A stretch of DNA of 35,989 nucleotides, from the NCBI GenBank assembly GCA_003225455.1, contig QIAB01000061.1, positions 21,100-57,088 of the forward strand. The letters are read 5' to 3'. Shown in pieces: positions 1-35,989 of this stretch. A program made the translations under genes and the position numbers. Positions within the stretch are counted from its first letter, which is position 1; each line of letters opens with the position of its first letter. The DNA is from Acidobacteriota bacterium (GTDB taxonomy: Bacteria; Acidobacteriota; Terriglobia; Terriglobales; Acidobacteriaceae). The notes under the pieces were generated by a model. It did not search any database, was not told where the DNA came from, and saw only the letters and a program-made list of their open reading frames with translations.

Positions 1-1158
1 TACGTTATCCATCCACCGCAAATTGATGAACCGATCATCACGCAAAGCTGCGAATTCCGGCAACAGCCACGGTGCGTAGTCGCGCGCTGCATCCCGAATA
101 GCTCTGACTCGAGTTATCGCTTCTTCCACAAACCAGCGCGTGTCAGCCGTGTCCTTCGAATCGGATCCCAGACTACGAATTCGATCGAAGGCTGCATCCG
201 GCAACTCCAGCAGCAGTTGTAACCAATCATCCTTCTTCAAATCCCGCTCGCAAATGGAAAGCCAATCACCTGGAACGCCTTCGGCAGAGGCAATTACACG
301 AAGATTGTCGATCAAACCATCTGCCAGACAACGCTTCAAGACTGGTTGACGCAACCGCTCCAAGCATCCCTGTTGCAGAGTCCAAAGCGAAGCCAGCAAA
401 TTGCCGCTATCTACAGAGGAGACAAAGAATGGAGCAAGTGGCTGAAGCGTGCGCGTATCGTACCAGTTTAATAAATGCCCGCGATGCTTTCGCAGACTCG
501 ATATGGTCGCAAGGGTTCTCAGAGTCTGTTCTGCAAATTCGGGGGCCGTGAGATATCCGAACTCACATGCCGCCTGCCTTGCATTCAGAAGCAAACCCAG
601 ATTTGTCGGGGAGAAGCGAGCCGCGGCGGCCGGTGGTTCTTCCTGAATGTTGTCCGGTATCAGCCAGTTGTGTTCTTCGGTGCTGAATTCGGCAAAATAT
701 CGCCACGTATGAGCGGCGGCATTCCGAAGGAAAGTCATTTCTCCGAACGAGATAAGGGTTCGCGGCGTCGATGGCCGGTTCAGCCATTCGGAGATAAGTC
801 TACCGCTCGCCCACAGCAACAGAATCGGCAAAGCCGCAGAGAGAGCTCTTGGCCGAGCAATCAATAACGACAGACCGATACCCAATGCAAGCGCCGGCAT
901 CAAGTTCAGGTAGATGTCTGCGGGCGCGCGTCCTCGTGAGCCAAGCTCCGCTTCTGCGGCGGTTTCCCACTCCAATAGCCGGCGGTGAGTGATCATGCGC
1001 CGAACCAAGGCCCGGATCACAGCATCCAGAGAAAGCAGGGCCTGGTGCGCAATGAAGGTCAGGGTGAAAAAGATATTGACGTGAGCCGTGTAGAGCGCGT
1101 CAAGACCTTCGCGGGCAATAATCGGATCACCCTCGAATAACGAACGCAGAAGGGTGAG
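1..1158 (-). CDS. ndvB: Cyclic beta-1,2-glucan synthase NdvB-like, continuation in the shifted frame (runs off left edge)
   Basis: Open reading frame in the second minus frame, without its own start, that continues the NdvB-like protein after a -1 type frameshift. It reads RSLFEGDPIIAREGLDALYT, then VNIFFTLTFIAHQALLSLDA (membrane), RRMITHRRLLEWETAAEAE, a further membrane pair, then IPDNIQEEPP and RFSPTNLGLLLNARQAA, and finally GHLLNWYDTRTLQPLAPF followed by VSSVDSGNLLASLWTLQQG. These are the conserved blocks that follow GT84 in cyclic glucan synthases, leading towards the cyclization (GH189/glycoamylase-like) and GH94-like regions, which would lie left of base 1. No stop codon occurs down to position 1. 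Joining the frames near 1155 gives a smooth VSVV-LTLLRSLFEGD. Either a one-base loss in the genome or an assembly indel explains the split. Confidence 0.8.
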
Positions 1159-3482
1159 ACCACACTGACTTGACTCCATGCCGGAAGAAACAGAATACAG
1201 ATCGTGAGCAGAGTCCAATACAGCGGCTTGCCTCCCAGCGCAATCCAGCCAAGCACCAGCAGCAAGAACGTTGCAGGTTCCACCAGGCTGCGCCGCAGAT
1301 TATCGAAGATCTTCCAACGCGAAATGGTTGAAATCGGATTCGGGGCGTGGTTGCCCAACTCATCGCTGACGCTCGGGAAAAGCCACCCTGCGATCTGCCA
1401 ATCACCACGCAGCCAACGATGTTTGCGTCGATTATAGGCGCTGTAATGAGACGGATAATCCTCAATTACTTCGATATCGCTGACCAAGCCGGCGCGCGCA
1501 TAGGCGCCCTCTATGAGGTCATGACTCAATAGTGCATTTGCTGGGAACCGACTCTCGAGTACGCGATAGACCGTCTCGACTTCGTAGATGCCCTTGCCAG
1601 TAAAGATGCCCTCGGCAAAGAGATCCTGATATCCGTCGGAGACGGCGCGGGTGTAAATATCCAAGCCGGTTTCGCCGGCATAGATCGCTGCTAGGCGTGA
1701 CAGCGCCGTACTCTGCACGCTGACCCCAACCCGCGGCTGCAAGATGCCATAGCCAGCCACCACGATATTCTTTTCCTGATCGATAATGGCCTGGTTTAAA
1801 GGATGCGTGAGAGCGCCGATCATCCGATGCGCGGTTCCTCGCGGCAGCTCAGTGTCGGAATCGAGAGTTATCACGAACCGGACCTGCTGGAGTATCGATA
1901 AATCTCCAACTTTGAGCGGAAAGCTATCGGATTTTCCACGCAGCAACTTGTTAAACTCCAGCAATTTTCCACGTTTGCGTTCCCATCCCATCCAGGCCCT
2001 TTCTCGTGGGTTATAAACACGGTGCCTATGGAACAGGAAGAACGACCCCATGTCTTGCCCGGCATATCTCTCGTTCAGTTCGCGGATCAAATCAGCGCAT
2101 AAATCGATTAGCGGGCTGTCCTCGGAAGCGGGTTCCCGCGAATCAGGCAAGTCCGTGAGGAGAGCGAAATGAACATTCGAATCGTGGTTTCCGAGAAACC
2201 GAACCTCAAGGTCTTCAACCAAACCACGCACCTGTTTTTCGTTTAAAAGCAGACTCGGAACCGCAACCATCGTGATGCAGTCGTTTGGGATTGCTTCCGA
2301 GAAATCGAGCTTGGGAAGAATCTCTGGGGGCAATAATGAAGTGATCAGATAGTTCATCAACTGAACTGCCGCCTGGGAACTGGGCAACAGCAGCACCAAG
2401 ATTGAAGCAAAGAAAAAGCCGAACGAACTCCTTGGATCCCACAGCAGCAAGCCTGCCGTTGCAGCGATTGCAAACGTGAGTATTCCTATTCCAGTGAGGA
2501 AGAATTTATCTGGATGCTGGCGCAACCATGCTTCGATTCGTTGGCTGAATGATGGCCGGAAGCCAATCTCTTCCTGAAGCAGGCTGACTCCCTTATCGAC
2601 AAGGTAATAGCCAATGTGGGATTCGCGCAGGGCAACGCGCGGATTTTCGTATCTCCGGCGGCGAGCTTTCTCGGCCAGCGCGAGGGCTTTCTCTGCAACT
2701 TCCAGTTCGCTTAAGGTGGAGTGAGCCGCCATTCTCGATAACTTGCGGCGATAAAGATCGCGGCTTTCAAAGTCCATCTTTGAATAGCAGTCGGCGGGAT
2801 CCTGCTGCAGGATATAGTCAAACGTAATCAGCGGCTCCAGAATTTCTTTCCACGAAATTTCGCTGATGCCGCGCAGGCTGCGTACGTAAACACCCACACT
2901 GGTTGACTCGTCAAATGGACTACCTGCAACACGGCGTCCGCGTGTGGCGATCTGCTCCAATAGGAGCAGCTTCACCGCTGAAACCAGCGCCCAAAGCTCG
3001 CGCATAGTCAGAACGGTGGTTTGTTGAAACGTTTCGATAAAAGCTGTGAACTCAGCCTCGCTGAATTCATAGGAAATACTCTCAAGAAAGCCTTCCGCGA
3101 CGGCCAAGACTCGCGGCACGGTCCTGCCTTCCTGCGTGCGGACGTGGGCTAGCTCTTTCTCGGCTCTCAGCGCTGTGACGGCACTCTGAAGCTCCGCATA
3201 TAACATCCGGCTGTTGTCGTAAAGCCAACGAAAATCATCCGAAACGGAAGATGTTGCTGGCACCGATTCCAGGGCCGCGAATAAAGGTTTGAAGTTACTC
3301 TTCAGCGAATGGCAGCGGCCGCGAAGCACTGGAGACGAGGTTACCCCTGGCACCGGAGTCAGGCTGCATGCCAAGTCCGCTGCTTTCTGGCGCAGCAGTT
3401 CGATGTCGCAGTCTTCGTGCGCAAATTCGGCCAGGCGCTCGGCTTCCGCTCCAATCAACTCTAAATGTGTATTCTGAGGCAT
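1059..3482 (-). CDS. ndvB: Cyclic beta-1,2-glucan synthase NdvB-like, N-terminal part (frameshifted)
   Basis: Inner-membrane glucosyltransferase that polymerises UDP-glucose into cyclic beta-1,2-glucan. Residues about 328-375 are two membrane helices. The GT84 catalytic domain follows, with TLDSDTELP near residue 541, FAEGIFTGKGIYEVE, LSHDLIEGAYARAG near 650 and RRKHRWLRGDWQ near 684. More membrane helices lie near 735-770. Seven hundred and seventy residues match the family layout; known NdvB/ChvB proteins are about 2800 residues, so most of the protein should lie further left. After LFLPAWSQ the reading frame becomes non-family sequence and stops at 1059, while the expected sequence continues one frame over (next entry), so the last ~35 residues of this frame are spurious. 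The start ATG is 18 bases after the stop of the ABC exporter, indicating one operon. The family assignment is firm. Exact product (cyclic or linear glucan) is inferred. Confidence 0.85.
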   Translation of the reverse strand: MPQNTHLELIGAEAERLAEFAHEDCDIELLRQKAADLACSLTPVPGVTSSPVLRGRCHSLKSNFKPLFAALESVPATSSVSDDFRWLYDNSRMLYAELQSAVTALRAEKELAHVRTQEGRTVPRVLAVAEGFLESISYEFSEAEFTAFIETFQQTTVLTMRELWALVSAVKLLLLEQIATRGRRVAGSPFDESTSVGVYVRSLRGISEISWKEILEPLITFDYILQQDPADCYSKMDFESRDLYRRKLSRMAAHSTLSELEVAEKALALAEKARRRRYENPRVALRESHIGYYLVDKGVSLLQEEIGFRPSFSQRIEAWLRQHPDKFFLTGIGILTFAIAATAGLLLWDPRSSFGFFFASILVLLLPSSQAAVQLMNYLITSLLPPEILPKLDFSEAIPNDCITMVAVPSLLLNEKQVRGLVEDLEVRFLGNHDSNVHFALLTDLPDSREPASEDSPLIDLCADLIRELNERYAGQDMGSFFLFHRHRVYNPRERAWMGWERKRGKLLEFNKLLRGKSDSFPLKVGDLSILQQVRFVITLDSDTELPRGTAHRMIGALTHPLNQAIIDQEKNIVVAGYGILQPRVGVSVQSTALSRLAAIYAGETGLDIYTRAVSDGYQDLFAEGIFTGKGIYEVETVYRVLESRFPANALLSHDLIEGAYARAGLVSDIEVIEDYPSHYSAYNRRKHRWLRGDWQIAGWLFPSVSDELGNHAPNPISTISRWKIFDNLRRSLVEPATFLLLVLGWIALGGKPLYWTLLTICILFLPAWSQVSVVSPFCVRYSRVIRLLPAKVLTRSTRLTSISFSP

Positions 3483-3500
3483 TCTAGATATTTTTGGTTC

Positions 3501-5318
3501 TCATCGATAGCTGGCTGCTTGCATTTCAAACATTTCCGCATAACGACCACCGAGATTGGCCAGCTCCGCATGATTTCCATCCTCGGCAATTCTTCCCTCT
3601 TCGAGCACCACGATACGATCCGCCATCCGTACAGTTGAAAATCTGTGCGAGATGAATAGCGCGGTTTTCCCGGCGGTTAATTCGGCAAAGCGGCGAAAGA
3701 CTTCGTATTCACTGCGCGCATCGAGCGCAGCAGTGGGCTCATCCAGGATCAGCACCTGCGCATCGCGGAGGTACGCCCGCGCCAACGCAACTTTCTGCCA
3801 CTCGCCACCCGAAAGGTCTACTCCTTCTTCAAAGCGCCTTCCCAGCATTTGCTCGTACTGGCGGGGAAGCCGCCCAATCACTTCATCTGCCATGCTCTTC
3901 ATCGCAGCCAAGTGCACTCGGCCCAAATTGGCGCGCTCGTCGATTTGGCCGACCGCAATGTTTTCCCGCGCGGTCATCTCGTACCGCATGAAATCCTGAA
4001 AAATGACTCCGATTTTTCGATAGAGATCTTCGAGGTTGTATTCGCGAAGGTCCACTCCATCGAGGAGCACTTGCCCTTTTACCGGATCGTAAAGCCGAGT
4101 CATCAGCTTAACCAGCGTGGTCTTGCCTTCGCCGTTTTCACCCACAAGCGCAACTCGCTCGCCGGGACACAAGTGAAAATTCAAGTCGCGAAGAATGAGC
4201 CGTGAGGTTCCCGGATACCGGAAAGATACATTCCGGAATTCGAATCCGTTCATCATCGGGCTCGGAACCGGCAATGCATTCGGTTTAGACCGGATGGTGG
4301 GTTGCATTTCGAAGAATGCAAGCAGGTCCGTCAAAAACAGAGCTTGGTCAGCAATACTGGAAAGAGTGGAAAAAATCTGTTGGATATTGCTGCTCGCTTG
4401 AACGATCGCCCCAGTCAGAAAAGTCAGGGTGCCGATGCTCAGCGATCCAATGACGGTACGCCAAATGACATACACGTAAGCGGAGTAATAACCAGCGGTT
4501 CCGACCATCGACAAGAAAGATCCGGCGATCAGCCTGCGGCGGGCTAGACTGACGTTCTCTCCGTAAATCTGATCCGACAGCTTCGAGAATCTCTCCACCA
4601 GGAAGTCCTTCAATCCAAAAAGCTTGAGTTCCTTGGCAGCTTCTCTACTTCCTCCAAGTACACGCAAATAATCGAGTTGCCGGCGAATTGGGGTTTGGCG
4701 AAGACTCAAGGCGTATCCAACAAACGCGAAATGACTCTCGCCCAAAAAGGCGGGCAGAATGCCGGCAATCAACAGCAGGAGCAACCAGGGTGAGAAGAGG
4801 AGAATTGAGACCGACAACGAGGCAGCAGTAATCACCTGCTGTATGAGCCGACCCATCGACTGAATCATTCCCAGGCGATCGGTTGCCTGAACGCGTGCCC
4901 GCTCAAGCCGGTCATAAAAAATTGGGTTCTCGTACGCCAAAAGGTCAAGACTAGCGGCGTGTTTCATCACGCGAATGCTGACATGGCGGGTGTAGTTGTC
5001 AGCCAGCAGAGCGTCCAAGTAGTCAATCGTCCGCCCGAGAATGCTGCCGAATATAGCAAGTGCGAATTCCGCAGCCACTAACCACCAAAGCGATCCGTCC
5101 ACGGGCCGATGCGTGGTAACCGCACGCACGATGCTGTCAATGATTAGTTTGGTGATCCAAAGAGCGACAACCGGGATGAAGGAAACCAGAAAGCGGAAAA
5201 CAAGCCCAAGGGTGACGACCAGCGGACCTGACTGCCACACAATTCTGAGGACGGGCGGCACATTGCGGAGGGCCGAAAAACGGTCACGCCATCCCTTCCA
5301 AAAGTTTTCCCGCTCAGC
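3501..5318 (-). CDS. ABC transporter, fused permease and ATPase (type I exporter)
   Basis: Half-transporter of about 605 residues: six-helix membrane domain (residues about 25-320) followed by a nucleotide-binding domain. Walker A is GENGEGKTT near residue 391, Q-loop is VIFQDF, signature is LSGGEWQK near 501, Walker B is VLILDEPTAALD near 520-530, and the H-loop is ISHRF near 555. The open frame extends to 5426, but the start at 5318 (MAERENFWKGW) fits the usual family length; MDPQAV at 5381 is an alternative, and no strong Shine-Dalgarno decides it. It ends 18 bases before the NdvB-like synthase, like the ndvA-ndvB pairing of rhizobia, so export of beta-glucan across the inner membrane is a reasonable inference. 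The sequence itself reads like a general exporter subfamily rather than a close NdvA, so substrate is not certain. Confidence 0.85.
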   Translation of the reverse strand, partial: AERENFWKGWRDRFSALRNVPPVLRIVWQSGPLVVTLGLVFRFLVSFIPVVALWITKLIIDSIVRAVTTHRPVDGSLWWLVAAEFALAIFGSILGRTIDYLDALLADNYTRHVSIRVMKHAASLDLLAYENPIFYDRLERARVQATDRLGMIQSMGRLIQQVITAASLSVSILLFSPWLLLLLIAGILPAFLGESHFAFVGYALSLRQTPIRRQLDYLRVLGGSREAAKELKLFGLKDFLVERFSKLSDQIYGENVSLARRRLIAGSFLSMVGTAGYYSAYVYVIWRTVIGSLSIGTLTFLTGAIVQASSNIQQIFSTLSSIADQALFLTDLLAFFEMQPTIRSKPNALPVPSPMMNGFEFRNVSFRYPGTSRLILRDLNFHLCPGERVALVGENGEGKTTLVKLMTRLYDPVKGQVLLDGVDLREYNLEDLYRKIGVIFQDFMRYEMTARENIAVGQIDERANLGRVHLAAMKSMADEVIGRLPRQYEQMLGRRFEEGVDLSGGEWQKVALARAYLRDAQVLILDEPTAALDARSEYEVFRRFAELTAGKTALFISHRFSTVRMADRIVVLEEGRIAEDGNHAELANLGGRYAEMFEMQAASYR

Positions 5319-5752
5319 CATAACAGAACCCTGGAAACCGCTCCCATCGAACTCATCGGCGACAACCGCCTGCGGGTCCATGGATGCCAGATCTAGATTC
5401 CAAGACCTAAAGCGTAGGCAGACCAAAAAAGTGCTTAAAACAGGGTCCGGAGTCCCTTCCTAAGGGTTGCCTGAGAGCCGAAAACTTTCCTCGAGCGGAG
5501 CTTGTTCCAACTTAAGTTACTTCACGTTGAATTCCATTCTTGAATCAGCACTCAACGTGGCCTCAGATAGCCTGACGGTGCCGTGCGCTTTCCCTTTATC
5601 CCTTTTGTCCTCTGTGTCTTTGGATGGATAGAGCCCTGGGGCGGAGCCAATTAGAAAGCTGGAACCTGAATTCAGCTAAGGGGTTAGCTCGAAATCCGCA
5701 CGAAAAATTTCCACGTTTTCATGAAAAAAATCCTCTGGGAGGTTTTGAGAGC
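5319..5752. other. Intergenic spacer between GH144 glucanase and ABC exporter
   Basis: No gene is seen. It probably holds the promoter of the exporter-ndvB operon, but no convincing -35/-10 pair was found. Bases 5600-5622 (CCCTTTTGTCCTCTGTGTCT and following) resemble a degenerate copy, in the opposite orientation, of the CCACGGAGG/ACACAGAGG repeat type also seen in argS and between nuoE and nuoD. A candidate terminator lies at its right end (separate entry). If translation of the exporter starts at 5426, the spacer is shorter. Confidence 0.5.
5724..5746 (-). terminator. Candidate intrinsic terminator after the GH144 gene
   Basis: Read on the minus strand: a short stem CCTC-CCA-GAGG, flanked by AAAA upstream, followed by ATTTTTTT. 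It begins a few bases after the TAA stop at 5753. The GC stem is only four pairs, so strength is doubtful, but position and T-run fit. Confidence 0.45.
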
Positions 5753-7138
5753 TTACTGTGATCCTGGAGCGGGCGACCCTTTAAAATCATCACCTCTGGG
5801 CTGGTAATAACTCCTGAAGCCAGCACGATCCATTCCCCGGCGGGCTTCTGGACTCTTCATGAATGTCTCCCAGACGAATCCGGTTCGCGTGTTCTCCGCC
5901 ATGAGCATGGTAATTCCAGTATCAATTCCAATCACGCTGCTGTCATACCAATTGGTGAGGGGATTGAAAGCGTTTACAAATCCGTACTTGGTCCAGGCAG
6001 TCCCATAACGATCCTTGATCGTTCGCAGGACGAGCATTATCGGTTGGGGTGAGAAGGGCAGCGAACCCGCGGAGGCACTCGGTACCAGGGTTCCATCAAT
6101 GGGGCCAACGGCCGGTGGCCCGCCCCAAACTACGTAGCCGGTTTTAGAGTCAGAAGCCGTTATTCCCCACAAGTCCTCCCTGTAGGTCGGGAACTGTTTG
6201 GACAACTCCAAACAAAAACGACGGTGTGCCTCAGTAGCAATGGCCGAATTTTGAAAATAATCGGCAAATCGATCCCGCTTCCCGCGAAAGTCAAACCAGG
6301 CTTGTGAGTATTGGTGTATGAAGAGCGGAGCAAAGGAGCCGATATAGCGTAGGCCATCGTATTCGAACGTCAAGCGCTTCCAGGCATACCAAGCTTCGGG
6401 CCGTAACGGATGAGAAGATGAGCCCAGCCCCAACAGATACATCATCATCAGCTCACTATAGTGATCCCAGCGGTACGGGAGGAAGCCAAATTCGGGTGTC
6501 CACCCGTGCGGTAATAAGGTGGTATCTTCCGAGAGCCACGTCCAGTCCACGCGGTTGAAAATGTCATAAGCCAACTGCGAGATTTCCCGATACTGGAAAT
6601 ATTGCTGGCAAGTAATAACCCCGCATAGCAAAATAGCCGTATCGACGGAAGACACCTCCGAATCCCACACTCTCTCGCCGGTATTTATGTTTGCCCAGTG
6701 GTAGAAGAATCCTCGGTGGTTGGGCAACTTTTTCCAGAGGAATCGGAGCGTAGTCAGAGCGCGCTCTCGGGCCGCAGGAAGGGAAATCCAGCCATGCTTT
6801 TGCCCGAGGCACAGTGCTGTCAGCCCGAAACCAGTGGCCGCAATGCTGGCTACAATGCCTTCATCATTACTTTTGACGTTGCATCTGTCCTTCACCAACC
6901 CAGTTTTAGGATTGGCTTGCTCCCAAAAATACTGAAAATTGCGGTTCTCCAGGTCGTCGAGAAATTTATCATCTTCCTGTGACAGAGAAGGGGATGCAGC
7001 AGGATGTTCAGGCGGTCGCGATTGCGCAGAGGCGGGCACAAAAGACAGGAATGGCGCACAGGGTATGCAGATACCTGTACCCAGGATTTGCTTCAGCACC
7101 TTCCGGCGCGAAAGCTGTTTAGACCTCTGATTTGTCAT
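5753..7138 (-). CDS. GH144-type (glucoamylase-like, PF10091) secreted glucanase
   Basis: 461 residues. The N terminus carries SRRKVLK followed by a hydrophobic stretch and FVPASAQS, a twin-arginine type signal with a likely AxA cleavage site near residue 39. The mature part has blocks typical of the family once called putative glucoamylase: NRNFQYFWEQANPKTGLVKD, NDEGIVASIAATGFGL, GFFYHWANINTGERVWDSE, DHYSELMMMYLLGLGS, FIHQYSQAWFDFRGKRD, LWGITASDS, VWGGPPAVGPIDGT and IGIDTGITMLMAENTRTGFV. Characterised GH144 members are endo-beta-1,2-glucanases, so hydrolysis of beta-1,2-glucan in the periplasm or outside is the best guess. Being directly upstream of an exporter and an NdvB-like synthase strengthens that reading. 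The ATG at 7138 has only a weak GG just before it. Activity on other glucans is possible. Confidence 0.85.
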   Translation of the reverse strand: MTNQRSKQLSRRKVLKQILGTGICIPCAPFLSFVPASAQSRPPEHPAASPSLSQEDDKFLDDLENRNFQYFWEQANPKTGLVKDRCNVKSNDEGIVASIAATGFGLTALCLGQKHGWISLPAARERALTTLRFLWKKLPNHRGFFYHWANINTGERVWDSEVSSVDTAILLCGVITCQQYFQYREISQLAYDIFNRVDWTWLSEDTTLLPHGWTPEFGFLPYRWDHYSELMMMYLLGLGSSSHPLRPEAWYAWKRLTFEYDGLRYIGSFAPLFIHQYSQAWFDFRGKRDRFADYFQNSAIATEAHRRFCLELSKQFPTYREDLWGITASDSKTGYVVWGGPPAVGPIDGTLVPSASAGSLPFSPQPIMLVLRTIKDRYGTAWTKYGFVNAFNPLTNWYDSSVIGIDTGITMLMAENTRTGFVWETFMKSPEARRGMDRAGFRSYYQPRGDDFKGSPAPGSQ

Positions 7139-7148
7139 CCGTCGTATC

Positions 7149-7177
7149 TTGATATTAACCGATATTTCGGATAGATA
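7149..7177 (+). promoter_or_regulatory. Candidate promoter for the 7212 gene
   Basis: TTGATA (7149-7154), a 17-base gap, then TAGATA (7172-7177) resemble a sigma-70 promoter. A second -10-like box, TAGAAT, lies at 7185-7190. A Shine-Dalgarno GGAAG (7200-7204) is seven bases before the ATG at 7212. The spacer to the divergent glucanase gene is only 73 bases, so both promoters must share it. Confidence 0.4.
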
Positions 7178-7211
7178 AAGACCCTAGAATGGTAAGCATG
7201 GAAGTTTGACT

Positions 7212-8231
7212 ATGGCAGCTGCCTCAGAACCCGGCGTAAGTCTCAGGATTGAAAAACGACGATCGACTGCAGCGTGGGTTGTGGCGGCGGTCGTGGCTAG
7301 CGTCATTTTAGGCATTGCACTTTTTTTTGCGTTTCATCGAAAACCCGTATCCCTCAGAGGCGCAGTCACCATGCAGGATGCTGATCCGAAAAAAGAATTG
7401 CCCATAGCTGACGTCGAGATTACCGCGGCGAACGACTTGAAGACCGTTACTGCCAAATCTGACGCTATGGGATTCTTTCGAATCACGCTACCTGTCGCAC
7501 TCCGGCGAGGTCATGCGGTCACGCTGCAATTTCGGCGCCCCGGTTACAGGCCGCTCGATTTAAAGGAATTCGCTAGTGACAAACTTTACGTCGCTCGCAT
7601 GGTGCCACTTCCTCGAGAGACCCGCGTCGACGCTAACCAGCCTCAATTTTTGGTAGGAAATGTACGGATAAGATACTCGATCAAGACCATGGCCGCGGTG
7701 AACATAGGCAGTGCGGTGCAAGTATTTCAAATTGAGAATAAAGGCAATGTGCCGTGCAACGGTCACGACCCGTGCTCGCTCGACGGCAAGTGGAAAGCGG
7801 CGATCGGTGGCGCATCTCTGGATGCCGGAACAGGAAACGAGTTTCGCGACGCCAGAGTTTCATGCATCGCCGGGCCGTGCCCGTTTACAAAAATCGAATC
7901 CGATCAGTTCTCCAAGGGTGGTGAGGCGATCTCAGTGTCGGCTCGCGGGTGGTCCGACACGACGACGTTCCTGTTGGAAGCCGAAGTGTTTCATCCTATG
8001 GCCAGCGAGCTGGTTCATCACTCTTATCCCGTGATCTTCGGTCGAGCGCTCAATTTCACTCTGCCGTCGGAATCGGAAGGGGTGAGTATTGAGGCTGACA
8101 TAGAGCGTTCAACGATCATCTTTCCGCTCGGGCCAGCTCTTCACCTGAGCTGGGCAGACTGCAATGCCAGAGTGAATCCAGACCGGACCAAGGTCTACCG
8201 CTGTGAGCTCAAGCCCGGATATCGGTTCTAA
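7212..8231 (+). CDS. Membrane-anchored protein with carboxypeptidase-regulatory-like domain
   Basis: 339 residues of unknown function. A short cytoplasmic N terminus (EKRRSTA) is followed by one membrane helix (AAWVVAAVVASVILGIALFF, about residues 20-42). Next is a beta-sandwich segment (about 48-125: SLRGAVTM, PIADVEITAAND, DAMGFFRITLP, VTLQFRRPGYRPL) that reads like a CarboxypepD regulatory-like/TonB-plug-preceding fold, common in Acidobacteriota. The C-terminal 200 residues contain cysteines in CNGHDPCSLDG and CIAGPCPF, spaced as if for disulfides outside the membrane, and no catalytic motif I recognise. The ATG at 7212 is preferred over TTG at 7206 because GGAAG at 7200-7204 is seven bases upstream of the ATG. 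It is divergent from the glucanase; a link to glucan metabolism is not shown. Confidence 0.75.
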   Translation: MAAASEPGVSLRIEKRRSTAAWVVAAVVASVILGIALFFAFHRKPVSLRGAVTMQDADPKKELPIADVEITAANDLKTVTAKSDAMGFFRITLPVALRRGHAVTLQFRRPGYRPLDLKEFASDKLYVARMVPLPRETRVDANQPQFLVGNVRIRYSIKTMAAVNIGSAVQVFQIENKGNVPCNGHDPCSLDGKWKAAIGGASLDAGTGNEFRDARVSCIAGPCPFTKIESDQFSKGGEAISVSARGWSDTTTFLLEAEVFHPMASELVHHSYPVIFGRALNFTLPSESEGVSIEADIERSTIIFPLGPALHLSWADCNARVNPDRTKVYRCELKPGYRF

Positions 8232-8338
8232 TCTGACATTAGCCGTATGGAGTCCCTTCTACAAGCCATCTCATATATGCCACAACAGAATTATGCAGCA
8301 GCCTAGCTCAGCATGATTGCGCAAGCGCGAAGGCATCC

Positions 8339-9698
8339 CTATGCCGCCACCTTGATCGCACGAATGTTTTGGTTAATGCGGAAAAAGTTGGTCGGATCAT
8401 ACTTGGCCTTAAGCTGCAGCAAGCGATCATAATTGGAGCCATAAGCGCCCTGCACTCTGTCCTCGCCTTCGTTGTCACTCAGATAGTTCACGTAAACACC
8501 AGTGCTCAGGAAGGGCTGCATGGCACTCCAGAACTCGCGCACCCAGCTCATGCCAGTCTCGGCCAGAGCACGCGACTCCCAGCGCCCCAACATCAGAAAG
8601 TTGTAACGAGAATCGCGGTGGGCAAAAGCTGTGGCATCGGGCGGGACCCTCCGCACCGCGCCATGTATGACCTCCAAGCCCACTCCCGATCCAGGCGAGG
8701 GCTTGCGCAGTGCAAAGTCCGCGATAATGTCCAATGTGGTGTCGTCCATTTCGCGCAGGAAGCTGGATTTCCAGTAGTGGTGCTCGGGTACAGCCCACCA
8801 GTCGATCATCTTTTGCACATCCGTGTAGCGCATGGTCTGGAAGAGATCGGCGACTGGCGAACCGAGCGAGCGCAGTGGCCGCAGAACTCTTTCTCCGGTC
8901 TCCAGATCACCGCTGTAACAGGCGGCAACGCCCACAACCGTGTTGCCATCCGGCAGCGTGAGCATAGCCGACATCAGGCCAAGTTCGTCAGGACAGGTCG
9001 CCGCGTACTCGCGGAAGAAGCGGAGCACCTGCGGCGCTTGCTGGATCGGGTAAGCCACCAGACCGGCCAGCACCGGGCCCAAGGGATGAAGCTGGTACTC
9101 AAAGGAAGTGACTACGCCAAAGTTGCCGCTGCCGCCGCGCACACCCCAGAAGAGATCAGGATTCTCCTCGGCGCTGGCGGTGAGTAGGCGGCCGTCTGCG
9201 GTGACAATATCGACGGAGAGCAAGTTGTCGCAGGCTAATCCATGCTTGCCCATGAGCCAGCCGAGCCCGCCGCCGAGAGTCAGTCCTGCAATGCCGGTGA
9301 TGGATAAGGTACCGAGTGTCGTCGCCAGGCCGAACGCCTGGGTTTCGCGATCGAACTCGCCAAGCAGCAGGCCGGGATCCGCGCGCGCCAGACGGCGCAC
9401 AGGATCGACGCGTATGGTCTTCATTCGAGACAAGTCAATCACCAGACCGTCATCGCAAACGGCGTTGCCGGCGATGCTGTGGCCCCCGCCGCGAACAGAG
9501 ACAGGCAGATCATGCTCTCGGGCAAAACGTACGCAGGAGATGACATCAGCCGCGCCGACGCAACGCGCAATCAGCGCGGGACGGCGGTCGATCATGGCAT
9601 TGAAGACTGCGGGCACTGTCGTAGTCGCTCTCGTTGGGAACAATAAGTTGGCCACGCAGCGATGTTTTCAGCTTCTCGATCTCAGAATTCTCCAGCAT
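8339..9698 (-). CDS. FAD-linked oxidoreductase, berberine-bridge (BBE/PCMH) family, frameshifted near its N terminus
   Basis: About 450 residues once joined. The FAD-binding PCMH domain shows RGGGHSIAG (the histidine is the usual covalent flavin site), GIAGLTLGGGLGWL and VTADGRLLTASAEENPDLFW. The C terminus has the BBE motif YDRLLQLKAKYDPTNFFRIN. The cysteine that gives a second flavin bond in some members is absent (TLGTLSITG). The true start is very likely ATG at 9698, with AGGAGG at 9706-9711 seven bases upstream; this frame reads MLENSEIEKLKTSLRGQLIV, then NESDYDSARS. The family sequence VFNAMIDRRPALIARC then continues in another frame, so an indel lies near 9602-9614. A gene call starting at GTG 9655 would carry a wrong N terminus. 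Substrate unknown. It ends convergently with the 7212 gene. Confidence 0.85.
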
Positions 9699-9705
9699 AG
9701 TGTGT

Positions 9706-9711
9706 CCTCCT
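9706..9711 (-). promoter_or_regulatory. Strong Shine-Dalgarno site fixing the oxidoreductase start
   Basis: AGGAGG on the minus strand, seven bases before ATG at 9698. It shows that translation starts in the frame reading MLENSEIEKL and so exposes the frameshift downstream. Confidence 0.75.
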
Positions 9712-9777
9712 GGAAGAGAGGTATCGCTTCCCATTTATCTAATAGCTCCCCTTAGGCTTCTATTGCCGAGGGCGACG

Positions 9778-10767
9778 TTATTTTTCTCGAGCTACCACAA
9801 ATTCTGGCGCCCAGAGCAGAGCGCGCTTGATCTCGCTATTAGGAAAACTACAGATTGCGTTTCGCGCCATTTCGGCGAATCGTAGAGCGCGAACATTGGC
9901 GGCTTCGAGCGATCCGTATTTCTCCAAAATCTCCAGAACTTCGGCGTGAGTTACGCCATCAAATGTCCGCTCCCGCAGCACAGTTTCAATCTGCTTGCGC
10001 TCGATTGGAGCGCATCGTTCAAGCGCATGAATTACTGCCATCGTCACCTTTCCTTCCCGCAGATCGCTGGCTACGGGCTTACCGAGGACATTTTCAGATG
10101 CCGTGAGGTCGAGTACGTCATCCGTGATCTGAAATGCCATGCCCAGATCGTGACCATATTGAGCTAGACTGTCTTCTTGCTCACGGGTGGCGCCGCCGAG
10201 AATCCCGCCCACGCGCATGCATACCGAAAACAGACATGCCGTTTTGCGATAGATGAGATCGAAATGCTCATCGAGGGAAATCAGCTTGCCAAGCTTTTCC
10301 ATCTGCAGGAGTTCGCCTTCGACCATTTGCTGAGTCAGATCGATCAGGCTGTCGAGGATGCGAAAATTGCGCTCCTGCACTGCGATCTTGAAGGCCTGCA
10401 TGTAGAGCCAGTCGCCGGCAAGCACGCACTTGGAATTGCCCCATTGCGTGTTTGCGGCGGGACGGCCGCGGCGGGTCTGTGCTTCATCAATAATGTCGTC
10501 GTGAACGAGAGTGGCGGTGTGGATGATTTCGACCACTGCACCCAACCGGATAGCGCCCCTGCCCTGGTAGTTAAACAGTTTTGCAGAGAGCAACAATAAT
10601 GCTGGCCGGATGCGCTTTCCGCCTCCACCACGCAGGTATTCGCCAATCTCGGTGATGGCCTCGACTCCAGCCACCGTATCGCGGCCGAACTCCCGTTCGA
10701 TGGCGGCGAGATCGTCGCGTAGAAGCTCGAAGACTTCCTTTCCGTTAATTGTGGCGGGCGTGCTCAT
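9778..10767 (-). CDS. Polyprenyl (long-chain trans-prenyl) diphosphate synthase
   Basis: 329 residues. Soluble enzyme condensing isopentenyl diphosphate with allylic diphosphates to make the side chain of a respiratory quinone, or undecaprenyl-type precursors. The motifs are GGGGKRIRPALL near residue 48, the first aspartate-rich motif DDIID near 90 followed by RRGRPAANTQWG, and the second motif ITDDVLD near 215. Length and sequence suit the IspB/octaprenyl or heptaprenyl component II group; chain length cannot be read from sequence. It is last in a minus-strand run, 25 bases after yajQ. Confidence 0.9.
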   Translation of the reverse strand: MSTPATINGKEVFELLRDDLAAIEREFGRDTVAGVEAITEIGEYLRGGGGKRIRPALLLLSAKLFNYQGRGAIRLGAVVEIIHTATLVHDDIIDEAQTRRGRPAANTQWGNSKCVLAGDWLYMQAFKIAVQERNFRILDSLIDLTQQMVEGELLQMEKLGKLISLDEHFDLIYRKTACLFSVCMRVGGILGGATREQEDSLAQYGHDLGMAFQITDDVLDLTASENVLGKPVASDLREGKVTMAVIHALERCAPIERKQIETVLRERTFDGVTHAEVLEILEKYGSLEAANVRALRFAEMARNAICSFPNSEIKRALLWAPEFVVAREK

Positions 10768-10792
10768 GCCGGTTCTTTTTCACGCGTACAAA

Positions 10793-11290
10793 TCAATTTG
10801 TCCGGTAATTGGTAAATTGCATATCAATTCCGAAATCCTGTTGGCGGAGTATAGCCATCACCTCTTGCAACGTATCGCGGTCTTTGCCGCTCACACGCAC
10901 CAGGTCTCCCTGAATCGACGCCTGCACTTTCTTTTTCGAATTCTTGATCAATTTCACGATGTCTCGCGCTTTCTCAATGGGGATGCCTTGTTGCATCGTG
11001 ATGCGCTGCCGCGCTGTACCGCCGAGCGCCGACTCTACCGCGCCATAGGTTAACCCTTTCAGCGGAACCCCGCGTTTGACCAACTTTTGTTGAAAGACGT
11101 CGTTGACTGCTTTCAGCTTGAATTCGTCAATCGATTGCAGAACGATGGCATCTTTGCCCTCGAGCGTGATGCTCGATTTGGAGTCTTTTAGATCGAAGCG
11201 GGTGTGAACTTCCTTTAACGCTTGCTGGATCGCGTTCGAGACTTCCTGCAGATCGATCTTGCTCACAATATCGAAAGTATTTTCTGGCAT
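10793..11290 (-). CDS. yajQ: YajQ family cyclic-di-GMP/nucleotide-binding protein
   Basis: 165 residues from ATG at 11290 (MPENTFDIVSKIDLQEV); the open frame extends to a TTG at 11317, but family members begin at the PxFDIVSK block. Conserved blocks are RFDLKDSKSSI, DEFKLKAVNDVFQQKLVKRG, RQRITMQQGIP, KLIKNSKKKVQASIQG and VSGKDRDTLQEVMAILR. Family members (UPF0234) have two ferredoxin-like subdomains. Some proteobacterial members bind cyclic di-GMP, and others bind nucleotides or RNA. The role here is not shown by the neighbours. Confidence 0.9.
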   Translation of the reverse strand: MPENTFDIVSKIDLQEVSNAIQQALKEVHTRFDLKDSKSSITLEGKDAIVLQSIDEFKLKAVNDVFQQKLVKRGVPLKGLTYGAVESALGGTARQRITMQQGIPIEKARDIVKLIKNSKKKVQASIQGDLVRVSGKDRDTLQEVMAILRQQDFGIDMQFTNYRTN

Positions 11291-11349
11291 TTCTTGATCG
11301 TCTCGAAAACTGTGCAAATCAACCCTTGAGGGTACCAGAAGAAGCAGGT

Positions 11350-12195
11350 TTAGCGCCCCAGAACTTTGTCTTTGTTCGATTCAGCCAGTTTGAAAAAGTT
11401 GTAGAAATTGCTGGCTGTTTGGAATCCGGCTTCTTCGGTAGAAATGCCGCGCAATTCGCCTAGTTGGCGGGCGACTTCCTTCACGAATGCAGGCTCATTT
11501 CGTTTTCCGCGATGTGGGACGGGCGCAAGAAACGGCGAATCGGTCTCGATGAGCATGCGATCAAGCGGCGCCTGCGTCGCGGCTTCGCGAATCTGTTGCG
11601 CTTTAGGAAAGGTGATGTTACCTGCGAAGGAGACCATGAAGCCGAAGTCTAGAGCACGTTTGGCGTGAGGCCATTTGCCGGTAAAACAGTGCAGAACGCC
11701 GCCGAGTCCATTATTCCGCCAATGCTGTTCGAGCAGCGAAAGACAGTCTTGCCACGCATTGTCGCTGTCTTCTGATGGCCGGCAGTGGATTACAACTGGG
11801 AGTTTCGCCGCGCGGGCAAGCTCAAGTTGTCTGACGAAAATTTGCTTCTGCACATCACGAGGCGAGTGGTCGTAAAAATAATCGAGCCCTATCTCCCCCC
11901 AGGCAATGACTTTGGGTTTGGTAGCGAGCAGGCTGAGTTCCTCGAAATCCCCATCTGTCGCCAGCTTGGCTTCATGGGGATGGATGCCGATGGTCGCGTA
12001 AATGAATTCGTATTTGTCAGCGAGCCGAATTCCGCAATCAAGAGATCCCGGACCCGTGCCGCTGCCGATCGCGACGATACTCTCGACGCCAGCCTCCCGT
12101 GCCCGCGAGATCACCTGCTCGCGGTCGGCACCGAAGTGCTCCATTTCGAGATGTGCGTGGGAATCTACGAGAATCAGTCGACGGTCCTCAGCCAT
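11350..12195 (-). CDS. tatD: TatD family metal-dependent DNase
   Basis: 281 residues, TIM-barrel amidohydrolase-fold nuclease. Metal ligands visible: H13 and H15 in SHAHLE, E101 in GEIGLDYF, H137 in VVIHCRP, H169 in LHCFTGK and D219 in IETDSPFLAP. TatD/YcfH proteins are magnesium-dependent 3'-5' exonucleases of DNA (and RNA) linked to repair and quality control. metG-tatD adjacency is widespread in bacteria and is seen here: metG ends 64 bases upstream. The ATG at 12195 has no strong Shine-Dalgarno. Confidence 0.92.
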   Translation of the reverse strand: MAEDRRLILVDSHAHLEMEHFGADREQVISRAREAGVESIVAIGSGTGPGSLDCGIRLADKYEFIYATIGIHPHEAKLATDGDFEELSLLATKPKVIAWGEIGLDYFYDHSPRDVQKQIFVRQLELARAAKLPVVIHCRPSEDSDNAWQDCLSLLEQHWRNNGLGGVLHCFTGKWPHAKRALDFGFMVSFAGNITFPKAQQIREAATQAPLDRMLIETDSPFLAPVPHRGKRNEPAFVKEVARQLGELRGISTEEAGFQTASNFYNFFKLAESNKDKVLGR

Positions 12196-12206
12196 TGGTC
12201 AGCATT

Positions 12207-12236
12207 GCCACGTGGCGACGGCCGCCCTCGGCCGTC
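12207..12236. repeat. Intergenic palindromes between metG and tatD
   Basis: Two adjoining palindromes. GCCACGTGGC (12207-12216) is a perfect ten-base palindrome. GACGGCCG-CCCT-CGGCCGTC (12217-12236) is an eight-base perfect stem with a four-base loop. No T-run follows on either strand, so a plain terminator is unlikely. The second hairpin has the same 8-4-8 layout as 15330-15349 (inside larC) and 33846-33865. Confidence 0.65.
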
Positions 12237-12259
12237 CAGTCCGTGTTCTTTTGTTCGGA

Positions 12260-14263
12260 CTATTTCAGCCTCGTCCCCACCGGCACATCTTCTAAAAAGC
12301 TGCACAGCACCGGTTTTCCGCCTTCGGGTGAGGCAGCCACGATCATTCCGTTCGACTCCAGGCCGCGCAGCTTGCGCGGAGCGAGATTCGCGACAATGAC
12401 CACCTTGCGTCCGATCAGAGACTCTGGCGTATAGGCTTCGGCGATTCCTGCCACTACCTGCCGCATCTCAGTGCCGAGGTCGACTTCGAGCCGCAGCAGC
12501 TTGTCCGCACCTTTCACTTTCTCGGCGATTTTTACTTGGCCGACGCGCAATTCCACTTTGGCGAAATCATCAATGCTGATCCTGCCGTCTGGAGTCGTTG
12601 CGGATGCAGCCGGAGGACCAACGGCCTGTATTGCAATGGGAGCAACTGACGGCGCGTCTTGCGTTGCAGCCGCGGCTGCGCTGCGTCCCTGGTCCTCCGC
12701 GGTCTGCATCTTCTCTATCGCGCTCTTGTCCGCCCGCGGAAACACTGGTTCGATCTTGCCGAGTTTTGTACCCAACCGGAGTTGTCCCCAACGCAGGTCT
12801 GCAAGTGGATGCTTCTTGATTTCTCCAAGCCCAAGCTGCCCCCAGATTCTCGCTGTGGCTTCAGGAATCACAGGATGGGCCAGTGCTGTCACAATGCGCA
12901 ACGCCTCAGCGCACGTATAGAGCACCGTCGCCAGACGCGCGCGGCTGTCTTCGTCTTGCTTTTCCCCCAATGCCCACGGCTCATTCTCGACAATGTATTT
13001 ATCTACGTTTGCCACTAGGCCCCATGCTGCTTCCAAAGCGCGCGAGAACTGCCGGTCTTCGAAGAGCGAATTGTATTCGTTGATCAACTTTGATGCTGTC
13101 TGCGCGATTGCATCGTCAGACGCTTTGCGGCTCGAAGCGCGCGAGGGATACGGCACCTCGCCACGAAAATAGCGCGTAATCATCGTCAGCGTACGGCTGG
13201 CTAGATTGCCGAGCCCATTTGCGAGATCGGCGTTGTAGCGTTGGACCAGTGCGTCGAATGAGAACGAGCCATCCTGCCCAAAGACAACCTCACGCAAGAG
13301 GAAATAGCGGAGCGCATCGGCGCCCAGCACGTCAACAATGGTTTCTGCGCGCACGATATTGCCGCGCGACTTCGACATCTTGTTTTCTTCGAATAGCAAC
13401 CACCCGTGCGCCAGGATTCGCTGCGGCAAAGGCAATCCAGCCACCATCAGAAACGCCGGCCAGTAAACACAGTGGAAGCGCACGATCTCCTTGCCGATCA
13501 TCTGCAAGTTTGCAGGCCAGAACTTATCGAATAGCCCAGTGTTGTCTGATCCGTAGCCGAGCGCGGTGATGTAGTTGGCGAGGGCGTCCAGCCAAACATA
13601 GATCACATGCTTGGGATCATCCGGCACCGGAATGCCCCACGAAAAAGTCGAACGGCTGATCGAAAGGTCGCGCAGGCCTGAACGCACGAATGAAATTACT
13701 TCATTGCGGCGGGCCTCGGGACGGATGAAATCTGGCTGCTCGGTGTAGAGACGCAGCAGCCGGTCCTGAAATGCAGAGAGCTTGAAGAAATAATTTTCCT
13801 CTCTTACCGTCTCAGTCGGCCGGCCGCACTCGGGGCACGGTGCGCCTGGCCCGACGGCATCGACGTAAAGCTCATCGAAAACGCAGTATTGGCCCGTGTA
13901 GTGACCCTTATAGATATGGCCATTGTCGCGAATCTTTCGCCAAAGCGCCTGTACTCCTTGCTTGTGGCGCTCTGACGTCGTACGGATGAAGTCGTCATAA
14001 GTCAGACCTAGGCGGTCCCAGAGGGCGCGAAATTCTGCCGAGACTTCTGTCGTCAGCTGCTGCGGAGTTTTGCCCGCGGCTTGTGCTGCCCGCTCGATTT
14101 TTTGCCCGTGCTCGTCGGTGCCGGTGAGAAAATAAGTATCGAAGCCCATCATGCGCTGCCGGCGGGCAATGGTGTCGCAGGCGATCGTGGTGTACGCGTG
14201 ACCAATATGCGGCCGCGCATTCACATAATAGATAGGCGTCGTGATATAGAAGGTCTTGCTCAT
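12260..14263 (-). CDS. metG: Methionyl-tRNA synthetase with C-terminal tRNA-binding domain
   Basis: 667 residues, cytoplasmic class I enzyme charging tRNA-Met. HIGH motif PHIGHAYTT near residues 18-26 and KMSKSRGN near 294. The connective insertion carries CPEC near 142-145, but the matching upstream pair is reduced to one cysteine (YCVFDE), so zinc binding may be incomplete. The anticodon-binding helical domain follows. The last 100 residues (about 565-667; KVELRVGQVKIAEK, RQVVAGIAEAY, KVVIVANLAPRKLRGLESNGM) form the EMAPII/Trbp111-type OB fold used for dimerisation and tRNA binding. An alanine-rich linker separates the two parts. It lies between larC and tatD on the same strand. Confidence 0.95.
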   Translation of the reverse strand: MSKTFYITTPIYYVNARPHIGHAYTTIACDTIARRQRMMGFDTYFLTGTDEHGQKIERAAQAAGKTPQQLTTEVSAEFRALWDRLGLTYDDFIRTTSERHKQGVQALWRKIRDNGHIYKGHYTGQYCVFDELYVDAVGPGAPCPECGRPTETVREENYFFKLSAFQDRLLRLYTEQPDFIRPEARRNEVISFVRSGLRDLSISRSTFSWGIPVPDDPKHVIYVWLDALANYITALGYGSDNTGLFDKFWPANLQMIGKEIVRFHCVYWPAFLMVAGLPLPQRILAHGWLLFEENKMSKSRGNIVRAETIVDVLGADALRYFLLREVVFGQDGSFSFDALVQRYNADLANGLGNLASRTLTMITRYFRGEVPYPSRASSRKASDDAIAQTASKLINEYNSLFEDRQFSRALEAAWGLVANVDKYIVENEPWALGEKQDEDSRARLATVLYTCAEALRIVTALAHPVIPEATARIWGQLGLGEIKKHPLADLRWGQLRLGTKLGKIEPVFPRADKSAIEKMQTAEDQGRSAAAAATQDAPSVAPIAIQAVGPPAASATTPDGRISIDDFAKVELRVGQVKIAEKVKGADKLLRLEVDLGTEMRQVVAGIAEAYTPESLIGRKVVIVANLAPRKLRGLESNGMIVAASPEGGKPVLCSFLEDVPVGTRLK

Positions 14264-14333
14264 TGTGTGTTCTAAAAGATTACCGGGACGGAACTGCAGA
14301 TTCCTCTTGCTAACAGTGCTTGGCCCGGCCCAC

Positions 14334-15704
14334 TTATTCCTTAATGACCCCGCGCAAATAACCTTGGACAGCTTCCTGCATTACATCCTTTAGAGGAACA
14401 CGATGCTCTGCCGCGATGCGCCGGCAGTCTTCGTACTCGGGGGCATAGTTCGTCACGGTCCCGTTCATGCTTGCGATTTTCAGACGCACGTCGCCCCATT
14501 TCGTGGTTACAGTTATCCACTTGCGAGCCAGCGTCTGACGGCTCTCATCGCGATGACGCACGCCGAGAGTCGTTGTCTCGGAGAAAATGATCTCGCTGAG
14601 CCTGCCCGCGTCTTCTGGTCTTGCTAGAACCGTCAGCAGCATTCCGGGACGATTTTTCTTCATCTGTACCGGCAGGCCGAACGCGTCCAATGCCCCTTCC
14701 TGCAGGAGACGATCCATAACATAGCCAAAGACCTGCGGATTGAGATCGTCCAGATTCGCCTCGAGAACTGCGATGGTCTCATGCGAGACGTTCGCTGCCA
14801 GCTCAGGTTGCGATTCTCCAATACTCAGGCGAACCACGTTGGCATGACCGGAAAAGTCTCGCGTGCCCGCTCCATAGCCAACTTTCTGAACCTTCATCGC
14901 AGGAAACGAACCGAAGCGCGTGGCCAGAGTCTTTACGATCGCGGCCCCGGTTGGCGTAACTAGTTCGACGTCTATTCCTGACGAATATACCGGCGCGTTT
15001 TGCAAAAGCTCAAGCGTGGCCGGGGCTGGGATCGGAAAAGTTCCATGCGCGCACTTGACCGTTCCACCACCCACGTTCAACGGCGAGCACACTAACTCAT
15101 CTAAGCCGAGTGCTGCAGCTCCAATCGCAGCGCAGACGATATCCACCATTGCATCGACGGCGCCGACTTCGTGAAAGTGAACTTCGTCGACGTTAGTGTT
15201 ATGAATCTTGGCCTCCGCCGCTCCGAGCGCCTCGAATATTTCGGTTGCAGTAGCCTTTGCCCTCTCACTGATCGCGGCTTGGCGAATGATCTCACGAATC
15301 TCTTTCAACCCCCGGCTGTGCTCATGTGGCGCGGGCACTCCTGCCCGCGTCTCTGCAGACCGATCATCTACTTCTGCTGTTCTCGAGAAATTGTGCTCGC
15401 GCAGCGAGACTGGCTGACGGTCAGGAGAATGATGATGCTCATGCCTGTGCGGATGTTCATGTTTATGGGCATGCTGTTCCCAGTACTCCTCGCGCGGCAG
15501 TTCTTTTTCGCCGTGGACGTAGACATCGACCTTGGTCGCTGCAATTCCGCTGCGATTCACGGGCGAAATCTCCAGCCGTGCTCCAATATTCAGCGCCGCG
15601 ACAGTTTGCTCGAAGAAATGCGCTGGCACTCCGGCGTCCACGAGCGCACCCATGAACATGTCGCCACTCATGCCGGAAAAACAGTCGAGATACGCGATGC
15701 GCAT
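14334..15704 (-). CDS. larC: Nickel-pincer cofactor biosynthesis protein LarC
   Basis: 456 residues. LarC inserts nickel into the pyridinium dithiocarboxylate cofactor of lactate racemase-type enzymes. Family blocks: MRIAYLDCFSGMSGDMFMGA, VDEVHFHEVGAVDAMVDIV, SPLNVGGGTVKCAHGTFPIP, ELVTPTGAAIVKTLA, VLEANLDDLNPQVFGYVMD and TTLGVRHRDESRQTLAR. Residues about 77-92 are histidine-rich (EQHAHKHEHPHRHEHHH), a likely nickel-binding loop. In Lactobacillus plantarum larC is made by a programmed frameshift from two frames; here it is one continuous frame. Residues near 120-128 (ETRAGVPAPHE) are encoded by a perfect hairpin at 15330-15349 and look like a repeat insertion in a variable linker. larA, larB and larE are not in this window. 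Confidence 0.9.
   Translation of the reverse strand: MRIAYLDCFSGMSGDMFMGALVDAGVPAHFFEQTVAALNIGARLEISPVNRSGIAATKVDVYVHGEKELPREEYWEQHAHKHEHPHRHEHHHSPDRQPVSLREHNFSRTAEVDDRSAETRAGVPAPHEHSRGLKEIREIIRQAAISERAKATATEIFEALGAAEAKIHNTNVDEVHFHEVGAVDAMVDIVCAAIGAAALGLDELVCSPLNVGGGTVKCAHGTFPIPAPATLELLQNAPVYSSGIDVELVTPTGAAIVKTLATRFGSFPAMKVQKVGYGAGTRDFSGHANVVRLSIGESQPELAANVSHETIAVLEANLDDLNPQVFGYVMDRLLQEGALDAFGLPVQMKKNRPGMLLTVLARPEDAGRLSEIIFSETTTLGVRHRDESRQTLARKWITVTTKWGDVRLKIASMNGTVTNYAPEYEDCRRIAAEHRVPLKDVMQEAVQGYLRGVIKE
15330..15349. repeat. Perfect 8-4-8 hairpin inside larC
   Basis: CGCGGGCA-CTCC-TGCCCGCG, a stem of eight with a four-base loop, lies within the larC coding frame. Layout and flanking GTGG resemble the intergenic hairpin at 12217-12236, suggesting a dispersed mini-repeat that inserted in frame in the linker between the histidine-rich loop and the next conserved block. 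Confidence 0.6.
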
Positions 15705-15723
15705 AGAAACCGTCTTTAGTCAC

Positions 15724-15784
15724 TAGTCAGTGGTCGTTAGCCGTTGGCCAAGAGTCTTCAGCTAATGACCACTGACTAACGACC
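15724..15784. repeat. Inverted repeat in the larC-argS divergent spacer
   Basis: TAGTCAGTGGTCGTTAGC (15724-15741) pairs with GCTAATGACCACTGACTA (15761-15778) with a single mismatch over 18 bases and a 19-base loop. CTAACGACC (15776-15784) also pairs with GGTCGTTAG (15732-15740), so alternative folds exist. It lies between two divergent genes. The T-run at 15793-15797 is not adjacent, so a terminator is unlikely. Confidence 0.7.
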
Positions 15785-15891
15785 GATAACTAATTTTTCA
15801 TCATAGGGAAGTGCCGCGCGCGCCGTCAAACTTCGATGTGTCTCGCAGATTTTGTTAGAATCGCTCTTTTCTTCAACAGCTTAGAGAACCC

Positions 15892-17880
15892 GTGTATCGC
15901 CATCTGGAACGCCGGCTTGCGGAGCGCGTGCGCGACTTTGTGCGCCGCAGCTACAGCCTCGATTTGCCAAAAATCGTAATTGAACAGCCGCCCAAAGTTG
16001 AGCTTGGCGAATACGCTTTGCCGCTGGCATTCGAGCTTGCCAAAAATCTTCGCAAAGCGCCGCGAAATATCGCCCAAGAAATAGTTGCGGGTCTGGGACC
16101 AATTGAAGGATTCGAGAAGCTGGAAGCAGCGGGCGCCGGTTACGTCAACGCGCGCGTCAATCGAGCCGAGCTCGCCGCTGCGGTAGCGTCCGACGTTAAG
16201 CCCAGATATGAGATTCCCGCCGGCAAAATTCTGGTCGAGCACTCCAGTATCAATCCCAACAAAGCTGCGCACATCGGGCACCTGCGCAATGCCATCCTCG
16301 GCGACACGTTTGTGCGCCTGTTGCGATTCGTGGGAAGGGAAGTGGATGTACAGAATTACATCGACAACACAGGCGTCCAGGTGGCGGATGTAGTTGTCGG
16401 ATTTTTACATCTGGAGAAGAAGTCGAAAAGCGACATCGAGCAACTGGCACGCCAGCCGCGATTTGATTACTACTGCTGGGACCTGTATGCGCGGGCCTCG
16501 CAATGGTACGAACAGGACAAACAAAATTTATCTGCCCGCCAACAGGTGTTGCACGCAATCGAAGAGGGCAAAAATCAAACGGCGGCGATAGCTGATGTAA
16601 TCTCCGTCTCGGTTCTGAGGCGGCATCTTGAGACCATGGACCGGCTGGATATCAAGTACGACTTCCTGCCGCGTGAGAGCGAAATTCTCCATCTGCACTT
16701 TTGGGACGCTGCTTTCACCAAACTGAAGGATGCCGGCGTGCTCTACTTCGAGTCCGAAGGCAAAAATAAAGGCTGCTGGGTCATGAGGCGCGCGGGGAAA
16801 AAGGCTGAAACCACGGAGGCCGCAGAGAACACAGAGGAAGTCGCTGAGGAGGATCAGAAGGTCATCGTTCGCTCGAACGGCACCGTGGGATATGCCGGGA
16901 AAGACATCGCCTACCATCTTTGGAAATTCGGATTGCTGGGCCGCGACTTCGGTTATCGCAAGTTCTACAAATATCCCAACGGGCACGATTGCTGGATTTC
17001 GACCACGGTTGGGGCGCTCGACCATCCTCATTTTGGCGATGTCGCTGAAATCTATAACGTGATCGATACGCGGCAATCCGAAGAACAGAACACCGTGATT
17101 GAAGCGCTGCGCGCGCTCGGATACGGCCAGCAGGCAGATCACTACACTCACTTCTCCTATGAGATGGTTGCACTCACACCAGCCTGCGCCTCCGAGTTGG
17201 GATACGACCTTTCGGAAGAAGATAAAGCGCGTTCTTACATCGAAGTTTCTGGCCGCAAGGGATTCGGCGTAAAAGCCGACGATTTGATCGACACATTAAT
17301 CTCTTCGGCTGCCAAAGAAGTAGATTCCCGTCATGCTGAGTTGGGGGTAGAAGAACGCCGGAAAATCGCGACCCAGATTGCAATCGGGGCGCTCCGCTAT
17401 TTCATGCTGAAGTTCACAAAATCTTCAGTCATTGCGTTCGACTTTAAAGAGGCACTGAGTTTCGAGGGAGAGACTGGGCCCTACGCTCAATATGCGGTAG
17501 TTCGCGCTACGAATATTTTTCGCAAGGGAGGCATCGATCCCGACGAATTTATGCGCACGATGGAAAGGGAACTTGCAGTTGAAGACTGGAAGAAATATTT
17601 AGCGGGGGATGAGGCGAACGAAATCTGGGAACTATGGCTGGCAGCGGCAAAAACGTCCTACGTCATCGACCAGTGCATCGCGACGACTGAGCCGGCCTAT
17701 TTGGCGAAGCATGCGTTTCAACTGGCGCAGTTATTCAACTACTTCTATCACCGCCACCCGATCCTCGCGGAAGCGAACCAAAGCAGGAAGAAATTTCTCC
17801 TGGCCACGACCGCGGTAGTAAGGCGTGAACTGATGCGAGCGTTGGCTGTCATGGGAATCGTGGTACCGCCGGTGATGTGA
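15892..17880 (+). CDS. argS: Arginyl-tRNA synthetase
   Basis: 662 residues, cytoplasmic class I enzyme charging tRNA-Arg. The N-terminal Arg-N domain is followed by EHSSINPNKAAHIGHLRNA (HIGH motif near 126-130) and VQNYIDNTGVQVADV. The degenerate KMSKS region is SGRKGFGVKADDLID. The DALR anticodon-binding C terminus includes FEGETGPYAQYAVVRA and ATTAVVRRELMRALAVMGI. The start is GTG at 15892; a TAGAAT box at 15856-15861 could be the -10 element. Residues about 304-320 (KAETTEAAENTEEVAEE) are a charged, low-complexity insertion whose DNA (16807-16837) matches an intergenic repeat type seen elsewhere in the window. Family members are usually 550-600 residues, so the insertion adds to an otherwise intact enzyme. 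Confidence 0.95.
   Translation: MYRHLERRLAERVRDFVRRSYSLDLPKIVIEQPPKVELGEYALPLAFELAKNLRKAPRNIAQEIVAGLGPIEGFEKLEAAGAGYVNARVNRAELAAAVASDVKPRYEIPAGKILVEHSSINPNKAAHIGHLRNAILGDTFVRLLRFVGREVDVQNYIDNTGVQVADVVVGFLHLEKKSKSDIEQLARQPRFDYYCWDLYARASQWYEQDKQNLSARQQVLHAIEEGKNQTAAIADVISVSVLRRHLETMDRLDIKYDFLPRESEILHLHFWDAAFTKLKDAGVLYFESEGKNKGCWVMRRAGKKAETTEAAENTEEVAEEDQKVIVRSNGTVGYAGKDIAYHLWKFGLLGRDFGYRKFYKYPNGHDCWISTTVGALDHPHFGDVAEIYNVIDTRQSEEQNTVIEALRALGYGQQADHYTHFSYEMVALTPACASELGYDLSEEDKARSYIEVSGRKGFGVKADDLIDTLISSAAKEVDSRHAELGVEERRKIATQIAIGALRYFMLKFTKSSVIAFDFKEALSFEGETGPYAQYAVVRATNIFRKGGIDPDEFMRTMERELAVEDWKKYLAGDEANEIWELWLAAAKTSYVIDQCIATTEPAYLAKHAFQLAQLFNYFYHRHPILAEANQSRKKFLLATTAVVRRELMRALAVMGIVVPPVM
16807..16837 (+). 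repeat. Repeat-derived in-frame insertion in argS
   Basis: Starts GAAACCACGGAGG and ends AACACAGAGG. It is alignable with the inverted copies at 33738-33769 (GAAACCAC...ACACGAAGG) and 34030-34061. Here it is translated as part of an acidic low-complexity loop of arginyl-tRNA synthetase. Confidence 0.55.
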
Positions 17881-17976
17881 ATCAGCAGCCCTGATGCTTC
17901 CCATCCGGCCTGTTACGCTAGCTGGCGCGGAACCGCCCCTCGTGCAATATGCCTGAGTCCTGCGGTCAATCGAGGA

Positions 17977-18453
17977 TCAGAACGGAATATCCTCATCGCT
18001 AATCGGTGTGGATGCAGCAGTCGCCGCTGCTGCCTCCGGTTCCGGGGCGCGCTGATCGAAATTATTTCCGCCGGCCGCAGCGCTACGAGAACCTCCCGCG
18101 AAATCGCCACCTTCGCCGCGTCCGCCGAGCAAGAGGAGATCGCTGGCCACAACTTCCGTCATGTAGCGCTTTTGGTTGGTTTGCTTGTCCTCCCAGGAGC
18201 GGGTTTGCAGGCGTCCTTCGACGTAGACTTTGCCGCCCTTCTTCAGATACTCGCCGGCAATTTCCGCCAGCCGTTGCCAGAGCACGATGTTGTGCCACTC
18301 GGTGCGGTCCTGCCACTGGCCATCTTTGTCTTTGTAGCGCTCATTGGTGGCGAGAGTGAGCTTTGCCACAGGGGTGCCGCTGGGCGTGTACTTCACTTCT
18401 GGATCTTTGCCGAGGTTTCCGATCAGCATGACTTTATTGAGGCTTTTTGCCAT
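17977..18453 (-). CDS. ssb: Single-stranded DNA-binding protein
   Basis: 158 residues. The N-terminal OB fold (about 1-108) has [40 protein letters not shown] and [20 protein letters not shown] flexible glycine/alanine-rich tail ends in the acidic tip DEDIPF, which recruits replication and repair partners. It coats single-stranded DNA during replication and recombination. AAGGAG at 18459-18464 lies five bases before ATG 18453. It is convergent with argS, with no clear terminator in the 96-base gap. Confidence 0.95.
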
Positions 18454-18809
18454 GAGTGCTCCTTCCTCTACTCCCAGCGGGATGGAACTGTGGGCTGGGA
18501 CGTTTACATATACATACTTGATTTGAGGGCTGGATGGTCACTATACCAGAAACCGGACCTTGCCGATGTGACGCATGAACATTGCGGGCGGTCATCACCA
18601 CCGAGACTCGGAGGGGCAGCCTCTGAACCCGTAGTAGCCGTCTTCAGTCCATCAAAGTCACGCCTGCGATGGGAGCGGGAATAACTGACCACGTTTGGAG
18701 CTTGGACGAAATGTGCACTCTGTTACCAGCACAAGGCTCCGCAACGAAGCGGATTGACAAAGGGCTCATTCTCAAAGCACTCGGAGAGAAGGTCAGCTAG
18801 GAGAGCAGG
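18454..18809. other. Spacer with ssb upstream region and transposase remnant
   Basis: Minus-strand TGGTATAGT (18548-18540) is an extended -10 candidate for ssb, about 80 bases upstream of the start. Bases 18590-18626 hold a GC-rich stretch with a small GAGG-GGCAG-CCTC hairpin that I cannot assign. From about 18627 a transposase tail remnant is present (separate entry). Confidence 0.4.
18627..18800 (+). pseudogene. Transposase C-terminal remnant
   Basis: Open frame with no convincing start, reading LQSIKVTPAMGAGITDHVWS and then LDEMCTLLPA up to TAG at 18798. The block VTPAM.AG.TDHVWSLEE is typical of the C terminus of a DDE transposase found in many environmental bacteria, where it follows YNFVRIHKTL. 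The catalytic domain is absent, no terminal inverted repeats are recognised, and a TGA stop precedes the fragment at 18624. I infer a decayed insertion sequence. The assignment is from memory of the motif and should be checked. Confidence 0.55.
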
Positions 18810-19142
18810 ATGCCAAACGAGAATGACCAACGAAGTTGGTGGAAGCGGACGTTCGGGCGAAGTATCCTCAGCGCCCTGATTGGATACTTTTTTGCCGATA
18901 AGAATAATGCAGCCTCAATCATCGCGATTATGCTGGTCGCAACCTTGTGTTGTTACATCGTGGCATTTCGCGAGAAGTACGATTACGCGAATGGACTATT
19001 AAACATCGTCTTTGTCGTGATTGGCTACTACTTTGGCTCCAAGCGGCAACGCGACCGAGATGAGGATGATGAAAGCCAGTCCCAGTCACGCGGCAAGACC
19101 ATATCTCAACAGGAGATAGAAGATGAAACATCGCCTTTGTAA
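18810..19142 (+). CDS. Small two-helix membrane protein
   Basis: 110 residues. Helices are at about 19-32 (weak, SILSALIGYFFA), 36-52 (ASIIAIMLVATLCCYIVAF) and 63-75 (LLNIVFVVIGYYFGS). A charged tail follows (KRQRDRDEDDESQSQSRGKT). The IGYYFGS-charged-tail pattern recalls holin-like or phage-type small membrane proteins, but no family is assigned. GGAG eight bases before ATG 18810 supports translation. It stands next to a transposase remnant, so it may be accessory DNA. Confidence 0.65.
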   Translation: MPNENDQRSWWKRTFGRSILSALIGYFFADKNNAASIIAIMLVATLCCYIVAFREKYDYANGLLNIVFVVIGYYFGSKRQRDRDEDDESQSQSRGKTISQQEIEDETSPL

Positions 19143-19194
19143 AAAAGCGAGATACTGTGGAAATCAAAGTGACCCACTACCTGTGAACCGTAAA

Positions 19195-19226
19195 TTGGGC
19201 CGGAGGCGACCTGGTTCGGCTATAAT
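19195..19226 (+). promoter_or_regulatory. Candidate promoter producing a leaderless ferredoxin mRNA
   Basis: A perfect -10 TATAAT (19221-19226) lies six bases before ATG 19233; transcription would be expected to start at or next to the A of the ATG. A weak -35-like TTGGGC (19195-19200) is 20 bases upstream of the -10, longer than optimal. No Shine-Dalgarno is present, which fits leaderless initiation. Confidence 0.45.
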
Positions 19227-19232
19227 CCAGCT

Positions 19233-19604
19233 ATGTCCACGGAAGCTGCGGCCGTCGGGATGGTGCCCGATGAGCTTAAGCACGAACCCAGATCCAAGGG
19301 CCTGACCACTCCTCGAAAGAAGAAACCGAAGGAGTTAGCCGTAATCACCGAGTGCTGTACCGGCTGTGCCGGCTCACCTGCCTGCGTTGAATATTGCCCA
19401 GTGGAAGACTGCATGTTCTGGGTTCCAGATGAAGATCATCCGCCGTTTGGACGCATTCAGGTTGACCCAATTCTCTGCATCGGCTGCAAGAAATGCATCA
19501 GCAAAGGCCCCGATGGCTGCTTCCTGGATGGCTGCCCCTGGGACGCGATCGTGATGGTTGATACGGTCGAAGTGGAAAAGGAAGTTGGAGTAATGCCGAT
19601 TTAA
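19233..19604 (+). CDS. Ferredoxin-like protein, two 4Fe-4S type cysteine clusters
   Basis: 123 residues, soluble. The first cluster region reads ECCTGCAGSPACVEYCP with a further cysteine in VEDC. The second reads CIGCKKCISKGPDGC then FLDGCPWDAI, giving C-x2-C-x2-C-x7-C-x4-CP. The N-terminal 40 residues are charged and lack cysteine. It is an electron carrier or electron-transfer subunit by motif; partner unknown. It is too short and its cysteine spacing differs from NuoI, so it should not be taken as the missing complex I subunit. A convergent HEAT/lipoyl-like gene ends 28 bases away. Confidence 0.8.
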   Translation: MSTEAAAVGMVPDELKHEPRSKGLTTPRKKKPKELAVITECCTGCAGSPACVEYCPVEDCMFWVPDEDHPPFGRIQVDPILCIGCKKCISKGPDGCFLDGCPWDAIVMVDTVEVEKEVGVMPI

Positions 19605-19632
19605 GCTGTAAGCCGTTCGCTTTCAGCAACCG

Positions 19633-20088
19633 TTACCTTGATCTATCCCGAATTGCTCTTTCCGCCGCTACCGCTTGCTCCCGCACGTGCTCCGGAACAT
19701 CCGGCAGTTCGCGCTCATACGGCTGAATTGCTGGAATGTCTTCCGGTTGCCCGATCAGATGCAGCGCGCGTAAAGCCTCCCAGACTTGATCCGTGCCGGG
19801 ATCCAGAGTTGCGACCTGGTCGCCGGCGTTCACCATCTGACCCGTTCCGACAAACAGATCGGCCAATCGTCCGGTAATTGGCGAGCGAACCTCAATTGTG
19901 TGTCCTTCACTTTCCAGCTTGACGACAATTCCACTGCGATGAATTGGCGTGCCTATCTTGCTGGTATCGATCACCTTTCCCCGTTGCGGAGCAGTAATTT
20001 TCGCTGGCTGCAACAGCGCGCGAATCTGAGGCCTTCCGGTTGCGTCCCCAAAGCGCACCAGTGAGAGTGCCGCGTTACCGCGAACCAT
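19633..20088 (-). CDS. HEAT/lipoyl-like protein, C-terminal part (frameshifted)
   Basis: 151 residues as called. It starts at VRGNAALSLVRFGDATGRPQ (HEAT-like helices), then has a beta-rich hammerhead: ITAPQRGKVIDTSK, GIVVKLESEGHTIEVRSP, ITGRLADLFVGTGQMVNAGD and QVATLDPG, as in biotinyl/lipoyl attachment or membrane-fusion proteins, though with no clear modified lysine motif. It ends QPEDIPAIQPYERELPDVP. The reading frame can be extended upstream as LVELNDPSLMVRGN, which joins FHET of the preceding frame if one base is added near 20114-20117. So this and the next entry are one gene. Confidence 0.65.
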   Translation of the reverse strand: MVRGNAALSLVRFGDATGRPQIRALLQPAKITAPQRGKVIDTSKIGTPIHRSGIVVKLESEGHTIEVRSPITGRLADLFVGTGQMVNAGDQVATLDPGTDQVWEALRALHLIGQPEDIPAIQPYERELPDVPEHVREQAVAAERAIRDRSR

Positions 20089-20102
20089 CAGCGACGGGTC
20101 AT

Positions 20103-20513
20103 TTAGTTCAACAAGGTTTCGTGAAAACCGGCGCCAGAGGGGTCTTTACTGGGAGCATCCTGCGCCATGACCCAGGCATCGGTGTTACGAACTTCCTCGA
20201 CGGGATACGAAGCCAGGCGCACCACGTCGCTGTCCCAGCGTGCAACGGCAGGATCATGGCGCGACATGCGTTCACCGATTTGCACCAGTGCATGCTGGAT
20301 GTGACGCGGCTTCTTGTCATCATGTAAGTATTCGCTGAGTTGCTTATCTGATAGCTGCCGTCCAAACCATGTATTCCACCAGAAGAGAAACGGCATAAGC
20401 ACGATCAGCCAGGCGGTCACGAAGAACAGAATGCGCTGACCGGTCGACATGCGGCGGCGAGGTTTAGGGCCGGGCGGCAACGCGATTTCAGAAGGATTTG
20501 GAACCGCAGACAT
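20103..20513 (-). CDS. HEAT/lipoyl-like membrane protein, N-terminal part (frameshifted)
   Basis: 136 residues. A proline- and arginine-rich cytoplasmic N terminus (PPGPKPRRRMSTG) is followed by a membrane helix (RILFFVTAWLIVLMPFLFWW, about residues 26-46), then an extracytoplasmic helical domain (QLSDKQLSEYLHDDKKPRHI, then QHALVQIGERM, and RWDSDVVRLASYPVEEVRNT), as in HEAT-repeat proteins. It stops at 20103 right after FHETLLN. In the neighbouring frame the natural continuation is LVELNDPSLMVRGN, so a lost base in a run of C (ACCTTG, expected ACCCTTG) explains the break. Restored length is about 290 residues. Function unknown; it may work with the adjacent ferredoxin. Confidence 0.7.
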   Translation of the reverse strand: MSAVPNPSEIALPPGPKPRRRMSTGQRILFFVTAWLIVLMPFLFWWNTWFGRQLSDKQLSEYLHDDKKPRHIQHALVQIGERMSRHDPAVARWDSDVVRLASYPVEEVRNTDAWVMAQDAPSKDPSGAGFHETLLN

Positions 20514-20596
20514 TAGGAATCTGAAGGAATCTTACAGGGGCTCCGCAGCAAGACATACGGCCACCCCAGCCCTGCGTTCGGAAGATTGAATTGCAG

Positions 20597-20758
20597 CTAC
20601 TGAAGCGTGCTGGCGACAGTGGAGAAGGCGTTGTTCGCGTTGGAACCGACCAGCCGAATTGTCCCCACCACAAGAACCAGAATTACTGCCAGCATTACGG
20701 CGTACTCAGCGATGTCCTGACCCTCTTCCGACCACATCCCCCGAATGAGATCACGCAT
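20597..20758 (-). CDS. Flp/Fap-type IVb pilin
   Basis: 53 residues from ATG 20758 (MRDLIRGMWSEEGQDIAEYA), with GGAGG at 20764-20768 five bases upstream. The longer reading to 20842 is unlikely. The short leader, E-x4-Y motif (EGQDIAEYA) and hydrophobic segment (VMLAVILVLVVGTIRLVG) are characteristic of Flp pilins assembled by Tad secretion systems and cleaved by a TadV/CpaA prepilin peptidase. No tad/cpa genes lie in this window. Confidence 0.85.
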   Translation of the reverse strand: MRDLIRGMWSEEGQDIAEYAVMLAVILVLVVGTIRLVGSNANNAFSTVASTLQ

Positions 20759-20870
20759 ACAGTCCTCCAAGCTCAACCACGTGGTACCCATCATGACGGG
20801 ATGGCGGATGCTTGTCAAATGTGGAATTGCGGGAATCTGCATGTTTTCTCGCCTCTCCCTGCGTCGCGTT

Positions 20871-20876
20871 TAGAAT
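20871..20876 (+). promoter_or_regulatory. Candidate -10 element, leaderless start of ABC ATPase
   Basis: TAGAAT seven bases before ATG 20884 would place the transcript start at or beside the start codon. No clear -35 sequence or Shine-Dalgarno is seen. Confidence 0.35.
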
Positions 20877-20883
20877 AGGCAGA

Positions 20884-21807
20884 ATGGCCGCCGCGCTTGA
20901 GTTCGACCAGGTCACCAAGGAATATCGCAGCCTCTCCAGCCGGCGTTCTATTCGTGCGCTGGATGGATTCACTGTGCAAGTCGAGGCGGAAGAAATTTTT
21001 GGATTTCTGGGCCCAAACGGCGCAGGAAAAAGCACGGCAATTCATCTGGCGATGGGCTTCATGCTGCCCACAAATGGAAGTGGCCGCATGCTGGGAAAGC
21101 CGTTTGGGCATTCTGCCACGCGCCGCCGCGTCGGTTTTCTCGCAGAGAATGTCGCGCTCTATCATCGTCCGGCAGAAAAACTAATCCGTTTCTATGGCGC
21201 GCTGAACGCGATGGACGGATCGAATCTTGCCAAGCGAACCCGGGACGTTCTGCAAATCGTCGGGCTGGAAGAACACGCGAAGCGCAACATAGGCAAATTC
21301 TCCCGCGGGATGCTGCAAAGGGCCGGACTGGCGCAGGCTCTGGTGAATGATCCTGAATTACTGATTTTGGATGAACCCACATCAGCGCTGGATCCACTGG
21401 CGCGTGTGATGGTTCGTGAGCTGCTGCTCAGCGCGCGTAATAACGGAAAGACAATTTTCCTGAGTTCCCACCTGCTCTCGGAAGTCGAGCTGGTCTGCGA
21501 CCGTGTGGCCGTGCTGCATCGCGGCAAGCTGGTTCGCTTCGGTAAGACGGCGGATCTGCTTCAATCGAGCGAGCGCATCGAGATCGTCGCTCGCAGCATT
21601 GCGGCTAATGCGTTTGCCGGCGGCGTCGCTCACAACGGAATTGTGAGATTCTCGGTTCCAGCAAGCGATCAGCGTTTGGCGTTGGAGCGCGTCTGGAGCC
21701 TTGGTGGTGAGATCGTCAGCGTGAATCCTGTGCGGCGCTCACTGGAAGAAGTATTTCTCGAAGTTACGCGTGATCGCCAGACGCCACTCGCGGAAGGCGT
21801 TCAGTGA
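20884..21807 (+). CDS. ABC transporter ATP-binding protein (ABC-2 type)
   Basis: 307 residues from ATG 20884 (MAAALEFDQVTKEY); upstream in-frame codons to 20812 are not family-like. Walker A is GPNGAGKST near residue 43, signature is FSRGMLQR, Walker B is LLILDEPTSALDP and the H-loop is SSHLLSEVE. The C-terminal about 80 residues form the extension typical of ATPases in CcmA/NatA-like ABC-2 systems. It powers the membrane partner encoded immediately downstream, whose GTG start overlaps this stop codon. Substrate is not indicated. Confidence 0.9.
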   Translation: MAAALEFDQVTKEYRSLSSRRSIRALDGFTVQVEAEEIFGFLGPNGAGKSTAIHLAMGFMLPTNGSGRMLGKPFGHSATRRRVGFLAENVALYHRPAEKLIRFYGALNAMDGSNLAKRTRDVLQIVGLEEHAKRNIGKFSRGMLQRAGLAQALVNDPELLILDEPTSALDPLARVMVRELLLSARNNGKTIFLSSHLLSEVELVCDRVAVLHRGKLVRFGKTADLLQSSERIEIVARSIAANAFAGGVAHNGIVRFSVPASDQRLALERVWSLGGEIVSVNPVRRSLEEVFLEVTRDRQTPLAEGVQ

Positions 21808-22514
21808 AGCCTATCCTGCTGATCGCCTTGAATTTTGTGCGCGAACAGCGCTGGCCTATATTCGTCTTGCTGCTGTGGGTTGTTCTACTCGCTATGGTCG
21901 GACTATTCGCCGATCTTCCGCGCGAGCGCGACGATCTGCTCTTCATCTTCAAACAAATTGCGATCTACGTCATTGCTTTCAGCGTGTTCTTCGGCGCTTC
22001 GGCGATTTACAACGAGCGCAGGTCACGCCGCATTTTGGGCGTTCTCTCGAAGGCAGTGGCACGCGACCAATACCTGGCAGGACTCATTCTGGGTGTGGCG
22101 ATGGCTTGCGCAATCTACTGTTTCGCACTGGGAGCAACAGCCACTTGGACGCTCGGCAGCGCCGGATTTCCAATTCCGCAAGTCTGGTTTCTGATGCTCT
22201 GTCTGGTAGCCGCATGTGTTTTGGCTGGAACTGTGGCTCTGATGTTCTCCACTTTCCTGCATCCCTTTCTCGCTGCCGGTGCCACGGCCATCGTGCTAGG
22301 ACTCCCGGCCCTGGCCAGTCTGGCATTTTCCGTCCGCTGGGCCTACACCGTTCCCGTATTTGTGCTTGCCGCCAATGTGCTCAAGTCCAGCTTTAAGTCT
22401 CCGGGCGGCGTGTTCTGGCTCCCCGTCGGGCTCGCGCTGCTGGAAACTTTCTTTTTCTGGGCTCTGGCGACGGTGATTTTCTCCAGGGTGGATATTGCAG
22501 TGGAAGTGGAGTAG
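21804..22514 (+). CDS. ABC-2 type transporter permease
   Basis: 236 residues with about six membrane helices (for example WPIFVLLLWVVLLAMVGLF, IAIYVIAFSVFFGASAIY, LFVLAANV-type segments and LLETFFFWALATVIFS). The start is GTG 21804, which overlaps the ATPase stop as GTGA, a sign of translational coupling. The cytoplasmic loop NERRSRRILGVLSKAVARDQ is typical of ABC-2 permeases such as those with NatA/NosF-like partners. It ends 11 bases before the convergent stop of nuoN, with no terminator evident between. Confidence 0.85.
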   Translation: MKPILLIALNFVREQRWPIFVLLLWVVLLAMVGLFADLPRERDDLLFIFKQIAIYVIAFSVFFGASAIYNERRSRRILGVLSKAVARDQYLAGLILGVAMACAIYCFALGATATWTLGSAGFPIPQVWFLMLCLVAACVLAGTVALMFSTFLHPFLAAGATAIVLGLPALASLAFSVRWAYTVPVFVLAANVLKSSFKSPGGVFWLPVGLALLETFFFWALATVIFSRVDIAVEVE

Positions 22515-22525
22515 GCGATCCGCAA

Positions 22526-23980
22526 CTACTGACGCATTAGTTCCGCTGCCGAGCGCGAGGCGTACTCAAGAACACCTCCCGGCAGAATTCCCAGGTAGAT
22601 GGTTGCAAACACAGTAAGTGTCAGCGCTGCCCTGAGCCCGATGGGAGCCGCCGGAACCGGAGCTTCTTCGCGCGGTTCGCGCATGTACATCATGACGATT
22701 ATGCGCAGGTAATAATATGCGCCGATCGCGCTGTTGAGCACGCCGATAATTACTAAGCCGACCAGATTGGCCTGCAGCGCCGCGCTGAACACGTAAAACT
22801 TCGCGAAGAACCCCCCGGTAATTGGAATCCCAATCAGTGAGAGTAAAAAGATGGTCAGCGTCGCAGCGAGCAATGGCGAGCGGCGGCCCAGTCCCGAGTA
22901 GTCTTCGAGTGTAACGTAACGTTCGCCTGCGCTGGCGAAGTGACTGACAACGGCGAACGCCCCTACATTCATCGCCGCATATGACGCGGTGTAGAACATC
23001 GCAGCGGGAATCCCGCCGGACGGAAGAGCTGCAAAAGCCACCAGCAAATATCCGGCATGCGCAATGGAAGAGTACGCCAGCAGGCGCTTTACATTATCCT
23101 GCACGAGTGCGCCAATGTTGCCGAGTGTCATCGACAATGCTGCCGTCACCCAAATGAGCCATAGGCGTCCGGGAGCGTTAGCTTCGAACATGATTCTCAG
23201 CAACACGGCGAATACCGCGGCTTTGGGCGCCGTGGACATAAACCCGACCACAGGAGACGGCGCGCCTTCATACACGTCAGGAGTCCAGATGTGAAATGGC
23301 GCTGCGGCTACCTTGAAGCCCAATCCCACGAACATCAGCGCAATCCCGGCATAGGCCAGCACGGGAATCTGTCCGGAGCGAAGCACCTGGCTGATCACGC
23401 TGATGCTGGTCGATCCAGTGGCTCCGAACATCAAAGCCACGCCATACAAGAAAAATGCCGTGGCGAACGAACCAAGCAGGAAATATTTCAATGATGCTTC
23501 GCTGCTGATGGCGGCGCGGCGGCGGAATCCGGCCAGGATGTAAGTGGAAATCGATGATATCTCCAGCGCGATAAAGATCAGCACTAGCTCAACCGCTGAC
23601 GACATCAGACACATGCCCACTGCGCCGAACAAAATCAATCCGTAGTATTCGCCAGCGCGAATCTGCTGAACTTCCATGTAATCGTATGAGGTGAGGATTA
23701 CGATGGCGGTGACGGTTGTGACCAGAAAATGGAAGAACACGCTAAACGCGTCGACGTTTACCATATTCCAGAATCCCGGGCCGGGATATTGCGATTGATA
23801 GAGCGTCGCGATGATCGCGGCCAGTGAACCGAGCAGGGCGATATTTCCCAGCGTTCGCTGATTGCGACGTTCGTCAATCAGCGGATCGAGAACCATTACC
23901 GCCATCCCGAAAATCGAGAGCACCAGCTCCGGCAGAATCCGGACGTACTCAACTGCCAGAGGTGTTGCGGAGGCGCTCAT
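22526..23980 (-). CDS. nuoN: NADH-quinone oxidoreductase subunit N
   Basis: 484 residues, antiporter-like membrane subunit of respiratory complex I, with about 14 helices and part of the proton-pumping arm. Family blocks: LILFGAVGMCLMSSAVEL, FIALEISSISTYILAGFRRR, EASLKYFLLGSFATAFFLYG, GLGFKVAAAPFHIWTPDVYE and VKRLLAYSSIAHAGYLLVAF. It is last in the operon; its ATG overlaps the nuoM stop as ATGA. No terminator was found after its stop because the next convergent gene is 11 bases away. Confidence 0.95.
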   Translation of the reverse strand: MSASATPLAVEYVRILPELVLSIFGMAVMVLDPLIDERRNQRTLGNIALLGSLAAIIATLYQSQYPGPGFWNMVNVDAFSVFFHFLVTTVTAIVILTSYDYMEVQQIRAGEYYGLILFGAVGMCLMSSAVELVLIFIALEISSISTYILAGFRRRAAISSEASLKYFLLGSFATAFFLYGVALMFGATGSTSISVISQVLRSGQIPVLAYAGIALMFVGLGFKVAAAPFHIWTPDVYEGAPSPVVGFMSTAPKAAVFAVLLRIMFEANAPGRLWLIWVTAALSMTLGNIGALVQDNVKRLLAYSSIAHAGYLLVAFAALPSGGIPAAMFYTASYAAMNVGAFAVVSHFASAGERYVTLEDYSGLGRRSPLLAATLTIFLLSLIGIPITGGFFAKFYVFSAALQANLVGLVIIGVLNSAIGAYYYLRIIVMMYMREPREEAPVPAAPIGLRAALTLTVFATIYLGILPGGVLEYASRSAAELMRQ

Positions 23981-25494
23981 CTTCCTACTACCTTCGACGC
24001 CATCTGCGTAAGCGGAGCGAGGGTGGATTGCACGGCGGGATCAATAGCATTCAGCCACAGCAGGGGTGCGACTCCCATGACCAACGCGGCCGCGGCGGTA
24101 GGCCAGAGCGTGATGCGTTCGCGCAGATCGAGGTCGGGTAACACTTCGTTAATCTCGTGCGTCACTTTTCCGAAGAAAACTCTTTGATACATCCACAGCA
24201 GATAGCACGCACTCCAGATCACACCCGTTGCGCCCAGAACCCCGTACAGTGCGCTGGTCCGAAAAGTTCCGCTGAGCACGAGAAATTCTCCGACGAAACC
24301 GTTCAGCAGAGGCAATCCGATGGAAGAAAGCACAATGAAGAGAAACAGAGCGGCGTATCTTGGCATTGGCGTGGCAAGGCCGCCGAATTCGGAAATCTCG
24401 TACGTGTGCCGTCGCTCATAAAGAATCCCGGCCAGCATAAACAGCGCCCCAGTCGAGACGCCGTGAGCGAGCATCACGAATGTTGCCCCATCCAAGCCTG
24501 TCTGCGTAAAACTGAAAATTCCCAGCACCACAAATCCCAGATGGCTGATTGAAGAGTACGCAATCAGCTTCTTCATGTTCGGCTGCACCAAGGCGACCAG
24601 TGCGCCGTAGATGATTCCAATCAGCGCCAGCACTGAGATCCACCCAGCATTGGCGCGCGATTGCTCTGGGAAAAGTCCGAGATTGAAGCGCAACATGCCA
24701 TACGTGCCCATCTTCAGCAGCACGCCCGCCAGCAGAACCGAACCGGCAGTTGGCGCTTCCACGTGCGCATCAGGAAGCCAGGTGTGCAGAGGAAACAGCG
24801 GAACTTTAACAGCGAAGGCGACGAAGAACCCTAAGAATAACCAGGGCGCAGCAGTCGCGAAACCTTCCACGCCTCCGCCGCGCACCGCATTTTGAATGGT
24901 TACAAAGTCAAAGCTGCCAGTCTTCGCATAGAGCCACAAGATCGCTGCCAGCATAAACATCGACGCAATCATCGTGTATAGGAAAAACTTCACTGCCGCA
25001 TACACCCGCCGCCCGTGGCCATACATCCCGATCAGCAAAGCCATCGGGATCAGGGTAGCTTCCCAGAAAAAGTAAAAGAGAAACAAATCGAGGGATACAA
25101 AAACCCCGATCAGCGCGGTTTCCAGAATCAGCAGCAGGATAAAAAATTCCTTTACCCGCTCGCGAATCGATTTCCACGAAATAAGCACACAAAGTGGAGT
25201 CAGAAAGGTGGTCAGAACTACCAGCCATGAGGAAATTCCGTCCACCCCCATGTGGTAATGAATGTTCGGAGTTGGAATCCATGGAATGTTTACTTCATAT
25301 TGAAATCCACCTTGCGCCCGCTGCAGATGTACGGGCAAGTGCAGCGAAAGCACGAAGGCAAGCAGGGAAATCACGAGCGAGAACACGCGAATGTCGCGCT
25401 CTCGCTGTGGCACGAACAATAACAGCAGAGCACCAGCGAGCGGGATGAACGTCACCAACGCCAAAATGATCGAGTTCAATCCCGGACCATTCAT
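23977..25494 (-). CDS. nuoM: NADH-quinone oxidoreductase subunit M
   Basis: 505 residues from ATG 25494 ([19 protein letters not shown]), which overlaps the nuoL stop as ATGA; the longer frame to 25551 is spurious. Antiporter-like proton-pumping subunit. Blocks: PNIHYHMGVDGISSWLVVLT, FYFFWEATLIPMALLIGMYG, FFLYTMIASMFMLAAILWLY, VKVPLFPLHTWLPDAHVEAP, VQPNMKKLIAYSSISHLGFV and GLPLLNGFVGEFLVLSG. About 14 membrane helices. It is intact and of typical length. Confidence 0.95.
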   Translation of the reverse strand: MNGPGLNSIILALVTFIPLAGALLLLFVPQRERDIRVFSLVISLLAFVLSLHLPVHLQRAQGGFQYEVNIPWIPTPNIHYHMGVDGISSWLVVLTTFLTPLCVLISWKSIRERVKEFFILLLILETALIGVFVSLDLFLFYFFWEATLIPMALLIGMYGHGRRVYAAVKFFLYTMIASMFMLAAILWLYAKTGSFDFVTIQNAVRGGGVEGFATAAPWLFLGFFVAFAVKVPLFPLHTWLPDAHVEAPTAGSVLLAGVLLKMGTYGMLRFNLGLFPEQSRANAGWISVLALIGIIYGALVALVQPNMKKLIAYSSISHLGFVVLGIFSFTQTGLDGATFVMLAHGVSTGALFMLAGILYERRHTYEISEFGGLATPMPRYAALFLFIVLSSIGLPLLNGFVGEFLVLSGTFRTSALYGVLGATGVIWSACYLLWMYQRVFFGKVTHEINEVLPDLDLRERITLWPTAAAALVMGVAPLLWLNAIDPAVQSTLAPLTQMASKVVGR

Positions 25495-27539
25495 CGCGTC
25501 CCCATCCAAACCATATAAGCAATGACCACAGCCGCGCCCAACGCGACCCACCCAGCGTAAGAACGAATGTTGCCCGACTGCATCTGTCGCACGGTGTCGG
25601 AAACATGACGGGCGCCATCGGCGCTGTCGTTGACCGTGGCGTCAATCACGCCCTCATCGACGCCCTGCCAAAGAATGCGCCTTGAACCATCCACGACCGG
25701 ATTCACGAACAAAATCGCGTAGAGCTCGTCGACGTAATACTTATTCGCGACTGTTTTGTAGAAACCGCCAAGCGCATGCGCGATTTCCTGCGGCAATTCC
25801 GGTCGCAAATAGTAGAGAATCGCCGCAAAAACAAAGCCCAGCAGTGCGGCGAAAACGGAAATTCCGGTGAAGATCAACTCTGTCGCCCGGCTGGTTTGAG
25901 GCTCAGGTCCTTCCGTTTGCTTTTCTGGAGGCGCAATTTCACCCGCTGCGACATGCTGCGCATTCAGGGAAGGAGTTGAGGTGCGAAACACCGGTGCCAG
26001 GAACTTATCGAAGTGATTTCCGCCGCCCATTGAGCCTGGAATGCCTATCCAACCACCAATGATCGAGAGCACAGCCAGAATGACTAATGGAACCAGCATG
26101 ACGCTCGGGCTTTCGTGAATGCCGCCATGCCCGCGTGGCGCGGACCTGCCCTGAGCGACAATTGAAGGGCCCGCGCGCGAAGCCGAATGCTGGTCTTCAG
26201 TTGCTCCGCGATAGGAACCAGTAAAGGTCATGAACCACAAGCGGAACATGTAAAACGAAGTCAGAAACGCCGTGAAAAGCCCGATGAGCCAGTACGCCCA
26301 ACTCGCCTGGTAAGCCCGCCACAGAATTTCGTCTTTGCTGAAAAAGCCTGCCAGAGGCGGGATTCCCGCGATCGCCACCGTCCCTGCCGTCATCGTCCAG
26401 AATGTCCACGGAATCTTGTCTTTTAGCCCGCCCATCTTGCGCATGTCCTGCTCGCCGCCGATGGCGTGGATCACCGAGCCGGCAGCCAGGAACAGCAAGC
26501 CTTTGAAAAATGCATGCGTCATCAGATGAAAGATGGCGGCTGAGAAAGCGGCCACACCACAGGCCATAAACATGTATCCGAGCTGCGAGATCGTAGAGTA
26601 GGCCAGAACTTTCTTGATGTCGGTTTGTGCAATTCCTATGGTGGCAGCAAAGAGGGCGGTCAGCGTGCCAATGATTGCGACGACAGTTAATGCGATCGGC
26701 GCGCGTTCAAAAATCACATGCGATCGGGCAATCATATAAACGCCGGCGGTGACCATCGTCGCTGCATGAATTAATGCCGACACCGGAGTGGGTCCTTCCA
26801 TCGCGTCCGGGAGCCAGACATAAAGCGGAAGCTGTGCTGATTTCCCCGCGGCGCCAACCATCAGCAGCAGACCGATTGCAGTCAGCAGGCCGGCTCCGAC
26901 AGTTTCAGGATTCAGCGACGAGACATGCTGAAAAACCTGCTCGAAATCCAGCGATCCAAAATGTTTAATCAGCAGAAAGAGCGCGATCAGAAATCCGAAG
27001 TCGCCAACCCGGTTAACGATGAATGCTTTCTTGCCAGCCGATGCGGCCGAATCGCGGAGGAAGAAAAATCCAATCAACAGATACGACGCCAGTCCGACTC
27101 CCTCCCATCCGATAAACATCAGCAGATAGTTGTTGGCAAGAACCAGCGTCAGCATGAAGAACATGAATAGATTCAGATAGGAGAAGTAGCGGTAAAATCC
27201 GCCTTCTTCCCACATATAGCCGACGGAATAAATATGGATAAGAAGGCCAACACCGGTCACAACCAGAAGCATGACCAGCGAGAGCTGATCCAAATAGAAG
27301 GCGAAGTCCGCGCGGAAATTGCCGGCGCGAATCCACTGAGCCACGATCTCGACGTGTGGAAGATCAAGTAAAGAAAAGCGCGCCGCCACAAACAGAGCCA
27401 GACCGAACGTTGCGCCAGAAAAAGCCAGCGCCACTATGGCAACAGCCTCTCGGGTGAGCCGCTTCCCGAAAAAGCCGTTTAGGGCCGCTCCGATCAGTGG
27501 CAGGACCGGAATCAGCCAGAGATTGAGGTTCGGCGTCAT
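25491..27539 (-). CDS. nuoL: NADH-quinone oxidoreductase subunit L
   Basis: 682 residues, the distal antiporter-like subunit with the long lateral helix. Blocks: [116 protein letters not shown] and [14 protein letters not shown]. Residues about 446-473 ([20 protein letters not shown] and following) form a non-family linker before [14 protein letters not shown] and may be repeat-derived. The ATG at 27539 overlaps the nuoK stop as ATGA. Confidence 0.95.
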
Positions 27540-27838
27540 AGCTTGAGCAGATTTATCTGATCAACGTTTAGAGTTTGACGCGTGCGATAAACCGCGATAA
27601 TGATTGCCAATCCGACCGCCGATTCCGCCGCGGCGACTACCATCACGAAAAAGACAAACACCTGGCCGCTCAAGGCGTGCCACTGCGCGGCAAACGCAAC
27701 GAACGACAAATTCACGCCGTTGAGCATCAACTCGATCGACATGAAGATGGTGATGATATTGCGCTTGATGAGAAACCCCAGCACTCCGCAGGCAAACAAA
27801 ATGCCACTCAGCACCAGGTAATAGGACAGCGGTACCAT
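27536..27838 (-). CDS. nuoK: NADH-quinone oxidoreductase subunit K
   Basis: 100 residues from ATG 27838 ([20 protein letters not shown]), sharing one base with the nuoJ stop (TGATG). Three membrane helices. The conserved helix with glutamates is [19 protein letters not shown], followed by [20 protein letters not shown]. MrpC-like proton channel subunit of complex I. Usual length. Confidence 0.95.
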
Positions 27839-28359
27839 CAACCCTCCTTCTTTGTATGCTCGATCGCTTCGGGCCGAGCCGCCAACACCACAGCGCCCAT
27901 AATGGCGATCAGCACCAGTACAGAAGTGACTTCAAAGGGCAGCAGGAAATCATGAAACAGCAGCATCGCGATTTCGCGCGGTGGCCCCGGCAGTGCGCCC
28001 ACTGGAACAGCCTGCGAGCCAGAGCGCGCGACCAACACCCACGCCAGCAAAATGCTTCCGACAAGCAATCCAGGAATTCCAAACAACACAGCTATCCGGC
28101 TGCCGCGTGTTCGCTCTTCTGCACCCGCGTTCAGAAGCATGATGACAAAAACGAACAGCACCATGATCGCGCCGGCATAAACAATCACTTGTATTGCTGC
28201 TACAAACTCCGCGCCCAGCAACAGATATTCGCCGGCCAGCGATCCCATCACGACCACTAGCGACAGAGCACTGTTGATGGGATGGCTTTGAACGAGCAGG
28301 TTCACCGCGCCCGCCACACAGACCACGCCGAAAATTAGAAACAGAACAAGATGAAGCAT
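27838..28359 (-). CDS. nuoJ: NADH-quinone oxidoreductase subunit J
   Basis: 173 residues from ATG 28359 ([20 protein letters not shown]). The open frame extends far upstream to 28683 across nuoH, but that part is not NuoJ-like. Five membrane helices with [40 protein letters not shown] and FVIMLLNAG. The highly conserved [17 protein letters not shown] helix confirms NuoJ. The 74-base gap to nuoH is where nuoI would normally sit; nothing resembling it is present. Confidence 0.92.
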
Positions 28360-28433
28360 AGTTGTAGCGCCGCCGTTCTCAGCGACTGCTGCGTGGGCTT
28401 CGGGCCCGAATAACGCCGTCAAGCTGCCGTGCG

Positions 28434-29471
28434 CTACGCCCTGACCGCCACAATCAGCGCGGTAATTACTAAGTTCGCAATCGCCAGTGGCAACAAAAAC
28501 TTCCAACCGAAAGCCATCAATTGGTCGTAGCGAAAACGTGGCAGTGTTCCGCGAACCCAGATATAGATAAAGAGAAAGACGAAAACCTTTAACACGAACC
28601 AGAACACCGGCAGATCCTGCAACCATGCTGGGCCGAACGGCAGCCCCTTCCATCCACCAAGGAAGAGGACGGACGCCAGGCAAGCCACAGTAATCATGTT
28701 CGCGTATTCCGCCATAAAGAACATGGCGAATTTCATGGCGCTGTATTCGGTGTGATACCCAGCCACCAACTCGGTCTCAGCCTCGGGCAAATCAAACGGC
28801 ACGCGATTCGTCTCCGCGTAAGCAGCCATCAGGTAAATGAAAAACGCAACAATCTGTCCGTGAAATAGGTTCCATCTGGGAATGAAGCCCCAGAACGTTC
28901 CGCCCTGAGCATCCACAATCTCGCGCAGACTGAAGCTGCCGGCCATAATCAGAACGCCAATCAACGACAGCCCGAGCGACACCTCATAGCTCACCATCTG
29001 TGCGCTGGCGCGCAACCCGCCGAGCAGGGAATATTTACTATTGGAGGACCATCCTGCCAGCGCCACACCATAGACGCCGAGGGAGGTTACGCCCAGAATG
29101 ACCAGCAGACCAATATTCACATCCGTGATCTGCAGCGGCGTGTGAACTCCACCGATGGTGACCCAATTTCCAATTGGAATCACCGCAATCGAGGTCAGCG
29201 CAAATACGACCGCGAGCATCGGCGCTGCGATGTATAGCGGCTTATAGACATGCGGCGGAGTCAGATCTTCTTTGAAAAGAAACTTCATGCCATCCGCCAA
29301 GGGTTGTAGCAATCCGAATGGCCCAACCCGTGTGGGTCCCCAGCGATTTTGAATGTGTCCTACAACTTTTCGTTCCAGCCAAACGCAGTAAGCCACAGCC
29401 GTAAGCAGCACGAACAACGCAATTACAGTCTTGATGACCGAAACGATGATGTAGGTTTCAATGCTGAGCAA
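28434..29471 (-). CDS. nuoH: NADH-quinone oxidoreductase subunit H
   Basis: 345 residues, membrane subunit forming the quinone-access chamber with NuoB and NuoD. Blocks: WLERKVVGHIQNRWGPTRVG, GLLQPLADGMKFLFKEDLTP, GWSSNSKYSLLGGLRASAQM, SYEVSLGLSLIG, AETNRVPFDLPEAETELVAG and YHTEYSAMKFAMFFMAEYAN. About eight helices, usual length. The 33-base spacer from nuoG (29472-29504) holds nothing else. Confidence 0.95.
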   Translation of the reverse strand: MLSIETYIIVSVIKTVIALFVLLTAVAYCVWLERKVVGHIQNRWGPTRVGPFGLLQPLADGMKFLFKEDLTPPHVYKPLYIAAPMLAVVFALTSIAVIPIGNWVTIGGVHTPLQITDVNIGLLVILGVTSLGVYGVALAGWSSNSKYSLLGGLRASAQMVSYEVSLGLSLIGVLIMAGSFSLREIVDAQGGTFWGFIPRWNLFHGQIVAFFIYLMAAYAETNRVPFDLPEAETELVAGYHTEYSAMKFAMFFMAEYANMITVACLASVLFLGGWKGLPFGPAWLQDLPVFWFVLKVFVFLFIYIWVRGTLPRFRYDQLMAFGWKFLLPLAIANLVITALIVAVRA

Positions 29472-29504
29472 AGGCTTTCCTTGAAAAGGCGTTTTCAGCG
29501 TGGA

Positions 29505-31847
29505 TCAATCGGCGGCCACTTCGGCCGGTTGTTGGTTACTGTTTTCAATAACCGAGTTCAATGTCCTGGAGTACCGCCCCAAGGTTCCAGAACTGAAAAG
29601 ATTATTGTTCGCGGGTACGATCAGCTCAGGATTATGCAGCGCACCCGGTCCACTCTTCGATAACGTTGTGTGTTGATCATTGCCAGCCAGCAGATTCATG
29701 CGGGAAACATCGTAGCCGGGAACCAGCCGCTGAGTTTCATCCAAAATTGCCATAGGATCAAACGGGTTCATCTTCGGCTCCAGTCCATGCGCCTCGAGCC
29801 ACACGCCGTGGCGATCGGCCTCGCCTGACTGCGCTCCACGCGATTGTCCCATATCCGCGGGGGTGCCACGCCCAAACGGGACAAGCTTCCGGACATCAAA
29901 ACCCATCGCGTCGGCAATGCGCACAATCATCTCGAAGTCAGACTTCGTGGTTGCGACTTCGCCGGCCTTTTTAAGGATCTGCAAATCACCGCAGGTGTTA
30001 GTGAATGTTCCAGACTTTTCATAGGCGTTCGCTGCGGGCAAAACAACATCGGCCATGACAGCAGTTTCAGTGAGAAACATATCCTGTAACACGACAAAAG
30101 CTTGTGAAAATGCGAATGGATCGATTCCTAGGCGACCAATCGGATTGGCGCCAACAACGTAAAGTGCTTTTAGCCTGCCGCTTGCCCCGCTCTCAATCAT
30201 TTCCGGAATGGTCAGACCGGGCGTTTGCGGAATTCCGTGCCATTCGTCGTGAAACTTGCTCTTATCTGCAATGCGATAGTACCCAGGCAGCAGATCGGGG
30301 TAGAGTCCCATATCTGCCGCGCCACGTGAATTCGCGTAATCGGCAAGGCAGACCACCTTGGCTCCCGGAATTGAGCTGGCAAATTTTAGTAACGAGCCGA
30401 TGTTTTCGCCGCGCAGCTCAGACCCAAAGATCACAACGAGATTCTGCTCGCTGCGAAGCCTCTCACGGAGGGCCAGCCATTGGTCGCGAGACGTGACGTT
30501 CAATGCTGAATCATCACCAGCCAAAAACGCCGCAAAGGCTGCCTCGGTTCCCGTGGGAATCTGCAAAAACGTTGCCGCTTGTCGTCGCAGCTTGATTGAT
30601 TGCGAATTAACGACGTATAGCCGCGCGCGATGCAGACGCACATTGTTGCGAATCTGCCATGCTAAAAGGGGATGCTGCTCCGTCGGATCATTTCCTATCA
30701 GCAGAATTGCCGGCGCATTGTAAACATCCCGCATGCTCGCCGTCATCTCGGGCTTGCCGGATAACGCGGCAGCGAAGGCAGGGAAGTCGGCTGTGCGGTG
30801 ATGGTCAATATTGTTGGTGCCGAGCACCACGCGCGCAAACTTCTGCAGCAGATAATTTTCCTCGTTCGTCGTGCGAGTCGAGCCGACAACGCCAATTGCT
30901 CTTCCGCCCTCTCGTTCGCAAATCCGCCCAAACTCTGTGCCAATCAGCTGGAACGCTTCCTCCCAGCTTGCGGCAGTCAACCTGCCATCTTTGCGGATCA
31001 GCGGCTGCGTGAGCCGGTCTTCATGATTAGCGAAATCAAACGCGTAGCGCCCCTTGATGCAGAGGAAATCTCCATTGATGCCGCTCTTGTCGCGATTATC
31101 TCCGCGGACAATTTCCATGCCAGTATCGGAGCGGCGAACACCTAATGTCGTTTTGCAGCCGTCGGCACAATGCGTGCAGGTAGTGCCTACGTGCTTCATC
31201 TCCCACGGACGAGTCTTGTAACGATATGCTCCCGAGGTCAGCGCCCCCACCGGGCAAATATCAATGCACATACCGCATTCTTCACATTCAAGATGATCTT
31301 CTTTGTTGGGAGCGATGATCGAGCTTACTCCCCGGTTCTGCACGCCAAGCGCCCAGACGTCCATTCCTTCGCCACACACGCGCACACAGCGATAGCACAG
31401 AATGCACCGAGGCCGATCGAAGTAGACAACCGGCGACCACTGCTGCTCGTCGCGATGCTCTTTCGCCTCCATGTACTTCGATTCAGCGGCGCCGTACGCG
31501 AACGTCATATCCTGCAGCTCGCATTCGCCGCCAGCATCACATACCGGACAATCCAGCGGATGATTTCCCAGCAGGAGTTCGACCATGCCCTTGCGAGCCT
31601 GATGAATCTCTGGGCTATCAGTCGTTACTGACATGCCTTCGGTTATGACCGTAGTGCACGCAGTTTGCAGCTTGGGCATCTTCTCAATCTTCACCAGGCA
31701 CATGCGGCACGCGCCCTGAAGCGAGAGATTCGGGTAGTAACAAAAAGACGGCACTTCGATGCCTACACTTTTGCACGCCTCAATGAGCAGCGTCCCCGCA
31801 GGGGCGGTGACCTTCTTGCCGTCAACCGTGATGTTTACGTCAGCCAT
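29505..31847 (-). CDS. nuoG: NADH-quinone oxidoreductase subunit G
   Basis: 780 residues from ATG 31847 (MADVNITVDGKKVTAPAGT); the frame runs to 31898 but the extra residues are not family-like. Iron-sulfur-rich arm subunit: 2Fe-2S N1b cysteines in SFCYYPNLSLQGACRMC with a later HPLDCPVC; His-containing N5 block; N4 cysteines in CILCYRCVRVCGEGMD; and CEECGMCIDICPVGAL. The extra N7-type site CTHCADGC with a later CIKGR is retained, as in some bacteria. The molybdopterin-like domain follows. The C-terminal segment SRGAQSGEADRHGVWLEAHG lies in a poorly conserved linker. Confidence 0.93.
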   Translation of the reverse strand: MADVNITVDGKKVTAPAGTLLIEACKSVGIEVPSFCYYPNLSLQGACRMCLVKIEKMPKLQTACTTVITEGMSVTTDSPEIHQARKGMVELLLGNHPLDCPVCDAGGECELQDMTFAYGAAESKYMEAKEHRDEQQWSPVVYFDRPRCILCYRCVRVCGEGMDVWALGVQNRGVSSIIAPNKEDHLECEECGMCIDICPVGALTSGAYRYKTRPWEMKHVGTTCTHCADGCKTTLGVRRSDTGMEIVRGDNRDKSGINGDFLCIKGRYAFDFANHEDRLTQPLIRKDGRLTAASWEEAFQLIGTEFGRICEREGGRAIGVVGSTRTTNEENYLLQKFARVVLGTNNIDHHRTADFPAFAAALSGKPEMTASMRDVYNAPAILLIGNDPTEQHPLLAWQIRNNVRLHRARLYVVNSQSIKLRRQAATFLQIPTGTEAAFAAFLAGDDSALNVTSRDQWLALRERLRSEQNLVVIFGSELRGENIGSLLKFASSIPGAKVVCLADYANSRGAADMGLYPDLLPGYYRIADKSKFHDEWHGIPQTPGLTIPEMIESGASGRLKALYVVGANPIGRLGIDPFAFSQAFVVLQDMFLTETAVMADVVLPAANAYEKSGTFTNTCGDLQILKKAGEVATTKSDFEMIVRIADAMGFDVRKLVPFGRGTPADMGQSRGAQSGEADRHGVWLEAHGLEPKMNPFDPMAILDETQRLVPGYDVSRMNLLAGNDQHTTLSKSGPGALHNPELIVPANNNLFSSGTLGRYSRTLNSVIENSNQQPAEVAAD

Positions 31848-31904
31848 AATTGGTAGCGCTGTCCCGCTGGCTGGAGCATACGTCCTACCCCCGCGCAATT
31901 TGCG

Positions 31905-33224
31905 CTACGCCAGAACCGGCAACTGTTCCACTGCGCCCTGTTCCTCAAACGGGCATGGACGCCCTTCCAGGTGATCCTCGAATTCCTTCCGGAATTTCTT
32001 GATGAATGCCATAGTCGGCATCGCCGCCGCGTCGCCGAGTGGACAAAACGTTCTTCCCAGCATGTTTTCCGAAAGGTAATACATATTGTCGATGTCTTTC
32101 TTCAGCCCTCCGCCTGCATGGAAGCGAGTCAAGGTTTTCTTAAGCCAATCCGTGCCTTCGCGGCAGGGAATGCACCATCCGCAGCTCTCATGCTGATAAA
32201 ACTTCATCGTGCGCAGCGCAAACTTCACGATGCAGGTAGTCTCGTCCAGCACCACGACCCCACCCGATCCCAGCATCGAACCGGCTTTCATCAGCGTGTC
32301 AAAATCCATTGCTACGTCAATTTCGTCAGCGGTCATGATAGGAGTGCTCGATCCGCCCGGCACTACACCCTTCAGCGTCCGCCCATTCGGGATTCCGCCG
32401 CCCACTTCATAGATCATCTTTTTCAGGTTGTATCCCATCGGCAATTCGTAGACTCCCGGCCGCTCTACGTGTCCACTCAAGCAGAACAACCGTGTGCCGC
32501 CGTTTTTCGGAGTGCCAAGGCCCGCGTACCACTCCGCCCCTGCGAGAATAATGTGCGGAACGCTGGCCAAGGTTTCGGCATTGTTAATAACTGTTGGCCC
32601 GCCCCAAAGGCCGACCACAGCAGGGAAGGGAGGTCGAATTCGCGGAATGCCGCGCTTGCCTTCGAGTGATTCCATCAGCGCAGATTCTTCGCCAACTTCA
32701 TATGCCCCTGCGCCGCCATGCCAATACACGTCGAAATCGCGGCCACTGCCAAAAATGTTTTTCCCCAGGAACCCGTGCGCGTAGGCATCGGCGATCGCCT
32801 TCTGCGTAATCTCCGAGAGATAGCGGTACTCGCCTCGAATGTAGATGTACCCAGTGGTCGATCCAACTGCCAATCCGGCAATGATCACGCCCTCGATCAC
32901 GGCATGCGGGTCGTGTTCGAAAATGAGCCGATCCTTGCAAGTGCCAGGCTCGCTCTCATCTCCATTGCAAAGAATGTATTTCGGCTTTGGCGACTGCTTG
33001 GGCACGAACGACCACTTCAAACCCGTGTTGAATCCTGCCCCACCGCGCCCGCGAAGCCCGGATCTCTTCACCAGGTCCACAATCTCATCCGGTTGCATGG
33101 TGAGAGCTTTCTGGACCGCTTTGTAGCCATCAAGCTCGAGATAGCGGTCGAGATTGGTCGCACCTTGCCCGAAGCGGCGGGAGACGACCTTTACTTCATC
33201 GGGATGGGAAACGAGAGATGCCAT
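31905..33224 (-). CDS. nuoF: NADH-quinone oxidoreductase subunit F
   Basis: 439 residues. Peripheral NADH-binding subunit holding FMN and the N3 4Fe-4S cluster. NADH/FMN blocks are GLRGRGGAGFNTGLKWSFV, CNGDESEPGTCKDRLIFE and YEVGEESALMESLEGKRGIP. Cluster N3 has ESCGWCIPCREGTDW with the fourth cysteine in GRTFCPLGDAA. Oxidises NADH and passes electrons to NuoG. It starts 17 bases after nuoE; no clear Shine-Dalgarno. Confidence 0.96.
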   Translation of the reverse strand: MASLVSHPDEVKVVSRRFGQGATNLDRYLELDGYKAVQKALTMQPDEIVDLVKRSGLRGRGGAGFNTGLKWSFVPKQSPKPKYILCNGDESEPGTCKDRLIFEHDPHAVIEGVIIAGLAVGSTTGYIYIRGEYRYLSEITQKAIADAYAHGFLGKNIFGSGRDFDVYWHGGAGAYEVGEESALMESLEGKRGIPRIRPPFPAVVGLWGGPTVINNAETLASVPHIILAGAEWYAGLGTPKNGGTRLFCLSGHVERPGVYELPMGYNLKKMIYEVGGGIPNGRTLKGVVPGGSSTPIMTADEIDVAMDFDTLMKAGSMLGSGGVVVLDETTCIVKFALRTMKFYQHESCGWCIPCREGTDWLKKTLTRFHAGGGLKKDIDNMYYLSENMLGRTFCPLGDAAAMPTMAFIKKFRKEFEDHLEGRPCPFEEQGAVEQLPVLA

Positions 33225-33241
33225 TTGTAATCAGTCAGTCT

Positions 33242-33724
33242 CTATCCTGTTCCGGTGCGCCTGTACTCCTCGAGGACGCTGTCCATCTTCTCCGGCGTCA
33301 GGTTCTCGTGGAAGGCGTAGTTCACCTGAACGGCAGGCGCCCAACTGCATGCGCCTATGCATTCGACTTCCTCAAGCGAGAACAAACCGTCGCGAGCCGT
33401 GCCTTTGTGGCCGACTCCCAGCCTCTGCTTGCAATGCTCAAAAAGCTCTTCTCCTCCTCGCAGCATGCAGGCGATATTGGTGCACACCTGCACGTTAAAC
33501 TTGCCACGCGGCTTCGTGCTCAGCATCGAGTAATAGCTGATCACGTTGCGGACTTCCAATTCAGTGAGATCGAGACGGGCAGCAATTTCGGAGATTACTT
33601 CGTCCGTCAGATGCCCTACTTCATCCTGGGCGTAAAGCAACGTGGGAACGAGTGCAGACCTCTTCGTCGGATAATGCGTGAGCATTTCCGTGAAGCGCTG
33701 CTCGAATTGATGTGAGAACTGCAT
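33242..33724 (-). CDS. nuoE: NADH-quinone oxidoreductase subunit E
   Basis: 160 residues from ATG 33724 (MQFSHQFEQRFTEMLTHYPT); the longer frame to 33781 overlaps the repeat element and is not family-like. Thioredoxin-like 2Fe-2S (N1a) subunit: cysteines in VCTNIACML and ECIGACSWAP, after KRSALVPTLLYAQDEVGHLT and VRNVISYYSMLSTKPRGK. Pairs with NuoF. No Shine-Dalgarno before the start; a gap of about 350 bases from nuoD contains the composite repeat. Confidence 0.94.
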   Translation of the reverse strand: MQFSHQFEQRFTEMLTHYPTKRSALVPTLLYAQDEVGHLTDEVISEIAARLDLTELEVRNVISYYSMLSTKPRGKFNVQVCTNIACMLRGGEELFEHCKQRLGVGHKGTARDGLFSLEEVECIGACSWAPAVQVNYAFHENLTPEKMDSVLEEYRRTGTG

Positions 33725-33737
33725 GCTTGAGAACTTT

Positions 33738-34061
33738 GAAACCACAAAGGACACGAAGTTACACGAAGGAAACCCCAGCAATCTCTGGTGTGTGTGAGAA
33801 CTGTTCTTCCGCCCCCTACGGGGCTTTGCTCATTTTCCAATTTCACCCAGGGCTTGCGCCCTGGGCTGGATTCTGTCGCGGCTTCGCGGCTGGATTCTGT
33901 CGCGGCTTCGCGGCTGCATTCTGTCGCCGCTTCGCGGCTGGATTCTGGCGGTTTTGTTCCACCCGGGCAATCCGAAATTGAGTTCTCCCACAGACTCTCT
34001 CGTCTCGAAAAACCGTCTCGAAAAACCTCCCTTCGTGTACCTTTGTGTCCATCGTGGTTTC
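33738..34061. repeat. Composite repeat element between nuoE and nuoD
   Basis: Outer inverted repeats: 33738-33769 and 34030-34061 match at 28 of 32 positions when one is reversed. Inside: a hairpin GCCCC-CTAC-GGGGC (33811-33824); an eight-base-stem hairpin CCCAGGGC-TTGC-GCCCTGGG (33846-33865); then three tandem 24-base units (33866-33889, 33890-33913, 33914-33937) each with CGCG-GCTT-CGCG-like cores, and a partial fourth. The spacer 33725-34073 holds no gene. Outer repeats are related to the argS insertion. Confidence 0.75.
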
Positions 34062-34073
34062 TACTGTTTTTGA

Positions 34074-35279
34074 CTAGCGATCAATTTCTCCCAGCACGAT
34101 GTCGATGCTGCCAATCGCCGCCACCACATCTGCAATCAGGCGTCCCTCGCACATCATCGGCAGGGCTTGCAGATTTGCCAGGCACGCTGCGCGCATATGC
34201 ACGCGATACGGCTTCGCGGTTCCATCGCTGACCACGTAATAGCCCATCTCTCCACGTGGCGACTCGACTGCCTGATAAACCTCGCCTGCCGGAACCGCGA
34301 AACCCTCCGTGATGATCTTAAAGTGATAGATGAGCGCTTCCATTTGCGTCTTCATCTTTTCGCGATCGGGAAGCACCACCTTGGGAGCGTTCGCCTTGAT
34401 GGCTCCCTCAGGCATTCCATCGAGCGCCTGCTGCACGATGACAGTCGATTCGCGCAGTTCCTGAACGCGGCACATATATCGAGCGAACACATCGCCATCG
34501 GACGAAATCGGCACCTTAAACTTGAATTTTTCGTAACTTGAATACGGCATGTCACGACGAAGGTCGAAATCTATTCCACTTCCTCGCAACGTTGGACCGC
34601 TCGCCCCCAAAGCCAGCGCGTCTTCAGCGGTAATTCTCGCCACTCCTTTCGTTCGCATCATCCAAATCGGATTACCTGTCAGCAAATTTTCATATTCATC
34701 CACTTTGGATGGGAAGCGATTTGCAAAATCGCGTGCTCGTTCGAAAAATCCGATTGGCGGTTCGAGCGCCAACCCGCCGATCCGAAAATAAGAAGTCATC
34801 ATGCGCTGGCCACTAACCATTTCGAACAGCCGCAGAATGTCCTCGCGTTCGCGGAAGCAGTACAGAAAAACCGACATCGCGCCGATATCGAGCGCATGCG
34901 TTCCCAGCCAGACCAGGTGTGAGTTGATGCGCGTCAGCTCGTTCAGCAAAACACGCATCCATTGTGCTTTTGGCGGAATCTCCAACCCGAGCAGCTTTTC
35001 CACCGCCAGGCAGTAGCAAAGATTGTTCGTCAGCGGGCAGAGGTAGTCGATCCGGTCGGTCAGGGGCACTACCTGCTGATAAAACTTCGCCTCGCAGGTC
35101 TTTTCGATGCCGGTATGCAGATACCCAATGTCGGGCATTATCCGTACTACCGTTTCGCCGTCAATCTCGAGGATCAAGCGCAACACGCCGTGCGTAGACG
35201 GGTGATGCGGACCCATGTTGAGGATCATAGTGCGATCCTCGATGGGCTCGAGCGTCGGCATCGGCGTGAGGTGAGCCAT
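34074..35279 (-). CDS. nuoD: NADH-quinone oxidoreductase subunit D
   Basis: 401 residues, 49-kDa type subunit lining the quinone site. Blocks: MILNMGPHHPSTHGVLRLIL, DIGYLHTGIEKTCEAKFYQQ, LNELTRINSHLVWLGTHALD, GASGPTLRGSGIDFDLRRDM, VESPRGEMGYYVVSDGT and KPYRVHMRAACLANLQALPM. The His-59-type and Tyr-type quinone residues lie in the HHPSTHG region. ATG 35279 is two bases from the nuoC stop. Downstream, the composite repeat separates it from nuoE. Confidence 0.96.
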   Translation of the reverse strand: MAHLTPMPTLEPIEDRTMILNMGPHHPSTHGVLRLILEIDGETVVRIMPDIGYLHTGIEKTCEAKFYQQVVPLTDRIDYLCPLTNNLCYCLAVEKLLGLEIPPKAQWMRVLLNELTRINSHLVWLGTHALDIGAMSVFLYCFREREDILRLFEMVSGQRMMTSYFRIGGLALEPPIGFFERARDFANRFPSKVDEYENLLTGNPIWMMRTKGVARITAEDALALGASGPTLRGSGIDFDLRRDMPYSSYEKFKFKVPISSDGDVFARYMCRVQELRESTVIVQQALDGMPEGAIKANAPKVVLPDREKMKTQMEALIYHFKIITEGFAVPAGEVYQAVESPRGEMGYYVVSDGTAKPYRVHMRAACLANLQALPMMCEGRLIADVVAAIGSIDIVLGEIDR

Positions 35280-35281
35280 AG

Positions 35282-35779
35282 CTAACGATAACCTTCCACG
35301 GGATAATCTTTGCGGAGAGGGTAGCCCTCCCAGTCTTCAGGCATCAGCAAACGCCGCATGTAAGGATGCCCAGTGAAGCGAATTCCAAACAGGTCGTAAA
35401 CTTCGCGCTCGAAGTAATTGGCCGCAGGCCACACGAAAGTGACTGAATCGAGCACCGGGTTATCGCTGCCGAGTCGAGCCTTCAGCCGCACACGTTCTTT
35501 TTTTGCAATCGAGAGCAAGTGATAAATCACTTCAAACCGCGGCTCTCTTGGCAACCAGTCAACGCAGGTCACGTCGGAAAGAAAATTGAACGGGCACTCG
35601 GGAGTATCACGTAACAGAACGCAAGCCTCGCGGATGGAACTCCGGTCGATGTAGATGCTCACCTCATCCCGATCGAACTTGGCTTCCTCGACTGCAGCGG
35701 GATTCCACGCCAGCAGTTTGGCAATTGCCGGATGAGACTTGAGCTGCTCCAGATCGGTGATGGCAGGCTGTAACGACAT
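35282..35779 (-). CDS. nuoC: NADH-quinone oxidoreductase subunit C
   Basis: 165 residues, 30-kDa type peripheral subunit. Signature ANYFEREVYDLFGIRFTGHP followed by MRRLLMPEDWEGYPLRKDYP. N-terminal part less conserved. Its ATG shares a base with the nuoA stop (TGATG), so nuoC directly follows nuoA; the usual nuoB gene is absent between them. Confidence 0.95.
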   Translation of the reverse strand: MSLQPAITDLEQLKSHPAIAKLLAWNPAAVEEAKFDRDEVSIYIDRSSIREACVLLRDTPECPFNFLSDVTCVDWLPREPRFEVIYHLLSIAKKERVRLKARLGSDNPVLDSVTFVWPAANYFEREVYDLFGIRFTGHPYMRRLLMPEDWEGYPLRKDYPVEGYR

Positions 35780-35989
35780 CAGACTTCACCGCGCTTTGCC
35801 GAAGGCCCGCTCCAATCCAGAGCGCCCTTTTTCCAGATGTAGAAGAAGCCCACCAGCACGATAGCGATGTAAACCAGCATCTCCCAAAAGCCGAACATCT
35901 TCAGATCGCGCAGAATCACAGCCCAGGGGTAAAGAAACACCGCCTCGACGTCGAATAGAATGAAAAGCATTGCCACAAGATAAAATTTC
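35779..35989 (-). CDS. nuoA: NADH-quinone oxidoreductase subunit A (partial, runs off right edge)
   Basis: C-terminal about 70 residues of Nuo[21 protein letters not shown] is the conserved second helix with acidic residues; [20 protein letters not shown] is the third helix; the tail is [18 protein letters not shown]. The N terminus lies beyond 35989. It is the first gene of the operon within the window; the promoter is outside. Confidence 0.92.

Follow-up and report, generated by a model that had tools for sequence, protein, structure and literature searches.

The window, i.e., the whole stretch of 35,989 nucleotides that was analyzed, carries on its minus strand the nuo genes nuoE (33242-33724, ATG at 33724), coding for the 2Fe-2S thioredoxin-like subunit (PF01257, E 6.7e-51), and nuoD (34074-35279), coding for the 49 kDa subunit (PF00346, E 1.5e-116). 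They are separated by a 349-bp spacer (33725-34073). The position of the repeat island between nuoE and nuoD, as given in the initial annotation of this DNA, is confirmed.

The island is composed of two nested inverted repeats. The outer one is a palindrome whose 32-nt arms, both listed on the plus strand, lie at 33738-33769 (ACCACAAAGGACACGAAG..., GxxExxY type) and 34030-34061, 260 nt apart, and are 88% complementary, in agreement with the 28 of 32 identical positions reported earlier. Its loop comprises a left part (33770-33786), ending with a TCTCT (33782-33786) that is the left copy of an apparent flanking direct repeat, and a right part (33997-34029), beginning with CTCTC and containing a 13-bp direct repeat at 34001-34026. 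Between these parts lies an inner element of 210 bp (33787-33996, plus strand) bounded by terminal inverted repeats (TIRs) of 16 bp each, at 33787-33802 (GGTGTGTGTGAGAACT) and 33981-33996 (AGTTCTCCCACAGACT), on the plus strand and within the outer arms. The two hairpins previously noticed in the island could be located as H1 (GCCCCCTACGGGGC, 33811-33824, plus strand) and H2 (33846-33865), and the tandem 24-base units were recovered as well, with copies beginning at 33864, 33888, and 33912 and the last one ending at 33950; these 3.5 units (33864-33950, plus strand) correspond to an expanded third hairpin, H3. H2 together with the first H3 copy (33846-33891, plus strand) matches the Rfam family Acido-Lenti-1 (RF01687) with 47.1 bits, the gathering cut-off being 37, and a second, weaker match (33900-33939, 24.1 bits) remains below this cut-off. 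The inner TIR pair, and the fact that the inner and outer parts belong to separate repeat families, go beyond what had been described.

Regarding RNA structure, the transcript of the island on the nuo strand has a predicted fold with a z of -7.57, which none of 100 dinucleotide shuffles equaled, and the terminal stem of the island is also predicted by RNA folding. A pattern and consensus scan of the region detected nothing resembling a terminator on the nuo strand, one weak terminator-like site on the other strand, and no sigma-70-like promoter. A role as terminator or promoter was dropped on these results.

The nuoD/nuoE junction in relatives

The nuoE gene was located in 39 relatives, 29 of which could be examined at the junction, and the junction proves variable. 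In 7 of the 29, nuoD and nuoE abut or overlap, so that the comparison with empty sites proposed in the initial annotation did reveal relatives without any spacer. In five others (G004, G005, G007, G011, and G014) the junction harbors a gene of the PF05635 family (four-helix-bundle, 23S rRNA IVS protein). In G007 and G015, additional PF05635 or PF13366 genes are located no more than about 5 kb away from nuoE, and the PF05635 genes near nuoE, i.e., those of the same five genomes and of G015, are all co-directional with it. Seven spacers, picked by eye out of the 29, were tested for palindromes; five of them contain palindromes of short tandem repeats, differing in sequence, which exceed the best of 200 shuffles, and no palindrome beyond shuffles was found in the spacers of G009 and G018. 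The G024 spacer is a palindrome of the same outer type as that of the window, yet a different one, and no empty outer palindrome was found at nuoD/nuoE among the relatives examined. Seven nuoD-nuoE spacers of relatives (L075, L078, L080, L082, L083, L085, and L089) measure 330-470 bp and seem to share a small conserved ORF, which is 107 aa long in L083; Pfam gave no match for the one that was tested.

It can be hypothesized that the island regulates nuo, as an attenuator or a differential-stability hairpin that would set the ratio of nuoA-D to nuoE-N. A strong fold is indeed predicted inside the operon, and intercistronic hairpins have precedents. However, such a role appears improbable given that in the relatives examined the spacer is missing or replaced by other sequence, that both parts of the island are repeats dispersed elsewhere, and that nothing like a terminator was detected on the nuo strand by consensus scan.

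The inner element and its RF01687 core

Ten other two-ended copies of the inner element were scored in the host genome, with lengths of 145-165 bp except for one of 315 bp that encloses another copy, and they share a stem that closes the element and three hairpins placed at comparable offsets. The window copy amounts to about 160 bp plus two extra 24-bp units and, compared with the other copies, its third hairpin is tandemly expanded to 3.5 units of 24 bp. Tandem growth of hairpin units is also seen in copies of another genome (L200 and L216). Subfamilies with a different sequence, one of them with different ends (GGCTGTTACGAAAC...), retain the same architecture. A tRNA-like structure, considered because of a GGTTCGATTCC stretch in one subfamily, was discarded, as ARAGORN gave no match in a scan of positions 33600-34200 of the window.

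The hairpins are conserved: an alignment of ten hand-chosen, related rows contains 31 compensatory-change cells compared with 10.9 in shuffles, none of 500 shuffles being as high, while further pair types point in the opposite direction (16, below the 19.1 of the shuffles). Misplacement of H1 by MAFFT in two type-C rows of A2 lowered the pair count.

Insertion was studied in 26 eye-picked, two-ended elements (11 of the host's own and 15 from G158); two of 28 candidates could not be located and were dropped, and one-ended elements as well as some two-ended ones (e.g., L208 and L216) were left out of the set. Direct repeats of at least 5 bp flank 20 of the 26 elements, against 4.8% of mismatched ends, and 8 of the 11 own copies, against 6.4% in the control. 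The element family prefers hairpin loops, since 16 of the 26 insertion points fall within a loop closed by a stem of five or more pairs, compared with 10.4% of 5,200 positions drawn at random from the loci concerned (p 4e-6 in a rank test). This holds for 5 of the 11 own copies and 11 of the 15 G158 copies, but 8 of these 11 insertions share one target, the H1 hairpin of a TIR-less core of the repeat itself, and are thus not independent. The window copy is among the 10 of 26 that fail this short-loop test (stem 2) because the loop of the outer palindrome, once the insert is removed, exceeds the 12 nt allowed; its nesting in the outer loop is read from anatomy. Its direct repeat TCTCT/CTCTC is short (5 bp), imperfectly placed, and requires some slack at the boundaries.

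No transposase was found for the inner TIRs, nor any long TIR pair resembling an intact autonomous copy among the TIR positions listed for G000 and G158. At locus L014 (G000:C109:2933-6014), several RF01687-type elements are nested in one another and enclose a run of N as well as a stretch that resembles transposase coding sequence; this stretch lies within nested copies over a 1.3-kb span of C109.

With regard to the RF01687 core, 21 matches over the cut-off are present in the host genome. In a draw from the phylum, matches with E 1e-4 or better occur patchily, in 62 of 247 genomes, and 10 of the 247 carry at least 23 matches each. Genes for Y1 transposases (Y1_Tnp, PF01797) are found in 56 of the 62 RF01687-positive genomes versus 82 of the 185 others (Fisher p 4e-11, kinship not corrected). 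Three RF01687-bearing genomes (G074, G177, and G193) have no PF01797 match at all, and three more (G051, G233, and G274) have none at the threshold of the draw-wide survey. The flanks (1.5 kb) of 20 Y1_Tnp loci, out of 30 collected in 12 genomes picked for carrying RF01687, were then scanned. RF01687 matches with E 0.1 or better flank 14 of the 20 loci, lying on both sides of the gene in 10, inverted in 9 of these; matches over the gathering cut-off are found in the flanks of 10 loci, and a distance of 70-170 bp separates most of the nearest matches from the Y1_Tnp match. Thirteen of the 14 RF01687-flanked genes were readable, and all 13 end with Y----Q. Two of the flanked transposases, compared with NCBIfam, match IS200 (NF033573) and miss the cut-off of REP_Tyr_transpos, one of them with a match below it.

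In the host itself, the best match to an RF01687-flanked Y1 transposase corresponds to a remnant of the C-terminal part that contains a stop and lies between RF01687-like hairpins scoring below the Rfam cut-off. No RF01687 was detected in the flanks of L278 and L290, the two scanned among 11 host Y1 matches. Assignment to canonical RAYTs was set aside on this ground and on that of the IS200 class of the two transposases tested. As only a remnant of such a Y1 gene was found in the host, whose draft is 95% complete and could for that reason lack an intact one, the hairpins of the inner element would be either relics or dependent on a transposase located elsewhere.

The RF01687 match over the cut-off on the plus strand could also be taken to indicate a stand-alone small RNA gene of the Acido-Lenti-1 type, lying here by chance and antisense to nuo, and the table entry of Weinberg et al. 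(2010) lists this family as a candidate RNA. Such a gene is very unlikely in view of the copy numbers and patchy distribution given above, the adjacency of RF01687 to transposase genes, its occurrence within TIR elements, and the failure of the consensus scan to find a sigma-70-like promoter in the region. Acido-Lenti-1 looks here like a mobile-element repeat rather than a small RNA gene.

The outer palindrome and arms around GxxExxY and PF05635 genes

The genome-wide search suggested in the initial annotation was performed in the host genome, a draft of 195 contigs, using the island as query. It returned 73 matches with E of 1 or less, window included and some being one place read on both strands, a number that is not explained by chance. 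The 72 matches to parts of the island beyond the window indicate that it is built of dispersed repeats; the full query is matched by the window only, and the parts match separately elsewhere. The suggestion of a non-autonomous element thus stands as far as mobile-looking dispersed repeats are concerned, and has to be amended in that there are two elements, each with many copies elsewhere, and not one. A lack of other copies and a constant presence in relatives had been named as arguments against mobility; as copies exist elsewhere in the genome and 7 of 29 junctions are empty, this objection fails. That the whole 324-bp island is a single composite transposon with the 32-bp outer repeats, which do enclose all of it, as its ends is barely credible and was rejected, considering that the parts match separately, that outer palindromes of 52-93 bp are found alone, and that elements of the inner type have their own TIRs and direct repeats.

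The island is, instead, probably a nested insertion, in which a hairpin element lies inside the loop of an ORF-less palindrome of the GxxExxY type and would be shielded by a hairpin in the nuo mRNA. With at most one mismatch allowed, the outer pattern ACCACNNAGGNCACNNAG has 98 occurrences in the host genome compared with 11 for the reversed-pattern control and 86 versus 5 in G024; in G015, with 12 versus 7, it is hardly over the control. Seven distinct ORF-less palindromes of the outer type are present elsewhere in the host, spanning 52-93 bp, and the window palindrome without the inner element spans 109 bp. Five near-identical outer-type palindromes of about 130 bp (L151, L152, L155, L027, and L028 in the host) lie within other terminal repeats (GGTAGTGTCCTAAATTT...), with direct repeats of about 8 bp apparent by eye, and apparently represent a second, recent, MITE-like carrier of such palindromes.

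The outer arm type (ACCACRRAGGRCAC...) resembles the inverted arms found around GxxExxY genes (PDDEXK; PF13366/TIGR04256) of relatives. In the host's family, inverted arms with a score of at least 12 surround the gene in 30 of 30 loci, 27 directly and three once the gene had been relocated; the control with mismatched pairs is uninformative (28% score at least 12) because the arms share sequence across loci. ACCAC is present in both arms at 21 of these loci and an ACCGC/CGCCGAG variant at the other nine, and the strict window-like pattern is found on at least one side in 12 and on both sides in 7. The closest arm compared, that of L433, is identical to the left arm of the window in 27 of 34 columns. 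Both GxxExxY genes of the host are armed, the one on C132 with the ACCAC type and the one on C11 with the ACCGC type. The palindrome in the window has inverted arms of the ACCACRRAG type; on reading, no GxxExxY ORF lies between them, the loop consisting of the inner element and short remnants, and neither of the two PF13366 matches of the host falls in this loop. From the likeness of its arms to those of GxxExxY loci, the outer repeat is read here as an ORF-less member of this palindrome class.

Comparable arms surround PF05635 genes. Inverted flanking arms with a score of at least 12 were detected at 23 of 30 PF05635 loci of relatives, against one among control windows, and, over many phyla, at 61 of 79 testable loci (out of 80), against 3.5% of 395 mismatched pairs. 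Among the arms of at least 16 nt, 52 of 59 are tandem repeats (45 with period 7 and 7 with period 8), compared with 2 of 59 shuffled arms, and the heptamers are of many different sequences, some of them recurrent. At one PF05635 locus on a Planctomycetota contig (L400), inverted arms of about 198 nt made of 7-nt tandem repeats were observed. The ORF-bearing relatives are sense-oriented: taking the longest nearby ORF as the neighboring gene, which is a rough method, co-directional neighbors outnumber opposite ones for PF05635 by 61:11 upstream and 64:8 downstream and for 27 GxxExxY loci by 23:4 and 25:2, respectively, as compared with 17:18 and 18:17 for 41 Y1_Tnp loci. Since a period of 7 equals 1 modulo 3, heptamers containing TAG, TGA, or TAA give stops in all three frames and, as an idea only, the heptamer arms of PF05635 loci might insulate translation.

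For the Coxiella IVS, PMC4990558 describes heptameric repeats located upstream of the point where S23p starts, and an excision that RNase III carries out at a stem of 28 bp; these features would fit a wider class of hairpins. The island, once followed up, leads toward a class of hairpin elements within bacterial operons that is widespread and little described. We propose tentatively, as quite possible though slightly less probable than its opposite, that rRNA IVSs are only the most familiar representatives of a large class of operon hairpins in sense orientation, with inverted arms made of tandem repeats (of period mostly 7 around four-helix-bundle genes and 8-9 around GxxExxY genes) enclosing a small ORF or an empty loop, in which the hairpin and not the sequence would be kept and the loop would serve other elements as a protected landing site, the window being an example. 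In the literature searched, which largely excluded subscription papers, no description was found of GxxExxY arms, of general heptad arms around PF05635 genes, or of RF01687 beside transposase genes.

Proposed history and likeness to known systems

The nested insertion may have arisen in three steps. As suggested by the comparison with relatives, an ORF-less GxxExxY-type palindrome would have entered between nuoD and nuoE, opening up a site at which several relatives have no gap between the two genes. To judge by the anatomy, the loop of the palindrome would then have received a non-autonomous element with three hairpins and TIRs of 16 bp, whose insertion left a short direct repeat, and the third hairpin of this element would, by reference to the other copies, have been amplified to 3.5 tandem units of 24 bp. 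In the polycistronic nuo mRNA, the outer arms would pair as in rRNA intervening sequences, and the contents of the loop would be held in a self-contained hairpin of the RNase III type while the flanking nuo genes remain translatable. With such tolerance, the loops of palindromes located at gene junctions would offer other elements a safe place to land, and further insertions could gather there. Formation of the outer stem in nuo mRNA, and shielding or release of the insert, belong to this model. The elements are most likely IVS-like and would be tolerated in operon junctions through a self-contained RNA hairpin.

The odd repeat island is explained by assigning each of its layers to a separate family. 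Acido-Lenti-1, an RNA family in Rfam whose function is unknown, is tied to Y1/IS200-like transposases, and inverted tandem-repeat arms in operons are tied to two protein families (four-helix-bundle/S23p and GxxExxY) whose role is likewise unknown. If the wider class is real, it would allow direct tests of the reasons for which insertions in rRNA and mRNA are tolerated by bacteria (shielding in a hairpin and processing by RNase III) and of the origin of tandem-repeat arms in which little of the sequence is fixed.

Among known systems, 23S rRNA IVSs likewise carry long inverted repeats at their ends, which form a single stem around a sequence inserted into a transcribed gene, and a gene of the IVS family PF05635 is found at the same nuo junction in five relatives. 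Unlike them, the window island lies in an mRNA operon (nuoD/nuoE) and not in 23S rRNA, its copy is without an ORF, and its arms are of the GxxExxY type, with a period of 8-9, instead of heptads.

As in REP/REPtron systems (TnpA-REP, RAYT), hairpin repeats of high copy number are also found on the flanks of a Y1 transposase gene. For class 3 TnpA, which occurs in Acidobacteria and other groups, PMC6006769 describes atypical hairpins, with about 600 copies in one Solibacter. PMC3733652 mentions TIR families of moderate abundance and genes for tyrosine transposases that have TIRs on their flanks. In contrast to REP/RAYT systems, no GT[AG]G, the motif given in PMC6006769, was seen at the foot of H1, H2, or H3 of the window (both strands, by eye), and the two transposases tested fit IS200 (NF033573) and fall below the REP_Tyr_transpos cut-off.

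The inner element resembles MITEs in being short and non-coding, with TIRs, direct repeats at the insertion site, and many copies (TIR pairs in G000 and G158). It differs from them in that no autonomous partner was found, in its three-hairpin interior with compensatory changes, and in that it often inserts into the loops of hairpins, some of which belong to its own core repeat. Finally, H2 and H3 of the window belong to Acido-Lenti-1 RNA (RF01687); however, the 46-nt Rfam model is here part of a larger unit, either a three-hairpin repeat of about 115 bp or a TIR element of about 160 bp.
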